Under the pieces are notes generated by a model. It was not told where the DNA came from. It did not search any database and worked only from the letters and a program-made list of their open reading frames with translations. Of a stretch of 64,000 nt of DNA, positions 1 to 64,000 are shown one piece after another. Location of the stretch: contig NZ_QUEP01000014.1 in NCBI RefSeq assembly GCF_003478035.1, positions 1 through 64,000 of the forward strand. The letters run 5' to 3'. The position numbers and the translations under genes were made by a program. This DNA is from Clostridium sp. OF03-18AA (lineage in GTDB: Bacteria; Bacillota; Clostridia; Lachnospirales; Lachnospiraceae). Numbering within the stretch: position 1 is the first letter of the stretch; the number at the start of each line of letters is the position of its first letter.

Positions 1-136
1 GCTTATTCATTGTATGCAGGATTGATGATATAGCACGACTATAAAAATCAATATATGAGAAGTTTACAATACACAACACAGCTATGTGCAATAATCTGAT
101 ATCTACATACCAACTATGGCACTATGCAAGAGATGG

Positions 137-242
137 CAATTCATCTCACCACCTATAGAGGTGGGAGAATTCTTGCTGATTCTTGTTAAAAAATCAAAGT
201 TCGTCATGATGACACCTCCTGTTCGGGTGTATGACTTTTTTT
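137..242. terminator. Two hairpins downstream of the DUF3990 gene pair
   Basis: The first 282 bases hold no gene I can support. A hairpin at 149-164 (CCACCT-ATAG-AGGTGG) is followed by a second at 203-235 (GTCAT, then ACACC paired with GGTGT, closing with ATGAC). The second is followed on the plus strand by seven T at 236-242, and on the minus strand by a T-rich stretch (complement of 187-193). It sits just past the 3' end of the minus-strand gene that ends at 283, so it is a plausible terminator that could work in both directions. Confidence 0.4.
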
Positions 243-282
243 ATTACCGTCCGTACAGCACGTGCACAGACCGATTGAATCA

Positions 283-744
283 TTACAAGATTTTCTTTTC
301 TCTGTAGCTTTCAAAAATGTACGATGGATTTTCATAGTAAACACTGCTGTTATAGTCATCAATTTTCGGGCTGATAAAAGAATTATAAACCTGCATCAGT
401 GCATCGATCACACTGATTTTTTCGTTTTCCGCAACCTTCTTGATCAACCTTTTATAAACTTTTCCAATTTCCCAGTAAGTCGGAATTGTATACTGACAAT
501 CTCCTACATTATCAAAACTGCCTTTTTTGATACCTGACTCCGCAATGAAATCATCGCTGACACGGTCTATGTTATCACAATGATAGACATCCGCAAGATC
601 ATAAATCTTTTCCAGACGCTTTTTTCCCAATGCATTTACAACATCTGCCCTTTTGTTTGTTGTCTTCCTGGCAATATAATCGATCAAACTGCATGTAAAA
701 AAGAGATCGTTGTCTTTCTGCGGTTCTCGCCCTGTTTCCTGCAT
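283..744 (-). CDS. Hypothetical protein coupled to the DUF3990 gene (possible antitoxin or partner)
   Basis: This 153-residue soluble protein has no signal peptide or membrane segment. Its N-terminal third (LFFTCSLIDYIARKT, then ADVVNALG) resembles the small DUF3791-type proteins that often accompany DUF3990 genes; I recall this from family context and have not searched it. The middle and C-terminal parts are rich in Asp and Tyr (FDNV, WEIGKVYKRLI, DDYNSSVYYENP). Its ATG overlaps the stop of the upstream gene by one base (TAATG), and a GAGGTG ribosome site lies inside the end of that gene, so the two are almost certainly translated together. A toxin-antitoxin or effector-immunity relation is inference only. 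Confidence 0.7.
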   Translation of the reverse strand: MQETGREPQKDNDLFFTCSLIDYIARKTTNKRADVVNALGKKRLEKIYDLADVYHCDNIDRVSDDFIAESGIKKGSFDNVGDCQYTIPTYWEIGKVYKRLIKKVAENEKISVIDALMQVYNSFISPKIDDYNSSVYYENPSYIFESYREKKIL

Positions 745-1205
745 TATTGAATCACCTCATAATCTCTATATTCCAAACACTTCAAGGCATCTTCGGTACA
801 AAAATCAATCTGATGTGTTGGATATTTAAACTTCGCCAATACCCAGAACTGTTCCCTGGTGATACTTCCATCAATAAAATCAGAAATGTAGCTGTAAATC
901 TGATCATCCGCCATCGCTCCGATCACGATATCGTATGAATGAGGTTGTCCATTCCGGCACGCGACAATAAAATCCAGCCATTCTTCTGTCATCGTGGAAA
1001 ATTCTTTTATATTCAGTTTTGTATTCAGGCGCACGTCATATACTGAGACAATTTTTGTATCATATCTTCTCGCCCAGCGAATCGCCTGTTCCCTGATCAC
1101 TGTACAGTAGAATCCAGGACCAAAGTCCTTCGTATTTCTCCCGATCCGAATTTCCGGTTCCTTCACCGGCATGTAGCCGCCGTGATAAACTGTCATTTTA
1201 GGCAT
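744..1205 (-). CDS. DUF3990 family protein (ADP-ribosyltransferase-like fold)
   Basis: The 153-residue product begins with the DUF3990 hallmark: TVYHGGYMPVKEPEI, then KDFGPGFYCTVIREQAIRWA. The YHG box and the later G-x-G-F-Y-x-T box match the NAD-binding core seen in families assigned to the ADP-ribosyltransferase fold. An ATG in frame at 1214 is also open, but the AGGAAGG ribosome site abuts it; the ATG at 1205 sits about nine bases downstream of that site and is the better start. The gene overlaps its downstream partner by one base. It lies in an AT-rich segment next to a restriction-modification operon. Proteins of this type are thought of as toxins or effectors; no catalytic activity can be asserted from sequence alone. 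Confidence 0.8.
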   Translation of the reverse strand: MPKMTVYHGGYMPVKEPEIRIGRNTKDFGPGFYCTVIREQAIRWARRYDTKIVSVYDVRLNTKLNIKEFSTMTEEWLDFIVACRNGQPHSYDIVIGAMADDQIYSYISDFIDGSITREQFWVLAKFKYPTHQIDFCTEDALKCLEYRDYEVIQ

Positions 1206-1263
1206 ATGTGACATCCTTCCTATGAGTTTTGCATGAAATAGTCGAATATTAACTGGTATTGGG

Positions 1264-1292
1264 TTGACAGGTGTGCGTATGCGGATGATATT
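1264..1292 (+). promoter_or_regulatory. Candidate promoter for the DUF6809-like gene
   Basis: TTGACA at 1264-1269 is separated by 17 bases from GATATT at 1287-1292. The -35 is perfect and the -10 is fair. It lies about 30 bases before the ATG at 1322. Confidence 0.45.
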
Positions 1293-1321
1293 GCAATTTT
1301 GATCTATGGGGAGGATTCGGT

Positions 1322-1585
1322 ATGAGAATCCTTGAAGGATTTTGGTATGGGAATATTGAACCCACGGAGTATGACACTTCTTCTTGTAAGGAGTACAAGG
1401 AAGTACTTCGGCTGATTACTCGGAACGAAGAAAAGCTTCTGGCCACTATGACGGATGAACAAAAGGAATTGTTCTCCCGATACACCGATGCCGTTCGTGA
1501 GCATCAAATGACAACAGATTGCCTGATATTCCAGAACGGCTTTAAGCTGGGTGCCAGGATAATACTGGAGATCATGGAAGAATAA
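1322..1585 (+). CDS. Small DUF6809-like protein
   Basis: The 87-residue protein starts MRILEGFWYGNIEP and ends FKLGARIILEIMEE. Both ends match a family of small Firmicutes proteins that I recall as DUF6809, usually 80-100 residues, with unknown role and often found in accessory regions. The ATG is preceded by a good GGGGAGG site about ten bases upstream. It is divergent from the DUF3990 pair and converges on the specificity-subunit gene. No motif gives a function. Confidence 0.65.
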   Translation: MRILEGFWYGNIEPTEYDTSSCKEYKEVLRLITRNEEKLLATMTDEQKELFSRYTDAVREHQMTTDCLIFQNGFKLGARIILEIMEE

Positions 1586-1596
1586 CCGAATCTACG

Positions 1597-1629
1597 ATCA
1601 GCCGAGTAGCGATTAGCCGCTCGGCTGAT
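1597..1629. terminator. Hairpin between convergent genes
   Basis: A perfect 10-bp stem (ATCAGCCGAG at 1597-1606 with CTCGGCTGAT at 1620-1629) lies between the stop codons of the DUF6809-like and specificity-subunit genes. There is no strong T run on either side, so it is a weak intrinsic terminator or an mRNA 3'-end stabiliser. Confidence 0.5.
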
Positions 1630-1633
1630 TGAC

Positions 1634-3001
1634 TTAAATACTTAGGTCAATAGAGGGATTTGTAAATGATTCCTCAACAACTGCTTTGATTTTAGCAATT
1701 TTAATATATGCATCACGTTTCTTGTCAAACGCTTGTTCAAGAGAATCAATGTATTTGACCTTTACATCATCCGTTATTTCTGGAATTGCAAATGTTTCAA
1801 AAAAATCGGCTCTAAGGTGAAGCATAGTTGAAGCAATAACAAACCATTTCTTAAAATATGACTCACCATATTTACTGGAAAGAAGCAAAAACACCCAATA
1901 TCTTTCATCAGTATTTCGTGGCCTATACTTTACAAGACCGCTTGAAATAATTACCTTATTATCCTCTTGGATAATAGCTACTTCACCCGGTTTTCCATCC
2001 TTAGCAAAGATTATATCTCCGCATTTAATGTCTTGCTCCAGTTGAGATAAAAAAGATTCTGGGCAATAACAATCAGGCTCATAATCCACATCAAAGTTGA
2101 TAATATCACTTGTCTTTATGAAAGGAATGCCTTCTTCCAAGTAATTGGCACTCCCAACCTCGTCACCCTTACTAAGATTTTCTGAATCCAATCCAATAGT
2201 ATTGATTCCATCATTAAGTGTAGCGATAGTTTCCTCAACATCAGGACGATAGAAATTCGGCATCAGCATTCGCTTATCAAATGAACCTGGCTTTACCACA
2301 AATCCAAACTGAGATTTGTCTTTGAAAGAGAAATGATAATCTTTGTTGAATTCCGAAATGATCTCCTGAATACGAAGTACAGCATAATAATAACTGTCGA
2401 ATGCATCTATATATTCCTGTATCAAGGCATCATATTTACTATCGTATTTCATAACCTTTAGATTAGCAATTTTCCCTTGATTCATAAATTTCTGCTTTGT
2501 AATAGAATATGTTCCCCGTACCTGTATTCTGTTAATTTGAGAATTAAGGTAAATTGTCAAAAATGCAGCTTCTTTGGGCGATGCTGTGCGTAACACAACG
2601 CTATTCTGACTCATATTCATTTCTGCAATAGTTGGAGGACACATTGCAGCTTTACCCATAAATTTGCCAGTCATAGTGTAAATGATATCATAAGGATGGG
2701 TAATTGATCGTTTGATAGTTTTGTTATGAAACCCTTCATTAATCAACTGTAAATCATTTACATTTATATAATGCCTTGAAACCGCTGAAGTTTTGATAAA
2801 AGGTACTCCATGATCCTTGTAGAAGAAATATGCTGGCGGAGTAGAACCACCCTTTATATCTCCAACTATATACTGAGACATCGTTGGACAAGTTGACATT
2901 CCTTCTTTTACAAACAGATACTTTGGATTATAATTTCTCGGATAAAATGATCCTGCTGACAATTTTATGGGGTTAGTTATAAATATTTCGAGTTTTGACA
3001 T
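1634..3001 (-). CDS. hsdS: Restriction-modification specificity subunit (HsdS-like)
   Basis: This 455-residue protein shows two target-recognition halves with the typical S-subunit pattern. The first has GVPFIKTSAVSRHYIN and DIIYTMTGKFMGKAAM (about residues 45-120); the second has GIPFIKTSDIINFD and DIIFAKDGKPGEVAII (about 285-360). Each half is followed by a helical stretch of the conserved-spacer type. It recognises the DNA target for the methylase-nuclease encoded immediately upstream. Its ATG lies 29 bases inside that gene, preceded by AAGGAGG at a ten-base spacing, so expression is coupled. The length is normal for a two-domain S subunit, and nothing looks truncated. Confidence 0.9.
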   Translation of the reverse strand: MSKLEIFITNPIKLSAGSFYPRNYNPKYLFVKEGMSTCPTMSQYIVGDIKGGSTPPAYFFYKDHGVPFIKTSAVSRHYINVNDLQLINEGFHNKTIKRSITHPYDIIYTMTGKFMGKAAMCPPTIAEMNMSQNSVVLRTASPKEAAFLTIYLNSQINRIQVRGTYSITKQKFMNQGKIANLKVMKYDSKYDALIQEYIDAFDSYYYAVLRIQEIISEFNKDYHFSFKDKSQFGFVVKPGSFDKRMLMPNFYRPDVEETIATLNDGINTIGLDSENLSKGDEVGSANYLEEGIPFIKTSDIINFDVDYEPDCYCPESFLSQLEQDIKCGDIIFAKDGKPGEVAIIQEDNKVIISSGLVKYRPRNTDERYWVFLLLSSKYGESYFKKWFVIASTMLHLRADFFETFAIPEITDDVKVKYIDSLEQAFDKKRDAYIKIAKIKAVVEESFTNPSIDLSI

Positions 3002-4787
3002 GTTCCACTAACCTCCTTGTGATTTCAACAAAATCATTATCTATCATAGCGTTTCCATCAACAATTACAGGCTCTCCATTTTCATCTCGTACATAAATTT
3101 CTTTCCCCCTTCTATCATGACCACATGTTTTAGCAATCGCCATAAATGTATCAAAAGTCTGAGGAAGTTCCTCTCTTTTCTTCTTTTTCAAAATGAGAAG
3201 AGATGTTTTTGTATCGGTAGATGGTAAAAAGGATTCAACAGGGCAGTCTATAATGGCGACAATATCAGCATTATTAAGAATATATTGACGCACGTATTCC
3301 AATCCGTTATTTCCTAAAATTCCATCAGGAAGAACTATGGCCATACGACCACCTGGTTTTAACAAATCCAAGCAACGTTCAATAAAGAGAATATCTGGGG
3401 TTCTGCTTTCATCAACTTTTTTAGTTTCAATCCAAGTACCATCTTCTCCTTTTTCCCACTTATGGCCAAGATGATAGTGCTCTAAAATTTTCTTATCATC
3501 AATCACGCATTTTTTACCAAAAGGCGGATTGGTCATTATAATATCAATTTTACCCTTAGCAATTTTGTTGGTGATTTTATTCGGCCATTGTTCAAACGGT
3601 GTTAGTGAGTCAAAATGGAAAATACCTGTATGCCCATCATCATTGAGCACCATATTCATTTTTGCTACTCGTGACAAATCAGGATTAAAGTCAATGCCAC
3701 GAATATACTTATCTGCATACTCTCTAAATAATCCAACAACATTCAATGTTGGACGTTTTTTATGCAGATCTTCATATTGTTGGCGGATATTTTTTAGTGC
3801 CATAACCAAGAAACCGCCAGAGCCACAGGCAGGATCGCATACCGTTTCATCTATTTTAGGCATTATAGCCTCAGTGGCCATAAAAACAATTTCTCTTGGG
3901 GTGAAGAACTCGCCATGTTCACCACGAAGATTTGCGCCTACAAATGTTTCGAACGCAACACCCTTAATGTCCACATTCGTGTCCAATAGAGAATACTTTT
4001 GCAATTCTGCAATCGCAAAGCAAAGACATCTGTCATTTAATTGAATTTCATCGTTTGCTTCAAAAATGTTATCCTCTTGAAAACGAAGTTTGACCTTTGC
4101 AAACAATTTATCAATACGTTCTCGAACATTGCTAAGACCGTTTTGTGTCTTTTGTTCTTCAGGAGTAACATAAAATTCACATTTTTCAGTAAACAAATCC
4201 TTCTCGTCTTCAATTTTACAAAAGAGAATTTTAAGTATTTCCGAAAAACGCTTGTCCTGAGTTAATCCTTGATTACTAAAAAAGTAATTATTACAACGCT
4301 TAAAAACACCTTTCAAGTCTGTGCATTTTACCAAATCAGACTTATTATACTTACCGATTGAATCGACACTTTCTTTATATTTAGGAATATCAGGAAGTTC
4401 AGTATAGCGATTAGGACGAGCAACATCTTTATAATAGAATAAAATGCCATCTCCATTTGTCCACGTACCAAAACTGGCAGTAGTCGCAGACATATAACTC
4501 CACAGCTGATCCACGCCCTCTTTTTCATCTTTTTTCTTTGTTTCGACAATCCAATAAATATTGTCTTGGGACTTTTCTTCATCATTAAAAACAACGATGT
4601 CACATCTTTTATCTGTTGAGCCTACCTTGATAGGATACTCAACATCGATATGGCTCTTTGGATATTTATATACATCCAAAAGAATGCGGCAATATTCCTG
4701 ACGTACGTATTCTTCCGGTGTTTCTTTTCTCATTTTTCCGGTAATCAAACACTTGATTTTACCTTCATCTACAATAATTTCTTGCAT
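2973..4787 (-). CDS. Nuclease-N6-adenine methylase fusion (HsdR N-terminal domain + HsdM)
   Basis: The 604-residue protein joins two activities. Residues 20-130 look like the HsdR N-terminal nuclease domain: RCDIVVF around Asp63 and VETKK with Glu82-x-Lys84, which fits the PD-(D/E)xK pattern. Residues 270-600 are a class gamma N6-adenine methylase with DPACGSGG at 318-325 and NPPF at 420-423. No helicase/translocase gene of a classical type I system is present in the window. The arrangement of one nuclease-methylase polypeptide plus a separate specificity subunit resembles type IIB BcgI rather than type I. The gene begins four bases after the regulator stop and overlaps hsdS. Assignment of enzyme type is inference from architecture. 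Confidence 0.88.
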   Translation of the reverse strand: MQEIIVDEGKIKCLITGKMRKETPEEYVRQEYCRILLDVYKYPKSHIDVEYPIKVGSTDKRCDIVVFNDEEKSQDNIYWIVETKKKDEKEGVDQLWSYMSATTASFGTWTNGDGILFYYKDVARPNRYTELPDIPKYKESVDSIGKYNKSDLVKCTDLKGVFKRCNNYFFSNQGLTQDKRFSEILKILFCKIEDEKDLFTEKCEFYVTPEEQKTQNGLSNVRERIDKLFAKVKLRFQEDNIFEANDEIQLNDRCLCFAIAELQKYSLLDTNVDIKGVAFETFVGANLRGEHGEFFTPREIVFMATEAIMPKIDETVCDPACGSGGFLVMALKNIRQQYEDLHKKRPTLNVVGLFREYADKYIRGIDFNPDLSRVAKMNMVLNDDGHTGIFHFDSLTPFEQWPNKITNKIAKGKIDIIMTNPPFGKKCVIDDKKILEHYHLGHKWEKGEDGTWIETKKVDESRTPDILFIERCLDLLKPGGRMAIVLPDGILGNNGLEYVRQYILNNADIVAIIDCPVESFLPSTDTKTSLLILKKKKREELPQTFDTFMAIAKTCGHDRRGKEIYVRDENGEPVIVDGNAMIDNDFVEITRRLVEHVKTRNIYN

Positions 4788-4790
4788 GAT

Positions 4791-5009
4791 TTAGCTCTCC
4801 TTAATATTATCAGGGATAAAGTACAGCACTTCGCCAACTTCACAGTTTAGCGCAAAACATATTTTCTCTATGCTTTCCAGCGAAACATACTCATTTTTCT
4901 TTAGGCGAGTTATAATATTTGCACTAACACCAGCCATATCTTTTAATTGAGTATTAGAAATCTTTTTGTCGATCATCAAGTGAAATAATCTATCATAAGA
5001 AACTGCCAT
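4791..5009 (-). CDS. XRE-family regulator of the restriction-modification operon
   Basis: A 72-residue helix-turn-helix protein (NTQLKDMAGVSANIITRLKK is the HTH, about residues 19-38), of the small Cro/C.AhdI-like type. The open frame extends to an ATG at 5030, but the only ribosome site, GGAGGTG, is five bases upstream of the ATG at 5009, giving the usual family start MAVSYDRLF. It is the first gene of the operon, four bases before the nuclease-methylase. A perfect palindrome lies inside its own promoter, so autorepression or timing control of the restriction genes, as for controller proteins, is likely but inferred. Confidence 0.85.
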   Translation of the reverse strand: MAVSYDRLFHLMIDKKISNTQLKDMAGVSANIITRLKKNEYVSLESIEKICFALNCEVGEVLYFIPDNIKES

Positions 5010-5040
5010 GCCGCACCTCCGATCATTCACTGTTTCTGTT

Positions 5041-5070
5041 TATATTATCACGAAATCGTGATTATTTCAA
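5041..5070 (-). promoter_or_regulatory. Promoter with embedded operator for the restriction-modification operon
   Basis: On the minus strand TTGAAA (5065-5070) is followed after exactly 17 bases by TAATAT (5042-5047). A perfect palindrome ATCACGA-AA-TCGTGAT occupies 5047-5062, filling the spacer and touching the -10. It is about 35 bases upstream of the regulator ATG. A bound dimer would block RNA polymerase. Confidence 0.7.
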
Positions 5071-5087
5071 TCCTTTTTACGCAATAA

Positions 5088-5219
5088 TCACCCCCTTGAA
5101 TTTATCGAACGGGGATTGTAGATCAGATCTCCGCCTGCTGTGTGATATCCGTCATACCAGTTTTTAAAAACATTCCCATCGCATTTCCTCTCTTTCCGGC
5201 TGGATTTCTTCTTTTTCAT
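5088..5219 (-). CDS. Possible 43-residue basic small protein
   Basis: An ATG at 5219 opens a 43-codon frame with a very basic start (MKKKKSSRKERK) and a polar remainder ending NPRSINSRG. AAGGAT precedes the ATG closely. A promoter-like pair on the same strand, TTGATT then 17 bases then TATACT (5229-5234), would give an almost leaderless transcript. It lies between greA and the restriction operon in DNA otherwise without genes. I recognise no family, and it could be chance. Confidence 0.3.
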   Translation of the reverse strand: MKKKKSSRKERKCDGNVFKNWYDGYHTAGGDLIYNPRSINSRG

Positions 5220-5434
5220 ATTATCCTTAGTATAAAGCATCTGCCGTTATAAATCAACAAATCCGGCTTTGCTGAGATGCTCTTTCCACTCTGAAATCTT
5301 CACAGCTGCGGACCATCCCGTTCATGTGTTTCCCCCTCCGTGTTCTTTCTATAATAAATACACTTCCCCCGCACTTTCTGTCACATCCCCACGAAACTCC
5401 GCAAAAATCCACCAAAACTAAGGCTTTCGGCTTC

Positions 5435-5463
5435 TTGACAATCCCAATTCTACACGCTATAAT
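5435..5463 (+). promoter_or_regulatory. Consensus promoter of greA-lysS
   Basis: TTGACA (5435-5440), 17 bases, TATAAT (5458-5463): a perfect vegetative sigma factor promoter. The start point should be near 5470, about 63 bases before the greA ATG. Confidence 0.85.
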
Positions 5464-5532
5464 ACAGAGAATGTAAAGCTAAAAATTATAAAGGGTCATT
5501 CTGCCCCGAAACAATAAGAAAGGTAAGACGTC

Positions 5533-6015
5533 ATGGCTGATAAGAAACATATTTTAACTTATGCAGGACTGAAAAAATACGAGGATGAGCTTCAGGATCT
5601 GAAAGTAAACCGCCGTCGTGAGATTGCCCAGAAGATCAAAGAGGCAAGAGAACAGGGAGACTTATCCGAGAATGCCGAGTACGATGCTGCGAAAGATGAG
5701 CAGAGAGATATTGAGTTAAGAATCGAAGAGCTCGAGAAGCTGTTAAAGAACGCAGAGGTTGTCGTTGAGGACGAGGTAAACCTTGATAAGATCAATGTTG
5801 GATGTATCGTAAAGGTTTACGATGTCGATTTCGATGAGGAGATGGAATTCAAGCTCGTTGGTTCCACAGAGGCAAACAGCCTTGAGAACAAGATCTCCAA
5901 TGAGTCCCCGGTCGGACACGCGCTGATTGGAAAACGCGTTGGCGATGTTGTTGACGTTGAAACACAGTCCGGAGTTATCCAGTATAAGGTACTCGATATT
6001 AAAAGAGTCGATTGA
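5533..6015 (+). CDS. greA: Transcription elongation factor GreA
   Basis: This 160-residue protein has normal GreA length. The N-terminal coiled coil carries the acidic tip region (EQGDLSENAEYDAAKDEQ, residues 36-53), which enters the RNA polymerase secondary channel and stimulates cleavage of backtracked RNA. The C-terminal FKBP-like domain ends with SPVGHALIGKRVGDVVDV. It is transcribed from a consensus promoter and is followed 97 bases later by lysS in the same direction, an arrangement common in Clostridia. A hairpin without T run separates the two genes. Confidence 0.97.
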   Translation: MADKKHILTYAGLKKYEDELQDLKVNRRREIAQKIKEAREQGDLSENAEYDAAKDEQRDIELRIEELEKLLKNAEVVVEDEVNLDKINVGCIVKVYDVDFDEEMEFKLVGSTEANSLENKISNESPVGHALIGKRVGDVVDVETQSGVIQYKVLDIKRVD

Positions 6016-6020
6016 TCACT

Positions 6021-6067
6021 ATCGTGTACAGACAGAGATCGCCCGGACTGAAAATTCTGTACACGAT
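6021..6067 (+). other. Intercistronic hairpin between greA and lysS
   Basis: A perfect 11-bp stem (ATCGTGTACAG at 6021-6031, CTGTACACGAT at 6057-6067) lacks a T run. It is better explained as an mRNA processing or stability element than a full terminator. Confidence 0.5.
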
Positions 6068-6112
6068 CGTATCGATCATACACAAAGACTACAGTGAAGG
6101 AGAAATAGAAAA

Positions 6113-8050
6113 GTGGCTGAACAGCAGAATCAGAACAAGAATGCAAATGCAAAAGAGCAGGATATCCACCAGCTCTTAAAGGTGCGCCGCGAGAAGCTTG
6201 CTGAGTTACAGGCAGAGGGCAAGGACCCATTCCAGATCACAAAGTATGATCAGGATACTCACAGCGCAGATATCAAAGACAATTATGGAGAATATGACGG
6301 AAAGGAAGTTTCCATCGCCGGACGTATCATGTCCAAGCGTGTGATGGGTAAAGCTTCCTTCTGCAACGTCCAGGACCTCAAGGGCAACATCCAGTGCTAT
6401 GTATCCCGTGATGAGCTCGGTGACGATTCCTACAAAGACTTCAAGAAGATGGATATCGGCGATATCGTCGGCATCAAAGGCTTTGTATTCACAACAAAGA
6501 TGGGCGAGATCTCTGTTCATGCCCATTCCGTAACTCTGCTCTCCAAGAGCTTACAGATCCTTCCGGAGAAATATCATGGTCTGACAAACACAGATACCCG
6601 TTACCGTCAGAGATATGTGGACCTGATCATGAACGAGGACGTAAAGAAGACATTCGTTATGCGTTCCAAGATCATCAGCTGCATCCGCAGATATTTAGAT
6701 AACCTCGGATTCCTCGAGGTTGAGACTCCGATGCTCGTTGCAAATGCCGGCGGTGCTGCTGCAAGACCGTTCGAGACTCACTACAATGCACTTGACGAGG
6801 ACGTTAAACTTCGTATCTCCCTCGAGCTCTACTTAAAGAGACTCATCGTCGGCGGTATGGAGCGTGTTTACGAGATCGGCCGTGTATTCCGTAACGAAGG
6901 TCTTGACACAAGACACAACCCGGAATTCACTCTGATGGAGTTATACCAGGCATATACAGACTACAAGGGAATGATGGACCTCACCGAGAACATGTTCCGT
7001 CATATCGCAGAGCAGATCTGCGGATCCACAACGATCCCGTATGCGGATGTTGAGATCGACCTTGGAAAGCCGTTCGAGCGCCTTACCATGATCGACGCGA
7101 TCAAGAAATATACCGGTATTGATTTCAACGAGATCACGACAACTGAGGAAGCAAAGAAATTAGCGGATGAGAAGGGCGTTCACTATGAGGATCGTCATGT
7201 CCGCGGCGACATCATCAACCTCTTCTTCGAGGAATTCGTTGAGGAGCACCTGATCCAGCCGACCTTCATCACAGACCATCCGATCGAGATCTCCCCGCTT
7301 ACCAAGAAGAAACCGGATCATCCGGAGCAGGTAGAGCGTTTCGAGCTTTACATCTACGCTCGTGAGATGTGTAACGCATACTCCGAGTTAAACGATCCGA
7401 TCGACCAGAGAGAGCGTTTCAAAGCACAGGAGGCTGCTCTTGCTGCCGGTGATGACGAGGCAAACACAACAGATGAGGACTTCTTAAATGCCCTTGAGAT
7501 CGGTATGCCGCCGACCGGTGGTATCGGATACGGTATCGACCGTCTTGTTATGTTATTTACAAACTCCCCGGCGATCCGTGACGTACTGCTCTTCCCGACA
7601 ATGAAGTCCTTAGACACAAAGAAGTCTGAGAAACCGGTCGTTAAGACATCCGAGAACGCAGCTCCGGAGGTCATCGACTTCTCCAAAGTTGTGATCGAGC
7701 CGATGTTCGCTGATTATGTTGATTTCGAGACATTCAGCAAGTGCGATTTCCGCGCTGTTAAGGTAAAAGCCTGCGAAGCAGTCAAGAAGAGCAAAAAGCT
7801 CCTTCAGTTCACACTCGATGACGGAACCGGCACAGACCGCACGATCTTAAGCGGTATCCATGCTTTCTACGAGCCGGAAGAGCTTGTCGGAAAGACCCTG
7901 ATCGCGATCACAAACCTTCCGCCGAGAGCCATGATGGGAATCGATTCCTGCGGTATGCTGCTTAGTGCAATCCATACTGAAGAGGGCGAGGAGAAGTTAA
8001 ACCTTCTCATGGTTGACAACCATATCCCGGCTGGTGCGAAGCTGTACTAA
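6113..8050 (+). CDS. lysS: Lysyl-tRNA synthetase, class II, with fused C-terminal tRNA-binding domain
   Basis: The 645-residue enzyme charges tRNA-Lys. It starts with GTG, ten bases after AAGGAG. An OB-fold anticodon domain (about 55-165) precedes the class II core with motif 2 (VYEIGRVFRNEGLDTRHNPEF) and motif 3 (GIGYGIDRLVM). Ordinary bacterial LysS ends near residue 500; here a linker rich in Glu and Lys leads to a second OB fold (about 540-645: DFRAVKVKACEAVKKSKKLL, ILSGI, MLLSA) like the C-terminal domain of methionyl-tRNA synthetase and Trbp111. The extension probably adds general tRNA affinity; it is known in some Clostridia. Two terminators follow. Confidence 0.97.
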   Translation: MAEQQNQNKNANAKEQDIHQLLKVRREKLAELQAEGKDPFQITKYDQDTHSADIKDNYGEYDGKEVSIAGRIMSKRVMGKASFCNVQDLKGNIQCYVSRDELGDDSYKDFKKMDIGDIVGIKGFVFTTKMGEISVHAHSVTLLSKSLQILPEKYHGLTNTDTRYRQRYVDLIMNEDVKKTFVMRSKIISCIRRYLDNLGFLEVETPMLVANAGGAAARPFETHYNALDEDVKLRISLELYLKRLIVGGMERVYEIGRVFRNEGLDTRHNPEFTLMELYQAYTDYKGMMDLTENMFRHIAEQICGSTTIPYADVEIDLGKPFERLTMIDAIKKYTGIDFNEITTTEEAKKLADEKGVHYEDRHVRGDIINLFFEEFVEEHLIQPTFITDHPIEISPLTKKKPDHPEQVERFELYIYAREMCNAYSELNDPIDQRERFKAQEAALAAGDDEANTTDEDFLNALEIGMPPTGGIGYGIDRLVMLFTNSPAIRDVLLFPTMKSLDTKKSEKPVVKTSENAAPEVIDFSKVVIEPMFADYVDFETFSKCDFRAVKVKACEAVKKSKKLLQFTLDDGTGTDRTILSGIHAFYEPEELVGKTLIAITNLPPRAMMGIDSCGMLLSAIHTEEGEEKLNLLMVDNHIPAGAKLY

Positions 8051-8066
8051 TAACGAAACAATCTAC

Positions 8067-8112
8067 TGTGCCCGGGTGGTTCCTTACGGAACTGCCTGGG
8101 CACATTCTTTTT
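8067..8112 (+). terminator. lysS terminator 1
   Basis: TGTGCCCGGG pairs with CCTGGGCACA (one G-U pair) and is followed by TTCTTTTT at 8105-8112, 17 bases after the lysS stop. Confidence 0.85.
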
Positions 8113-8121
8113 ACATTAAAA

Positions 8122-8175
8122 TACGCATCACATCCCCATTGATCTGGCAATGGGCACGTGATGCGTACTTTTTTT
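8122..8175 (+). terminator. lysS terminator 2
   Basis: TACGCATCAC (8122-8131) pairs with GTGATGCGTA (8158-8167), with an inner CCCATTG/CAATGGG stem, followed by seven T. It is a second, stronger terminator in tandem. A third stem, ATCGCGGG/CCCGCGAT at 8193-8216, lies before the convergent gene end and has only a TTTTA tail. Confidence 0.85.
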
Positions 8176-8233
8176 CATATGAAGGTCTCCTGATCGCGGG
8201 CTGCAGAACCCGCGATTTTACCATTCAGCCGCC

Positions 8234-10516
8234 CTACTTCGTGATCTGGAAGGACCGGTTGATCGGGGAAGCCAGATAGTTACCGCCGAGGACAACGACT
8301 GTCATGGTATAACGTCCCGGTTCTGTCGGCGGAGTTGTGGTGCTGGAGTATGCTCTCCATTTGCTTGTAAATCCGGAGTAGAGCACGCTGACGCTGGACT
8401 GATCGTCAACTCTCTCCCCGCCGATCTCAAGATGTGCGCCAAAGTCAGCTGCCGCCGCATCGGCTGCGGAGATCTTTTTGCCGATACTCTGGTTCCATAC
8501 AAGCTTTGCCTTGTCAGCCTTTAAGACAAGAGCGCCGGCACCGACACCCGTATTGTAGTTCTTGTTGTCGGTGACTGCTGTCACGCTGTAAATTCCGGCG
8601 TGATTCGGGGCACCGATACTGATCCGAAGATTATCAGCGATGGATGGAAGCTTATTGATCACCTTGATGACCTGTCCCAGAGCGCCGGTATCCACACCGA
8701 TCTTCTCAAGCACATCGATCACTTCACTGGTATTTAAAAGCTTTCTAAGCTCACCAACTGTGATTCCGTTCTGCAGCATTTCTGTCAGGGTTGGCTGATT
8801 TAAGCTTTCCAGCGCCTTATCGACGATCTTGATGACGATGCTGTTGGAGGTATACTGTTCCGGAAGCTCCAGATAAACGCCTGTAGTCACATTGCTGGTG
8901 ATTCCGGCATAGATGATATACAGGTTAAAATGATCTTCAGGATCCGTGGAGACAAGCTCTCTGCCCTTCACAGCCTCGCTCACATATCTGCTGGCGCTGT
9001 TGACGCTGACCTTCACATTTGCTTTGTTGATGGTCACGCTGCCCTCAGCTTCTTCACTTGCGCGATACTCCGAATTTCCCTTGAAGGTTACTTTGATCTT
9101 CTGCACGCCTGCGCCGATCTGCGGGAAGCTTCCGAGAACCTTTCCGCCGAGCTCATAGCTTTTTCCTTCAAACGGAACATCGTCCCTGATTCCTTCTCCG
9201 TTCAGGAATTTGTCAGCAAAGCTGTCACCGAGCTCGCTGCTCAAACCGTCCAGAAGAGAAAGTCTCGCATTGTAGGAAAAGGTAAAATCGTCAACAGACA
9301 GTGTGTCCCGCTCCGGAAGCTCGGAATTTTCCCAGTCGATCACATTGTCAAGAACCGCCTGTTTCACTGCTTCCACATCCTTATTGTATGTGAAGGAAGT
9401 TTCGCTCTTTAATACGACTTTGCTGTTGATCCGGTTGTCCGTCACTGTTACTGATACCGTCACGCTGCCCGGCGCATAGTCCCTGCTTCCGCCCCAGGAA
9501 ATACGGATTTTCCAGCTTCCCGTGCCGAATTTCTTTGTTACAAGTGACTCATCATCGAGCGGTTTGAAATTTTCAATGAGCCCGGAAGGATCTGCATTGT
9601 ACTTCACCGCGAACTCATCAAAATCCACTTCCGGATCTGTGGACTCCACTACAGCCTCGTAGATCGCTTTTGCTGTTGCAACATAATCGATATTCTGATC
9701 ATGATCAAAAACAAGCCCTGCTTCGTAAGGAGCTTCTTTCAGATTGAACTTCATCTGCTCCCGTTCCGTCATGGTCACGTCTGTCTCTTTTTTAAAACCG
9801 GAATACTCCTCATCGCCGTCCCATAAAATACGGATCTTCTGTTTTCCTGCCGGGATCTCCGGATAGGAATAGATGGAATTCACGCCGCTTCCTTGTCCGC
9901 CTTCTAACGGCATCCACGTCTTCCCGGCATTTCCCACCCCTAATTTCTCAGGCGCAGCATAATATTCGATCGTCACTTCGTCACTGGAAATGTACTCCGC
10001 ATTTGATGCAGAAAAGACTCTTGTAAAGATCTCCTCTTTCGTTTCATCGGCATTGAATGTTCCATCCGCGTCATATCTCAGAGGAATTTCTTCATCTGCA
10101 TTTAATTCAACATCGAATGTAAGTTTTGCTGCCTTTTTGATGGTGTATTCTTTCGTCGTACCTGCTGCACGAACCTTATAAGTGTCATCCTTATTATCTG
10201 CCAGAGCCGGATGTGTATATGTATAGTTGATAGCTATCTTCTTTGTACTCGTAAATCCAGCTATTGAACCCCAGGATCTATTTCCCCAGGTCAGATTATT
10301 CAACTTTCCTTCACACTCATACTCCCACTCCAACGTCTCATCACTGTCCGGAATCAATGCCTTTGTCAGAATCTCATTCACAAACTCCGGACCGCTTTCA
10401 GCCGGAATACACACTTCCACGCCTTCCGCTGCAAATCCTGTCATACAGAACGCCTGCATCATAACCAACAGCGCTGCAAGCACCGCCAGGATATGATGAA
10501 AAAGATGCTTTTTCAT
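8234..10516 (-). CDS. Secreted Ig-like repeat protein
   Basis: This 760-residue exported protein has a signal peptide (MKKHLFHHILAVLAALLV... to about residue 29). The GAGGAAAA site points to the ATG at 10516 rather than the open ATG at 10537. The mature part is built of beta-rich, acidic modules; three share a closing strand pattern (GKQKIRILWDGDEEYSG, GSWKIRISWGGSRDYAPG, GVQKIKVTFKGNSEYRAS) and a fourth is weaker (AGIYSVTAVTDNKNYNTG). There is no LPxTG motif, C-terminal membrane anchor or choline-binding repeat, so attachment to the cell is unclear. It lies 76 bases after the VWA surface protein on the same strand and is probably co-transcribed. An adhesin or matrix role is inference. Confidence 0.7.
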   Translation of the reverse strand: MKKHLFHHILAVLAALLVMMQAFCMTGFAAEGVEVCIPAESGPEFVNEILTKALIPDSDETLEWEYECEGKLNNLTWGNRSWGSIAGFTSTKKIAINYTYTHPALADNKDDTYKVRAAGTTKEYTIKKAAKLTFDVELNADEEIPLRYDADGTFNADETKEEIFTRVFSASNAEYISSDEVTIEYYAAPEKLGVGNAGKTWMPLEGGQGSGVNSIYSYPEIPAGKQKIRILWDGDEEYSGFKKETDVTMTEREQMKFNLKEAPYEAGLVFDHDQNIDYVATAKAIYEAVVESTDPEVDFDEFAVKYNADPSGLIENFKPLDDESLVTKKFGTGSWKIRISWGGSRDYAPGSVTVSVTVTDNRINSKVVLKSETSFTYNKDVEAVKQAVLDNVIDWENSELPERDTLSVDDFTFSYNARLSLLDGLSSELGDSFADKFLNGEGIRDDVPFEGKSYELGGKVLGSFPQIGAGVQKIKVTFKGNSEYRASEEAEGSVTINKANVKVSVNSASRYVSEAVKGRELVSTDPEDHFNLYIIYAGITSNVTTGVYLELPEQYTSNSIVIKIVDKALESLNQPTLTEMLQNGITVGELRKLLNTSEVIDVLEKIGVDTGALGQVIKVINKLPSIADNLRISIGAPNHAGIYSVTAVTDNKNYNTGVGAGALVLKADKAKLVWNQSIGKKISAADAAAADFGAHLEIGGERVDDQSSVSVLYSGFTSKWRAYSSTTTPPTEPGRYTMTVVVLGGNYLASPINRSFQITK

Positions 10517-10542
10517 ATGTTTTTCCTCTATTCCCATAGATT

Positions 10543-10578
10543 AGGGGATGCGGACATCTCCACATCCCCTGTTTTTTC
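10543..10578 (+). other. Hairpin with plus-strand T run between the two surface genes
   Basis: AGGGGATG (10543-10550) pairs with CATCCCCT (10563-10570), then GTTTTTT follows on the plus strand. Both neighbouring genes run on the minus strand, where the stem has no T tail, so it would be a poor terminator for them. It could stop antisense transcription or stabilise the upstream mRNA. Confidence 0.45.
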
Positions 10579-10592
10579 GTTCATATTATTTT

Positions 10593-13500
10593 TTACTGGA
10601 TCCATGCCCCGTTCGCGTCTACACGATATCCATCCGGTGTCGTGGTGTCCGCAAGCATCGCTCCAAGTGTTCCCTTGTCGGATGCTGTATTGAAGTAATA
10701 CCACTTGCCGTCGATCTCATGCCAGCCGGTGTACATATGGCCTCTGGTGTTGTCGTACTGGGTATGAAGGTAATACCAGTTATTGTTCCAGAAGAACCAG
10801 CCGTCTTCCATCCAGCCGTCAACGTCGAAATAGTACCAGTCGGAACGTCCGTTCCAGGAGAGGTATACCCACTCATTGTGCGGGAATGTTCCGTCATCGT
10901 AGCAGAACCACCAGCCGTTCAGTCTCCATGTTCCTGTCGCGTCGCGGTAGCCGCCCTTTGCCTGGATCGCCTCGTCGGTGTAGTATTCCGGACGGTCGAA
11001 ATCGATGGCGAAGCCGTAGGTGTAGAAACCGTAGATCGTATCGCCGATCTTCAGGTACTCGTTGGACGGAAGTCTTCCGTTGTCCTCAGTGAACTCGCCG
11101 CCCTCTAAGATCCAGCGGCCAGTCTTGCCTGCTGCGTTTGTGGCTCTTCCTCTTGTGGATGTGCCGTCGGAATCGCTGTCACTGCTGCTGTTTCCGCCGG
11201 TAGATCTCCACTTGTAAGTAATCGTGAAGGTCTCTCCATTTTCGCCTACAACATAACCTACCGGGAATTTATCCCATGTCTGATCGCTGTAGCTGCTGCT
11301 CTTTCCCTTGGATGCCGGAATGTCGGCAACTGTGAGCTTTGTTCCGACCTCGAAGGTCCTTGTGATCTCGGTGCCGCCGTTCTCTGTGAATGTTCCGTTT
11401 ACAACAATGAACTTGATCTCGGTGTACTGTTTCTCAGGAGCTTTCTTCTCGCATTTTGCAAGGAAGCTGATGCTGATCTCCTGATCTGCCGCATACCATG
11501 CCGCATCGTCTGTGTCGTACCAGAGAGTAACTCTTGCCGCGTCATTTCCCGCATTCGTGTGCTTTCCATCGAGATATGCCTCAATGTATTTTGCTGCGCG
11601 GACTGTTACGACTGCTGTGTTCTCATCGTCCTTGTCTCTTGCCACACCGTAGCTTCCGGAGATAAGGCCGAATTTCTGAGCCGCATGATCTGCGTCTGTG
11701 GTACAGGTCACGTTGATGGACTCACCGAACAGCTTCTTCAGCTCATCGTCTTTCGGAAGCTTCGGAGGTTCCGGTTTCTTATCGGTGCACTTTACGGTAA
11801 ATGTGACCGGAACTTTGCCATCTGCAAGTTCCCAGGCACTTCCGCCGTACTTGAAAGTCAGCTTTGCGGATGATCTTCCCTGTAATTCATGTGTTCCGTA
11901 CTCATCGTTATATGCTTTCACATAAGCATCTGCGTTTACTGTGACGATCGCTCTTGCATCGCTTGCGCTTGCAACTGTATAGCTGCCGTCGATCAGGTCA
12001 TATGCTGCGTCTTTATGGTCTGCATTGCTTCCGGTATGAACGAGAGCAACACTGATAAGCTCTTTTAACTCATCGTCTGTCGGAACTGTCGGCTCTTCCG
12101 GTTCCTCGGCATCAAACCATGCCCAGAAATTGATCTCATCTCCGCCTTTGACGCTCCATGTGATATCCGGTTTTACGCCGGAATGATCTGCGCTGTTCTT
12201 TGTCCATTTTGCAAATTCATAGCCGTCTGCCGCGTTGACTTCCACGCCCTCCAGGGTCGGTGTTATGGATGTCGCATCTTCCAGGGTGTAAACCTGAACA
12301 GTGCCGGTGTTAGCCGCTGCGTTTTCTTTATCGGTTACTGTGCCGTTTCCGTCTTTATTTCCAAACTTAACGAGAACCTGCTCGATATCCGGTGTGCCAT
12401 CTCCGCCTGTCTCGCTGCCGTCATTCTTGTTCCAGGAATCGCGGTAGTAGTAGAGGTCGATGGTGTTCTTGCCGGACTGGAACTTAGAGTCGTCCGTATA
12501 GGCAGTTGTTGTTCCGCCAACGGTAACTGTCGCATGGCTGTACAGATAATCTGCGTTGTAATAATTCTGAGTTGTCATAAGGCCAGAGATCTTCTCAGAG
12601 ATCAGGGAACCTTCGTCGGCTGTCTGGTTGACGTCAACGGACTCATCGTAAACGGCGTTTTCTTTGTCTGTGTCAAAGTAGTGTTTGTTTACGACGTAGG
12701 TGACTGTCTCGGCCGGAGCGGAACCGTCCTCTTCCCAGACTGCATACAGTGTGATTGCTCCATTCTTAGCTACTGCTGATACATTTACATCGCTGAAAAG
12801 TTCAACAACTGCATTCTCGTCATCTGAAGTACTCCATCCTTTAAACTTGAATCCATCTTTGGACGGTGCGTCCTTTTCGGCAAGATTCTTGACCTTATCT
12901 TTACCAGTAAGATCATTGTTGCTGAGAATGTTGCGTGCTTCATTTAACTGATATCCGTCTGCATTCTGATACTCAGCTGACCATTCGCCGCCATTTGCAT
13001 CATAGCTTACCGCATATTTCTGCTCCGGCGCCTTCTCAGCCACAGCAACATTGACGGTGTAAGCTTCCCCATTTGTAATAGCCGGAATTTCCGCATCTTC
13101 CATTACATAATAGATCTTTCCGTCTTTTCCTGTGATCTCTGTGCCAGCATTGACTGCAGCATGTGTGAATGCTTCATTTCCATTAACGAGCGCTACCCAT
13201 TCCAGATCGTCCTCCTGGACTATCGTATTGCCGTTGACATAGTTGACTTTCAGTGTCGCAGCTGTAACAAACGGTTTCGGGAAACTGATGCTCTTTTCTT
13301 TCTTCTCGCCGTTCTGTGTGTAAGAATAGTTGAATACAGCATCGCCGTTTAAATAAATCTTCCCTGCCTTTTTCTTTGCATCATCTGTCAGTTCTACGGT
13401 GTAAGTCAATGTTACCTTATCTTTCATTGCACCGTCAGAATTCCACTTGATCGTGTTGGTGGTTTCATCATAACTTGCCGTTCCGTTATTTGCACTAAGG

Positions 13501-14462
13501 GTTCCATTTGTCATGGTGATATTGGAACCTAACGGATCCTGGATGCCGCTTATGATGTCTTTGGTGATAGATGCGAATACCTGATTCAGCTCTTCACCAT
13601 TTTTCGCGTTTAAATTGCCTGCGTTGGCAAGCGCATTAAATGCCGTTTCGTCCATCTCACTGTCATCTGTCTTATTTAACGCAAAGCTTACAGTGTATGA
13701 CTTTCCATTTTTCTTAAACGTATTGAGGGTGTTCTGCTCATTACGCTTTTCCATGTACCCGTCATCACTGGCACCATCTGCAAGGATAATTAAAATTTTA
13801 TTTGCACTTGCATCTTTTCCATTTAAAACTTCAATTCCCTTTTTTACGCCCTTGCTGAGACAGGTTCCTCCCTTTGGTTTTATTGTTCTTAATGCATCAA
13901 CAGGTGAAACTTTCTCAGCTTTATCACTGTATAAAAATCCCAAAAGATCCAATTGTTCTCTTGTGAAATAAACATAACTGCAATTTACTCCCGCAGTTTT
14001 CAATTTCTCACTCATACTGGAAACTGCATTGATTGCTGTATCCCAGCGGCTCAGATTCGTTTTCGAAACCTTTCCGCAGTTATATCCGCCAGTTGCATTT
14101 TCATGATTATGCGTTTCATCCGTACACCAGGCCATAGACCCCGATGCATCCAGCACAAATGCAACTTCCGTCGGCTTCACTTCGATCAGATTTTTCGCAT
14201 TTTCAGCATCTACAGTTAAAGTGATCTCATATTTGCCGTCTTCTGTTAACTTAGCTGTCTTGGATAATGTAATTGCTGCGTCCTTGCTGTCATTTACAAC
14301 ATTTCCCGCAATTCCATAACTGATCTCATTCGGATTCATGGAATTTCCCGGTGCTGAACCGTCTCCAACATCCGCAAACGACACTCCCGGCACTGCCCCG
14401 ACAACCATGCAGGCTGTCATGAGAGCCGCCAAAACACGTTTCTTAATTCCGCGCTTCTTCAT
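10593..14462 (-). CDS. Large surface protein with VWA, InlB-type and cell-wall-binding repeats
   Basis: This 1289-residue protein starts at the ATG at 14462, nine bases after AGGAGG; longer starts lack a site. Residues 1-30 are a signal peptide ending VSFA. A von Willebrand A domain (about 98-310) has an intact metal site: DASGS at 105-109, a later TCLSKG, and LADGASDD. Next come an isopeptide-like beta region, an InlB B-repeat-like unit (VSYDANGG ... FKGWS ... LYAVW), a MucBP-like unit (VVNKHYFD), and two tandem repeats of about 95 residues beginning DDELKELI and DDELKKLF. The last 110 residues are Trp/Tyr-rich choline-binding-type repeats (GKWYYFN, NWYYLH). It is probably an adhesin held non-covalently on the wall. 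Confidence 0.88.
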   Translation of the reverse strand: MKKRGIKKRVLAALMTACMVVGAVPGVSFADVGDGSAPGNSMNPNEISYGIAGNVVNDSKDAAITLSKTAKLTEDGKYEITLTVDAENAKNLIEVKPTEVAFVLDASGSMAWCTDETHNHENATGGYNCGKVSKTNLSRWDTAINAVSSMSEKLKTAGVNCSYVYFTREQLDLLGFLYSDKAEKVSPVDALRTIKPKGGTCLSKGVKKGIEVLNGKDASANKILIILADGASDDGYMEKRNEQNTLNTFKKNGKSYTVSFALNKTDDSEMDETAFNALANAGNLNAKNGEELNQVFASITKDIISGIQDPLGSNITMTNGTLSANNGTASYDETTNTIKWNSDGAMKDKVTLTYTVELTDDAKKKAGKIYLNGDAVFNYSYTQNGEKKEKSISFPKPFVTAATLKVNYVNGNTIVQEDDLEWVALVNGNEAFTHAAVNAGTEITGKDGKIYYVMEDAEIPAITNGEAYTVNVAVAEKAPEQKYAVSYDANGGEWSAEYQNADGYQLNEARNILSNNDLTGKDKVKNLAEKDAPSKDGFKFKGWSTSDDENAVVELFSDVNVSAVAKNGAITLYAVWEEDGSAPAETVTYVVNKHYFDTDKENAVYDESVDVNQTADEGSLISEKISGLMTTQNYYNADYLYSHATVTVGGTTTAYTDDSKFQSGKNTIDLYYYRDSWNKNDGSETGGDGTPDIEQVLVKFGNKDGNGTVTDKENAAANTGTVQVYTLEDATSITPTLEGVEVNAADGYEFAKWTKNSADHSGVKPDITWSVKGGDEINFWAWFDAEEPEEPTVPTDDELKELISVALVHTGSNADHKDAAYDLIDGSYTVASASDARAIVTVNADAYVKAYNDEYGTHELQGRSSAKLTFKYGGSAWELADGKVPVTFTVKCTDKKPEPPKLPKDDELKKLFGESINVTCTTDADHAAQKFGLISGSYGVARDKDDENTAVVTVRAAKYIEAYLDGKHTNAGNDAARVTLWYDTDDAAWYAADQEISISFLAKCEKKAPEKQYTEIKFIVVNGTFTENGGTEITRTFEVGTKLTVADIPASKGKSSSYSDQTWDKFPVGYVVGENGETFTITYKWRSTGGNSSSDSDSDGTSTRGRATNAAGKTGRWILEGGEFTEDNGRLPSNEYLKIGDTIYGFYTYGFAIDFDRPEYYTDEAIQAKGGYRDATGTWRLNGWWFCYDDGTFPHNEWVYLSWNGRSDWYYFDVDGWMEDGWFFWNNNWYYLHTQYDNTRGHMYTGWHEIDGKWYYFNTASDKGTLGAMLADTTTPDGYRVDANGAWIQ

Positions 14463-14548
14463 ATTTCTTTTCCTCCTTTTCCTTCTCTGAATCGTGGAAC
14501 AATATTTCCATTGCTGCATACAAGCGTTTTCTGTTCCTGTATGCTCAC
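14459..14548 (-). CDS. Putative 29-residue leader peptide upstream of the VWA gene
   Basis: A GTG at 14548 stands six bases after a perfect AGGAGG and opens a 29-codon frame (start MSIQEQKTLVCSNG, end GKGGKEI). Its TGA overlaps the VWA start in the ATGA pattern, which usually means translational coupling. The ribosome site of the VWA gene lies inside this frame. No family is recognised. Upstream to 14681 I see no clear promoter, so transcription may come from the AP2 gene promoter. Confidence 0.45.
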   Translation of the reverse strand: MSIQEQKTLVCSNGNIVPRFREGKGGKEI

Positions 14549-14681
14549 AAAGCTCCTCCTTTCCCCCTTGTTCCTAAAATTTTATAAAAATCACTCCCTA
14601 AACTGCATTCTATGCAGCAGAGCTGCCCGGTATTCCTGCGGTTGGAAGTGTTTTTATCAGTATTGTGATCTCCCTGCGTTG

Positions 14682-15395
14682 TCAGGAATTTTCTTCGCGG
14701 TATTTTGCTAAAAACGGATCATATAACCGTTTTTCCGCGTCCAGCCGCGCCTGAACTGCCTCCTCATAGGTTGCGAAGCTGCCAAGATTGTAGGACTTTC
14801 CCTGAAAGCCAATGGATGCTCTCCATCGATTGTTTTCTCTTCTGTATACTCCGCGATGACCGGAAGTATTATTGGAAAATGTCTTTCTGCACGCGATCCT
14901 CTCCACACAGGTTCCGTCCATAAAATGGATGGCTTTCTTCATATTTACCTTTCTCTGTGCTTCCTGAAGACAGCCGCAGCTTCTTGTGACCCCGGAGCGG
15001 AGATTCTCTTTTCGGCAGATGCATTGTTTTCCACAGTCACACTGACAAAGCCAGTAGTCACTCATCCTGCCCGGACGGTCCGCGCGATCACCTTCGGACG
15101 ATCCGCTTTGCTCCACCGTGCCTTCTTTTTCTTCTGTCAGCCCCGCTGCCGGTCCCAGAACCACAAGTCTGCCGTACCGCTGTCCGGTGAGATCAAGGCG
15201 TTTTTCCTGGAGTCGGATCCGTCTCCTGCAGCCACAGCTCTTCGTATGTCCGTTTTTCAGGTGTGAATCTTCCACGGTGCATGTATTCCCGCAGTCACAC
15301 CGACACCGCCAATAGGTTTTCGGTTTCCCAGGAATCTTCACTTTTTCAATTACCACAAGACTTCCGTATCGTTCTCCGATCATACATTTTTTCAT
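14682..15395 (-). CDS. AP2-domain protein with two zinc-ribbon-like modules
   Basis: The 237-residue protein has two Cys clusters of the same design: WRCRCDCGN followed by SCGC (about 28-57), and WLCQCDCGK followed by SCGC (about 118-145). The C-terminal 60 residues form an AP2-type DNA-binding domain (SGHRGVYRRENNRWRASIGF, then YNLGSFATYEEAVQARLDAE). Such proteins occur in phage and mobile-element settings; AP2 folds resemble arm-binding domains of integrases. It is the first gene after a strong promoter and two recombination-like sites. The start is uncertain: a clear GGAGG lies 45 bases upstream beyond a palindrome, and only a weak GGACGG is near the ATG. Candidate roles are operon regulator or recombination cofactor. 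Confidence 0.75.
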   Translation of the reverse strand: MKKCMIGERYGSLVVIEKVKIPGKPKTYWRCRCDCGNTCTVEDSHLKNGHTKSCGCRRRIRLQEKRLDLTGQRYGRLVVLGPAAGLTEEKEGTVEQSGSSEGDRADRPGRMSDYWLCQCDCGKQCICRKENLRSGVTRSCGCLQEAQRKVNMKKAIHFMDGTCVERIACRKTFSNNTSGHRGVYRRENNRWRASIGFQGKSYNLGSFATYEEAVQARLDAEKRLYDPFLAKYREENS

Positions 15396-15403
15396 TCAAA
15401 AAA

Positions 15404-15447
15404 GCCGTCCATGACATAATGTGTATTATGTCATAACGAATCCTCCT
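15404..15447. repeat. Recombination-like site A in the AP2 leader
   Basis: A 44-base element containing the near-palindrome ATGACATAA - TGTGTA - TTATGTCAT at 15411-15434. It matches site B (15668-15712) in two ways. Read directly, the flanks GCCGTYC and CGRATCCTCCT match. Read as an inverted repeat, the 24-base core matches 23 of 24, including the six-base spacer. On the minus strand the GGAGG at its edge is followed by ATG ACA TAA, a two-codon frame. Confidence 0.7.
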
Positions 15448-15667
15448 CTGTATTCATATATATACATAACAATTCTAACACGAAAAACCTTTGTTTTCAA
15501 CGGATATTCCGGGTTTTTTACATTTTTGCTTTTTTTTTAACATGATTTTCAAAAAATATGCGGTCCTGGAAACAGATTCGCAGATCGGATACTTTTTTAA
15601 ATTAACTTAAGAAAGCGTAAAAAGTATGAAAATTTCATGTAAGAACGATGCAGATCTTCTAAGACAA
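15448..15667. other. Putative invertible segment between sites A and B
   Basis: About 220 bases without a gene, AT-rich with runs of T (15531-15539) on the plus strand. It contains the strong minus-strand promoter at 15472-15500. No convincing plus-strand promoter of equal quality is seen. Inversion would move the promoter away from the AP2 gene. Confidence 0.5.
15472..15500 (-). promoter_or_regulatory. Strong promoter inside the segment between sites A and B
   Basis: On the minus strand TTGAAA (15495-15500), 17 bases, TAGAAT (15472-15477). It reads toward the AP2 gene and the surface operon and lies between the two palindromic sites. If the segment were inverted it would read toward the recombinase 3' end instead. 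Confidence 0.75.
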
Positions 15668-15712
15668 GCCGTTCATGACATAATACACATTATGTCGTAA
15701 ACGGATCCTCCT
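15668..15712. repeat. Recombination-like site B at the recombinase 3' end
   Basis: The near-palindrome ATGACATAA - TACACA - TTATGTCGT occupies 15675-15698 and contains the recombinase stop codon. Its spacer is the reverse complement of the spacer in site A, so the two cores are in inverted orientation although the outer flanks are in direct orientation. Confidence 0.7.
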
Positions 15713-16589
15713 TTTTTCCCATTTGTTCCATATTACCTTTTTCACCTTCCGATATCGCTTCTTCCCTTTGGACCAGTCCAAGCTCTAAATCCTTTGCGCA
15801 GGCTTCCTCGCTCGTGATCATCGTATACCGTCTTGTTGTCTCAATGCTGCTGTGTCCAAGATAATCTGCTAGCCGCGCGAGGTCGTGTTCCTTTTCGTAA
15901 AAACATCTCGCGAAGAGATGTCTCAGATTATGCGGGAACACTTTGCTTGCTGCCACCCTTGCCTTCTCGCAAAGACTTTTCATCTCCGTCCATATATTTC
16001 TCCGGTCCAGCGGTCTCCCGTTCCTTGAGCGGAAAATACTTCCCGCCTTGATCTTCTGTTTTCGACAATAGTCTCTCAAAAGGATCAGAAGGGACCTTGG
16101 GATCAGGATGATCCGAACTTTGCCCTTAAAGTCGATCCGTATCCTTCGCTCCTCCAGAGTCTCCGCTGTCAGATATTTTAATTCTCCGATCCGCATCCCC
16201 GTTCCCGCGATGGTCTGAAGGATGCAGAACAGGCGCTCGCGATTCTCCCGTCTCGCGGTCATAAGAAGTCTCTGGTACTCTTCGCGCGTCAGTTCCCGCT
16301 CCTCCTCGCGAAAGATCTGTCTCTGTGTTCTGCACACACGCACCCGGAGATCGTCCCGGCCGGTCCAGCTCAGATATCCATTCACCGCGATCAGCATGGA
16401 ATTTACGCTGGACGTCCGGTATTTTTCTACGAGGAGCTTTTTATAGTCTAAGATGATCTCCTTGTTCAGCTCCCGTTCTCCTGAAAATATCAGGAAAGTC
16501 CGCACATCCCTCAGATACTTTTCGATCGTATTTTTACTTTTCTCGCATTCTGTTAAATATTGCCTATAATGTTCCAGATCATACTTCAT
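15690..16589 (-). CDS. Tyrosine recombinase (XerC/D-type integrase)
   Basis: The 299-residue enzyme has an N-terminal SAM-like core-binding domain (about 1-85) and an intact catalytic domain: Arg133 (GTGMRIGEL), His220-x-x-Arg223 (HNLRH), His246 (LGHSS) and Tyr255 (RRYT). The ATG at 16589, after AGGAG, fits the family start; the frame is open further to 16667. It is short, without an arm-binding domain, like recombinases that invert or resolve local DNA rather than phage integrases. Its last codons run into site B, and it is next to the segment with the surface-operon promoter. A role in inverting that segment is inferred from position and sites. Confidence 0.92.
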   Translation of the reverse strand: MKYDLEHYRQYLTECEKSKNTIEKYLRDVRTFLIFSGERELNKEIILDYKKLLVEKYRTSSVNSMLIAVNGYLSWTGRDDLRVRVCRTQRQIFREEERELTREEYQRLLMTARRENRERLFCILQTIAGTGMRIGELKYLTAETLEERRIRIDFKGKVRIILIPRSLLILLRDYCRKQKIKAGSIFRSRNGRPLDRRNIWTEMKSLCEKARVAASKVFPHNLRHLFARCFYEKEHDLARLADYLGHSSIETTRRYTMITSEEACAKDLELGLVQREEAISEGEKGNMEQMGKKEDPFTT

Positions 16590-16763
16590 GAACGATTCTT
16601 CTCCTGTTCTGTCAGGCTCTCTGCACCTGACATGTTTCATAATATGAAGCTTTTCATTATTTCTCATTATGGCACATTTTTCAGAAAATCACTCGTCTAA
16701 TCTGCCTGCAAAAGCTGCTTGCAAGATTTTTTTCAAGATTCATGCATTCCACGAACACATTTC

Positions 16764-17609
16764 TTAATTCCAAAATTCCAGAAATTCCTGTATTTCCGAC
16801 GAAATCCAACTTTTCCTCCAGGCGAGAAGGACCTCTGTTGTAAAATCGGCATCACAGACCTCACATGCTTTCAGCTTATCCGAAAGTTCCAGCATCGAAG
16901 TCGGCAGGATCGCGATCCCCATTCCCCGTTCCGCCATCGTGATCGCGGTCCTTGCATCCTCACAGGCAAGGTAGATATCGCAGACAAGTCCCGCCTCCTC
17001 AAACTTCGAGGCGATATATTTCTGAAACCGGTGGGACAGGATCAGGGGCTGTTCCGAGAGCTCCTGCAGATGGAGCGATGTGCGTCCTTTTAAAAGAGGG
17101 AACTCCGGAACTGCCATGGCGAGAAGGCGTTCCTCAGCCAGAGTTCTCGTCTCACAGCCCCTTAACGTAATTGGCGTGCGCAGGGTCGTGAGGTCAAGGA
17201 TCCGGTTCTCAAGCTGATCCCTCATCGTGAATGTGGATCCCTCGTGGATATCAAAATGGATATTGGGATGGCTTTTTGCAAAACGCATCAGGTAATGGGA
17301 CATCATGGACACGGTGGACGGAGTCATTCCGATATGGATCGTCGCCGCCTGACTTGATTTTATAACCTCCCGTTTCGTTACCTCCGAGAGCATCAGGATC
17401 TTTCCCGCCTGTTCGTAGAGCGTTTTTCCCGCCTCCGTCAGTGTGATATGCTTCATGCCGCGGATAAAAAGCGGCACCTGAAGTTCCTCCTCCAATATTT
17501 TCATCTGGTAGCTTAGCGGCGGCTGTGTCATGTGAAGCTCTCTCGCCGCACCGCTGATGGTTCCGGCGTCAACGATGGCCCGGAAGTATTCCAACTGTCT
17601 GATCTCCAT
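16764..17609 (-). CDS. LysR-family transcriptional regulator
   Basis: 281 residues from the ATG at 17609, six bases after AGGAGAG; the frame is open 34 codons further but without a site. The N-terminal winged helix is typical (MEIRQLEYFRAIVDAGTISGAARELHMTQPPLSYQ), followed by the linker helix and a periplasmic-binding-like effector domain (about 90-280). It is divergent from the MATE exporter gene with 228 bases between the starts, the usual position for the regulated target. An AT-rich inverted repeat, TTATATA/TATATAA around 17726-17755, is a possible binding site. The effector cannot be predicted. Confidence 0.93.
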   Translation of the reverse strand: MEIRQLEYFRAIVDAGTISGAARELHMTQPPLSYQMKILEEELQVPLFIRGMKHITLTEAGKTLYEQAGKILMLSEVTKREVIKSSQAATIHIGMTPSTVSMMSHYLMRFAKSHPNIHFDIHEGSTFTMRDQLENRILDLTTLRTPITLRGCETRTLAEERLLAMAVPEFPLLKGRTSLHLQELSEQPLILSHRFQKYIASKFEEAGLVCDIYLACEDARTAITMAERGMGIAILPTSMLELSDKLKACEVCDADFTTEVLLAWRKSWISSEIQEFLEFWN

Positions 17610-17764
17610 AATCTCTCCTGTCTGACCGGCGATCTGCGGACCTCCACTCTCGCAGCGTTGCGAATTGTGGAGTCCGGATCCCGGATCGTAAAAATCATAG
17701 TCTGAATGCAAAGAACCTTCTTGTATTATATAAATTTTATTTTATTTCTATATAAAAACAATAA

Positions 17765-17793
17765 TTTACATATATTATAGGGGATGCTATACT
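17765..17793 (+). promoter_or_regulatory. Promoter of the MATE gene
   Basis: TTTACA (17765-17770), 17 bases, TATACT (17788-17793). Transcription would begin near 17800, downstream of the first open ATG at 17784, which supports a later translation start. Confidence 0.65.
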
Positions 17794-17837
17794 TGAAACG
17801 CAAGAGAAAATTTAGAAAGGATCGAATCGAATCTACC

Positions 17838-19223
17838 ATGCATATGAAACGTATTGATTTTGAAAACGGAACCATAACGGGAAATATCCTCGGAGCCGCG
17901 CTCCCGATGCTGGTTGCCCAGATCTTAAACCTTCTATATAATATCGTGGACCGCATCTACATCGCGCGGATCCCGGAGATCGGAACAGCCGCTCTCGGCG
18001 CGGTCGGCTTATGTTTTCCGATCATTGTCATCATCACAGCCTTCAGCAACCTATTTGGGACCGGCGGTGCGCCGCTCTTCTCGATCTTCCGTGGGAAGAA
18101 GGACTCTGACACAGCAAAGCGCATTATGAACACTTCTTTTACGATGCTCTGTGTCTGCGCGGTGATCCTGATGGCAGTCGGCTTCCTCTTCGCCCGCCCG
18201 ATCCTGATCCTCTTCGGTGCTTCCGCTGAGGCTATCGTTTACGCTTATCCGTATATGATGCTCTATCTGATCGGAACCCTGCCGTCAATGATCGCGGTCG
18301 GCATGAACCCGTTTATCAACGCCCAGGGCTACTCCAGCATCGGCATGTTATCCGTCGCGATCGGTGCCGGAACAAACCTGGTGCTTGATCCGCTCTTTAT
18401 TTTTGCCCTCGGACTCGGTGTCCGCGGCGCGGCCATCGCCACCGTGATCTCCCAGTGCCTGTCCGCCGCCTTCGTCCTGTTTTTCCTCACGAAAAAATCC
18501 GAGTTGAAGCTGCGGTTCCTTCATAAAAATGAGATCCCGGAATGTACCGGACATGCGAAAAATATCCTCAGCCTCGGTGCAGCCGGATTTATCATGCAGC
18601 TCACCAACAGTCTCGTGACGATCTGCTGCAACAATATTCTTTCCGTCACCGGCGGTGATATCTATATCTCCGTCATGACCATCATCTCCAGTGTGCGCCA
18701 GCTTGTCGAGACACCGATCCACGCCATGGTAGAGGGAACTTCCCCGATCCTGAGCTACAACTACGGTGCCCGCAGACCGGGGCGCGTGCGGAAATCCATT
18801 CTGATCATGAGTCTCCTTGTTTTCGGTTACACGGCCGTCATGTGGAGCATGATCATCCTCATCCCGGAAACGCTGATCCGTATTTTCAGCTCGGACGCGG
18901 CGCTGATCCAGGATGCAGTTCCGGCGCTAAACATGTATTTTGCGGCTTTTATCTTTATGGACCTCCAGTACATCGGTCAGGCGGTATTTAAATCCCTGAA
19001 CAAGAAGGTCTTTGCGATCTTCTTCTCCCTGCTCCGCAAGGTATTCATCGTTGTACCGCTGACCTACTTTCTCCCCTACGCCATGCATATGGGAACCGAC
19101 GGCGTATTCCTCGCCGAGCCGATTTCCAATGTCATCGGCGGAACCGCCTGCATTCTCACGATGCTGATCACGATCATGCCTGAGCTGAAACGGATCGAGG
19201 TTGAGAACCGCAGGGCGGCATAA
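17838..19223 (+). CDS. MATE-family multidrug efflux transporter
   Basis: About 461 residues with twelve predicted membrane helices in two homologous halves, starting near FENGTITGNILGAALPMLVAQ. Family features include the N-terminal ALPMLVAQILNLLYNIVDRIY helix and PILSYNYGARRP in the second half. It exports cationic compounds or drugs using a Na+ or H+ gradient. I choose the ATG at 17838 (or 17844) because the promoter lies over the earlier ATG at 17784; an AAAGGAT site is rather far upstream (about 16 bases). Regulation by the divergent LysR protein is likely from arrangement. Confidence 0.93.
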   Translation: MHMKRIDFENGTITGNILGAALPMLVAQILNLLYNIVDRIYIARIPEIGTAALGAVGLCFPIIVIITAFSNLFGTGGAPLFSIFRGKKDSDTAKRIMNTSFTMLCVCAVILMAVGFLFARPILILFGASAEAIVYAYPYMMLYLIGTLPSMIAVGMNPFINAQGYSSIGMLSVAIGAGTNLVLDPLFIFALGLGVRGAAIATVISQCLSAAFVLFFLTKKSELKLRFLHKNEIPECTGHAKNILSLGAAGFIMQLTNSLVTICCNNILSVTGGDIYISVMTIISSVRQLVETPIHAMVEGTSPILSYNYGARRPGRVRKSILIMSLLVFGYTAVMWSMIILIPETLIRIFSSDAALIQDAVPALNMYFAAFIFMDLQYIGQAVFKSLNKKVFAIFFSLLRKVFIVVPLTYFLPYAMHMGTDGVFLAEPISNVIGGTACILTMLITIMPELKRIEVENRRAA

Positions 19224-19250
19224 AAGCTTAAAGCGTTTTTTTGCAAAAAA

Positions 19251-19283
19251 ATAGAAGTTCCTCGCGGAGCTTCTATTTTTTTC
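19251..19283. terminator. Bidirectional terminator shared by MATE and rRNA methyltransferase genes
   Basis: ATAGAAGTTCC (19251-19261) pairs with GGAGCTTCTAT (19266-19276). It is preceded by seven A and followed by seven T, so it can work in both directions. The TAG stop of the minus-strand gene (19273-19275) lies inside the stem. Confidence 0.85.
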
Positions 19284-20178
19284 TGATCTTCGCCACAAAA
19301 AATCCCTCAAACAATTCATTCGGTCCCACGAGGAGCGTCCCCGGCATCGCATTCGGAAGTAATGGAAGTTCCTTCGTCCACTCTTCCCCGATCGGTACAA
19401 GCTCTCCGCCTGAACTCTTTAACACGCGCTTTAAGAGACCTTCATTCTCCTCTTTTAAGATCGAGCAGGTGGAGTAGACCATCTCATGTCCGGATTTTAA
19501 CAACTTCAGCGCTTTTTTTAACAGTTCTTCCTGGGTTCTCGCGGATCTTTCCACAAGTTCCTTTGAGATCTTTGTCCGGCAGACGCCGTCCCGCACTTCT
19601 ACGGTTCCGCTTCCGCTGCAGGGCGCGTCTAAGAGGATCCGGTCGAAGGAAAAGAAATCGTCGAGCTTTCTTGCGTCCTCCACCATCACGTAGGTTCCCG
19701 ATGCCCCCTGTTTTTCCAGATTGTATTTTAACTTTTCTGACCGCGCCTTATTCTTCTCACAGGCCGTGATCTGCGCCTGATTTCCCGTCATCGCCGCCAT
19801 CTGGGTCGTCTTTCCGCCCGGGGCGGCAGCCATATCGAGGACGGACTCTCCAACCTTTGGGCCGAGAAACAGCGGCGGCAGCATGGAGGAAAGGCTCTGG
19901 AGATAGATTCCGCCTTCCTTATAGATCGGAAGTTCCTGAATCTCCGGCTCCCTTGCGCCCTCGATGATCATCGCATCCTCATACCATGATACATTTTTAA
20001 ACGCGATCCCTGCGCCGGTAAGTGCCTGTTCTACCGTGTTCCGGTCCGCCTTTAAGGGATTGACCCGGAGTGTCACCGGGCGTCTCGCCTGATATCCCGC
20101 GAGGATCTTCGCGAAAACTTCCTCTCCATACTGTTTTTTCAACATCTCTTCCAGAAATCCCGGAATCATCTGCTCCAT
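19273..20178 (-). CDS. RsmB/RsmF-type rRNA (cytosine-C5)-methyltransferase
   Basis: This 301-residue enzyme of the NOL1/NOP2/Sun family has the SAM motif AAPGGKTTQMAA (about 117-128), DAPCSGSGT with the release cysteine, and the catalytic STCSI. The length matches the compact form without the C-terminal PUA-like RNA domain of YebU/RsmF (about 450 residues), so substrate recognition may differ. The start at 20178 has AAGGAGC at eight bases. It methylates rRNA or tRNA; which position is not predictable. The gene ends in a terminator shared with the convergent MATE gene. Confidence 0.9.
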   Translation of the reverse strand: MEQMIPGFLEEMLKKQYGEEVFAKILAGYQARRPVTLRVNPLKADRNTVEQALTGAGIAFKNVSWYEDAMIIEGAREPEIQELPIYKEGGIYLQSLSSMLPPLFLGPKVGESVLDMAAAPGGKTTQMAAMTGNQAQITACEKNKARSEKLKYNLEKQGASGTYVMVEDARKLDDFFSFDRILLDAPCSGSGTVEVRDGVCRTKISKELVERSARTQEELLKKALKLLKSGHEMVYSTCSILKEENEGLLKRVLKSSGGELVPIGEEWTKELPLLPNAMPGTLLVGPNELFEGFFVAKIRKK

Positions 20179-20269
20179 AGCCTGCTCCTTATCGATCTAT
20201 TCTTATCTCTTATCACATTTCACGAAAATATGTAACGATTCAGTACCTTCACCGTTACCTTTCTGCACT

Positions 20270-20695
20270 TTAACACTTAAAGTTAAAGAGATTGAGTCCT
20301 GTCTCCTCATCCTTTACGCGGTCCACAACTCCGTCAATCACCGTAATCACCATCTCGCAGGTCGCTCCGATAATGCCATGACTTAAATGTCCGCCGTACA
20401 CATTGCCCTTCGCATCGGCTGCCGCCGCATGGATGTGGCTGTAATACTTTCCGTCCATCGTGTTGATGGTTCCTGTAAAGGAGACGATCTCAAACATTCC
20501 CTCGAAATCATTCCCCATAAACTGACGTTTTTCCAGGTCATAAATTCCTACGGTCATGGAAGAAAATGTACCTAATGCGCTGACGCTCGCAAGCTTTACA
20601 TCCTCGAGCATCGCGATGCGCTTCATCTTCTCCAGAACATCCTCACCCTGATCGATCCTTGCTACGATCGTATTTCCAAATCTGCGGTATTCCAT
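20270..20695 (-). CDS. PPC-domain (DUF296) DNA-binding-like protein
   Basis: 141 residues from the ATG at 20695, seven bases after AAGGAGGC; the open ATG at 20719 has no site. The whole protein is one plant-and-prokaryote-conserved domain: starts MEYRRFGNTIVARIDQGED, and has the conserved HIHAAAADAKGNVYGGHLSHG with a His cluster that in related structures holds a metal ion. The function is not established. A hairpin with GTAAC/GTTAC arms lies just downstream at 20232-20258. Confidence 0.88.
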   Translation of the reverse strand: MEYRRFGNTIVARIDQGEDVLEKMKRIAMLEDVKLASVSALGTFSSMTVGIYDLEKRQFMGNDFEGMFEIVSFTGTINTMDGKYYSHIHAAAADAKGNVYGGHLSHGIIGATCEMVITVIDGVVDRVKDEETGLNLFNFKC

Positions 20696-20756
20696 AATGA
20701 TTGCCTCCTTATTATGCACGTTCCTACAACCGAAACTCTGATTTCAAACTTCTTTT

Positions 20757-20832
20757 GTAACGGTTCCATATACTCACAGTTACGAACAAAAATCCATTAA
20801 AAATTGTCTGCAGCAATGGTATTTTTACTCGC
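20757..20832. repeat. R2-type intergenic repeat, copy 1 (terminator-like)
   Basis: Begins GTAACGGTTCC, includes CAGTTACGAACAAAAATCCATT, and closes AATGGTATTTTT. The same order of elements occurs at 55657-55779. On the minus strand the CCATT/AATGG stem is followed by ATTTTTG, so it can terminate the degV gene, whose stop is 20 bases away. Confidence 0.6.
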
Positions 20833-20849
20833 AGCCAATATTTTCTTAC

Positions 20850-21734
20850 TTATACTCTCTTATAATCCGGTGCCACCGCACAACCAATTCCCATTCCGCC
20901 AGGTCCGATATGGCAGGAAACGCCGAGAGAAAGGTTATCATAAAGGATCGGAACACCCGGGAATACCTCTTTGATCTCCTCGACCCACGCTGCATTCTCC
21001 TCATCCGTTCCGCTGGAAGACGCTAAGAGATGCAGAGCGCCATCGTTTAAGGCATCCTGGAAATTCTCGCGGATCTCTGTCTGCATCGCCTCGATGGCTG
21101 TCTTTTTGGCCTTCTGCATTCCGTGGCACTTCTTAAAGGAATCCAGTTTTCCGGTCTGGAGCTTTAAGATTGGTTTGATATTAAATACAGATCCGAGCGC
21201 AGCTGCAGCCGGAGTTACTCTTCCGCCTTTTTTCAGGAATTCCAGCGTCTGAAGGGCGATATAGATCATCATCCGGTCTCCCGCCTTTTCCAGGAGTTCG
21301 CGGATATGTTCCGCTTCATATCCTTTTTCGATCATATCCAGTGTGTCCAGGATCATCTGGTGAAGCGGCGCCGCAACCTGTCCGTCGTCCACAACGAGGA
21401 CGCGTCCTTCATATTTTTCCTCCTGCGCCAGCATCATCGCCGTATTGTAGGAACTGCTGAGTCCGCTGCTGATCGGCATATACAGGATCTTTTCATATTC
21501 TTCGAGTGCTTTGTCCCAGATTTCCATCACAGCGGTCGGAGATGGCTGGGAAGTCGAAATATCGGCTCCGGATGTCAGCTTTTCAAAAAACAGTTCCCTG
21601 GAAAGCGTCACACTCTCATAATAGCACTCCCCGTCGATATAGAACGGCATCGGCAGGACAAAGATCCCGAGTTTCTTTGCCTCTTCCTGGCTGATGCTGC
21701 TGTGACTGTCTGTTACGATTCCAATTTTCTTCAT
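20850..21734 (-). CDS. DegV family fatty-acid-binding protein
   Basis: 294 residues of usual DegV length. The N-terminus MKKIGIVTDSHSSIS and the STSQPSPTAVMEIWDKAL motif are diagnostic; the later GRVTPAAAALGSVFNIKPIL motif is also conserved. DegV/FakB proteins bind a single fatty acid and present it to a FakA kinase for phospholipid synthesis; no fakA is in this window. It stands alone on the minus strand and is followed by an R2 repeat. Confidence 0.93.
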   Translation of the reverse strand: MKKIGIVTDSHSSISQEEAKKLGIFVLPMPFYIDGECYYESVTLSRELFFEKLTSGADISTSQPSPTAVMEIWDKALEEYEKILYMPISSGLSSSYNTAMMLAQEEKYEGRVLVVDDGQVAAPLHQMILDTLDMIEKGYEAEHIRELLEKAGDRMMIYIALQTLEFLKKGGRVTPAAAALGSVFNIKPILKLQTGKLDSFKKCHGMQKAKKTAIEAMQTEIRENFQDALNDGALHLLASSSGTDEENAAWVEEIKEVFPGVPILYDNLSLGVSCHIGPGGMGIGCAVAPDYKRV

Positions 21735-22063
21735 ATATGTATTTCCTCTTTATATCCTGGATTCACGCAAGAGATTGCTGTCTTTTGCGCAATTTTAACG
21801 TTTTGCGTATCTAATAATCGTAACATCCAAAATCCTTCCAGTCAATAGGGTGGAGGCAAAAAATGACAGATTGTCACTATTTTCTCTTATGTAAAAAGAA
21901 TGTGTCCTGGCACATTCTCGCACCGGGCGCGCGGTCGCTTGCGACGATCTTCATCTTCTCGCGAATGTGCCTTTTTTCATAGGAAGTTCCATTGGAATCT
22001 TCTATGAAAAAAGCGCTGTGTCACAGCCCATTTTCTATGACACAGCGCCAGGATGTACATGTA
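21735..22063. other. Gap between tpiA and degV with hairpins
   Basis: No gene is seen. It contains GAATGTG/CACATTC (about 21899-21918), a GTCGCTTGCGAC palindrome near 21932-21943, a repeat of GAATGTGCC at about 21963-21971, and the tpiA terminator at the right end. The paired copies could form a larger folded element. Confidence 0.5.
22007..22048 (-). terminator. tpiA terminator
   Basis: On the minus strand GCGCTGTGTCA (22038-22048) pairs perfectly with TGACACAGCGC (22013-22023), followed by TTTTTTC (22007-22012). Confidence 0.9.
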
Positions 22064-22813
22064 CTATTTGTAGTTGACGATCTTTCCGAAATCAGCCTTT
22101 AAGGATGCGCCGCCGACAAGTCCTCCGTCGATATCCACCTGCGCAAAGAGCTCTGCAGCATTTCCGGCATTTACAGATCCACCGTACTGGATGCGGATTG
22201 CTTCCTTTGTTGCCTCATCGTAGATCTCACCGATGCACGCACGGATCGCTCCGCAGACTTCCTCGGCCTGTTCTGTCGTTGCTGTCTTTCCGGTTCCGAT
22301 CGCCCAGATCGGCTCATAAGCGATCACAGCAGTCTTCGCCTGGTCTGCTGTCACGTTCTGGAACGCAATCTTCACCTGTTTGCGGATCCAGTCCAGAGTG
22401 ATGCCCTGTTCTCTCTGGGTAAGAGTCTCACCGCAGCAGATGATCGGGGTCAGTCCATGCTCGAATGCCTTTAAGACTTTCTTATTGACAGTCTCATCTG
22501 TCTCAGCGAAGTACTCTCTTCTCTCGGAATGTCCGATAATCACATATTTTACGCCGGCATCTGTCAGCATGTTCGGGGAGATCTCGCCTGTGTACGCGCC
22601 CTTCTCCTCGAAATACATATTCTCAGCGCCGACCTCGATGTTTGTTCCCTCGCATGCCTTTACGACAGGAATGATGTCGATAGCCGGTACGCAGAATACA
22701 ACGTCCGCTTCCTCCGTCTTAACGAGCGGCTTTAATGTCTCAACGAGTGCCACTGCCTCGGACGGAGTCATGTTCATTTTCCAGTTTCCAGCGATAATTT
22801 TCTTTCTTGCCAT
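22064..22813 (-). CDS. tpiA: Triosephosphate isomerase
   Basis: 249 residues, usual length. It interconverts dihydroxyacetone phosphate and glyceraldehyde-3-phosphate in glycolysis. The substrate lysine is in GNWKMN (about 10-15), the catalytic histidine in IGHSERR, the catalytic glutamate in [12 protein letters not shown], and the phosphate loop in YGGSVNAGN. It follows gap and pgk on the same strand and is separated from pgk by about 290 bases with a large hairpin, so it may have its own promoter. A GGGGGGT site precedes the ATG. Confidence 0.98.
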
Positions 22814-23018
22814 GGTTATCTACCCCCCATATATACCAATATTTATCTTCAAGATCCATATACAGGATTCTCTCTGAACGATAACATTCAAAAACTACAT
22901 CTGCAGTTTTCCATACTATGACAAAATCCGGGACGGGATCACCGCCCCGGATCTGAAATCTCGGACACTATAATATTTACAGCCAGGGAAGTAAATGCGT
23001 ACATTTGCTCCCCCTATA

Positions 23019-23081
23019 CCGGAACAGACCTGAAAGGGCTTGTGCAAGCGAGCTTGCAGCGCCCTTCCACGCCTGTTCCGG
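23019..23081. repeat. R5-type nested hairpin between pgk and tpiA
   Basis: Outer stem CCGGAACAG (23019-23027)/CTGTTCCGG (23073-23081), middle AAGGGC/GCCCTT, tip TGCAAGC-GA-GCTTGCA. There is no T run. The same tip with different flanks occurs at 53030-53045. The rest of the 293-base gap shows only a weak CCGGG/CCCGG stem near 22929-22952. Confidence 0.7.
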
Positions 23082-23106
23082 CGCACGGTGTACTGGTTTC
23101 ATTCAT

Positions 23107-24330
23107 TTACTTATCGTCAGCTGCAGCAACGCCCGGAAGCTCTTTTCCTTCCAGGAACTCTAAGGATGCGCCGCCGCCTGTGGAGATATGGCTCATCTTG
23201 TCACCGAAGCCGAGCTGGTTGACTGCTGCCGCGGAATCGCCGCCGCCGATGATCGTTGTAGCGTCTGTCTCAGCAAGTGCTTTCGCAACCGCAATAGTAC
23301 CAGCAGCAAGTGTCGGGTTCTCGAATACGCCCATCGGTCCGTTCCATACAACGGTCTTTGCGTTCTTCACTGCGTCCGCGTAGATCTTGCAGGTCTCAGG
23401 TCCGATGTCAACGCCCTCTTTGTCAGCCGGGATCGCATCTACGGAAACATACTCAACCTCGACCGGAGCATCGATCGGGTTCGGGAACTCAGAGACAACC
23501 GTCGTATCAACCGGAAGAAGAAGCTTCTTACCAAGCTTTGCTGCCTTATCCATCATCTCTTTGCAGTAATCGATCTTTGTATCGTCAACTAAGGACTTAC
23601 CGATCTCCTTGCCCTGTGCCTTTAAGAAGGTGTAAGCCATACCGCCGCCAATGATAAGAGTATCGCACTTCTCAAGGAGGTTGGAGATTACATTTAACTT
23701 ATCAGCAACTTTCGCGCCGCCGAGGATCGCAACGAACGGGCGAACCGGATTCTCAACCGCGTTTCCAAGGAAAGCGATCTCTTTCTCCATCAGGTAGCCG
23801 ACTACGTTGGAGCCGCCCTTTGCGGAGATGAACTTTGTAACGCCAGCTACAGAAGCATGTGCTCTGTGGGAGGAACCGAATGCGTCGCATACATAGTCGT
23901 CTGCAAGGTCAGCCAGCTCTTTGCTGAACTGTTCGCCGTTCTTTGTCTCCTCAGCTCCGCGGAAACGGGTGTTCTGAAGAAGAACGACATCTCCCTCTTT
24001 CATTGCGTTCACAGCCTTTGTTGCAGCTTCGCCGGTTACGTTGTAATCGGATACGAAAACAACTTCTTTTCCGAGTTTCTCAGAAAGGCTCTTTGCAACC
24101 GGAGCCAGGGATTCTCCCTCGTTCGGGCCATTTTTTACTTTTCCAAGGTGAGAGCAAAGAATCACTTTGCCGCCATCGTTGATCAGCTTCTGGATTGTCG
24201 GAAGAGCCGCGTTGATACGTGTCTCGTCTGTGATCTTACCGTCCTTTAACGGTACGTTGAAATCGCAGCGGACCAGCACTCTCTTTCCCTTTACGTTGAT
24301 ATCATCAACTGTTTTCTTATTTAAAGACAT
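23107..24330 (-). CDS. pgk: Phosphoglycerate kinase
   Basis: 407 residues from the ATG at 24330, nine bases after AGGAGG; the frame is open to 24378 without a site. It makes ATP from 1,3-bisphosphoglycerate. The substrate-binding [11 protein letters not shown], the SHLGK loop, the hinge, and the nucleotide region GGGDSAAA followed by [20 protein letters not shown] are all intact. The normal length is about 395-410. It is placed after gap and before tpiA on the same strand. Confidence 0.98.
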
Positions 24331-24357
24331 GTTGGAATTCCTCCTTTTTATAAATCG

Positions 24358-24390
24358 AAAAAAGGATCCGGTCCTCATCAGACCGGACCC
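24358..24390 (-). terminator. Terminator after gap
   Basis: On the minus strand GGGTCCGGTC (24381-24390) pairs with GACCGGATCC (24364-24373), one G-U pair, then TTTTTTC. It lies between gap and pgk, so read-through would set the relative level of pgk. Confidence 0.85.
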
Positions 24391-24426
24391 TTTGCTGAGT
24401 CTATTTTCTTCGATAACTGCTCGAAA

Positions 24427-25446
24427 TTAAGCGTTTAACAGTTTTCCGAAGTGCTTGATGGTACGAACCATCTGGCTTGTGTAGGAGTTCTCGTTGTCGT
24501 ACCAGGATACAACCTGAACCTCAGATGTGTTCTCGTCGATCGGGAGAACCATTGTCTGTGTTGCATCGAAGAGAGAACCGTATCTCATACCAACGATATC
24601 GCTGGAAACGATCTCATCTGTGTTGTAGCCGAAGGACTCGTTGGAAGCTGCCTTCATTGCTGCGTTGATGGATTCCTTTGTCGGCTGGCCCTTAACAACA
24701 GCTGTTAAGATTGTTGTGGAACCTGTCGGTGTAGGAACACGCTGAGCAGAACCGATGAGCTTGCCGTTTAATTCCGGAATTACAAGACCGATTGCCTTTG
24801 CAGCACCTGTGCTGTTCGGAACGATGTTGATCGCTGCAGCACGGCTTCTTCTCTTGTCGCCCTTTCTCTGCGGTCCGTCAAGTGTCATCTGGTCGCCTGT
24901 GTAAGCGTGAATTGTGCACATGATACCGGACTGGATCGGGTAAGCATCGTTTAATGCTTTTGCCATCGGAGCAAGGCAGTTTGTTGTACAGGAAGCAGCG
25001 GAGATGATGTGGTCATCTTTGCTTAATGTCTCATGGTTTACGTTGTAAACGATTGTCGGAAGATCATTTCCTGCCGGAGCGGAGATGATAACGTGCTTAG
25101 CACCAGCATCGATATGAGCCTGTGCTTTTGCTTTGGATGTGTAGAAGCCTGTGCACTCAAGAACAACGTCTACACCGATCTCACCCCACGGAAGCTCTGC
25201 TGCGTTTGCTTTCGCGTAGATCTTGATCTCTTTGCCATCAACTGTGATGGAATCTTCACCGTAAGATACGGTATCTGCAAGAGCGTATCTGCCCTGTGTG
25301 GAGTCATATTTTAAAAGGTGTGCGAGCATCTCCGGAGAGGTTAAGTCGTTGATCGCAACGATCTCGAATCCCTCTGCGCCAAACATCTGTCTGAATGCAA
25401 GACGGCCAATACGGCCAAAACCATTAATCGCAACTTTAACTGCCAT
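24427..25446 (-). CDS. gap: Glyceraldehyde-3-phosphate dehydrogenase, type I
   Basis: 339 residues. The N-terminal Rossmann motif [14 protein letters not shown] binds NAD; the catalytic Cys lies in [17 protein letters not shown], and the catalytic His in IHAYTGDQM. It oxidises glyceraldehyde-3-phosphate to 1,3-bisphosphoglycerate. AGGAGG stands ten bases before the ATG, and a good promoter lies about 90 bases upstream. Codon use is strongly biased, as expected for a highly expressed gene. Confidence 0.98.
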
Positions 25447-25527
25447 TTTTCTTTTCCTCCTAGAAAATGATGTGATTGTTCACGTTGAACAGTCATGGAT
25501 TGTTAAATAATAATCAACCTTAAGGTT

Positions 25528-25556
25528 ATTGTACCCAATTCCTATAGAAATAGCAA
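25528..25556 (-). promoter_or_regulatory. gap promoter
   Basis: On the minus strand TTGCTA (25551-25556), 17 bases, TACAAT (25528-25533). Confidence 0.75.
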
Positions 25557-25752
25557 GTCCTTTTTGAAATCTTTTCCTAAATAAAACCGTCCCAAAGCCG
25601 CCTAACCTTCCCTCATCATCCCACCACCCGCTAACGCGCCTGTAAGGCCCCAAACAGAATCGCCCGCTCCCGGACTCTTTCTTCTTCCCTCGCTCAAAAA
25701 AAGTGCTTTGACCTGACAGTAAAACAATCTCTTTACTCCCTCCAGTCCCCCA

Positions 25753-25959
25753 GCCGGCCAGTGAGAGTTCGAATGGATGTGCCTGATCCCGGGAGCTGGC
25801 TTCCTCTTGGCTCGCGGGAGAATGCGTTAGGAAACAGACGGCACTTGTCTGAGCGCAGCGAGTTGTGCCGTCTGTTTCCTGCCCTTAGCATTCTTTCGCA
25901 AGCCTAGAGGAACCCTCCCGGCATCCCCAGCACATCCAGTCGAACTCTCACCGGCCCGC
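25753..25959. repeat. 207-base near-perfect inverted repeat
   Basis: The gap from 25447 to 26072 holds no gene besides the promoters. Its main content is a long palindrome. The outer arms 25753-25782 and 25930-25959 match at about 27 of 30 positions, with GTGAGAGTTCGA/TCGAACTCTCAC inside. Middle arms include CCGGGAG/CTCCCGG, CCTCT/AGAGG and AGAATGC/GCATTCT; the inner stem GGAAACAGACGGCAC (25830-25844)/GTGCCGTCTGTTTCC (25865-25879) is perfect over 15 bp. Arms carry different interruptions, as in an old structured element. No T run follows, and no transposase is nearby. Confidence 0.85.
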
Positions 25960-26001
25960 CAACAACCTAATTTTGCAACACAATTTTCTTTCTCTCCCCT
26001 C

Positions 26002-26030
26002 TTGCATCTCCCCCTCATTTTCTATATACT
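26002..26030 (+). promoter_or_regulatory. Promoter of the two-component operon
   Basis: TTGCAT (26002-26007), 17 bases, TATACT (26025-26030), 43 bases before the kinase ATG. Confidence 0.65.
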
Positions 26031-26072
26031 AAGTGATAAATATTTTCCATCCCACTCCCGGAGGACCCACAT

Positions 26073-27692
26073 ATGATACAGAAATTCCGAAAACTATCCC
26101 TGGAGAGCCAGCTCTTTTTAAGCTTCATGGCAGTATCCATCTGTCTTCTGCTCCTCTCCCTAAGTATCACCCTGTTCTCGACGATCACACGCCAGCGACA
26201 GGAGATCGATAAAAATATCAGTGCGCTCGCCTCCTACATCGCGTCGATGGACAACGTGATCTCCATGCTGGAAAACGGATATCCGGATGACTCTGCTATT
26301 GAAGAGCTGGATTCCCTGTCCGAAAACTTTTCCGACCTCAACGTCATCGCCGTCTACAACACCAACGGTCTCCGCTTTTATCACACGAACCGTCAGGAGA
26401 CCGGCGAGACCTTCGTCGGCGGCGAGGAAGAAGCGATCTTAAAAGGAAGCCAGCCCTACATCACGACCGGCTACGGCACCCACGGAACACAGCGGCGCGC
26501 CTTCCATGCGGTCCTCAGTAAGGACGGGCACATCATCGGCTTTATCATGGCATCCGTCTTCAACACGTATATCTTCGAGCAGATGCAAACGCTCTTTCCT
26601 ACCTATTTATTGGCCGCAATGGTCATGCTGGTGGTCAGTGTCCTTCTGTCGCACGGACTCGTATCGCTCCTGCGCGATTCCCTGATGGGCCATCATCCGA
26701 CCGAGCTTCTTGATCTCTATCTCCGCCAGGATGTCGTTCTGAATGCATTGGAGGAAGGTCTGATCGCAACCGATTCGAATGGCGTGATTGCCTATGCAAA
26801 CCAGGCGGCAAGACAGCTCTTTCAGCTGCCGCAGCCGGCGGGCACTGAAGGCTGCCATTTTAAGGACCTCTTTCCTGCCTCCCAGGCAGACCGCGTTCTG
26901 ACTTCCGGAGTTCCATCCTACCACCGGGCCTGCACCAACGGGAACCACAGACTTCTCGTGAGCGAAGTTCCCGTCAACTCCCAGACAGGTTCCCATGCCG
27001 TCCTGACCATCATCAATGACCAGACCGATATGGAAACCGTCATGGATGAGCTCACCGGAGCAAAGGCGATGCTGGACACACTGAGGACTTTTAACCATGA
27101 ATTCTTAAATAAACTTCATGTCATCCTCGGCTACCTCCAGACAGGTCAGACAGAGGAAGCCATCAAATTCATCATCAACAGCAACCTCGTCTCCAGCCAG
27201 TCGATCCGGCAGACAGCCGACTGCATCCGCGTATCAAAGATCTGCGCCCTGGTCATCGGAAAGATGATGCACGCCGCAGAACTCGGGATCCTGCTCACGG
27301 TATCCCCCGACAGCCGGTGTCTTGAGAAAGATCTGCTGCTGCCGATGGAAGATTACATCACGATCATCGGAAACCTTCTCGAAAACGCGATTGAGGAGCT
27401 TTCCAACGGGGAGCATGAGATCAAAGAGATCACGCTCGGACTCTACTGTGATCCGGACTGCAACATCATCACCTGTGAGGACACCGGCGGCGGGATCCGG
27501 CCGGATCTGATCGACCGGATCTATGAGCGTGGAGTCTCATCCAAAGGCGAAAACCGCGGAACCGGACTTTTCCTGATCAAACAACTTGTCGAAGAATCGC
27601 ACGGGGATATCTCCATCGAAACAGAAGAAGGAGAAGGAACCTGCTTTACCATTACATTTACCGGAAAGGAGAAACCATCATGTACCATGTAA
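26073..27692 (+). CDS. CitA/DcuS-type sensor histidine kinase
   Basis: 539 residues. Membrane helix 1 (about 12-36), an extracytoplasmic PAS/sCache-like sensor (about 37-172), helix 2 (about 174-200), a cytoplasmic PAS (about 215-320), then a CitA-type phosphorylation site FNHEFLNKLHVILGY, N box NLLENAIEEL, G boxes EDTGGGI and GTGLFLIK. Kinases of this class sense citrate, fumarate, malate or related carboxylates. Its stop overlaps the regulator start by 13 bases. The downstream GltS symporters and TAXI protein suggest that it senses glutamate or a dicarboxylate; that is inference. Confidence 0.93.
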   Translation: MIQKFRKLSLESQLFLSFMAVSICLLLLSLSITLFSTITRQRQEIDKNISALASYIASMDNVISMLENGYPDDSAIEELDSLSENFSDLNVIAVYNTNGLRFYHTNRQETGETFVGGEEEAILKGSQPYITTGYGTHGTQRRAFHAVLSKDGHIIGFIMASVFNTYIFEQMQTLFPTYLLAAMVMLVVSVLLSHGLVSLLRDSLMGHHPTELLDLYLRQDVVLNALEEGLIATDSNGVIAYANQAARQLFQLPQPAGTEGCHFKDLFPASQADRVLTSGVPSYHRACTNGNHRLLVSEVPVNSQTGSHAVLTIINDQTDMETVMDELTGAKAMLDTLRTFNHEFLNKLHVILGYLQTGQTEEAIKFIINSNLVSSQSIRQTADCIRVSKICALVIGKMMHAAELGILLTVSPDSRCLEKDLLLPMEDYITIIGNLLENAIEELSNGEHEIKEITLGLYCDPDCNIITCEDTGGGIRPDLIDRIYERGVSSKGENRGTGLFLIKQLVEESHGDISIETEEGEGTCFTITFTGKEKPSCTM

Positions 27693-28366
27693 TCATCATT
27701 GAAGACGACCCGATGGTCGCATCCATCAATAAACAATATATCGAAGTCAGTACCAACTTCCGTGTAGAACATCTCTTCAAAAACGGAGCGGAGGCTCTGC
27801 CCTATATCAAAACAAATCCTGTTGATCTCGTGATCCTCGATTACTATACGCCAGTCATGAACGGCGGTGAATTCCTCGACGCGCTCCATGCGGCAGGACT
27901 CACCCCGTATGTGATCATGGTCACCTCCGCGAATGACACGGATATCATCCGCTCGCTCTTAAACCGCGGCGTCACGGATTATCTTGTAAAACCGTTTGAA
28001 TATACACGTTTTAAGGCGGCTCTTGACCGTTTTGCGGAGATGAAGAAGTACCTGGAAGATTCCCATGCCAATCTGGACCAGCACGCCATCGACCGTCTGG
28101 TTTCCGGAAGCGAGCCCACAACAGAGGCAAAACCGACGCTGGCAAAGGGATTGAACGAGACTACCCTCAATATGGTCCGGGAATATCTGATGGCAAATCC
28201 TGACGGCTTCTTCACCAGCGAACAGATCGCTGAGCAGATCCATCTCTCCCGCATTACGATCCGGCGATATATGAATTATATGGTGGACACCGGAGAGATC
28301 ATCAGCACCATCGACTATAAGACGGGAGGACGCCCTTCCATCAAATACGGATTCGGGAAAAAATAA
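27680..28366 (+). CDS. CitB/DcuR-type response regulator
   Basis: 228 residues. The receiver domain has acidic residues EDD at 8-10, phospho-acceptor Asp54 (VILDYYTPVMNG) and Lys104 (VKPFEY). The C-terminal part (about 165-225) is a winged HTH of the DcuR/CitB class (FTSEQIAEQIHLSRITIRRYMNY). The ATG sits inside the kinase gene. It probably activates the following transporter genes. A hairpin follows the stop. Confidence 0.93.
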   Translation: MYHVIIIEDDPMVASINKQYIEVSTNFRVEHLFKNGAEALPYIKTNPVDLVILDYYTPVMNGGEFLDALHAAGLTPYVIMVTSANDTDIIRSLLNRGVTDYLVKPFEYTRFKAALDRFAEMKKYLEDSHANLDQHAIDRLVSGSEPTTEAKPTLAKGLNETTLNMVREYLMANPDGFFTSEQIAEQIHLSRITIRRYMNYMVDTGEIISTIDYKTGGRPSIKYGFGKK

Positions 28367-28382
28367 TAAACAGGCATTTCTT

Positions 28383-28416
28383 AAGACTCCGCACGGATCT
28401 GATCCGGCGGAGTCTT
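28383..28416 (+). terminator. Hairpin after the response regulator
   Basis: AAGACTCCGC (28383-28392) pairs perfectly with GCGGAGTCTT (28407-28416). Only CTGTT follows, so termination may be partial. The rest of the 333-base gap to 28700 is AT-rich leader DNA with one promoter and no gene. Confidence 0.6.
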
Positions 28417-28491
28417 CTGTTCAGAGCGTGGCGAACGAAAGTGATTTTTCCGATTACGATAATTACATAATTCGTTAGATACTTACATAAA

Positions 28492-28520
28492 TTGACATTA
28501 TATACAAAATATTTTATTCT
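28492..28520 (+). promoter_or_regulatory. Promoter of first gltS-type gene
   Basis: TTGACA (28492-28497), 17 bases, TATTCT (28515-28520). The leader is about 170 bases long, which leaves room for regulator binding or leader control. Confidence 0.55.
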
Positions 28521-28699
28521 TTTTATAAAGTTTTTACACTTTTTCCACCAAAATAAGCGGGGTATAAACGGTGGAAGCTGTTTTTTTACTGTGAGCAGTT
28601 TTTAAAAATACAGAAACTGAAAGATCTCAGCAACGCAAAAGGTAAAAACGACTGTAACTGATGCAAGACAGTTACCAAAAAAGGATTGGAGGATTTTTT

Positions 28700-29950
28700 A
28701 TGGAAAGTATCATCAGCTATTTCGGCACCTACACACCAGCTGCCGATGGCGCAATCGCAAATTTCAAATTTGAGTATTTATGTACTCTCGGCTTTGCAGC
28801 AATCGTAATCTTCCTCGGACGCGCGATCGTCGCACATTCCGCGGCATTAAGAAAATACGCGATTCCTGCTCCGGTCGTTTCCGGTATCATCTTTTCACTT
28901 CTGATTTCCGCGATCAAGATGACCGGCACAGTCAGTATCAGTTTTGACGCAAAGGTCATGAAAGATCTCTGTCAGAACCTCTTCTTCCTCTGCGTGGGCT
29001 TCGGCTTCAGCGCAAAGATGTTAAGACATGCCGGCGGAAAGCTCTGCGTCATGATCGCATTTGCTGCCTGCCTCCTGATCACCTGTCAGGATGTTCTTGG
29101 TGTTGCGATCGCTCACCTGATCAACTTAAATCCGCTCCTCGCTCTCCAGTGTTCTTCCGCAGCGATGTCCGGTGGTGTTGGTACCGCATCTGCCTTTGGC
29201 CCGATCTTCGAGGGCTGGGGTGCACAGGATGCTACAACGATCGGTGTTGCGGCAGGTACTCTTGGTAACGTTATGGGCTCCCTCATCGGTGGTCCGGTTG
29301 CGGCTTTCCTGATCGCAAAGCACGGTTTAAAGGCTGACCCGAACGATAAGCCGGAAGCAAAGGCAACCGGCAAGGCACCGGAGCTTGACAACACAAAGAT
29401 GATCATGATGTTCGCAATGTGCTTACTTCTCGCAGCTCTCGGTATGCCGATCTACTGCTTACTCGACAATATCCCGATGATCGAGATGCCGAAATTCATC
29501 GGCTGCCTCTTCGCTGGTGCCATCGCAAGAAACGTCATGGAAGCAGCAAACATCAAGTTCTATGTTCCGGAGGTTGACGCCATCGAGCATATGTTCCTGG
29601 AGCTTTACCTTGCACTTGTTCTTATGACAACAGACTTCACAAAGCTTGCCCCGGTTGCAGGCCAGATGGGTATCATCCTCGTTGCACAGGCGATCCTCAT
29701 GGCTCTGTTCGGTATCTTCGTATCCTTCAATCTCTTCGGTCGTGACTACGGCGCAGCTGTTATGACAGCCGGCAACATCGGTTGGGGCTGCGGTTCCGGT
29801 CCGAATGCCGTTGCGAACGAGAAAGCCGTTATGGATCAGTACGGATGGCACAACATCGCATGGGTTCTTTACCCGTCCTTCGCGGTTATCATCGATGATA
29901 TCTACAACCCGATCTTCCTTTCCATCTTTGGTGGATTATTCAAAGGCTGA
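28700..29950 (+). CDS. gltS: Sodium/glutamate symporter, GltS family (copy 1)
   Basis: 416 residues from the ATG at 28700, seven bases after GGAGG; the frame is open 13 codons further. About ten to twelve membrane helices in two inverted halves. The paired family motifs are SGGVGTASAFGPIF in the first half and AGNIGWGCGSGPNAVANEKA in the second. It takes up glutamate with Na+; the exact substrate of this copy is not shown. It is followed by a terminator and then by a near-identical paralogue with its own promoter, downstream of a CitA/CitB-type two-component system. Confidence 0.93.
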   Translation: MESIISYFGTYTPAADGAIANFKFEYLCTLGFAAIVIFLGRAIVAHSAALRKYAIPAPVVSGIIFSLLISAIKMTGTVSISFDAKVMKDLCQNLFFLCVGFGFSAKMLRHAGGKLCVMIAFAACLLITCQDVLGVAIAHLINLNPLLALQCSSAAMSGGVGTASAFGPIFEGWGAQDATTIGVAAGTLGNVMGSLIGGPVAAFLIAKHGLKADPNDKPEAKATGKAPELDNTKMIMMFAMCLLLAALGMPIYCLLDNIPMIEMPKFIGCLFAGAIARNVMEAANIKFYVPEVDAIEHMFLELYLALVLMTTDFTKLAPVAGQMGIILVAQAILMALFGIFVSFNLFGRDYGAAVMTAGNIGWGCGSGPNAVANEKAVMDQYGWHNIAWVLYPSFAVIIDDIYNPIFLSIFGGLFKG

Positions 29951-29996
29951 TCGGAAACATAAGGTTTTCACGAATTATACAGAACCTCCCTTAAAA

Positions 29997-30037
29997 ATCC
30001 CTCAGGAGAGCTCCCCACTCTCCCGGGGGATTTTTTT
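29997..30037 (+). terminator. Terminator after gltS copy 1
   Basis: ATCCCTCAGGAGAG pairs with CTCTCCCGGGGGAT with one interruption, followed by seven T. Confidence 0.85.
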
Positions 30038-30371
30038 ACGACTTATTTCTTACTGTCAAGTCTTTCTCCGTTAAGTATCTGTTCATCTTTATTGTTTCTC
30101 TGCATCTGTTTTTGTAAGTTTTTTACTGTAATTTTATAACTTTAGTTACTTTTGTCGGTTAATAGTTTCGAAAAATTGCAAATATTTTTATAATATTTTA
30201 TACTTTTTTCATAAATTTTAGCAACGGTCCTTCCTGATTTTCAAGTTACTAAAGTTTTATCTTCCGGGTGATCCGACCGTTTCCTCTGTGGGGAGACAGA
30301 AAACCTTCCGGTCTCAGAAGCGGACGGAATGATATGACCCGGAAAGCCAAAAAAGGATTGGAGGAACTCTT
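30038..30371 (+). promoter_or_regulatory. Leader of gltS copy 2 with promoter at 30176-30204
   Basis: TTGCAA (30176-30181), 17 bases, TATACT (30199-30204) gives a transcript with a leader of about 160 bases, as for copy 1. The last 25 bases before the ATG (AAAAAAGGATTGGAGGA) are identical in the two leaders. No gene is seen in this stretch. Confidence 0.6.
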
Positions 30372-31622
30372 ATGGAAAGTATCATCAGTTATTTCGGCAC
30401 CTACAAACCGGCAGCCGACGGAGCAGTCGCCTCTTTCAAGTTTGAGTACCTGTGTACTCTCGGTTTCGCGGCCATCGTGATCTTCCTCGGCAGGGCCATC
30501 GTTGCCCGTTCTGAGACGCTCAGAAAATACGCGATTCCGGCGCCTGTTATTTCCGGTCTGATCTTCTCGATCATCGTATCCTGCATCAAGGGGGCAGGAA
30601 TCGTCGGAATCTCCTTCGACGCGACGATCATGAAGGATCTCTGCCAGAACTTATTCTTCCTCTGCGTAGGCTTCGGCTTCAGCGCAAAGATGTTAAGACA
30701 TGCGGGCGGAAAACTCTGTGCCCTGATCGCATTCGCTGCATGCCTCCTGATCACCTGCCAGGACCTTTTAGGTTATGCCCTGAGCCAGCTGATCGGCATG
30801 CATCCGCTCCTGGCCCTTCAGTGCTCTTCCGCAGCCATGTCCGGCGGCGTTGGTACTGCTTCTGCATTTGGCCCGATCTTTGAAGAGTGGGGCGCTGCAG
30901 ACGCTACCGTTGTCGGTGTTGCGGCAGGTACCATGGGAAACATCATGGGCTCCCTCATCGGCGGCCCGGTCGCTGCTTTTCTAATTGCAAAGCACGGCTT
31001 AAAATCTGATCCGAACGACAAGCCGGAAGCACACGCAACCGGTAAAGTTCCGGAACTCGACAACACAAGAATGATCATGATGTTTGCATTATGTCTTCTT
31101 CTCGCAGCACTCGGTATGCCGATCTACTGCTTACTCGACAACATCCCGATGATCGAGATGCCGAAATTCATCGGCTGCCTCTTCGCAGGTGCCATCGCAA
31201 GAAACGTCATGGAAGCTGCCGGCATCAAGTTCTATGTTCCGGAAGTAGAAGCGATCGAGCATATGTTCCTTGAGCTTTACCTTGCACTCGTTCTCATGAC
31301 CACAGACTTTACAAAGCTTGCTCCGCTTGCAGGTCAGATGGGAATCGTTCTCGTTGCACAGGGTATCTTCATGGCACTCTTTGGAATCTTTGTATCCTTC
31401 AATCTCTTCGGCCGCGATTACGGCGCAGCTGTCATGACAGCCGGAAACATCGGCTGGGGCTGCGGTTCCGGTTCCAATGCCGTCGCAAACGAGAAAGCGA
31501 TCATGGACCAGTACGGCTGGCACACCATCGCATGGGTTTTGTATCCGTCCTTTGCCGTTATCATCGACGATATCTACAACCCGATCTTCCTTTCTATCTT
31601 CGGAGGCTTATTCCGTTCATAG
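30372..31622 (+). CDS. gltS: Sodium/glutamate symporter, GltS family (copy 2)
   Basis: 416 residues, the same length as copy 1 and roughly 90 percent identical by eye, with the same motifs (SGGVGTASAFGPIF; AGNIGWGCGSGSNAVANEKA). Differences cluster in the N-terminal loops (KGAGIVGISFDATIM against KMTGTVSISFDAKVM) and near GMHPLLAL. The tandem copies therefore come from a duplication that has been kept; separate promoters suggest different expression or slightly different substrates. RBS GGAGG precedes the ATG by eight bases. A strong terminator follows. Confidence 0.93.
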   Translation: MESIISYFGTYKPAADGAVASFKFEYLCTLGFAAIVIFLGRAIVARSETLRKYAIPAPVISGLIFSIIVSCIKGAGIVGISFDATIMKDLCQNLFFLCVGFGFSAKMLRHAGGKLCALIAFAACLLITCQDLLGYALSQLIGMHPLLALQCSSAAMSGGVGTASAFGPIFEEWGAADATVVGVAAGTMGNIMGSLIGGPVAAFLIAKHGLKSDPNDKPEAHATGKVPELDNTRMIMMFALCLLLAALGMPIYCLLDNIPMIEMPKFIGCLFAGAIARNVMEAAGIKFYVPEVEAIEHMFLELYLALVLMTTDFTKLAPLAGQMGIVLVAQGIFMALFGIFVSFNLFGRDYGAAVMTAGNIGWGCGSGSNAVANEKAIMDQYGWHTIAWVLYPSFAVIIDDIYNPIFLSIFGGLFRS

Positions 31623-31668
31623 AAATACATGTGACATTCACTAAAGGTCATTTGACCTCCCTCTTTTC

Positions 31669-31704
31669 ACCGGGCGGAATCCCCCACTTTCCGCCCGGTT
31701 TTTT
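31669..31704 (+). terminator. Terminator after gltS copy 2
   Basis: ACCGGGCGGAA (31669-31679) pairs perfectly with TTCCGCCCGGT (31689-31699), followed by six T. Confidence 0.93.
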
Positions 31705-31726
31705 GCCCGGTTTTTTCAAAATAACA

Positions 31727-31756
31727 TTGAATCTGCGATGGTTTTTATGCTATACT
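31727..31756 (+). promoter_or_regulatory. Promoter of the TAXI lipoprotein gene
   Basis: TTGAAT (31727-31732), 18 bases, TATACT (31751-31756), about 75 bases before the ATG. Confidence 0.6.
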
Positions 31757-31832
31757 CATTCCAAAAGTTACAAAACTTGTCAGGTTCTTTTTACAGCCGA
31801 CAAGTTTTAATACAAGGAATGGGATATACTTC

Positions 31833-32846
31833 ATGCATAAATTTTTACACATAATTTCTTTGTTCCTCGCCTGTACCGGTCTTGTCCTTGGTGGATGCGG
31901 AAAATCATCCGAAACTGCGCAGCGCCAGACAGAAGCAAGATCAGATTCTTTAAAGATCCTTACGATCGGAACTGCCGACAGCGGCGGAACGATGTATCCG
32001 GTCGGAAAGGCGATCTCCCTCGTGATAGGAGATGCTGATTCTTCCATCAAGATCAATATCAGCGCCTCGACCGGCTCCTCCGGAAATGTCCACTCTCTCC
32101 AGGACGGCAGTATCGATCTCGGACTTGTGAGCGGCGACATTGCTTTCTCCGCGGTAAACGGGACCGGTGAATTCAAGGATCACGAATTCAAAGATCTGAA
32201 AGTCATTGCGGCTCTCTATCCGAGTCTTTCGAACTGGATGGCGCGGGATGACTCCGGGATCTTTTATGTTCACGACTTAAAAGGAAACCGTCTCGGTGTC
32301 GGTCCCCAGGATTCCACCACAGAGCTCGCGGCAAAGGTTTCCCTGGGCACTCTCGGAATCACCGACCAGAACTCCACCTTCGTCAACTGTGGTCTCGGAT
32401 CAGGCGCTGACGAGGTTAAAAACAGGACGCTCGACGCGATCCATGGATTTACCGGGGTGCCGATCTCCGGGCTTGCGGAGCTGGCAGACACGGTTCCATG
32501 CCATCTTTTAAAATACACGGACTCCGAGCTCCGCTCCATCATCCGCTCGAACCCGTTCTACTATATGGATCAGATCCCGTCTGGAACTTATAAAGGCCAG
32601 GACGAAGATATCGCAACCTTCGGGATCAAGGCCCTCCTCTGCGTCCGCGCAGATCTGGATGAAGACCTCGTCTACGAGATCACCTCGATCCTCTATGAGA
32701 ACCGTGACCGCTTAAAGGACCTTCACCCCGCCCTCTCCTACACCGCCCAGTCCGGGTTCATGTTCAACGATCTCCCGATCGAACTGCATGCCGGAGCAGA
32801 GCGTTTTTATAAGGAAAAGGGACTTTTGGAGGAACACAGCAGGTAG
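31833..32846 (+). CDS. TAXI-family solute-binding lipoprotein without TRAP membrane partners
   Basis: 337 residues. The signal peptide ends in a lipobox (LVLGGC), so the mature protein is anchored to the outer face of the membrane at Cys21. The TAXI pattern follows: LTIGTADSGGTMYPVGKAIS, INISASTGSSGNV, and the GADEVKNRTLDAIHGF region. TAXI proteins normally feed a fused TRAP membrane protein; characterised members bind glutamate or related acids. No TRAP permease is in the window, and the nearest transporters are the two GltS copies just upstream. It may serve an unlinked permease, a GltS protein, or the CitA-type sensor. It has its own promoter and terminator. Confidence 0.88.
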   Translation: MHKFLHIISLFLACTGLVLGGCGKSSETAQRQTEARSDSLKILTIGTADSGGTMYPVGKAISLVIGDADSSIKINISASTGSSGNVHSLQDGSIDLGLVSGDIAFSAVNGTGEFKDHEFKDLKVIAALYPSLSNWMARDDSGIFYVHDLKGNRLGVGPQDSTTELAAKVSLGTLGITDQNSTFVNCGLGSGADEVKNRTLDAIHGFTGVPISGLAELADTVPCHLLKYTDSELRSIIRSNPFYYMDQIPSGTYKGQDEDIATFGIKALLCVRADLDEDLVYEITSILYENRDRLKDLHPALSYTAQSGFMFNDLPIELHAGAERFYKEKGLLEEHSR

Positions 32847-32874
32847 GCGGCAGGATTTCGAATGCATGGTTTCC

Positions 32875-32910
32875 ACACATCACCAGATTTTTTCTGGTGG
32901 TGTGTTTTTT
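32875..32910 (+). terminator. Terminator of the TAXI gene
   Basis: ACACATCACCAGA pairs with TCTGGTGGTGTGT, followed by a run of T up to 32910. Confidence 0.85.
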
Positions 32911-32949
32911 GTTACAGTGCGCAGGCATAGAGTGCCCGTGTACTGTAAC
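32911..32949. repeat. R1 hairpin repeat, copy 1
   Basis: A 39-base imperfect palindrome bounded by GTTACAGT and ACTGTAAC with an inner GGCA/TGCC stem. Its reverse complement matches 53146-53184 at 37 of 39 positions. Confidence 0.8.
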
Positions 32950-32989
32950 GTGTTTTTCTTTTCGTACGCAGAAAAATCATCTTTACCCC

Positions 32990-33018
32990 TTGTCATATAG
33001 TTTTTAATACTATATAAT
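32990..33018 (+). promoter_or_regulatory. Promoter of the DUF1836 gene with overlapping palindrome
   Basis: TTGTCA (32990-32995), 17 bases, TATAAT (33013-33018). TATAGT and ACTATA (32996-33014) form an inverted repeat across the spacer, a possible operator. Confidence 0.7.
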
Positions 33019-33041
33019 AGATGGATGAAAGGAGTTTCACC

Positions 33042-33665
33042 ATGAAAACGAATGAAGAACGACTGAATGAGCTGCTCGCTCACCTGGACAGCCTCGACCA
33101 TATTCATGTAGACGAGATCCCGCAGATCGACCTTTACATGGATCAGGTGACGACCTTTATGGAGAAGCACCTCGGTGAGTTAAAGCGCTACCCGGAAGAC
33201 AAGGTCCTGACAAAAACGATGATCAACAACTATGCGAAGAACAACCTGCTTCCATCCCCGGTAAAGAAAAAGTATACCCAGGAACATATCCTGCTCCTGG
33301 TATTTATCTATTATTTTAAAAATCTGCTGAGTTTTACGGATATCGAAACGGTTCTTTCCTATGTTACAGAGCACCATTTCGATACGGATGACGAATCTTC
33401 CCTTGCGGAGATCTACACGAAGGTCTTCTCGATGGAACACGGACAGATGGATCGGTTAAAGGAAGATGTGAAAGAGAAATTTGAGAAGGCGAAGGAGACG
33501 TTTCCTTCCGGCGCAGAGGGCAGCGCAGAGCCGGAAAATGCGGAATCGCTCCAGCTTTTCGGGTTTATCTGTGAGCTCGCCTTTGATGTGTTCTTAAAAA
33601 AGCAGATGATCGAGCGCCTGGCCGACGAACTCAGGGCTGAGAATCCGCCGAAAAAGAAAAAATAA
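33042..33665 (+). CDS. DUF1836 domain protein (MerR-like winged helix)
   Basis: 207 residues from the ATG at 33042, seven bases after AAAGGAG; an open ATG at 33021 has no site. The family core is residues 20-130: KVLTKTMINNYAKNNLLPSPVKKKYTQEHILLLVFIYYFKNLLS, which looks like a MerR-type winged helix-turn-helix. The C-terminal part is charged and ends in a Lys cluster (PPKKKK). The role is unknown; DNA binding is inferred from the fold. The palindrome within its promoter would suit autoregulation. It converges on yerC with a shared terminator. Confidence 0.88.
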   Translation: MKTNEERLNELLAHLDSLDHIHVDEIPQIDLYMDQVTTFMEKHLGELKRYPEDKVLTKTMINNYAKNNLLPSPVKKKYTQEHILLLVFIYYFKNLLSFTDIETVLSYVTEHHFDTDDESSLAEIYTKVFSMEHGQMDRLKEDVKEKFEKAKETFPSGAEGSAEPENAESLQLFGFICELAFDVFLKKQMIERLADELRAENPPKKKK

Positions 33666-33666
33666 T

Positions 33667-33745
33667 GTAGCTGTTCAGTACCTTCACACCTACGGGAACC
33701 TCCCCCCGGAGCTTCCCTTCGGATGCATGGCAGATTACGGGCAAA
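33667..33745. repeat. R2-type intergenic repeat, copy 2
   Basis: GTAGCTGTTCAGTACC, then CTTCGGATGCATGGCA and GATTACGGGCAAA. It shares about 65 of 78 positions with 55657-55735. It lacks the AAAAATCCATT terminator-like half of the other copies. Confidence 0.75.
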
Positions 33746-33756
33746 CTAATATACCA

Positions 33757-33811
33757 AAAGACCTTCGTCCGGAAGCAGATCCCCATTCCGCTCCTGTACG
33801 AAGGTCTTTTT
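33757..33811. terminator. Bidirectional terminator between DUF1836 and yerC genes
   Basis: AAAAGACCTTCGT (from 33756) pairs with ACGAAGGTCTTTT; A and T runs on both sides allow function for both convergent genes. Confidence 0.8.
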
Positions 33812-33820
33812 CTTCATATC

Positions 33821-34141
33821 TTATTTTTCCGCATCGTCCTCATCATCGAGTTTTTCGAATCCGAGACGCTTAAATACCATATCATATCCGTCGCTTCCGT
33901 AGTTTAAGGAACGGTTTACACGGCTGATCGTCGCGGTGGAAGCACCTGTGCTCTCCGCGATATCGAGATACGTCCGTTTCTCTCTCAGCATTTTTGCAAC
34001 TTCATAACGCTGGGATAAGGACAAAAGCTCATTCACTGTGCAGACATCCTCAAAAAACGCATAGCACTCTTCCGGTGTCTTTAATGTCAGGATTGCCTCA
34101 AAAAGATGGTCGACCGCATCTGTCTTGATTTTCTTGTTCAT
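33821..34141 (-). CDS. YerC/YecD-family TrpR-related regulator
   Basis: 106 residues. The protein is an all-helical TrpR-like domain: LTLKTPEECYAFFEDVCTVNEL, then the HTH TYLDIAESTGASTATISRVNRSL, which includes the TATISR recognition helix. The C-terminal DDEDDAEK tail is acidic. Members of this family are uncharacterised repressor-like proteins common in Firmicutes. It stands alone; a possible minus-strand promoter is TGGACT, 17 bases, TAAACT near 34240-34268. Confidence 0.9.
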   Translation of the reverse strand: MNKKIKTDAVDHLFEAILTLKTPEECYAFFEDVCTVNELLSLSQRYEVAKMLREKRTYLDIAESTGASTATISRVNRSLNYGSDGYDMVFKRLGFEKLDDEDDAEK

Positions 34142-34296
34142 GATACCTGTTACCCCTTCTGCTTCATATTTGCAGCAGAGTCTGGATCTTTTTCTGCTGC
34201 ATTTTTATGGATCGATCTGTTTCACGCACTAATCACAGTTTAACACGTTAGATTCAAAAAGTCCAGTCTTTCTGTATAAAAAAGCGGAAATAGTTA

Positions 34297-34330
34297 TGGC
34301 TGCCATATCCCGATGGAATATCGGCAGCCA
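34297..34330 (-). terminator. Hairpin after the PTS operon
   Basis: TGGCTGCC...ATAT pairs with ATAT...GGCAGCCA. It is 39 bases past the last PTS-operon stop; the T run (TTTTTT) is about 12 bases further, so the terminator is not ideal. Confidence 0.5.
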
Positions 34331-34368
34331 ATTTTGCATTTCGATATCATGAACCTTTTTTTCATTTC

Positions 34369-35283
34369 TCACGCCAGCATAAATTTCTCAACAACCAGCC
34401 CCACCCCGTCATCGTTGTTCGATGCCGTGATATAGTCCGCCGCGTTCCGCACCGGAAGGACCGCATTCTCCATCGCGACGCCGAGACCGGCGTATTTGAT
34501 CATCGTGAGATCATTGTAACCGTCCCCGCAGGCGATCATCTGCTCTCTCGTGAGTCCCAGAACTTCCAACAGGCGCTCCAGACTCTGGGCTTTGTCGATC
34601 CCCTTCGGGAGGATCTCGAGAAAGAACGGATCTGAGCGGTAAACACTGAAATTCTTTCCCATCGCCGCCTTCACCTTCGGCTCCACCATTGCAAGGTAAT
34701 CCCCGTCCTCCATCATGAGGAATTTCGGCACCTCGAAATTTACATACTCCGCCATATTCTCCGGCTTCCAGATCTCCATCCCGTTGATCCGGCTCTCCAG
34801 TTTTGTGTATGGGGATTCCGGGTTCGATGCGATGATCCTGCTGCCCTCGTATGTCACGATATCCACCTGATTTTCCTCCGCAAGTCCGATGATCTTTTTA
34901 TTTGCGGACACCGGAAGGGATCTCGCAAACACCGTCTCCCCGGTCTTGCAGTTGATGATCCGCCCGCCGTTGAAGGAAAGAATGTATCCGCTGTATTCCT
35001 CCAGGCGAAGCTCTTTTGCGAGCGGCATTACGCCCTGCGTGGGGCGTCCCGACGCGAGGACCACCTTTTTTCCGCGCTCCTGCGCCTTCATGAGTGCCGC
35101 TTTCGTCCTCGGTGTGATCACCTTGTCCCGGTTCGTCAGCGTGCCGTCAAGGTCCAGGACGATGATCTCGTAAGGACCTGCCATATTTTTTTCTGTCTGC
35201 ATATCTTCTCCTGTATCAGCGGACTCTGAAACCGGATCCGTTTCCGGCTCTCCCGCAGTATTCATTTTTATTCGCTCAGACAT
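34369..35283 (-). CDS. Cof-type HAD-IIB hydrolase
   Basis: 304 residues. HAD motif I is DLDGTLTNRD (about 44-53), motif II is LASGRP, Lys of motif III is in GIDKAQSLE, and motif IV is GDGYNDLTMI with the class IIB cap between. It probably dephosphorylates sugar phosphates or similar metabolites. The first 34 residues are an unusual polar, acidic extension not found in most relatives. The start overlaps the ptsI stop by one base (TGATG), so it is part of the PTS operon; a protective role against sugar-phosphate stress is possible. Confidence 0.9.
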   Translation of the reverse strand: MSERIKMNTAGEPETDPVSESADTGEDMQTEKNMAGPYEIIVLDLDGTLTNRDKVITPRTKAALMKAQERGKKVVLASGRPTQGVMPLAKELRLEEYSGYILSFNGGRIINCKTGETVFARSLPVSANKKIIGLAEENQVDIVTYEGSRIIASNPESPYTKLESRINGMEIWKPENMAEYVNFEVPKFLMMEDGDYLAMVEPKVKAAMGKNFSVYRSDPFFLEILPKGIDKAQSLERLLEVLGLTREQMIACGDGYNDLTMIKYAGLGVAMENAVLPVRNAADYITASNNDDGVGLVVEKFMLA

Positions 35284-36902
35284 CAGGAGAGATCGATCTC
35301 CCTGATCTTCTTTCTCACCGTCAGTAAGAACGACGGGGACACAGAGAGTTCGTCGATCCCCATCTTAAGGAATTCCTCCGTGAGATCTGTCTCCGCACCC
35401 AGCTCACCGCAGATTCCCACCGTACATCCATATTTGTGGCCGCTCTCCGCCACATAGCGGATCAGTTTCAGGACGGCCGGATGTTTCGGATCGTAAAACT
35501 GGTCCAGTTTTTCATTCTGCCTGTCGATGGCGAGTGTGTACTGGACAAGGTCGTTCGTTCCGATGCTGAAGAAATCCACCTCTTTCGCGAGGTCTTCGCT
35601 GATGATCGCTGCCGCTGGGGTCTCGATCATGATGCCGATCGCCACATCGCCGAACGGAACTCCCTGTTCCTTCAGCTCATCCCGGACGGAAGCGGCGATC
35701 TCCTTCGCCTTTTTTACCTCCCAGAGGGACGCAATCATTGGGAACATGATCGAGATCTTCCCGAAGGCACTCGCGCGGTAGATTGCCCGAAGCTGCGTCC
35801 GGAAGATCTCCGGTCTTGTCAGGCAGATCCGGATCGCGCGGTATCCCATCGCCGGGTTCTCTTCTTTCTTTAATTTAAAATAGTCCGCCTGCTTATCGGC
35901 GCCGATGTCAAGAGTCCGGATGATGACTTCCTTTCCCGCCATCATCTCCGCCACCTGGCGGTATGCGGCAAACTGTTCCTCCTCGGTCGGGTACGTCTTC
36001 TTCTCAAGGTACAGGAATTCACTCCGGAACAGACCGATCCCAGCCGCATTGCTCTTTAATGCCTCCGCGACATCTGAGACGTCCCCGATGTTCGCATAGA
36101 GTTTTACCTTCGTCCCGTCCAGGGTGACATCCTCTTTATCCTTTAACTCCTGGAGCAAACGCTCTTTCTCTTCCTCCGCCAGCTTCTTTTTCTTCATATC
36201 CGCCAGCGTTTTCTCATCCGGATCCACATAGAGGGTTCCGGTCTCGCCGTCGATGACCGCCATCTTTCCGTCCCAGGACTCTTTCACCGGCACGGAGACC
36301 AGCGCCGGAATGTTCATGCTGCGCGCGAGGATCGCCGTGTGGGAGTTCGGAGACCCCTGTTCGGTGATAAATCCGAGCAGCATGTCTTTTTCCAGCTGGA
36401 CCGTCTCGCTCGGCGCGAGGTCCTCCGCCATCAGGATCACCGGTTTTGTCAGGAAACCGGATTCCACCGCATCGCCGGAGAGGATCTTTAGCAGCCGGTC
36501 TGTGATGTCCTTTACGTCCGCCGCCCGGGCACGGAAATATTCATCATCCATGTCCGCAAAGAGCCGGTAAAAGTTGTCACCGGTCACCGCAGCTGCGTAC
36601 TCTGCGTTCGTCTTCTGATTTTTGATGATATTCAGAACGGAATCCCGGTAGTCTGCGTCCTCCAGCATCATCATGTGGACCTCAAACACTGCCGCTCCGG
36701 TCTCTCCGACCTGCTCACACGCCTTTTTGTGGAGTGCCTTGAGCTCGTCCTCGGCGCATTTCACTGCCGCTTTGTACCGGCTGATCTCCGCTTCCGTATT
36801 TTCCACCGTGCGGCGTTTGACCTGGCTCTCCGTCTTTCTGTGGTAGAGGATCGGTCCGATCGCCACTTTATTTAAAATTGATTTTCCTTTAATGATTTCC
36901 AT
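35283..36902 (-). CDS. ptsI: PTS enzyme I
   Basis: 539 residues from the ATG at 36902 (the frame is open to 37007, but the family begins MEIIKGKSILNKVAIG). It takes phosphate from phosphoenolpyruvate onto His188 in GSPNSHTAILARS and passes it to HPr. The C-terminal PEP-binding barrel carries FRSEFLYL, the IGTNDLVQYTLAIDR stretch, and the active-site Cys in GICGELGAE. It is slightly shorter than the usual 570 residues. It lies 16 bases after the HPr gene and overlaps the HAD hydrolase. Confidence 0.96.
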   Translation of the reverse strand: MEIIKGKSILNKVAIGPILYHRKTESQVKRRTVENTEAEISRYKAAVKCAEDELKALHKKACEQVGETGAAVFEVHMMMLEDADYRDSVLNIIKNQKTNAEYAAAVTGDNFYRLFADMDDEYFRARAADVKDITDRLLKILSGDAVESGFLTKPVILMAEDLAPSETVQLEKDMLLGFITEQGSPNSHTAILARSMNIPALVSVPVKESWDGKMAVIDGETGTLYVDPDEKTLADMKKKKLAEEEKERLLQELKDKEDVTLDGTKVKLYANIGDVSDVAEALKSNAAGIGLFRSEFLYLEKKTYPTEEEQFAAYRQVAEMMAGKEVIIRTLDIGADKQADYFKLKKEENPAMGYRAIRICLTRPEIFRTQLRAIYRASAFGKISIMFPMIASLWEVKKAKEIAASVRDELKEQGVPFGDVAIGIMIETPAAAIISEDLAKEVDFFSIGTNDLVQYTLAIDRQNEKLDQFYDPKHPAVLKLIRYVAESGHKYGCTVGICGELGAETDLTEEFLKMGIDELSVSPSFLLTVRKKIREIDLS

Positions 36903-36918
36903 ACTTTTTGTTTCTGCC

Positions 36919-37176
36919 TCACAGTTTTGCCTCAAAAAACTTCCGTACCGCTTCTGCCGCCGTCTTTTCATCCGTCCCGTCGATCTCAACGTTGATCGTC
37001 TGACCATGACGGATCCCGAGAGCCATCACTGCCATCAGTTTTTCCGCGTCTGCCTGTTTTGTATCTGTCTTCAAGGTGATCTTTGAACGGAATTCTTTTG
37101 AAAGCTTCGCGAGTTCCCCCGCCGGTCTTGCGTGAATTCCGATCTCGTCTGTAATTGTATACTGAAACTTCTCCAT
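36919..37176 (-). CDS. ptsH: HPr-like phosphocarrier with Lys46 in place of Ser46
   Basis: 85 residues from the ATG at 37176 (a TTG two codons earlier is less likely). His15 in GIHARPAG is intact, so it can carry phosphate between enzyme I and EIIA. The regulatory segment, KSIMGVMSLG in Bacillus HPr, reads EKLMAVMALG here: residue 46 is Lys and Gly49 is Ala. HPr kinase could not phosphorylate it, so this copy should not act as CcpA corepressor. It lies between ptsG and ptsI in one operon. Whether the genome has another, regulatory HPr is unknown from this window. Confidence 0.93.
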   Translation of the reverse strand: MEKFQYTITDEIGIHARPAGELAKLSKEFRSKITLKTDTKQADAEKLMAVMALGIRHGQTINVEIDGTDEKTAAEAVRKFFEAKL

Positions 37177-37212
37177 AATCAACCCACTTCCTTTTTATTT
37201 TCGCATTCCGGA

Positions 37213-39405
37213 TCAGCAAAATCCAACGTCAGCTTTCCGGTGCACTTCCATGAAAGGCTCACCTGCATGGATCTGCCCTTTTTTCAATACCCTGACTTCC
37301 ATATTCTCCGCAAGGTCCGTGAAGAGGACCGGCGATGCCATGGACGGAACCCGGTCCCCGATCTTCCGGATATCCACCTTTAAAAGCGGCTCTCCCGCCC
37401 GCACATGATCCCCGTCGCTCACGAAAGCCTCAAATCCGTCTCCGGACAGGGACACCGTGTCAATCCCGACATGGATCAGCATCTCATGACCGACATCCGT
37501 CCGGAATCCGACGGCATGCTTTGTGGGAAACACAAAGGTCACCTCTCCATCCGCCGGGGCCTGCACGATCCCGTCTGTAGGTACGATCGCCGCACCGTCC
37601 CCCATCATGGCTCCGGCAAACGCCTCGTCCGGGACCTCTTCAAGCGGAATGACGGTCCCGGTCATGGGACTTCTGATCACAGTTGACGCATTTTGTGCCT
37701 GTTCACACGCTTCCATATATTCTTCCAGATCCGACTTGATGACAGACACCTGCGGACCATAGATGATCTGGACGCCGTTTCCTTTTTTGATGACGCCGGA
37801 TGCCCCGGTCGCTTTTAAGATCGTCTCATCCACTTTCTTTTCATCTTTTACAGTACAGCGGAGCCGCGTCGCGCAGCAGTCCACATCAGTGAGGTTGTCC
37901 ATGCCGCCGAGTCCCCGGAGGATTTTTCCCGAGCGCGACTCCCCGGATCTCTCCGGATTTTTTTCGTTATCATTCTGACTTTGGTGCGGTCCCCCGGCTG
38001 TCTCTGCGGGATTCTTTGCTTCTTTTGCTCTATCTTTTTCGTTTTTCGCGTTTTTTGAAACAGTTTTGTTTCTTTTATCCTGTTTCCTCTGCTCCACATC
38101 ATCTCTCGTATAAAGCTTCGCCGCGGTCCCGCTCTCCCGCCCTGGCGTCTTATAATCGAGTTTCCGGATTACGATCAGGAACACCGCATAATACACGAGG
38201 AAATAAAACACACCGATCACCACGATCCAGAGCCATCCGGTCTTTTCATTCCCCTGAAGGATCCCGAACAGAAACAGGTCGATCAGTCCGCCGGAGAATG
38301 TCATTCCGACGCCCACGCTGAGCATGTGCATCAGCATGTACGCCAGACCGGCAAATACACAGTGGATCCCATAGAGCAGAGGCGCTGTAAAGAGGAATGT
38401 AAACTCCAGCGGTTCCGTGATCCCTGTGAGCATGGAAGTCAGTGCGGCGGAGAGGAACAGCCCCGATACCTCCTTTTTCTTTTCCGGCAGCGCCGCCTGA
38501 TACATGGCGAGAGCTGCGCCGGGGAGTCCGAAGATCATAAGCGGGAACTTTCCCGCCATGAACCTTGTCGCCTCCACGGAAAATCTCTCCGCTGCGGGAT
38601 CCGCGAGTTCCGCGAAAAAGATGTTCTGGGCGCCTTCCACGACTTTCCCGCCGATCTCCATGGACCCGCCGACCGCTGTCTGCCAGAATGGGATGTAAAA
38701 CACATGGTGCAGACCAAACGGGATCAGCGCCCGCTCCACAAAGCCGTAAAACCAAGTTCCCGGGTAACCGGAGCGGAGCACGAACCGGCCGACTCCGGAG
38801 ATCGCCGTCTGGACCGGCGGCCAGACAAAGTACATGAGGATCCCCACGAGAACGTAAAACAGGGCGCACACGATCGGGACAAACCGCGTTCCGCCGAAAA
38901 ACGAGAGCACCTGGGGAAGCTCGATCTTATAATACCGGTTGTGGAGCCATGCCGTCCCAAGCCCCACGAGGATCCCGCCGAACACTCCCATCTGCAGGGA
39001 CCAGATCCCCGCGACCATGGCGCCGGCGCCCTCTTTCAGGGAATCCGCTCCGCCGTTTACTTCGATCATCGCTCCGATCGCAGCATGCATGACGAGGAAC
39101 GAGATGACCGCCGCTAACGCTGCAACTTCCTTCTCCTTCTTTGCCATCCCGATCGCAACACCCATGGCAAAGAGGATCGGGAGATTTGTGAACACGATGT
39201 CCCCGGCCCGGCTCATGACCATGAACAGTGCGTTCCAGAAGGTTCCCGGTCCCATGATCCTCGTCAGCCCGTATGCCTTGAGCATCGTGACATTTGAGAA
39301 TGAACCGCCGATACCGAGCAAAAGTCCCGCCGCCGGAAGCAGCGCGATCGGCAGCATGAACGATCTCCCGATCCTCTGAAGGACACCAAAGACCTGATCT
39401 TTCAT
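37213..39405 (-). CDS. ptsG: PTS glucose-type EIICBA permease
   Basis: 730 residues from the ATG at 39405. The EIIC domain (about 1-405, around ten helices) starts FGVLQRIGRSFMLPIALLPAAGLLLGIG. Next is a charged low-complexity linker of about 75 residues (415-490; many Lys, Asn, Glu). The EIIB domain has the phosphocysteine in VDCCATRLR. The C-terminal EIIA has its active His in GHEMLIHVGIDT. It imports glucose or a related sugar (possibly N-acetylglucosamine) and phosphorylates it. It heads an operon with HPr and enzyme I, so the whole relay is encoded together. No clear GlcT-type antiterminator site was found in the 80-base leader. Confidence 0.94.
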   Translation of the reverse strand: MKDQVFGVLQRIGRSFMLPIALLPAAGLLLGIGGSFSNVTMLKAYGLTRIMGPGTFWNALFMVMSRAGDIVFTNLPILFAMGVAIGMAKKEKEVAALAAVISFLVMHAAIGAMIEVNGGADSLKEGAGAMVAGIWSLQMGVFGGILVGLGTAWLHNRYYKIELPQVLSFFGGTRFVPIVCALFYVLVGILMYFVWPPVQTAISGVGRFVLRSGYPGTWFYGFVERALIPFGLHHVFYIPFWQTAVGGSMEIGGKVVEGAQNIFFAELADPAAERFSVEATRFMAGKFPLMIFGLPGAALAMYQAALPEKKKEVSGLFLSAALTSMLTGITEPLEFTFLFTAPLLYGIHCVFAGLAYMLMHMLSVGVGMTFSGGLIDLFLFGILQGNEKTGWLWIVVIGVFYFLVYYAVFLIVIRKLDYKTPGRESGTAAKLYTRDDVEQRKQDKRNKTVSKNAKNEKDRAKEAKNPAETAGGPHQSQNDNEKNPERSGESRSGKILRGLGGMDNLTDVDCCATRLRCTVKDEKKVDETILKATGASGVIKKGNGVQIIYGPQVSVIKSDLEEYMEACEQAQNASTVIRSPMTGTVIPLEEVPDEAFAGAMMGDGAAIVPTDGIVQAPADGEVTFVFPTKHAVGFRTDVGHEMLIHVGIDTVSLSGDGFEAFVSDGDHVRAGEPLLKVDIRKIGDRVPSMASPVLFTDLAENMEVRVLKKGQIHAGEPFMEVHRKADVGFC

Positions 39406-39485
39406 GAATCTCACCCTTTCGTTTTCTGTTAGTTTTGCAGGCAGTGCCTTATTACTCTGATTATTATGGGGAGATTCTTAAGATT

Positions 39486-40607
39486 TTATCCATGACCTCT
39501 CTCTGAATTTTCCTCTTCTCCCGGTACATCCGGATCTTTCATCCCGTAGACTCTCGTCCACTCTTTAGTCCCTTCCACCTTCACAGTCTCGCTCTGATTC
39601 AGCCGCAGGAACTTCACGATCTCGTAGCAGTCAATCCAGATCTCGTTGTTTCCCTCTTTCTGGGATTCATCGAAGATGAGCTGGATCCCGAAGTGCAGGT
39701 GCGGAGTTGTGATGTTGTTGGTGTTCTCCGTGGTGCTGTATCCGGTCCTGCCCAGGTATCCGATCACATCGCCCGCCGTCACGATACTGCCCTCTTTGAG
39801 ATTTGACTGGTATGGGTAATTCTGGCGCAAATGGGCGTAATAATAGTACCGTTTTTTATCGAAACTCCGGATCCCGATCCGCCATCCGCCGTACTGGTTC
39901 CAGCCAAGTGCCTCCACATATCCGGATTCCACCGCGATCACCGGCGTCCCCACCTGCCCCATCATGTCATGGCCCAGGTGTTTTCTCTTGAATCCGTAGG
40001 ATCGGGATGCACCGAAATCGTCGAAATCACTGTACGGGAAGTTTTTCGCGATCGGTGAGAATGCTTTCAGACCGTATTTTCTGAGCCAGACGGTCTTCGC
40101 ATTTCCATTTTCACCCGTTCCGCTCTGTGTGAGGTCTTCCGGCACCTCCGTCTCCTGCTCAAAATATCCGACCATCCCGTCGAGGACTGCACCGTATGCC
40201 TCCCGGTAATAGGCATAGTATTTCATGTCCTTCGTGAGCTCCTCCATCGTCATCCCGGACTTCAGTTTTTCCGTCACCGCGTCGAGATCTGCCTGCCGGA
40301 ACCGCTCGAAATCCCCGCCGTATTTTGCTCCGAGATATGCAAGCAGTTCCACCCAGTTCAGATGAACATCCTCCTGGATACTTCCCATGTCCAGGCGGAA
40401 TGCTTTCTGCATGACTTCCGCCGGGACGGTAAATTCCACCCAGTGGATATAGTCTTTCTTTTCCCCGCCGCTCTCCTCCATGATCGCATATGTATTCTCC
40501 GCCGCCGCTTTCCTGCTCTGGACACACAGGGAAGCCGTCAGGATCAAAAGGATCACAAGCTGCGCTCCGATCACAGCTCCCGATCCCGGATGCATCTTTT
40601 TCCCCAT
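39486..40607 (-). CDS. M23-family membrane-anchored peptidase
   Basis: 373 residues from the ATG at 40607, nine bases after GGAAGGAG. One N-terminal membrane segment (VIGAQLVILLILTASLCVQS) should anchor it with the rest outside. A helical region (about 50-170) precedes the M23 domain (about 190-330) with the zinc motifs LGHDMMG and PHLHFG, and HLRQ between. Enzymes of this type cut peptidoglycan cross-bridges; in sporulating Clostridia related proteins act at the forespore. All zinc ligands seem present. It precedes the PTS operon by 80 bases, but a functional link is not evident. Confidence 0.88.
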   Translation of the reverse strand: MGKKMHPGSGAVIGAQLVILLILTASLCVQSRKAAAENTYAIMEESGGEKKDYIHWVEFTVPAEVMQKAFRLDMGSIQEDVHLNWVELLAYLGAKYGGDFERFRQADLDAVTEKLKSGMTMEELTKDMKYYAYYREAYGAVLDGMVGYFEQETEVPEDLTQSGTGENGNAKTVWLRKYGLKAFSPIAKNFPYSDFDDFGASRSYGFKRKHLGHDMMGQVGTPVIAVESGYVEALGWNQYGGWRIGIRSFDKKRYYYYAHLRQNYPYQSNLKEGSIVTAGDVIGYLGRTGYSTTENTNNITTPHLHFGIQLIFDESQKEGNNEIWIDCYEIVKFLRLNQSETVKVEGTKEWTRVYGMKDPDVPGEEENSERGHG

Positions 40608-40655
40608 GGCAGACACTCCTTCCGTCACCTTTACGCGCACGCGCCTGATGCGCCT

Positions 40656-40675
40656 GCATACACATCAGTGTATGC
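40656..40675. other. Short perfect hairpin upstream of the M23 gene
   Basis: GCATACAC - ATCA - GTGTATGC. It lies in the leader of the M23 gene; an operator or leader stem is possible. Confidence 0.4.
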
Positions 40676-40760
40676 GGACAGGCAGAAGAATATGCGCAGT
40701 GGACACGCTGGCAACAATCACAGAAAAAGCTCTGGATGATATGGAAGAACTAAACAATAA

Positions 40761-40811
40761 AAAAAGACGAATCCACCCAGATCATCAAAAATCAGGTGTC
40801 TTCGTCTTTTT
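40761..40811. terminator. Terminator of the DUF3842 gene
   Basis: AAAAAGACGAA (40761-40771) pairs with TTCGTCTTTTT (40801-40811), giving a T run on either strand. It is 13 bases past the DUF3842 stop. Confidence 0.8.
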
Positions 40812-40823
40812 ATCAGCGCTTAT

Positions 40824-41240
40824 TTACAGCTCCCCGCGCCGGATCTTCAGCACTTCCTCCACCGCGAGCTTTACATATTCTCCCATCGAAACGTCCCTGC
40901 AGCCCACAACAAAATGCTGGCAGCGGTTCACCGGGATCAGAACCTTTTTTGCCGGGCTCTGGCCGATCGCAACGGCCATCTTCGGGGTGATCTCCCCCAT
41001 CAGGGAGTCCGCGATAACGATCCCCATCGGGCCCACGATGATGTCCGCCGTGCGGCTTGTGACGACCGCCGGGTTTTCTCCCGTCGCACCGGCATCCGCC
41101 CCCGCCTTTAACATCGCCGCCGTAGCGATGCTGTTCGTCCCGATTGCCAGGATCTCGTCCTCCGGGCAGCTTTTCTTCAACATTTCCACCAGACCTTTTC
41201 CCATCTTTCCGCCCTGGCCGTCAATTACCATGATCGTCAT
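40824..41240 (-). CDS. DUF3842 family protein
   Basis: 138 residues. It begins MTIMVIDGQGGKMGKGLVEML and has GTNSIATAAMLKAGADAGATGENP, IVGPMGIV and LIPVNRC, the conserved features of DUF3842. The glycine-rich N-terminus looks like a small Rossmann-type nucleotide- or cofactor-binding fold. The function is unknown. It lies 87 bases after the PanE-like gene on the same strand and is followed by a terminator. Confidence 0.88.
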   Translation of the reverse strand: MTIMVIDGQGGKMGKGLVEMLKKSCPEDEILAIGTNSIATAAMLKAGADAGATGENPAVVTSRTADIIVGPMGIVIADSLMGEITPKMAVAIGQSPAKKVLIPVNRCQHFVVGCRDVSMGEYVKLAVEEVLKIRRGEL

Positions 41241-41327
41241 GTATTTCTCCTTCTTTCACCTTCCTGCCATGTTTCAGCACTGCAGGCACAAAGACCTGCC
41301 GGAGCGTTCCCGCAGCTCTCCTTACTT

Positions 41328-42242
41328 TCAATCTTCAGCTGTCTCCAGCTCCTTCAGCCGCTCATACAAAAACGCGTTCACCGGAAGAGAAAGTCCCTCT
41401 TCCTCCGCGATCTTTAACATCGTCCCCGCAAACAGCTCCACCTCCGTCGGCCGTCCCGCGAGCACGTCCTGGCACATGGACGTATGTCCATCCGGATTCA
41501 GGGTTGCAAGAAGGTCCAGCCAGTAGGAAATGTCCGCCTCCGAAAGATCCACATCCTGAGTGTCCGCCACGCGGAGAACCTCGCGCATGGCCTCGATCAT
41601 CATGGTCCGCGCCTCTCCCTCTTTCTGGATCAGGCTGTACGGTGCGCCGTAGACTGCCGTCACCTGGTTGACGCCGGTGTTTAACATGAGTTTGTTCCAC
41701 TGTTCCCTCAGGATATCGTCCGGAACCTGGTAGGAAAGTCCGGTCCGGTCAAACAGATCCGTCACCACTTTTAACTTCTCATCGCGGCTCTTATCCTTAT
41801 TTCCGATGGTGATGTAGCCCATATTTTTGTAAGTGACCGCGCTCCCATCCTTTCCAGCGTCCATTCCCTGAACGCAGGCATAGAGCACATGATCCGCCCC
41901 GTAGACTTCCTCGATCATCCCCTCGCTGGAGATCCCGTTGAGCACCGACAAGAACAGGGTATTCTCCCCGACAAACGGCTTAACGGTCCGGATCGCACTC
42001 TCCATTCCCATAAATTTGACGGCAAAGATGATGAGATCTGCCGTCACTGCTTCCGCCGGGGAGCGGTATGTAAATCCGCATTTCTCCCCGTTGCAGCTCA
42101 TGCCCGTCTTGCGGTATCGTTCCACACGCGTTTCGTCCGCGATAAAAAATACATGCCCATTTCCGAGCTTCTTTGTCAGATGATTTCCGTACATGACGCC
42201 GAGCGCGCCCTGTCCGATGATCCCGATCGTCCTGATCTCCAT
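41328..42242 (-). CDS. panE: 2-dehydropantoate 2-reductase family protein
   Basis: 304 residues. NADP-binding motif IGQGALGVMYGNHL at the N-terminus; the second domain has the catalytic lysine region EQWNKLMLNTGVNQVTAVYG and the ending typical of PanE/ApbA. It reduces ketopantoate to pantoate for coenzyme A synthesis, or a related 2-oxoacid. No other pantothenate genes are nearby, so the physiological substrate is uncertain. It starts just before the end of the TPM-domain gene (4-base gap), suggesting co-transcription. Confidence 0.88.
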   Translation of the reverse strand: MEIRTIGIIGQGALGVMYGNHLTKKLGNGHVFFIADETRVERYRKTGMSCNGEKCGFTYRSPAEAVTADLIIFAVKFMGMESAIRTVKPFVGENTLFLSVLNGISSEGMIEEVYGADHVLYACVQGMDAGKDGSAVTYKNMGYITIGNKDKSRDEKLKVVTDLFDRTGLSYQVPDDILREQWNKLMLNTGVNQVTAVYGAPYSLIQKEGEARTMMIEAMREVLRVADTQDVDLSEADISYWLDLLATLNPDGHTSMCQDVLAGRPTEVELFAGTMLKIAEEEGLSLPVNAFLYERLKELETAED

Positions 42243-42245
42243 TCC

Positions 42246-43211
42246 TTAAAACTTCCTTCCCCCGCCGCCGTGGCTGTTTCCACCGTAACTGTGGGTGGAT
42301 GACCTGCCGCCGCCGGAAAAACTTCCTCCTCCGGTGCCCGGACGGTTATTTTTCTGTGATGCGATCACCTGCTGCGTAATATACGAAGTCAGCAGGGCAT
42401 CCGCGAGAATATTTCCCATGGTAAACCGGCTGTCACGCCGATAAGAGAGCTTAAAGTTCGCAGCCATCCGCTTATCTTCCCCGTGAAGACTGTAGCTTCT
42501 GAGCACAGAGGCCACCGCCGCGCCGCCGCAGACTGCCGCAATGCCGATCGCAAACAGGATCTCATACCATTCCAGATGATGGTAACGGCTGATCTTTCCC
42601 GTCTCCGTGTCATAATTGTACTGATCTTTCGAGATCCCGTTCGCATAACACGTTTCCGTATCTGCAAGAAATGCTGAAGCCGCCCCGTAATAATCGGCAT
42701 CCGACGCATACCCGTAAACATCATCCAGGACGTCCTCGATCCGGCTGTCCGTCATGTACCGGATCATCTGTCCGGTCGTGGAAATATAGAGCTCCCGGTT
42801 GTCCATGTCGATGAGGAACAGGATTCCTGAATGGTCAGAGCCTGTTCCAAAGCCGCCCTCCGTGTAAAATCCGTCCGCAAACACCTGCGCGGAGTCAGAA
42901 TTTTCCTCCGTCGTGACGATGACCGCCTCCATCTTCATCTTCTCAGAAAGCGTCTGCGCCTGTCCGGAGAGCTGTTGTTCTTCTTCGTCCGTAAAAAGAT
43001 CCGCCATATCGTAGACATCGGCATAGTTTTCCGTTCCCTCCGCCATGCGGTACGCGTCCTCACCGGACGCTGCGAAGGCAGTTCCCGAGAGGAAGATCCC
43101 AAGGACGCCTGCTGTCAGGAAAACTTTCAGCGATCTTCCTGCCGCTCCCAGAATGCCCCTGTTTTTCCCACTGTTCTTCCCCGTCTTTTCAGTTATCCAC
43201 TTCATTTTCAT
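42246..43211 (-). CDS. TPM-domain membrane protein (YgcG/YdjH-like)
   Basis: 321 residues from the ATG at 43211, which overlaps the upstream stop (TGATG). A hydrophobic signal (LKVFLTAGVLGIFLSGTAFA) leads to an extracellular TPM domain (about 65-200: VYDMADLFTDEEEQQLSGQ, LFLIDMDNRELYISTTG). A membrane helix follows (WYEILFAIGIAAVCGGAAVASVL), and the C-terminus is Gly/Ser-rich (GGGSFSGGGRSSTHSYGG). The layout matches Bacillus YdjH. With the two upstream genes it forms a YdjG-YdjH-YdjI-like set; in Bacillus that set works with PspA in membrane stress. Confidence 0.85.
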   Translation of the reverse strand: MKMKWITEKTGKNSGKNRGILGAAGRSLKVFLTAGVLGIFLSGTAFAASGEDAYRMAEGTENYADVYDMADLFTDEEEQQLSGQAQTLSEKMKMEAVIVTTEENSDSAQVFADGFYTEGGFGTGSDHSGILFLIDMDNRELYISTTGQMIRYMTDSRIEDVLDDVYGYASDADYYGAASAFLADTETCYANGISKDQYNYDTETGKISRYHHLEWYEILFAIGIAAVCGGAAVASVLRSYSLHGEDKRMAANFKLSYRRDSRFTMGNILADALLTSYITQQVIASQKNNRPGTGGGSFSGGGRSSTHSYGGNSHGGGGRKF

Positions 43212-44389
43212 CACAGGAACCACCCTCCGATCATCAGGATCGCCGCAACCGGCACAAAGATCTCCAGGAACAGTTTCACAAGCTTTCCTTTTGCGACCGG
43301 AAGCTTTCCGCAGATCTTTCCTGTCTGCCCGTTCATCGCAAAGTAATAGAGTTCGTCTTTTCTGGCCTTATCCCTATATGTAAGGATCCACACCGGGAGC
43401 AGGGCATACTGCCACTTTGCGTCCCGGATATTTGTGTCACTCTGATCCACGCGGACTGCGGAGTACTGTCCCATCACGTCGTTTTTCAGCTGTTCCACCG
43501 TGTACTGCTTTACTTCCTGCTCCACCTCCGGCGTCAGAGCTTCTTTCTCCATATCCCGCTTTTCCGCCTGGAACCCCGAGAGGTATCCCATATCAAACGA
43601 TTTCAGCTTTTCCATATCGAAGGGTAGAACGCCTTCCACGAGTGCGCTGTTATTTTTCTTTAAGGCATTTCTCGTCACATTTCTGACATCGAGTTCCCCT
43701 GCGCGCTCCATCCGGTATTTTTTATGCTCTGTATACCGGATATTTCCTGCAACCCAGGTCCGCTGTTTTTCACCTTCCGCCTGGATCTTTCCGTCCACCT
43801 TGCAGCTGTACATCAGGTACGGGAAATACACGCCGGAGAACTTCTCGATCTGACTTTTTGAGAAAAAGTCATCCGGGATATATTTTTTCTTTTTGATCCA
43901 GTCAAGGAAGATCCCCGTCGCCTGTTTCTTATCCATCGCAAACGGGATCACATAGTCCGGCAGGAATTCCCCGGAAAGCTTTCCGGAGAGGACAACCGGG
44001 TTGTGGCAGTAATAGCAGAACGTCGCCGCTGTCGTGGCATCCGTCACGACCTCCGCACCGCAGCTCGGACAAATGTAGACGAGAGCGTCCTCTTTCTGAT
44101 CTGTGCTGCCTGCACGGCCACTCTGTGCCATATCGGATATTTGATCTGCACCTGTTTCGGTGCCTGCTTTCGCATTAACCCCGCTTTCTGCCTGTGCCTC
44201 CGTTCCCGCTGTCCCGGAGGTATCACCCCCATCCTGCACACCGCTGGTCTCTGTTGAACTCAGAGCCGCGGCTTTCATCTCTTCCTCCGTAAATTCTGAC
44301 ATGCAGAACTCACAGCAGAATTTCTGCTTTTTCGGATCAAAGACCACTGAGCCGCCGCAGTTGGGGCATTTATAACTTACAAGTGCCAT
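43211..44389 (-). CDS. Zinc-ribbon membrane protein (YdjG-like)
   Basis: 392 residues from the ATG at 44389 after AGGGGGA. An N-terminal TFIIB-type ribbon (YKCPNCGGSVVFDPKKQKFCCEFC, Cys pairs at about 8, 11, 25 and 28) is followed by a low-complexity Ala/Gly/Thr linker (about 40-110), a second ribbon (YICPSCGAEVV ... FCYYCHNPV) and a domain of about 200 residues, ending in a membrane helix (LVKLFLEIFVPVAAILMIGG). It overlaps the TPM gene and lies 69 bases after the SPFH gene. A role in anchoring a stress complex to the membrane is inferred from the Bacillus YdjG model. Confidence 0.85.
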   Translation of the reverse strand: MALVSYKCPNCGGSVVFDPKKQKFCCEFCMSEFTEEEMKAAALSSTETSGVQDGGDTSGTAGTEAQAESGVNAKAGTETGADQISDMAQSGRAGSTDQKEDALVYICPSCGAEVVTDATTAATFCYYCHNPVVLSGKLSGEFLPDYVIPFAMDKKQATGIFLDWIKKKKYIPDDFFSKSQIEKFSGVYFPYLMYSCKVDGKIQAEGEKQRTWVAGNIRYTEHKKYRMERAGELDVRNVTRNALKKNNSALVEGVLPFDMEKLKSFDMGYLSGFQAEKRDMEKEALTPEVEQEVKQYTVEQLKNDVMGQYSAVRVDQSDTNIRDAKWQYALLPVWILTYRDKARKDELYYFAMNGQTGKICGKLPVAKGKLVKLFLEIFVPVAAILMIGGWFL

Positions 44390-44458
44390 CTCTTTTTCCC
44401 CCTGTATCTGGCATAACTCCCGGACTGTCATTCCGAAACAATCCGGGAGCTGATTCTT

Positions 44459-45781
44459 TTATGGTCTCGGCTTTCCGCAGTTCGCACAAAAGTTTCCTTT
44501 ATTTTCCTGACCGCAGGAGCAGGTCCAGACAGTGTCCGGGCGCTTCTTTCCGCAGTTTGAACAGAAATTGCCCATATTTACCTGTCCGCAGGAGCAGGTC
44601 CAGGAACCGCTCTCCTCCGGCTTCTTCTTTCCGCAGTTGGAGCAGAAGTTTCCGGTATTTCCCTCCTGACCACAGGAGCAGGTCCAGCCGGATAACGGCG
44701 CCATCTTTGCCGGTCCGCCGGATGTCTGCGGAGCCTGGGCAGCCATATTGGAAGCACCCTGCTGTCCCTGGGCAGCTGCCATGTCAAACAGTCCCTGGGC
44801 ATTAAATCCGCCGTTCTGTGCAGCCATGTTCATTCCGGCGAACGCCATCATCGGGCCGGTCGAAGTGTTTTTCGCCGCACTCTGCATCGCCTCCGCCTGT
44901 GCATTTACGAGCTGCGCTGCCGCCATTCCAGGGTTGCGGAATGTCGCATTTCTCTGCAGCTCCTTGATCATCTTCTCGTCTTCCTCGGAGGCTTTCACGG
45001 AGCTCACTCCGATCTTGCTCACCGTGATCCCGTAGACATCGTCCCAGCTGTCGGAGAGGATCTCACGGAGCGCATTTGCAAGCTCCACCGTATGCCCCGG
45101 AAGTGCGCTGTAGCGGACTCCCATCCCGGAAATCTTTGCGAATGCCGGCTGCAGGGCTGTCAGGAGCTCGCTGCGAAGCTGGGAATCGATCTTGTCTCTC
45201 GTATAATCCTCCTCGATGTTTCCGCAGATGTTCTTATAAAAGAGGATCGGATCCACCATCCGGTAGGAATATTCGCCGTGGCAGCGGATCGCAATATCCA
45301 TGTCGAGACCGATGTTCTGGTCCACCACGCGGAACGGGACCGCATTCGCCGTGCCGTACTTGTTTCCGACGATCTCCTTTGTATTAAAGAAGTAGACTCT
45401 CTGGTCTCTCGCCGTGTCGCCGCCCATCGTGAAACGCTTTCCGAACTGCTTAAAGCTGTCCCCGATGCTCTTTCCGAGATTTCCGTAGAAGATACTCGGC
45501 TCCGCGGAGGTATCGTACACAAACTCTCCGGCTTCCGCGCAGACCTCAACGATCGCTCCCTGATCCACGATCATCATGCACTGTCCCTCATTGACCGCAA
45601 TGATGGATCCGTTGGAGATCAGGTTGTCACTGTTTTTTGTGTTATAGCTTCTATTTGACTTTCTGTTTTCCCCTTTTTTGACAAGGACATCCGGTTCCAT
45701 CGCCGGACAGTAGAAATACTCGCGCCAGGAATCTTCCAGCACGCTCTTTAACGCGCCGACACCAACCTTTAAAATACCCAT
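44459..45781 (-). CDS. SPFH-domain protein with three C-terminal zinc ribbons (YdjI-like)
   Basis: 440 residues. The SPFH/virion-core-like domain covers about 20-290 (VNEGQCMMIVDQGAIVEVCAEAG, VPFRVVDQNIGLDMDIAIRCHGEYSYR). A Met/Ala/Gln-rich linker (about 300-355) follows, then three nearly identical zinc ribbons of the form WTCSCGQ...GNFCSNCGKKRP to the end. Bacillus YdjI-type proteins commonly have one ribbon; three exact-spaced copies suggest recent tandem duplication, and the DNA at 44462-44690 is repetitive. It is the first gene of the three-gene cluster; no pspA homologue is beside it. Confidence 0.87.
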   Translation of the reverse strand: MGILKVGVGALKSVLEDSWREYFYCPAMEPDVLVKKGENRKSNRSYNTKNSDNLISNGSIIAVNEGQCMMIVDQGAIVEVCAEAGEFVYDTSAEPSIFYGNLGKSIGDSFKQFGKRFTMGGDTARDQRVYFFNTKEIVGNKYGTANAVPFRVVDQNIGLDMDIAIRCHGEYSYRMVDPILFYKNICGNIEEDYTRDKIDSQLRSELLTALQPAFAKISGMGVRYSALPGHTVELANALREILSDSWDDVYGITVSKIGVSSVKASEEDEKMIKELQRNATFRNPGMAAAQLVNAQAEAMQSAAKNTSTGPMMAFAGMNMAAQNGGFNAQGLFDMAAAQGQQGASNMAAQAPQTSGGPAKMAPLSGWTCSCGQEGNTGNFCSNCGKKKPEESGSWTCSCGQVNMGNFCSNCGKKRPDTVWTCSCGQENKGNFCANCGKPRP

Positions 45782-45798
45782 ATCCCATGTTCTCCTTT

Positions 45799-46629
45799 TT
45801 ATTGTCTGTGTTCTTTCAGAAAGCGGATCTCTTCTGCATATCCCGGAAGCTCATTCGGAGTCTCCAGACAGAACGGCAGATCGCGCAGCGCCGGGTGATT
45901 GATCACCCTGACAAGCGCCTCCGCACCGATCTCGCCTTCCCCGATCCGCGCGTGGCGGTCCTTTCCGGCTCCCCGCACATTCATGCTGTCGTTCAAATGG
46001 ACCGCTTTCAGACGGTCGAGACCCACGATCCGGTCAAACTCCGCCAGCACGCCGTCAAGATCATTTACAATGTCATACCCGGCATCCCAGACATGACACG
46101 TATCCATGCATACTCCCATCTTATCAGAAAGTTCGACTCTGTCAAGAATTTCCCGAAGCTCCTCAAAGCTTCTCCCGACCTCGCTCCCCTTTCCGGCCAT
46201 CGTCTCGAGGAGTACCGTCGTGTGGAGATCCGGACGCAGGATCTCATTCAACATTTCTGCGATATAAGTGATCCCAGCTTCCACGCCCTGTTTTACATGG
46301 CTTCCGGGATGAAAATTGTAGAGATTTCCCGGGATCGCCTCCATGCGCTCCAAGTCATCCGCCATGGTCCGCTTCGCGAAATCACGGATCTTTTCGTCCG
46401 CTGAGCAGCCGTTTAATGTATACGGAGCATGGGCCACCAGTGTTCCGATCCCCAGCTCTTCCTTTAATTTTAAAAATGCCTGGATATCCTCATGGTCGAG
46501 CGGCTTTGCACTTCCGCCCCGTGGATTTCTCGTGAAAAACTGGAACGTCGTCGCTCCGATCTTTTCCGCGTCCTTTCCCATCGCGAGGAACCCCTTCGCA
46601 GAGGAGAGATGGCATCCGATATAAAACAT
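45799..46629 (-). CDS. nfo: Endonuclease IV (AP endonuclease)
   Basis: 276 residues from the ATG at 46629, seven bases after GGAGGT. It cuts abasic sites in base-excision repair. Metal-binding residues lie in [36 protein letters not shown] and GEGEIG, all intact; the N-terminus [12 protein letters not shown] is typical. The length is normal. It stands between the SPFH gene and the ABC operon on the same strand, with only 17 bases to the SPFH start. Confidence 0.96.
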
Positions 46630-46686
46630 TCCTGTTACCTCCACATGAATTTTTTCTCTCTGACTGTTCCGCCCGTAAAAAGTAAC

Positions 46687-47607
46687 TCAGCGGGTACTCT
46701 GAAGATCAGCCTTTTTCTGTCTTCTCACCGGTTCCAGGAAAAAGACGGCTCCCCATATGAAGATCGCCGACAGGACAAGCTGCAGGATGAGGCTAAAGAA
46801 GACCCAGTGATCCGTGATCAGATTCCCAGCCTGACTTCCGAGAAAGTTCCGGATCTTAAAGTTTCCTCCGCCTCCCGCAACCTGGCCTTCCAGGATCTGC
46901 GCGAACGTGATCGCCGGATTCGCGAGCAGCAGATAGACGGCCGCCCCGGAAGTCGGCTCAGGGATCGTCTCCCCCGCCCCCAGCACCATCATATTGATCT
47001 CTGTCTCCGAGATCCTCAGCAGGAACACATTCAGCATGTACGTCCCCACCACGAGGACCACCATGATCCCGTAGGTGATGACATTCGAAAATGTCGAGCG
47101 CTTCATCAACGAAGAAGCGAAGATTCCAAGACTTCCGCAGTACAATGCAACGGTCACATAGCTGAACAGCAGCAGGAAGAGATCCTGCGAACTGATGCTC
47201 CCATAGATGAAGGTCAGCATCAGGACCGGAATACTCGAGAACACGAGGATCATCAGATGCGTGAACGCCGACGCGAGTTTTCCGATCACAATGTCGACCG
47301 GGCGGATCTTTGTCGTAAACATCAGCTCCAGCGTGTGGCGTTCCCGCTCCCCGCTGATGCTGGCCGACGTCAGCGCCGGCATGATGAACATCAGCATCAT
47401 AAACTCCAGGGCAGCCACAAACGTGTAGAGCTGTAAAAAATTCTCATAGGTGACGGATCCGCTCACCTTTACCTGCGCGATGCTCTGGTACATGTTTAAG
47501 AGCGCCACCAGAGCCAGGATCCCGTTAAAGATCATGATGATGAGCGGGATCCGGAAACTTCTCGACCGGACCAGCATTTCCCTCTTATAGACCGGATTAT
47601 TCTTCAC
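46687..47607 (-). CDS. ABC-2 type transporter permease
   Basis: 306 residues with six predicted membrane helices (for example IPLIIMIFNGILALVALLNMY near the N-terminus and a last helix WVFFSLILQLVLSAIFIWGAVFF). The motif SGERERHTLELMFTTKIRPVDIVIGKL is typical of ABC-2 permeases of the NatB/GldF type. Its start overlaps the ATPase gene by 11 bases. With the ATPase and the 824-residue protein it should form one export or envelope-remodelling complex. The substrate is unknown. Confidence 0.9.
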   Translation of the reverse strand: MKNNPVYKREMLVRSRSFRIPLIIMIFNGILALVALLNMYQSIAQVKVSGSVTYENFLQLYTFVAALEFMMLMFIMPALTSASISGERERHTLELMFTTKIRPVDIVIGKLASAFTHLMILVFSSIPVLMLTFIYGSISSQDLFLLLFSYVTVALYCGSLGIFASSLMKRSTFSNVITYGIMVVLVVGTYMLNVFLLRISETEINMMVLGAGETIPEPTSGAAVYLLLANPAITFAQILEGQVAGGGGNFKIRNFLGSQAGNLITDHWVFFSLILQLVLSAIFIWGAVFFLEPVRRQKKADLQSTR

Positions 47608-48547
47608 TCGTCATCACCACCTTTTCCATATCATGATCCGTGATCTGCATGAAGATGCTCTCCAGGTCCCCCTGTTCTCTCCAGAATCCGCAGATCCCGA
47701 TGTTATGCGCTACCAGTTTTGCGAGAAGCATCGCTTCCGCGTCCTTTCCGCCGTGGAATCCCACGACGAGGTCGTTTCCTTCCACCGTGATCGTCCGGAC
47801 CTCCGGCTCTGCCCTGAGAAACTGTACCGCCTCCCGGACATTCTCGACAACCTGGACACGGATCGGGTTCGAATCATTGACCTGCTTTAAGATATCCCCC
47901 ATGTTTCCGGACAGAACGATCTTTCCGGCATCAATGATCCCGATATCGGTACACATCTGCGCCAACTCCGAGAGGATATGGGAGCTCACAAGGATCGTCT
48001 TTCCCTCCGCGCACAGCTCCTTTAAGAGCTCCTTGAATTCCACACGCGCTCTCGGGTCCATCCCGGAGGTCGGCTCGTCCAGGATCAGAAGCTTCGGATC
48101 GTGGATCATTGCGCGGGCCAGACAGAGCCGCTGCTTCATTCCGCGCGAAAGACTGTCCACGAAAAAGTCTTCCTTATCCGCAAGCTTTACCTGTTCCAGG
48201 AGGTTTGTACACCGCTCTCTCGCCACCAGGCCGGAAAGCCCGTAACAGGAGGCAAAAAAGTCCATGTATTCCCAGACTTTCAGATTGTCATACAGACCAA
48301 ATTCATCCGGAACGTATCCAAACAGATCCTTCACCTGGTCCCGGTAGCAGAACGCATCTTTTCCGTCGATCAGGACAGAACCTTCATCCGCATTCAGGAG
48401 TCCCGTGATGATACGGATCGCTGTGGTCTTTCCGGCTCCGTTCGGTCCGACAAAGCCGTAAAGCGCTCCCTCCGCAACTTCCATGTCGAGTCCGGAGAGC
48501 GCCTCAAAATTGCCAAATTTCTTTTTCAGTCCCTGTATCTTCAGCAT
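47597..48547 (-). CDS. ABC transporter ATP-binding protein
   Basis: 316 residues. Walker A is GPNGAGKTT (about 34-42), the signature is LSRGMKQRLCLARAM, Walker B is LLILDEPTSGMDP, and the switch His is in VSSHILSELAQ. The C-terminal 90 residues are the extension seen in NatA/GldA-like exporters. The start overlaps the preceding gene stop by one base, and the permease overlaps its own end, so all are translated together. Confidence 0.95.
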   Translation of the reverse strand: MLKIQGLKKKFGNFEALSGLDMEVAEGALYGFVGPNGAGKTTAIRIITGLLNADEGSVLIDGKDAFCYRDQVKDLFGYVPDEFGLYDNLKVWEYMDFFASCYGLSGLVARERCTNLLEQVKLADKEDFFVDSLSRGMKQRLCLARAMIHDPKLLILDEPTSGMDPRARVEFKELLKELCAEGKTILVSSHILSELAQMCTDIGIIDAGKIVLSGNMGDILKQVNDSNPIRVQVVENVREAVQFLRAEPEVRTITVEGNDLVVGFHGGKDAEAMLLAKLVAHNIGICGFWREQGDLESIFMQITDHDMEKVVMTSEE

Positions 48548-51021
48548 CAGTTTTCCCTCCCCGTGACCATCAGGAGCGGAAGTGCCTGACTGGTTCCATT
48601 CTCCGCGTCATTCCCGCCGGAATAGCGGACCGTGATCTTTCCGTCCGCGGCAATGTAATCGCTCAGTTCCTCCCTCGTAAAATCCTGTTTCCGGATATCG
48701 ACCGGATCGTAGGTTCCCGTCTTCTCATTATAAAATGACGCTTCTCCGGAAAACCGGCCGATATAGGAATATCTCGCATCCTCGAAAAACTGCTCCGAAA
48801 CAGGCAGGAAGGAATATGTCCCGATCTGAATATCCGTTCCCGGATCATATTCCACGATCACCGGATCCGTTCCGTACAGGACCATGGCGTTTCCGTAGCT
48901 GACGCCCATTCCGGTACTCACAGACGGCTCCGCCATCTGACCACAGCGGTAGATCTCCCCGTCCTTTCCCATCTGACAGCTCACCGATTCCGTATAGAAC
49001 GTCTTTCCGTCCTGGTTGTCAGCAGGGATTCCGGCCGATCCCGCGTAGGATGACGGAATAAAGCCGCCGAGTCGGACTTCCGGGTTATATCTGGAATAAT
49101 AATGATCCGCAAAATATCCTCCGAGACCGGATTTCTGAATATTTTCCATGTACTCCTCGTTCGAATCGTCCGCGCGGTCCGGATAGCCGCAGACCCGATC
49201 CGCGAGCAGCCATGTCATTCCGACCGGCCATACCAGAAGCTTCTCATTCTCCAGTTCGATCCTCTGTCCCGGCTCCAGATCGCCCAGGATCACGACCTGT
49301 CCGTAGAGATAGACCGCCGCATTTTCCAGCTTCACAGGCAGATGATTCTCAACATAACCGCTGATCTTTCCGCCCGATACCGTGAGACTGGCATCCGTTT
49401 TGCCCTGCATCTCTGTCTCCCGTTCCAGAAGAAAATACCGGGAGTCAAACGCTTTTGATCTTCTGCTGAAGATCACGGTGTCATCCGCCTCTTTCCGGAT
49501 CCCAATCGCAGCCTGAATGTTCTTTTCAAAGTTCTCCACGCGGACCGTATCATACCGTCCGCTCCTTGTCAGCGGGGAGACCCGGTAGTCCGGCGTGAGC
49601 TTCACGGAAAATCCGCTGCTGTCCGGCGTCCGGATATTTAAGAATGTCTTCTCACGGACGGTATCGTTCTCCGCATCCAGGATCGTCGCACTTGTACAGA
49701 ACTCACTCGTGAATCTCGTCTTTCCTCCCATCGCCCAGATCACAACGCAGGCTGCTGCCGAAAAGACAAGCAAAGAACCGCCGTAATACCTGTTCAGTCC
49801 TTTTCTTTTCAGCATCAGATAGAGACCCGGCCCCGCGATGACCAGATATCCAAAGATCACAAAGCCGTAGAGGACAAGGTTCGGAAGCCGCTTCGCATTT
49901 CCTCCGCTCACAAGATTCTGGGCATTCCAGTAGCCGGCATCCCGGCCATAGGAATAGTAATAGATCCTGTTCAGTTCTTCCTCCCGGAACACCTCCCCGA
50001 GAAACCAGGCCGCGTAGGAAGGATTTCGTTTCACGAAGCCGGTGATCTCCGAAAGATCGATCCCCAGAACGCCGATCCGTCCGTTTCCGCAGCTCATGAT
50101 CTTTAAGAGCGGGGTCCCGTCTGTGACCATCCGTTCCGAAGCACCCGGAATCTCCGCCTGCGCATAGTTTAAGCGCACCTCAGATTCTGCCGGATTCTGA
50201 TCCGCGTACTCGGTTCCCATTCCGATCCACACGGTCTTCGCGTCCTCCAGCGTGATATCCGTCTGCATTTCACTCAGGAGTTCCAGTGTTTTCCCGCCGT
50301 TTTTTCCGGTGCCGAGGATCAGGGTACCACCGTCGCTCACCCAGTCCGCCACGGCCTCTTTCTGTGCCTGGTTAAGAGTCCCGCAGTCGATCCCGTTTAC
50401 AATGAGCAGGTCGAACATCGAAAGTCCTCTCGGGTCATCCGGAAAGTCCTCCTTCGCGATCTCGACCGTTTTCGACTGGACCATCCCGTAATTCAGACCG
50501 ACTCCGTCGAGCCAGTTTAAGTTTCCCGGTCTGTTTTCGATAACTCCCGCAAGGAGACGGCTCTCTTCCTTTGAAACGTCAAAATCCATGGAGGTTTCCC
50601 CCATGGTCCTGTTTTTCGCGTCTTTTAATGTCAGATAGATCCTGCCGTTTTTCTGCCCCAGCGGGACGTAGAGCTCCATGTTCTTTGTCTCCGCAGGCGA
50701 AACCTCGACCGACCAGGAATATTCATACGGTTCCGCCGTCCCGTTGTTTACGCTCTCCAGCGTCGACACGGTAAGAGTCCCCTGAAACGCACTCTCCGAC
50801 TGGCCGTAGAGGCGGATCTTTAACGGGACAAAACTCCCGAGCCTGGCCGTCTTCCCATACACGGCCGTGATGTCCAGAGCGACCGGAGCTTTCGCCTGTT
50901 CTTCCTGATCCAGGCTGACTCCGTAGAGTTCCGAATCCCCGGCAAAAGCGGGAAAGCTGTCCGCCGTCACAAGGACGGCAGCCATACACCCAAAAAGCAG
51001 ATATTTTTTCGTCTGATTCAT
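48547..51021 (-). CDS. Large extracytoplasmic membrane protein of the ABC operon
   Basis: 824 residues. A signal sequence (about 1-28, ending FPAFAG) precedes an extracellular beta-rich domain (about 40-155), then a Rossmann-like segment (about 160-350; MFDLLIVNGIDCGTLNQAQKEAVADWVSDGGTL) resembling the glutamine-amidotransferase-like or GldG-type domain. Two membrane helices at about 390-440 (LVLYGFVIFGYLVIAGPGLYLML and SLLVFSAAACVVIWAM) lead to a second extracellular part of about 380 residues. I do not recognise a named family. It sits between the sensor kinase and the ATPase and is likely the extracellular partner of the transporter, similar in logic to GldG. Confidence 0.75.
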   Translation of the reverse strand: MNQTKKYLLFGCMAAVLVTADSFPAFAGDSELYGVSLDQEEQAKAPVALDITAVYGKTARLGSFVPLKIRLYGQSESAFQGTLTVSTLESVNNGTAEPYEYSWSVEVSPAETKNMELYVPLGQKNGRIYLTLKDAKNRTMGETSMDFDVSKEESRLLAGVIENRPGNLNWLDGVGLNYGMVQSKTVEIAKEDFPDDPRGLSMFDLLIVNGIDCGTLNQAQKEAVADWVSDGGTLILGTGKNGGKTLELLSEMQTDITLEDAKTVWIGMGTEYADQNPAESEVRLNYAQAEIPGASERMVTDGTPLLKIMSCGNGRIGVLGIDLSEITGFVKRNPSYAAWFLGEVFREEELNRIYYYSYGRDAGYWNAQNLVSGGNAKRLPNLVLYGFVIFGYLVIAGPGLYLMLKRKGLNRYYGGSLLVFSAAACVVIWAMGGKTRFTSEFCTSATILDAENDTVREKTFLNIRTPDSSGFSVKLTPDYRVSPLTRSGRYDTVRVENFEKNIQAAIGIRKEADDTVIFSRRSKAFDSRYFLLERETEMQGKTDASLTVSGGKISGYVENHLPVKLENAAVYLYGQVVILGDLEPGQRIELENEKLLVWPVGMTWLLADRVCGYPDRADDSNEEYMENIQKSGLGGYFADHYYSRYNPEVRLGGFIPSSYAGSAGIPADNQDGKTFYTESVSCQMGKDGEIYRCGQMAEPSVSTGMGVSYGNAMVLYGTDPVIVEYDPGTDIQIGTYSFLPVSEQFFEDARYSYIGRFSGEASFYNEKTGTYDPVDIRKQDFTREELSDYIAADGKITVRYSGGNDAENGTSQALPLLMVTGREN

Positions 51022-51039
51022 ATATTTCCCCTGATATTC

Positions 51040-52182
51040 CTAGCGTGAAGCATTGCCTGCAAAATTTTCCTTATTCACATCAAAATCCACCTTCAGCTTT
51101 ACGGTGAACACCGTTCCGTTCAGGTCACTGGCCACGCTGATCGTTCCGCCATGCATGTCCACGATGCTCTTTGCAATGGCAAGTCCCAGACCGGTTCCTC
51201 CGGTCTTTGATGAGCGGGACTGCTCCACGCGGTAAAATTTATTGAAGATCAGCGGCAGCTCCTCCGCCGGGATCACATAGCCGTAGTTCGTGACGGACAC
51301 CGTGACTATATCGTCCTTCGCGAGCACCTGGACCAGGACTTTCTTTCCTTCGGCCCCGTATTTGATCGCGTTGTTGATCAGGTTGTCGAAAAGTCTCGCG
51401 AGGAGATTTCCGTCCGCCGTGATCACCTGGGACGGGACATTGCTCTTTAACTCGTAAGTCAGGTCCTTATCCATAAAACTCGGATAAAATTCCTCCAAAA
51501 GCTGCCCGAGAAGCTTAACGATGTCCACTTTTCCGACGTTCATGGAAATCCTGCCGTAGTTCATCTTCGTAAAGCCGAAGAGATCTTCGATCAGTTTTTC
51601 CAGGCGTTTTGCCTTCACATAGGCGATATCGATATACTTTTTCTGCATCTCCTGGCTGATCGCCGGTCCGGAGGAGAGAAGCTCCAGATAGCCGATGATG
51701 GACGTGAGCGGTGTCCGAAGGTCATGGGCGACGTTCGTGATCAGCTCATTCTTCGTCCGCTCCGATTCGCGCTCCTTATCCATAAGCTTCCGGATATCTG
51801 CTTCCATCCTGTTCAGATTGGATGCCATTGCAGAGAATTCATCGTCTCCCACGACCTCGATCTGGGTATTCAGATCGCCTTCGGAGATGTTCTGGATCGC
51901 CATCGCGATCTTTCCGATGTATTTCATCGTCTTTCTCTCAAGCAGCAGAAGCGTGAGGGAAAAGACTCCGATCCCGATGAGGACATAGAGGATCGTCGTG
52001 ATCGTCCCCATCCGGAAGATCTGGAAGATCATCATATTCGCGTACCTGGTCTGGTCCAGATATGCCAGCAGAAGGTTGATATTCATGATCAGGAACGCGT
52101 CCACCAGACATGCGATCAGAGCGCTGTAAAAGATATTGACCGCGATCTGCGTGTAAAAGTTTCTGCTCCAGTCACTTTTCAA
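51040..52182 (-). CDS. Sensor histidine kinase (VanS-like)
   Basis: 380 residues. Two membrane helices (about 13-38 and 57-82) with almost no external loop, HAMP (about 83-135), the dimerisation site NVAHDLRTPLTSIIGYLELL, N box DNLINNAIKYG, then G boxes and GGTGLGLAIAKSIVDMHGG. The minimal sensor loop is typical of kinases that sense through a partner transporter (intramembrane-sensing type), which fits its operon with an ABC system. It overlaps the regulator gene by 11 bases and lies 18 bases before the 824-residue protein. Confidence 0.94.
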   Translation of the reverse strand: MKSDWSRNFYTQIAVNIFYSALIACLVDAFLIMNINLLLAYLDQTRYANMMIFQIFRMGTITTILYVLIGIGVFSLTLLLLERKTMKYIGKIAMAIQNISEGDLNTQIEVVGDDEFSAMASNLNRMEADIRKLMDKERESERTKNELITNVAHDLRTPLTSIIGYLELLSSGPAISQEMQKKYIDIAYVKAKRLEKLIEDLFGFTKMNYGRISMNVGKVDIVKLLGQLLEEFYPSFMDKDLTYELKSNVPSQVITADGNLLARLFDNLINNAIKYGAEGKKVLVQVLAKDDIVTVSVTNYGYVIPAEELPLIFNKFYRVEQSRSSKTGGTGLGLAIAKSIVDMHGGTISVASDLNGTVFTVKLKVDFDVNKENFAGNASR

Positions 52183-52876
52183 TTTTGTATCCTACCCCCC
52201 AGACCGTCGTGATGATCTTATCCTGTCTCGTGTCTTCTTTCATCTTTCCGCGCAGTCTCCGGATATGTACCATGACGGTATTGTTTGCCTCGTATACTTT
52301 TTCGTTCCACACCTTCTCAAAGATTTCATCCGTGCTGAACACGCGGCCCGGATTCGACGCGAGAAGGTACAGGATATCGAACTCGATCGGAGTCAGCTTG
52401 ATCTCCTCCCCGTACACGATGACCTTGTGGTTGTCTTTGTTGATCGAGAGTCCGCGGATCGTGATCTCGTTCTTTGCCGCCTTTCCGGTATTGCTGTTCG
52501 GGTTTAACTGGGTATAACGGCGGAGCTGGGATTTCACGCGGGCCGTGAGTTCAAGCGGATTGAACGGTTTTACCACATAGTCATCCGCGCCGGTCCCAAG
52601 TCCCAGGATCTTGTCGAGATCCGTTGATTTCGCACTCAGCATGATGATCGGGATGTTGTTCGTCTCCCGGATCTTTCTGCACATCTCGAGTCCGTCCATT
52701 CCCGGCATCATGATGTCCAGGAGCACCAGATGGATCTCCTCCTTTTCCAGGATCTCCAGTCCCTCTTTCGCATTGTTTGCCTTAAATACTTTATATCCAT
52801 CGCTGACCAGGTAGATCTCCACAAGGTCCGCGATCTCTTTCTCATCATCCACAACAAGGATTGCGATCTGTTCCAT
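52172..52876 (-). CDS. OmpR/VanR-family response regulator
   Basis: 234 residues. The receiver has DDEKE near the N-terminus, phospho-acceptor Asp in VLLDIMMPGMDG, and VVKPFNPLEL. The C-terminal winged helix (about 130-232) has IKLTPIEFDILYLLASNPGRVFS and NTVMVHIRRLRGKM. It is the first gene of the operon; AGGAGG stands before the ATG. It probably controls this operon in response to envelope-active compounds, by analogy with similar kinase-transporter sets. Confidence 0.95.
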   Translation of the reverse strand: MEQIAILVVDDEKEIADLVEIYLVSDGYKVFKANNAKEGLEILEKEEIHLVLLDIMMPGMDGLEMCRKIRETNNIPIIMLSAKSTDLDKILGLGTGADDYVVKPFNPLELTARVKSQLRRYTQLNPNSNTGKAAKNEITIRGLSINKDNHKVIVYGEEIKLTPIEFDILYLLASNPGRVFSTDEIFEKVWNEKVYEANNTVMVHIRRLRGKMKEDTRQDKIITTVWGVGYKIEK

Positions 52877-52944
52877 GATTTGTCCTCCTTTTTAGGTTTC
52901 TTATGATACCGTATTGTTCCGCACTTCGTGCTCTCACAATACTC

Positions 52945-53068
52945 AAAAACATTCATAATCCGCTCATTTTTCTACGAAAAATGGCTGCTTATTCATGTTT
53001 TTGGCGGGTCCCAAGGTCGGAAATCCTCTTGCAAGCAAGCTTGCATCGGATTTTCGTCCTTTTGACCC
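52945..53068. repeat. Two nested hairpins upstream of the response regulator (R5-type)
   Basis: AAAAACAT (52945-52952)/ATGTTTTT (52995-53002) encloses CATTTTT/AAAAATG. Next, GGGTC (53006-53010)/GACCC (53064-53068) encloses AAATCC/GGATTT and the tip TGCAAGC-AA-GCTTGCA (53030-53045). The tip is shared with 23043-23058. Together with R1 copy 2, R3 copy 1 and a terminator, these elements fill the gene-free 52877-53379. Confidence 0.7.
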
Positions 53069-53145
53069 TAGTATCATCCTACCATATTTCGACCCTTTTT
53101 TCCTTACTTTTTTCTGAAAACTAAGAGGAAGTTTTTACAATTTAT

Positions 53146-53184
53146 GTTACAGTACACGGGCACTCCATGCCCGCGCACTGTAAC
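53146..53184. repeat. R1 hairpin repeat, copy 2
   Basis: GTTACAGT ... ACTGTAAC palindrome of 39 bases; the reverse complement of 32911-32949 with two differences. Confidence 0.8.
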
Positions 53185-53185
53185 A

Positions 53186-53290
53186 GGATTTTGCCGATGC
53201 TTCGCATTCCAAATCGGCAAAATCCGCGGCCATAACGGTATCATACGGAATTTTCAGTTCAGAAAATTCCTACCCGTGAAAAGTAACCAA
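53186..53290. repeat. R3 repeat, copy 1
   Basis: GGATTTTGCCGAT pairs with ATCGGCAAAATCC across GCTTCGCATTCCA. It continues with TATCATACGGAATTTTCAG, a second AATTTTC/GAAAATT stem, and CCTACCCGTGAAAAG. It matches 60001-60106 at about nine of ten positions. Confidence 0.8.
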
Positions 53291-53330
53291 TTTATGCCGT
53301 ATTGCATGTTGTATTCTTCTCGATGAAAAA

Positions 53331-53368
53331 AGCAGCGGAACTACTCTCAGAGAATAAGTTCCGCTGCT
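53331..53368 (-). terminator. Terminator of the M3 peptidase gene
   Basis: AGCAGCGGAACT (53331-53342) pairs perfectly with AGTTCCGCTGCT (53357-53368); TTTTTTC follows on the minus strand. Confidence 0.93.
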
Positions 53369-53379
53369 TATCTTTCTTT

Positions 53380-55062
53380 TTATAATCCCAGCTCCTCAAA
53401 CACGCCCTTCATGATGATCTTCACAGAACCGTCATCCAGGACTTTGTGGAGTCCGCTGTATTTTAAGAGATCGAAATATCCCATGGAACCGCCGGCTGCG
53501 CAGAGTTTGTAGTAGTCTGCCCATGCCGCTTTCCGGTCTTCCTTCATCTTTGTGTAGAACTCAAACGCCCCCATCTGGGCCATCGCGTAGTCCACATAGT
53601 AGAACGGATACAAGAAGATGTGCTGCTTCTGCATCCAGAATCCGCCGCCCTCAAGGAATTCGTTGCCGTCATAATCTCTCCACGGCATATAGATCTTTTC
53701 CAGGCTGCTCCAGACTGCTCTCCGCTCTATCGCGGTCATCTCCGGATTTTCAAAGACCTTGTGCTGGAATTCATCCACGCAGACCATATACGGGATCTTC
53801 ATGAGAGCGTCCGCGAGGTGCTCTTTCCGGTACTGCTCCGCGCGGTCCCCGAAGAATTTCTCCATCCAGGGGTAAGTCCAGAGTTCCATGCTCATCGAGT
53901 GGATCTCCGCGATCTCACTTGTGGAGTGGCAGAGCTCCGGGATCTTCTGGAATTTTGCCGCTGTGAAACCGGCAAACGCATGGCCAGCCTCGTGGGTCAG
54001 GACATTCACATCGGCGTCCGTGCCGTTGAAGTTGGAGAAGATGAACGGTGCATGGTAGAGAGGAAGTGTCGTGCAGTATCCGCCCGCGCGCTTTCCATGT
54101 TTCGACTCCAGGTCGAAGAGATCATGTTCGATCATGAAATCGAAAAACTCTCCGCTCTCCTTCGAGAGTTCGCGGTACATCTTCTGAGCCTCACCGACCA
54201 GGTATTCCTTATCACCGACCGGGACCGGATTTCCGTCCGGGGAGGTCAGGGACTCATCGTAATAATAGAGATGCTCGATGCCGAGTGCCTCTTTCTGGCG
54301 CTCATAGAGCTCCTTCGCAGCCGGGACAATGATCTCCCGCACCTGTTTCCGGAACACTTCCAGGTCTTTCGCCGTATAGTCGAAACGGCGGCGGCGCAGA
54401 TATCCCATCGGGATAAAGCTCTCAAATCCGAGCTTTTTCGCCATTCCGGAGCGCACCTTCACGAGACCGTCATAGACTTCGTCGAGCTTCGGGGCGATCC
54501 CCGCATAGAGCTCCGCCCACGCCTCAAACGCCGCTTTTCTCTCAGTGCGGTCCGTACTCTGCATGTGTTTTAAGAGTCCGTATGTCCCGAGCTGCTCTCC
54601 GCGGAAATCCACGGTGGCCGCCGCCTGGGTCTTCATGTACTGGTTGACAAGCTCGGCTTCCTCCACCTGATCGTCCACAATGCACTCGTCGGAGAGCTGT
54701 TTCTGCGCTTCCATGTTCTGCAGGAGGATGGAGCCGAATTCTTTCTCCATCTCGCCTTTGAACGGGGATGCCACAATGACCTCTCCCATCTCTTTTTTCA
54801 GGATCCCGTATTTCGGCATCTGGCTGTTGAAATATGCCATCTCGCCCTCGTAGAAGCTGTCTAAAAGGTTGATCGTGTTCCGGATATGAGCGACTGTCTT
54901 TGCCGTCTCAAGCTCCGTATCCGCCTCCACGAAGTCCATGTAGGCATTTTTAAACTCCTCATAGCTCTTTGCTTCCTTTAACGCTGCGATATCCCCTGAT
55001 ACGCGCGCAAAGACTTTTTCCATGTCCGGACGGACATACTGAAGATCCGCAAATTTTTCCAT
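53380..55062 (-). CDS. M3-family oligoendopeptidase (PepF-like)
   Basis: 560 residues, typical of the PepF clade. The zinc motif is LTHEAGHAFAGF (about 340-351), with the third ligand in SEIAEIHSMSMELW. N-terminal helical parts and the C-terminal HIFLYPFYYVDYAMAQMGAF are conserved. It degrades short peptides in the cytoplasm; there is no signal peptide. AAAGGGG precedes the ATG by eight bases. It is a single-gene unit with a strong terminator. Confidence 0.94.
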   Translation of the reverse strand: MEKFADLQYVRPDMEKVFARVSGDIAALKEAKSYEEFKNAYMDFVEADTELETAKTVAHIRNTINLLDSFYEGEMAYFNSQMPKYGILKKEMGEVIVASPFKGEMEKEFGSILLQNMEAQKQLSDECIVDDQVEEAELVNQYMKTQAAATVDFRGEQLGTYGLLKHMQSTDRTERKAAFEAWAELYAGIAPKLDEVYDGLVKVRSGMAKKLGFESFIPMGYLRRRRFDYTAKDLEVFRKQVREIIVPAAKELYERQKEALGIEHLYYYDESLTSPDGNPVPVGDKEYLVGEAQKMYRELSKESGEFFDFMIEHDLFDLESKHGKRAGGYCTTLPLYHAPFIFSNFNGTDADVNVLTHEAGHAFAGFTAAKFQKIPELCHSTSEIAEIHSMSMELWTYPWMEKFFGDRAEQYRKEHLADALMKIPYMVCVDEFQHKVFENPEMTAIERRAVWSSLEKIYMPWRDYDGNEFLEGGGFWMQKQHIFLYPFYYVDYAMAQMGAFEFYTKMKEDRKAAWADYYKLCAAGGSMGYFDLLKYSGLHKVLDDGSVKIIMKGVFEELGL

Positions 55063-55134
55063 GATAGTAACCCCTTTCCCAAAATGATGCTTCTTTCCGG
55101 TCTGTTCCCCATATTTTACAGACCGCAGCCGGTC

Positions 55135-55626
55135 CTAGCTGACTGCTACCCCGTTTTTCCGGAGGAATTTCCTTACATTCTCGTCCCATTCATTCTCCAG
55201 CGTCCGATCCATGGTAAACTGTTTCATGGACGTCCCCGTAACGCAGATCATCTCTTGGTTTTCATACTGGACATTGATGTAAAGTCCTCCTACCTGATCC
55301 GGACTGATCCCCGGAACTCTCCCGGAAACAAACCGGTCTCTTGCCGACGGCGGCATCAGAAATACGATCCGGAAGCTCTCCGGCAGCCGTTTTCCCCTGA
55401 TCAGGGAGTAGCAGATCGGCTTTAAGCTCTTCCAGGAAGAATATTCTTCGATCCGGTTCTCCTCTAGCTCTTCTTCCGAAAAATATCCCTGACGGATCTT
55501 TCCGTCGATGGAAAACCGGTTCCAGGTCACGATCTCCGCTTCCCTGACAAGAAATTTATCAAAGATCTCCCCGATAAAAAGCCCTTCCGTAAATGCTTTC
55601 TGCTCTTCGACCTTTAATGCTACCAT
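55135..55626 (-). CDS. DUF5721-like hypothetical protein
   Basis: 163 residues, soluble. It starts MVALKVEEQKAFTEGLFIGEIFDKFLVREAEIVTWNRFSIDG and has PICYSLIRGKRLPESFRIVFLMP and YINVQYENQEMICVTG. The pattern fits the Lachnospiraceae family that I recall as DUF5721. The function is unknown and no catalytic motif is visible. It lies 72 bases before the M3 peptidase on the same strand and after a repeat-rich gap. Confidence 0.65.
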   Translation of the reverse strand: MVALKVEEQKAFTEGLFIGEIFDKFLVREAEIVTWNRFSIDGKIRQGYFSEEELEENRIEEYSSWKSLKPICYSLIRGKRLPESFRIVFLMPPSARDRFVSGRVPGISPDQVGGLYINVQYENQEMICVTGTSMKQFTMDRTLENEWDENVRKFLRKNGVAVS

Positions 55627-55656
55627 TGCTTACCTCCATATATTTTTTGCCGTTCC

Positions 55657-55779
55657 GTAACTGTTCAGCACCCTCACACCTACAGAAACCTCCCCTGGAG
55701 CTTTCCTTCGGATGCATGGCAAGTTACGAGCAAAAATCCATTCCAGATCGGCTTCGCCAATGGGATTTTTGCCTCCAAT
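55657..55779. repeat. R2-type intergenic repeat, copy 3 (terminator-like)
   Basis: GTAACTGTTCAGCACC ... CTTCGGATGCATGGCA, AGTTACGAGCAAAAATCCATT, then AATGGGATTTTTGC. The last two form a strong stem; on the minus strand it ends in ATTTTTGC and could terminate the parvulin gene. Confidence 0.75.
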
Positions 55780-55786
55780 CCTGTGC

Positions 55787-55832
55787 TTTATTATGGTCAG
55801 CGCAGCAAGTGCGCAGACCTACTGAATAGTTA
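55787..55832. repeat. R4 repeat, copy 1
   Basis: TTTATTATGGTCAGCGCAGC, then a GGTCAGCGCA/TGCGCAGACC stem and CTGAATAGTTAC. A second copy is at 56944-56990. Confidence 0.7.
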
Positions 55833-55891
55833 CGCCGTTCCGTCTATGTGATCTCACAGTCCGCAAACAGATGCGCAGACCAGAGGGACCG

Positions 55892-56863
55892 TCATTCCGT
55901 CTCCTTACATACCGTCTCAAAGATCTCGAAGAAATCTGCCGATGTCTTCTCCCCGTCTGTGATGGAAAGATTTTTCCACAGACTGTCATCCTTCGCGAGA
56001 TGGACCTTCGCCGCGTACTCCGAGTATGTCTCATAGAACGCCTCGTTCTTCTTCTCCCGGACCATCTCTTCCTTCCGGATCTTCGTCGCGGCCTCATCGT
56101 AATCGCTCACGCAGCGCAGGATATAATATTTTCCGTCTGCCCCGATCACATCGCTGATCTCCCCGGAAGCCAGCGCGTAAGCGGCCTGCTCATATTCTTC
56201 TGACCTCATGCCTCTGGAGATCTTTTTCTCGATCTCCTGGTCCTCGGACACCTCTTTTGCGACCGTCATAAAGTCCGTTCCCTCCGTCCGGACCTTTTTT
56301 AAGGTCTCATCCGCCTGATCTTTGTCGGAAAGTACGATCTCATCGACCGTGATGACCTTCGCCTCGCTGTCGCTGACCTCCAGATTGACATTTTCCGTCA
56401 GGGTCTCCACCAGTTTTTCCGCTTTCCAGTAGTCCTCATATAAGGATTCTGCCACATCCCGGGTGATCTCGAAGCTGTCCCCGGCGTTTTTCAGATTTTC
56501 CATATACTGAGCCGCCGCCTGCTTCACAAGCTCCCGCTCTTTTCCCGAGAGTGTGACGTTCTCCTCGTCGGCCATGCGGCTCATCGTCTTTAATTCCTTT
56601 AAAAAATCATGGATCTGGTTTACCAGAGTCTCCTCAAACGTGGTTCCGGACTCGTCCACCGCGACATCCCAGATCTTGTCTGTATATAATTCTTCATAAC
56701 GGAGCCGCTCCGTGGTGACGATCACCATGCTCTCGGCTTTCCCGTACTCTCTTTCACTTTTTCTGCCGGAAAGCAGCGTCTCTTTCACGCCGCATCCGCA
56801 GACGATCACTGCCGTGAGGACGACCGCCGCAAGCGTCCTTCCCCACCGGTTCCATTTTCCCAT
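55892..56863 (-). CDS. Parvulin-type peptidyl-prolyl isomerase lipoprotein
   Basis: 323 residues from the ATG at 56863, eight bases after GAGGAC; the frame is open to 57016 but overlaps maf and lacks a site. The signal ends in lipobox VCGC, so it is membrane-anchored outside. Helical N-terminal chaperone part (about 60-195); the rotamase domain (about 200-285) has ITVDEIVLSDKDQADETLKKV and ALASGEISDVIGADGKYYILRC. It resembles PrsA/SurA-type foldases of secreted proteins. The rotamase domain looks shortened, so activity is uncertain. Confidence 0.8.
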   Translation of the reverse strand: MGKWNRWGRTLAAVVLTAVIVCGCGVKETLLSGRKSEREYGKAESMVIVTTERLRYEELYTDKIWDVAVDESGTTFEETLVNQIHDFLKELKTMSRMADEENVTLSGKERELVKQAAAQYMENLKNAGDSFEITRDVAESLYEDYWKAEKLVETLTENVNLEVSDSEAKVITVDEIVLSDKDQADETLKKVRTEGTDFMTVAKEVSEDQEIEKKISRGMRSEEYEQAAYALASGEISDVIGADGKYYILRCVSDYDEAATKIRKEEMVREKKNEAFYETYSEYAAKVHLAKDDSLWKNLSITDGEKTSADFFEIFETVCKETE

Positions 56864-56943
56864 ATTTCTGTCCTCAAGCTTATGTTTTCCTGTGTCTCCC
56901 GCAACAGGTACGCAGACCTCACAGATCGTTGTCTGCAAGTATG

Positions 56944-56990
56944 TTTTATTACGGTCAGCACAGCAAGATGCGCTGACCTGCTGAATCAAC
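56944..56990. repeat. R4 repeat, copy 2
   Basis: TTTATTACGGTCAGCACAGC with GGTCAGC/GCTGACC stem and CTGCTGAATC; about 38 of 46 positions match 55787-55832. It lies just upstream of the parvulin start, between it and maf. Confidence 0.7.
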
Positions 56991-57002
56991 CCGTCTGCAC
57001 AT

Positions 57003-57590
57003 TTATAAAGCACCAAGTTTTTTCAATTCCTGATATACAAGATGCACCGGAAGTCCCATCACATTCGCGTAAGATCCCTTTAATCCGTCGATATATCTTG
57101 CAAAAAATCCCTGGACCGCATACGATCCCGCCTTGTCCATCGGCTCCTCGGAATCCGCATACTCCCGGATCTCTTTTTCCGTCATCGGGGAAACATTCAC
57201 GTCCGTCTCATCATAGAAGGAAACGACCGTATCCGCTTCTCCCTCCGGTCCTTTTTTCACGAGGCAGACGCCCGTATAGACCTGATGGCTGCGCCCCGCG
57301 AGACGCCTGATCATCTCATACGCCTCCTCGTGGCTCTTCGGCTTCCCGAGGATCTTTCCGTCCGCCGCGACGACCGTATCGGACCCAAGGATCACGGTTC
57401 CCTCCGGCATCTCTTTTGCCACATCGACGGCTTTCTGCTCTGCGAGACTCATCACGACCTCAGCAGGGACGTCCGATGTGATCTTCTCTTCCACATGGCT
57501 CACGATGATCTCCGGGACGATCCCGATCTGCAAAAGCAGTTCTTTCCGTCTCGGGGAACCGGATGCCAGAATGATCTTACTTTTTTCCAT
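57003..57590 (-). CDS. maf: Maf-family nucleoside triphosphate pyrophosphatase
   Basis: 195 residues. The N-terminal ILASGSPRRKELL is the family hallmark, with VILGSDTVVAADG and YAVQGFFARYIDGLKGSYANVMGLPV. These enzymes hydrolyse modified or non-canonical nucleotides (dTTP/UTP or methylated types) and are linked to cell-division control. The length is normal. It is followed by an R4 repeat and the parvulin gene. Confidence 0.95.
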   Translation of the reverse strand: MEKSKIILASGSPRRKELLLQIGIVPEIIVSHVEEKITSDVPAEVVMSLAEQKAVDVAKEMPEGTVILGSDTVVAADGKILGKPKSHEEAYEMIRRLAGRSHQVYTGVCLVKKGPEGEADTVVSFYDETDVNVSPMTEKEIREYADSEEPMDKAGSYAVQGFFARYIDGLKGSYANVMGLPVHLVYQELKKLGAL

Positions 57591-57628
57591 TTTTCTTTCC
57601 TGTCTGTCATTTCCTGTTATAGAAGAAA

Positions 57629-57659
57629 GAGGCGGTCTGACATAAGATCCAGCCGCCTC
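57629..57659 (-). terminator. glyS terminator
   Basis: GAGGCGG (57629-57635) pairs with CCGCCTC (57653-57659); TTTCTTCT follows on the minus strand. Confidence 0.75.
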
Positions 57660-57753
57660 ATCCTGTCATAAAGTCCTAAATCACATGCGGCTCACACGCC
57701 GTCTGCAGATCCGCTCCGCAGCCAGTCATGTGCTTTGCACGTTCCGGACTCCA

Positions 57754-59142
57754 TTAGAAACTTAATTTATCCTCAAAATAGCTCTTTAACTCTGCGATCG
57801 GGATACGAACCTGCTCCATCGTGTCTCTGTCACGAACGGTTACAGCGCCGTCTGTCTCAGAATCAAAGTCGTATGTTACGCAGAACGGAGTACCGATCTC
57901 GTCCTGTCTTCTGTATCTCTTACCGATATTTCCTCTGTCATCGAACTCACAGTTGTAGTATTTGGAAAGTTCTGCGTATACCTTCTCAGCGCCCTCGTTT
58001 AACTTCTTGGATAACGGAAGGATGCCGACTTTCACCGGTGCGATCGCCGGATGGAAGTGCATAACGGTGCGGACATCGCCGCCCTCTAACTCTTCCTCGT
58101 CATATGCGGAGCAGAGGAATGCAAGTGTTACACGGTCTGCGCCGAGTGACGGCTCGATAACGTACGGGATGTACTTCTCGTTTACTTCATCGTCGAAGTA
58201 GGACATATCCTGTCCGGATACGTTCTGATGCTGTGTCAGGTCGTAATCGGTTCTGTCCGCGATACCCCAGAGCTCGCCCCAGCCGAACGGGAATAAGAAC
58301 TCAAGGTCTGTGGTTGCCTTACTGTAGAAGCAGAGCTCCTCCGGAGAATGGTCACGTGCACGCATCTCGTCCGGTTTGATGCCGAGATCCTGCAGCCACT
58401 TGATGCAGAACTGTTTCCAATATGCGAACCAGTCAAGGTCTGTACCCGGTTTGCAGAAGAACTCTAACTCCATCTGCTCGAACTCTCTGGTACGGAATGT
58501 GAAGTTGCCCGGTGTGATCTCGTTACGGAAGGACTTACCGATCTGTCCGATACCGAACGGAACTTTCTTTCTGGATGTTCTCTGGACATTCTTGAAGTTT
58601 ACGAAGATACCCTGTGCAGTCTCCGGTCTTAAGTAAACGGTGTTCTTTGCATCCTCGGTAACGCCCTGGAATGTCTTGAACATTAAGTTGAACTGACGGA
58701 TATCCGTGAAGTCATGCTTTCCGCAGCTCGGGCACGGGATCTGGTTGTCGTCGATGTACTTCTTCATCTGCTCCTGGCTCCAGCCATCGATCGGAGTTTC
58801 CGGCTCGATGCCTTTCTCTGCCATATAATCCTCGATGAGCTTGTCGGCACGGAAACGCTCTTTACATGCCTTACAGTCCATTAACGGATCGGAGAAACCG
58901 CCGATATGTCCGGATGCAACCCATGTCTGGGAGTTCATTAAGATCGCGCAGTCCACACCTACGTTGTACGGATTTTCCTGGATGAATTTCTTCCACCACG
59001 CACGTTTTACGTTATTCTTAAGCTCTACGCCCAGATTGCCGTAATCCCATGTGTTTGCAAGACCTCCGTAAATCTCGGAACCCGGATAAACAAAGCCTCT
59101 GGATTTCGCAAGTGCTACAATTTTTTCCATTGTCTTTTCCAT
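57754..59142 (-). CDS. glyS: Glycyl-tRNA synthetase, homodimeric type
   Basis: 462 residues. Class II motifs: [25 protein letters not shown] (motif 2) and the later [14 protein letters not shown] (motif 3). Zinc-type Cys pairs occur in DCKACKERF and CPSCGKH. It charges tRNA-Gly. The ATG follows AGGAG by seven bases. The 171-base upstream gap shows GGATCTT/AAGATCC stems but not the T-box antiterminator sequence, so T-box control is not supported. A terminator follows the gene. Confidence 0.97.
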
Positions 59143-59313
59143 TGTGACTCTCCTCTTGATCTCTTCCGCACTGGTTTATGCGGAAAGTAATTCTATCTAC
59201 AACCACCTGGGATTTCGGGGTAATTCCATCCCATCCGGCGTATTGCCATGATCACAGGATCTTAAACTGAAGATCCCGTCTCTCTAAGATCCGCGGATTT
59301 CCGCCGGATCCTT

Positions 59314-59955
59314 TTATCTGAAGATAATATAAGACGTCTCGCCTTTCGGCGTCTCGGCCGTATTCCCGTTTAAGGTCACGCCCTCGGACACATACTGGAT
59401 CGCACCGTCCGTCTGGATCTTCGCGCTGCCGGTCACACAGACCACATAGAACTTTTTCTGTTTTGTGATGTCCACAGCGGATACTTCCGTCTTTTCATCG
59501 CCTGCTTTATAGAAATTTGAACCGACGATATAGCCTTTTTCCACTCCGTCCTGCACGGAAACCACATCCAGACTCTCGACCTGGATCCCGCTCTCCTCAT
59601 CCGGATACTCCGCCGCAAAGCGAAGGTATTCCTCCGCATCCGGGAAGGTGATGAGAAGTTTCGCAGTCCCATCCTTCACGGTACATTCCGTGATCTCAGC
59701 CTTTTTCTCACTGCTTCCGGACTGGTTTTCGCTCTCGAATGCGTCCAGCATCTCCTGCGCATAGGCTTTTAATTCATCGGCGCTGTAATAATCATTCTCG
59801 CAGATTTCCACATCTGCGCTGGTGACGGTGCCTTCCTTTGTGACATAAAGGCTGGTCTCCGTCGGGGCAAATGCGGTCTTTCCCACTCCGCCGCCGCAGC
59901 CGTTTAAGGCAAATGCGAGAAGGAGAATGGCTGCCGCCGTCTGTCCTTTTTTCAT
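59314..59955 (-). CDS. Hypothetical lipoprotein
   Basis: 213 residues. The signal peptide AAAILLLAFALNGC ends in a lipobox (LNGC, Cys about 20). The mature protein starts Gly-rich, then is acidic (many Glu/Asp) with beta-strand-like stretches; no family recognised. AAGGAGG precedes the ATG by five bases. It lies between glyS and an R3 repeat; no operon partner is evident. Confidence 0.8.
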   Translation of the reverse strand: MKKGQTAAAILLLAFALNGCGGGVGKTAFAPTETSLYVTKEGTVTSADVEICENDYYSADELKAYAQEMLDAFESENQSGSSEKKAEITECTVKDGTAKLLITFPDAEEYLRFAAEYPDEESGIQVESLDVVSVQDGVEKGYIVGSNFYKAGDEKTEVSAVDITKQKKFYVVCVTGSAKIQTDGAIQYVSEGVTLNGNTAETPKGETSYIIFR

Positions 59956-60000
59956 AATTCCTCCTTGATCCTCAAAAACGATTTTTAAGGATAAACCTGT

Positions 60001-60106
60001 TTATGATACCGATGCTTCGCATTCCAAATCGGCAAAATCCGCGACCGCTACTGTATCATACGGAATTTTCAGTTCTGAAAATTCCTACCCGTGAAAAGCA
60101 ACGAAT
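60001..60106. repeat. R3 repeat, copy 2
   Basis: ATGATACCGATGCTTCGC..., ATCGGCAAAATCC, TATCATACGGAATTTTCAG, CCTACCCGTGAAAAG. Near-identical to 53190-53290. It lies downstream of recO and may contribute to ending that transcript. Confidence 0.8.
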
Positions 60107-60141
60107 GATCCATTGCCAAAAAAGTCAAAAAACCTTTAACA

Positions 60142-60795
60142 TCATTTATATACAAGAACATCCAAAATGTCAAGTGAATGGAAGGTTTTATCCACAAATC
60201 GCCGCTTATTTTCCGCCACGCACTTTGTGAATTCTTCCAGGACTTTCTCCGTGACTGTAAAGGTGTAAAGCTTTTCCACCGGAGACGCGAGAACGTATTC
60301 CCACGTATAGATTGTGGAGTCTTCCAGCCTTCCCAGAGGCTTTTCCATGTACTCGCCGTTGATCTCCATGAGCTTTAACTCAAAGACAGCCCTCACGAGC
60401 CGGTTCGGGATCGTGCTCTTTAAGAGTGCCCGGAGTGACTGGTAGAGAAGTTTTAAGGTCTCGACCGCCTCCAGGTTCTCTCTCCCGTAATAGTCCGCGA
60501 ACTCCAGAAAATACGAGCCGTAACATGCCGCCTCCATATTTTCCGTGATCTCCCGGAAGTAATTCTGTACCTCCACAGAAACGAGGGAATAGGCGTCCCG
60601 GCCCTCATAGAGGGAGAATGTGCCGAACACAAAGGGGGCTGAGGACGCCATCAGCGTACTTCCGGGTCTTCTCGCACCTCTTGCAAAAGCCGTGATCTTT
60701 CCCCGCTCGCAGGTTAAGATCACGAGTCTTCTGTCATATTCGCCCGCCGGGGCAGATTTGATGACCATCCCGGTCAGGACTACCTGTTCTCTCAT
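60142..60795 (-). CDS. recO: DNA repair protein RecO
   Basis: 217 residues. The N-terminal OB fold is clear (LTGMVIKSAPAGEYDRRLVILTCERGKITAFARGARRPGS) and the helical core follows (YFLEFADYYGRENLEAVETLKLLYQSLRAL). RecO loads RecA at gaps with RecR. The C-terminal zinc finger (two CxxC pairs) of most RecO proteins is absent and the protein is about 30 residues shorter; the remaining Cys are scattered. It follows era on the same strand, a common arrangement. Confidence 0.9.
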   Translation of the reverse strand: MREQVVLTGMVIKSAPAGEYDRRLVILTCERGKITAFARGARRPGSTLMASSAPFVFGTFSLYEGRDAYSLVSVEVQNYFREITENMEAACYGSYFLEFADYYGRENLEAVETLKLLYQSLRALLKSTIPNRLVRAVFELKLMEINGEYMEKPLGRLEDSTIYTWEYVLASPVEKLYTFTVTEKVLEEFTKCVAENKRRFVDKTFHSLDILDVLVYK

Positions 60796-60898
60796 TTCTT
60801 CGTTCCTTTAATAACCTCTTGCATCTGATCCAGAGCTTTCCTGCTACGGCCGCAGACAGAAATCTGTCTGCCTGACCAGCCATGCTGCAGCAGAGTGA
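60796..60898. other. Gap between era and recO with perfect hairpin
   Basis: GCAGACAG - AAAT - CTGTCTGC at 60852-60871. No T run. Nothing else is recognised. Confidence 0.4.
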
Positions 60899-61801
60899 TC
60901 AGATATCTTTCGAATTATATCCGTAGTTCTTCATATACAGCTCGGAATCTCTCCACTCCTTGCGGACCTTGACCCAGAGCTTTAAGTTGACCTTCGTGTC
61001 CATGAGGTTCTCGATCTCGATCCTCGCGGAGGTTCCGATGCGCTTTAACATCTGACCGCCTTTTCCGATCACGATCCCCTTGTGGGACTCTCTCTCACAG
61101 ATGATCGTCGCATCGATATCGAACATGCCGTTGTCGCGCTCCGTCATCCGCTCGATCGTCACTGCGATCCCGTGCGGGATCTCATCCGACATCATACGCA
61201 GCGCTTTCTCACGGATCAGTTCCGCAGCGATCTGGCGCATCGGCTGGTCGGTCACGGTGTCCTCATCATAGTACTGCGGTCCCTCCGGCAGATACTGGAA
61301 TATCGTGTGGATCAGCGTGTCGGTGTTCGTCTTCTTCATCGCCGATACCGGGATCACCTCTTTAAAGTGGTATGCATCCTTGTAGGTCTCGATGGTCTTT
61401 AAGATATCCTCTTTCTTCACCGTATCGATCTTGTTGATGACAAGGATGACCGGTGTCTTTACGGTCTGCAGCACTTTTAAGATATGCTGCTCACCGGAAC
61501 CAATGTAGGTTCCCGGCTCCACGAGCCATAAGATCACGTCGACCTCACGGAGTGTATGCTCCGCAACGTTTACCATGTACTCACCGAGCTTGTTTTTCGC
61601 TTTGTGGATCCCCGGTGTGTCGAGGAAGATGATCTGACCATGCTCGTCTGTATACACGGTCTGGATCCTGTTTCTCGTGGTCTGCGGTTTTTCCGACGTG
61701 ATCGCGATCTTCTGTCCGATCAGATGGTTCATCAATGTGGATTTTCCAACATTCGGACGGCCGATCAGTGTCACAAAACCTGATTTATATCCTTTTTTCA
61801 T
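60899..61801 (-). CDS. era: GTPase Era
   Basis: 300 residues. GTP-binding motifs GRPNVGKST (G1), DTPGI (G3) and NKID (G4) are in the N-terminal domain; the C-terminal KH domain has VIGKGGQMLKRIG. It binds the 3' end of 16S rRNA in 30S subunit maturation. AAGGAG precedes the ATG by six bases. The length and motifs are normal. Confidence 0.97.
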   Translation of the reverse strand: MKKGYKSGFVTLIGRPNVGKSTLMNHLIGQKIAITSEKPQTTRNRIQTVYTDEHGQIIFLDTPGIHKAKNKLGEYMVNVAEHTLREVDVILWLVEPGTYIGSGEQHILKVLQTVKTPVILVINKIDTVKKEDILKTIETYKDAYHFKEVIPVSAMKKTNTDTLIHTIFQYLPEGPQYYDEDTVTDQPMRQIAAELIREKALRMMSDEIPHGIAVTIERMTERDNGMFDIDATIICERESHKGIVIGKGGQMLKRIGTSARIEIENLMDTKVNLKLWVKVRKEWRDSELYMKNYGYNSKDI

Positions 61802-61933
61802 GAATTCTCCTTAGCTTTTTCAAAAACGTTTCCGTACTTTTCCCTGTATTTTTTCTTCCTGTCCCCGGTTCTGTTCCGGTCGGTGCAGATGGTATGCAGA
61901 CCTGCCGAACAGTTCCCTTTGCAGTCTTTTTTC

Positions 61934-64000
61934 TTACTCAAATAACGGTTTGATCTCCTTGAACAGTTCCCTGTCCGCCTTGATCTTATCCTCATTTCCG
62001 ACTACACACACAGCTCCTGTCTCAAGGACTGCCTTTGTGATCGGTGCGAGGGCGCGGATATCTTCCACGGTCGCGTTTAAGATCTCCTCGCGCTCTTTTT
62101 TCAGCATCTCATCCGTCACTCCGGAATACCATGCGGAGAGTCCGCGGCTTCCCTTTAAGGACGGCGTCAGCGGAGTATCAATATCGCTAATGGTTCCGAT
62201 GACATATTTTGTCATCGTGCGCTCATCCGCCTCGAAATTCTCCAGATAATCCGGAATTCCGAGATAGATATCATCACTCTTCTTCACCTCCGGATCACGG
62301 TAGGAGACAAAATATCCCTCACCGGAACGCCCGATGCCGCTCATGCAGCCGTATGCACCGCCTTTCACGCGGATGTTGATCCAGAGATAATCATAGCTTA
62401 ACATCACTTTTAAGATCCGCAGCGCGCCTGTGTAGGAATATCCGCTTCCCGCGAAGGTTCCGCAGTGTGCCACATAGTTGACCTTGGAGGAGGAAGTAAA
62501 GCCCTCATTTCTGTTCTCCTTCGGTGCTGTGAACGGATAGATTTTTCCGGTTCCTGCCGGGATCTTCTCAGAAAGCTTCTTCATCGCGCCTTCCAGATAA
62601 GAGAATCCTTCCTGGTCAGCTGTGTAGCTGACTGTCATGTTCTCTCTCGTAAAGAGCGCTGCCATCACACGCTTCAGGCCGGCAATGATCTCGTCTTTCT
62701 TTGTCTCAAAGTTCTTTGCCAGGTCCTCTAAGAATTTATAGTATCCGATCCCGCCTGTCATATCGTTGAAATAGGAAGTATCGGAGAAGTAGGAGGTCGC
62801 TCTCGCAACGGCCGCCGTGTGACCGGATCCCATGAGTTTCATCTGGGACTTTGACTTTCCTTCGCTCAAGATCTCATTTAAGCGCTTTTCATCATCGAGA
62901 ACCGAGCGGTTGATGATCTCTTCCAGGATCTCGAATCCAAAGTCAAGTTTCTCATAGAGGACTCTCGCGCTGCAAACGAAAACTCCTGTGAAGCTTCCCG
63001 CTTTCGCAAGATCCGGGTAGGAGGTTACGGAGAAGGAAACACCGCCGCTGTTTAAGAAGATCTCACTGCTCAGATCACTGTAGCTGTAGTTCTTCGTATC
63101 CACATATCCGAGGACGGATTTTAAGAGTCCGAGATACGGCAGGTCTTCCATCGGAACCCGGTTCGTATTGAAGAGGACTTTCAGATATCCGATCCCGGAT
63201 GTAAACATCTCGTGGCGGACCACGGTGATGCCGTCAAGCTTTGTCTCCTCAAAGATCAGCTTCGCAGGCTCTCTTCCGATCTCATCTCTCGTCAGCATCG
63301 GGATCTTCTCGAGGTCTTCCTTCGGGGACGGGGTGTCCTGGTACTCTTTTAATTCCTTTGTCTGGCGGACCAGCGCATCGATTTCCTCTTTGGAGAGGCT
63401 GTCCTTGTATTCCTTTAACTTCTTTGCAGTCTGCTCTTCGATCCGGGCGGTAAGGTTCTTCTTCGGGCTTGCGATCACAACCGCCTCATATGGGTTGTCG
63501 AGAAGGTATGTCCTGATAAGTCCTTCAAAATATCCATAGTCAGCGCCTTCTTTTAAGGCTGCGAAGGTCTCCTCATACTCTAAGTGCATCATCGGATCGC
63601 CGCCGTAGAGCCAGCTGTCCAGGCACTGGAGACCGTACATGAGTCCCTTCGGCGCAGAACCGTAGTCCGCCTCGCGGTACTGGAATTCGTAGTTGTTGAT
63701 CCCGGCCTTCAGGCTCTTTTTCTCGATGCCGCCGTCCACCAGTTTTCTCAGTGTGGATTTTACAACTTTCACGAACTCATCTTTCTGCTCACGCTCTGCA
63801 TTCTTTGCGATCACGGAGAAATACGGCTGCAGGATCCCATACTCGTAGCCGCCCATGATATCGTCGCCGATCCCCGCGTCTAAGAGTGCTTTTTTAAGCG
63901 GTGCGCCCGGCGCATCTAAGAGCACATACTCCAGGATCTGGAACGCCACATACTCCTTCGGGGAGAGCTCGTTTCCGGCCTGCGTGTTGATCGAGAGGTA
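61934..64000 (-). CDS. M16C insulinase-family peptidase (partial, runs off right edge)
   Basis: At least 688 residues are visible; the reading frame is open from 61934 through the window end (YLSINTQAGNELSPKEY then VAFQILEYVLLDAPGAPLKKALLDAGIG). This is the PreP/Cym1 (M16C) pattern, usually about 970 residues, so the N-terminal zinc motif HxxEH should lie beyond 64000. Internal motifs seen: MEDLPYLGLLKSVLGYVDTKNYSYSDLSSEIFLNSGGVS and the later GGAYGCMSGIGRSGEGYFVSYRDP. It degrades peptides in a closed chamber. The stop is followed by 132 bases without a gene before era. Confidence 0.93.
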   Translation of the reverse strand, partial: YLSINTQAGNELSPKEYVAFQILEYVLLDAPGAPLKKALLDAGIGDDIMGGYEYGILQPYFSVIAKNAEREQKDEFVKVVKSTLRKLVDGGIEKKSLKAGINNYEFQYREADYGSAPKGLMYGLQCLDSWLYGGDPMMHLEYEETFAALKEGADYGYFEGLIRTYLLDNPYEAVVIASPKKNLTARIEEQTAKKLKEYKDSLSKEEIDALVRQTKELKEYQDTPSPKEDLEKIPMLTRDEIGREPAKLIFEETKLDGITVVRHEMFTSGIGYLKVLFNTNRVPMEDLPYLGLLKSVLGYVDTKNYSYSDLSSEIFLNSGGVSFSVTSYPDLAKAGSFTGVFVCSARVLYEKLDFGFEILEEIINRSVLDDEKRLNEILSEGKSKSQMKLMGSGHTAAVARATSYFSDTSYFNDMTGGIGYYKFLEDLAKNFETKKDEIIAGLKRVMAALFTRENMTVSYTADQEGFSYLEGAMKKLSEKIPAGTGKIYPFTAPKENRNEGFTSSSKVNYVAHCGTFAGSGYSYTGALRILKVMLSYDYLWINIRVKGGAYGCMSGIGRSGEGYFVSYRDPEVKKSDDIYLGIPDYLENFEADERTMTKYVIGTISDIDTPLTPSLKGSRGLSAWYSGVTDEMLKKEREEILNATVEDIRALAPITKAVLETGAVCVVGNEDKIKADRELFKEIKPLFE

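Follow-up and report, generated by a model that had tools for sequence, protein, structure and literature searches.

A probable invertible promoter with an adjacent Xer-type recombinase ahead of a surface-protein operon, and a family of related switches with common arms and differing cores

The closest described systems to the locus studied here are the cwpV/RecV switches of Clostridioides difficile, the fim switch of Escherichia coli, the Xer/dif system and the invertons of gut bacteria. In the portions of the C. difficile reports drawn on here (PMC2784873, PMC5903667, PMC8844915), the cwpV segment is without a promoter, recV does not lie beside cwpV, and most of the repeats are called unrelated to one another. 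In fim, according to the part of the source used (PMC2784873), a promoter is inverted by two adjacent recombinase genes, transcription behind the recombinase varies with the state of the switch, and termination is Rho-dependent. The dif site, as the available sections of PMC2731167 present it, is a single chromosomal site for XerC and XerD, with a centre that discriminates between the chromosomes of one bacterium and avoids their fusion. Gut-bacterial invertons include invertible promoters near surface genes, and their motif groups 125 and 139 come mainly from Firmicutes_A in the excerpts of PMC11892184 considered. Our literature search, outside which subscription papers and supplements fell (including the motif list of PMC11892184), returned no paper on the site family described below, and the site motif may for that reason already be in print.

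We examined the window, the whole 64-kb stretch of DNA that was analysed. The distal recombination site, on the target-gene side (15411..15434), has the arms ATGACATAA/TTATGTCAT around the central hexamer TGTGTA, and the recombinase-side site, or site 2 (15675..15698), reads ATGACATAA TACACA TTATGTCGT, its hexamer being the reverse complement of the distal one. Both sites are nearly perfect palindromes. Aligned as inverted repeats, they agree at 23/24 positions, and together with their flanks they form 30-nt arms at 90%. A preceding sequence-only reading had reported these two 24-base sites, their coordinates, their reverse-complement six-base spacers and the 23/24 match, all of which were borne out. 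Searching the 64-kb window for the site with up to 3 mismatches returned exactly these two, and 100 shuffles gave a mean of 0.02, none with two. The arms of the distal site are also present in relatives. Between the sites lies the invertible segment (15435..15674; no strand is assigned to it or to the sites), which stands in the ON orientation in the window and can be read in its flipped form in the protein P0005 described below. The segment carries a sigma-A-type promoter, TTGAAA-17-TAGAAT, on the minus strand (15472..15500), with TG before the second hexamer and aimed at the AP2 operon. Between 14900 and 17000 there are 7 promoter-like sites, against 2.6 in shuffles, and this one scores highest, with 10/12 matches, in agreement with the minus-strand promoter read from the letters before. 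Inverted sites with compatible cores thus enclose a promoter-like sequence, the arrangement of an invertible promoter, and the window is assembled in the ON state. Elsewhere in the window, a minus-strand row of genes at 283-4787 encodes a DNA methyltransferase (PADLOC MTase_II), a type I specificity-like protein and two candidate PDC-M10A/B defence proteins, and a Clostridiales-1 RNA (RF01699; 135.5 bits) lies at 52904-53076 on the minus strand. The lysS gene of the window scores as 100% identical to one that its sources assign to Clostridium sp. AF37-5AT and to the taxon Pilosibacter, which NCBI places in Clostridiaceae; the DNA probably comes from a Pilosibacter or a near relative.

The gene adjoining the switch (15690..16667, minus strand) encodes a XerA/XerD-like tyrosine recombinase of 325 aa, with its stop codon inside site 2. 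It keeps all six catalytic residues, R-K-H-R-H-Y, and is the intact small tyrosine recombinase ending in one site that had been proposed. Its nearest solved structures are a XerC-like protein, XerA, XerD and XerH. With NCBIfam scores of 135 bits for XerA (cut-off 220) and 107.5 for XerD (cut-off 329.6), the protein appears to be a relative of XerA/XerD and not a member of those equivalogs.

Evidence for the flipped state comes from close relatives. P0005, the closest database homologue of the window recombinase (365 aa, 95% identity, in a cluster of 72 sequences), runs through site 2 into an oppositely oriented segment and ends in the tail HNVYYVITNPPLYSYIYITILTRKTFVFNGYSGF. Over 33 residues this tail agrees at 100% with the segment's plus strand from 15415 onward, and it is absent from all frames of the window as it stands. 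When site 2, on its recombinase side, is joined in silico to the inside of the distal site, as an inversion would do, the P0005 tail appears in one frame. The source contig of P0005 is 1,232 bases, and there is a frame shift relative to the window recombinase just before the site; since P0005 is read one frame off the window recombinase, a one-base difference before the site is implied. We take P0005 as evidence, at the protein level, that the inverted state exists in a close relative, with the junction read back from the protein. Using the recombinase as anchor, or the AP2 gene for L059 and L061, we found homologous segments to be inverted relative to their anchors in 7/18 segment pairs with detectable homology (L057 with L059 and L061; L074 with L073 and L077; L084 with L082 and L085; L092 with L093). 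The comparison of segment orientation among relatives that the sequence-only reading had suggested thus finds both orientations, in close relatives only, through the P0005 junction and the homologous segments. Promoter direction, called from promoters 20-75 bases from a site with a 3-bit threshold, could be assigned at 49/57 loci: 10 are ON (window included), 39 OFF and 8 unclear. Switch-like sites also lie ≤250 bases from a contig end at L043, L044, L053, L060, L061, L070, L093, L105, L115 and L121, which is to be expected if both orientations existed at assembly; L070, L105 and L115 are without a recombinase or pair. An invertible promoter driven by an adjacent tyrosine recombinase had been proposed for this locus, and the P0005 junction, the reverse-complement site pairs beside recombinases and the two orientations among homologues all support it. 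We conclude that 15411-15698 is very probably an invertible promoter.

The window switch belongs to a larger set. A first scan of named genomes gave two recombinase relatives at 58% identity, L001 from Candidatus Enterocloster faecavium (genome G002) and L002 from a Lachnospiraceae bacterium; L002 has the arms of the window around another core, GGAT/ATCC, again inverted. Exact ACATAAT-N4-ATTATGT is present in 58/397 genomes of the family of G002, and the pattern read backwards in 18; with all 58 site-bearing genomes listed, close site pairs are found in 34/397. An even sample of the phylum (249 genomes) contains 18 with a site match and two, G002 itself and G641, with a close pair. In total, 87 stretches were analysed (85 fetched, the window and L002). 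All 48 groups of exactly two exact sites ≤700 bp apart in these stretches have reverse-complement cores and 0 have identical ones, and four further groups (L063, L083, L088, L093) hold more than two exact sites, with one core and its reverse complement in extra tandem copies. A single exact site is present in another 35 stretches. In 13 of these the site adjoins a recombinase, and in eight of the 13 it is accompanied by a partner with one mismatch. Of the five left unpaired, four stand close to the end of a contig; the other is L008, where a recombinase accompanies a single site and no partner lies within 900 bp. When inexact partners are counted, there are 62 loci with at least two sites, and cores are reverse complements in 61/62, at site distances of 168-446 bp in those 61. 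The exception, L117 (43 bp apart, without a recombinase), resembles a chance occurrence. The switches form a family in which the arms are common and the four-base core differs from locus to locus.

Homologues of the window recombinase (P0001) are found ≤500 bp from 57/62 loci with two or more sites, and in 57/57 of these the gene is aimed at the segment. Over these 57 recombinases, the catalytic residues are kept at R159 in 57, K183 in 56, H246 in 57, R249 in 56, H272 in 57 and Y281 in 56. The stop codon is mostly within a few tens of bases of a site, and in several cases inside it, the most extreme distances being 77 and 288 bases. On a quick tree of 57 rows, related recombinases tend to share the base immediately outside ACATAAT, which changes 16 times, against a mean of 29.2 and a minimum of 22 in 300 shuffles. 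Cores hardly track the tree, with 45 changes in 57 rows. The window sits in a supported set of eight, in which the commonest arm base is that of the window. Selection for differing cores within a genome was considered and found no support, the same core occurring in 3/34 within-genome pairs and in 32/1,796 pairs between genomes; where the two recombinases of a within-genome pair are ≥70% identical (11 pairs), cores differ in 9 and are the same in 2. Evidence for avoidance of palindromic cores is too weak: 0/48 are palindromic, and the chance of this is 0.04 (0.10 over 34 distinct cores). Two unusual arrangements were seen among the sites. At L088 (G252:C2, 7790-8243), three tandem site copies 34 bases apart stand at each segment end, all with the core AACA or its reverse complement, a core that recurs at L089 in the same genome. 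In G420:C1, 3695056-3732017 holds four single exact sites with different cores, ~11.6-13.6 kb apart, and no close exact pair.

The flanks of the window sites match crosswise: the outer flank of each site matches the inner flank of the other. In the OFF state, the distal outer flank GGACGGCTTTTTT (15398..15410, minus strand) would join the recombinase-side inner flank (15666-15674) in completing a long stem, and the recombinase-side outer flank ending in CCTCCTTTTTT (15699..15717, plus strand) would pair with the distal inner flank (15435-15447). The outer flanks are direct repeats, as had been remarked from the letters. The explanation offered then, a flip of the core after a duplication, is not needed, because the flanks become long palindromes with T-runs when flipped, an arrangement suited to terminators that depend on the state. 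The same palindromic OFF-state design is found at L057 and L058 with unrelated flank sequences, so a single old duplication is not needed for the direct repeats. Since inversion joins the matching flanks into long OFF-state hairpins, it probably builds terminators besides turning the promoter. In the window, the predicted recombinase-side hairpin has -33.1 kcal/mol in OFF vs -16.8 in ON, the predicted distal hairpin has -29.6 kcal/mol in OFF vs -19.5 in ON, and T-runs stand behind both predicted OFF stems. In a consensus scan of the window as it stands (ON), neither site scores as a terminator. In seven of the set of eight around the window, OFF has the stronger distal hairpin, a count read off after the fact. 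Over 44 loci, the OFF state gives the distal site the more stable hairpin in 23 and the less stable one in 9 (p 0.006), a modest effect. A family-wide strengthening of the recombinase-side hairpin in OFF found no support, with 17 vs 16 of 44 (p 0.41). T-runs of at least 5 are found outside the recombinase-side site in 31/57 loci vs 5/57 outside the distal site, and T content differs between the two outer sides with p 7e-7, near-copies included. We read the recombinase-side T-run as a likely stop for the OFF transcript before it enters the recombinase gene from behind. For the window locus itself, the prediction that inversion also builds terminators has, in our estimate, slightly better than an even chance of being correct.

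Downstream of the promoter in its present orientation, the first gene behind the switch encodes an AP2-type protein (P0002; 14682..15395, minus strand), in which two invariant CxCxCG..SCGC repeats are followed by an AP2-like domain. The AP2 match scores 25.6 bits against a Pfam cut-off of 33.3. The structure model of this protein has a mean pLDDT of 80.9 and a pTM of 0.40, and a Foldseek search with it gave no match at E ≤ 0.001, the best useful matches being plant AP2 domains at E about 0.04. The protein may bind DNA. Inspection of the ON transcript by eye did not identify a ribosome-binding site for the AP2 gene. The distal inner flank (15435-15447) contains AGGAGG and then ATG ACA TAA, with a stop two codons past the start; the ON transcript would carry this element upstream of the AP2 gene. 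Next come a large secreted protein with a VWA domain, a Listeria-Bacteroides repeat and choline-binding-like repeats (10593..14519, minus strand) and a second large protein, probably secreted, with a sub-threshold Ig-like match only (8234..10537, minus strand). The AP2 protein and the two large proteins are thus downstream on the same strand, as had been claimed, the AP2 match being below Pfam's own cut-off. The switch most likely turns this surface-protein operon on and off.

To survey targets more broadly, we collected 77 open frames behind the 57 loci (start ≤1,300 bases away, at least 120 aa, at most 2 per locus, long frames cut at 900 aa). The 25 commonest of 60 Pfam families matched behind switches include polysaccharide synthesis (Polysacc_synt_2 3, CpsB_CapC 3, Bac_transf 2) and surface domains (VWA_2 3, Listeria-Bacteroides repeat 3, LRR_5 2, SpaA 2, Big_2 2, choline-binding 2), and also unrelated enzymes. 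By their domain matches, the genes behind other switches thus include adhesin and capsule families. In the window, L009, L010, L057, L058 and L091, the distal site is immediately followed by a P0002 homologue. At L058, two AP2-type homologues (8156-8797 and 6284-6922) flank the recombinase and switch.

P0002 homologues are also found beside sites without an adjacent recombinase, at L007, L059, L060, L061 and L090. Four of these (L007, L059, L061, L090) are site pairs, and their cores are still reverse complements. Recombinases of this type are encoded elsewhere in the genome in G021 (3), G002 (4) and G224 (1); G344 has none at E ≤ 1e-40. L059 has the arms of L057 in the same genome, with a different core. 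Sites conserved as operators where no recombinase is present had been named in advance as a finding that would refute inversion. The four pairs go part of the way to that finding, but their cores are reverse complements, and 3/4 of the genomes encode recombinases of this type elsewhere. Flipping of these copies in trans, by recombinases encoded at other loci, has roughly even odds in our judgement, given the arms and cores.

These recombinase-less pairs, all adjoining an AP2 gene, are also what one might see if the palindromes were operators of a regulator, such as the AP2 protein or the recombinase, and no inversion took place; the near-perfect palindromy of both sites fits as well. Operators, however, have no need of cores that differ by locus yet are reverse complements in 48/48 pairs, and both the flipped junction in P0005 and the homologous segments in two orientations speak against this explanation, which we regard as very improbable. 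The reverse-complement cores also weigh against the idea that the sites are attL/attR of a mobile element beside its integrase, or decayed copies of chromosomal dif, because cores so arranged give inversion and not excision. An integrase does adjoin a site, the longer flanks are direct repeats, and the arms resemble dif; but the window has inverted cores instead of the direct-orientation sites that flank cargo in an integrative element, a segment of 168-446 bp is too small, no close relative of the recombinase is encoded on any viral contig searched, and up to six loci occur in one genome (G255: L062, L063, L082-L085). We consider this origin extremely improbable.

Another view accepts the inversion but denies that the surface operon is its functional output, which would instead be the recombinase or an antisense RNA. 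The assembled promoter is indeed aimed at the recombinase in 39/57 loci, and the recombinase stop codon lies in or near a site. The T-runs behind the recombinase-side site (31/57) look as if they stop that very transcript, and capsule and adhesin families stand behind the distal site, so we hold this output to be improbable.

We therefore favour a phase-variation cassette acting on the surface-protein operon. The Xer-type recombinase (15690-16667) would bind the dif-like arms ATGACATAA/TTATGTCAT at both sites and exchange strands within the six-base centre; because the two centres are reverse complements, exchange would invert the ~264 bp between them. In ON, the promoter (15500-15472) would fire across the distal site, transcribing the AP2 gene and probably also the two surface-protein genes, with phase variation as the presumed phenotype. 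In OFF, transcription would approach the recombinase gene from its 3' side and should terminate at the long recombinase-side hairpin and its T's, and the distal site would likewise present a hairpin and T-run ahead of the AP2 gene. We also entertain, as a possible but rather doubtful extension, a multiplexed set in which Xer-type recombinases of one arm specificity serve several switches per cell, including the recombinase-less AP2-linked copies in trans, drifting four-base cores set the pairing, the site doubles as a terminator stem and the AP2 protein biases the direction of inversion; the last of these, a feedback by AP2, is speculation. The sequence rule (conserved arms, reverse-complement N4 cores) lists promoter switches from assemblies without reads, and gives a likely recombinase and target for each, in a gut-bacterial group in which few are characterised. 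If cores alone decide pairing, the family supplies orthogonal recombination sites ready for use, and control in trans can be tested directly on the recombinase-less copies.

Compared with cwpV as described in the source passages available, the window has a promoter-like sequence inside the segment and lacks the CwpV-type promoter outside it, the promoter and probable terminators would turn together, and recombinase and switch form one cassette. A whole family with common arms and differing cores also sets it apart from the C. difficile repeats. The likeness to fim, within the portion of the account consulted, lies in promoter inversion by adjacent recombinase genes and in state-dependent transcription behind the recombinase; the differences are one recombinase here instead of two and predicted intrinsic instead of Rho-dependent termination. 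To our knowledge, fim is without dif-like palindromic sites. With gut-bacterial invertons, so far as the excerpted survey describes them, the locus shares an invertible promoter near surface genes. With Xer/dif, in the sections of the report available (PMC2731167), it shares arms around CATAA-N6-TTATG, a six-base centre and related recombinases, and the window site has both the six-base centre and the CATAA/TTATG inner arms. The dif site serves two recombinases singly on a chromosome, whereas here the arms are symmetric, one recombinase is present and the sites form close inverted pairs around a promoter. A variable centre acting as insulation has its precedent in dif, where it works between chromosomes.
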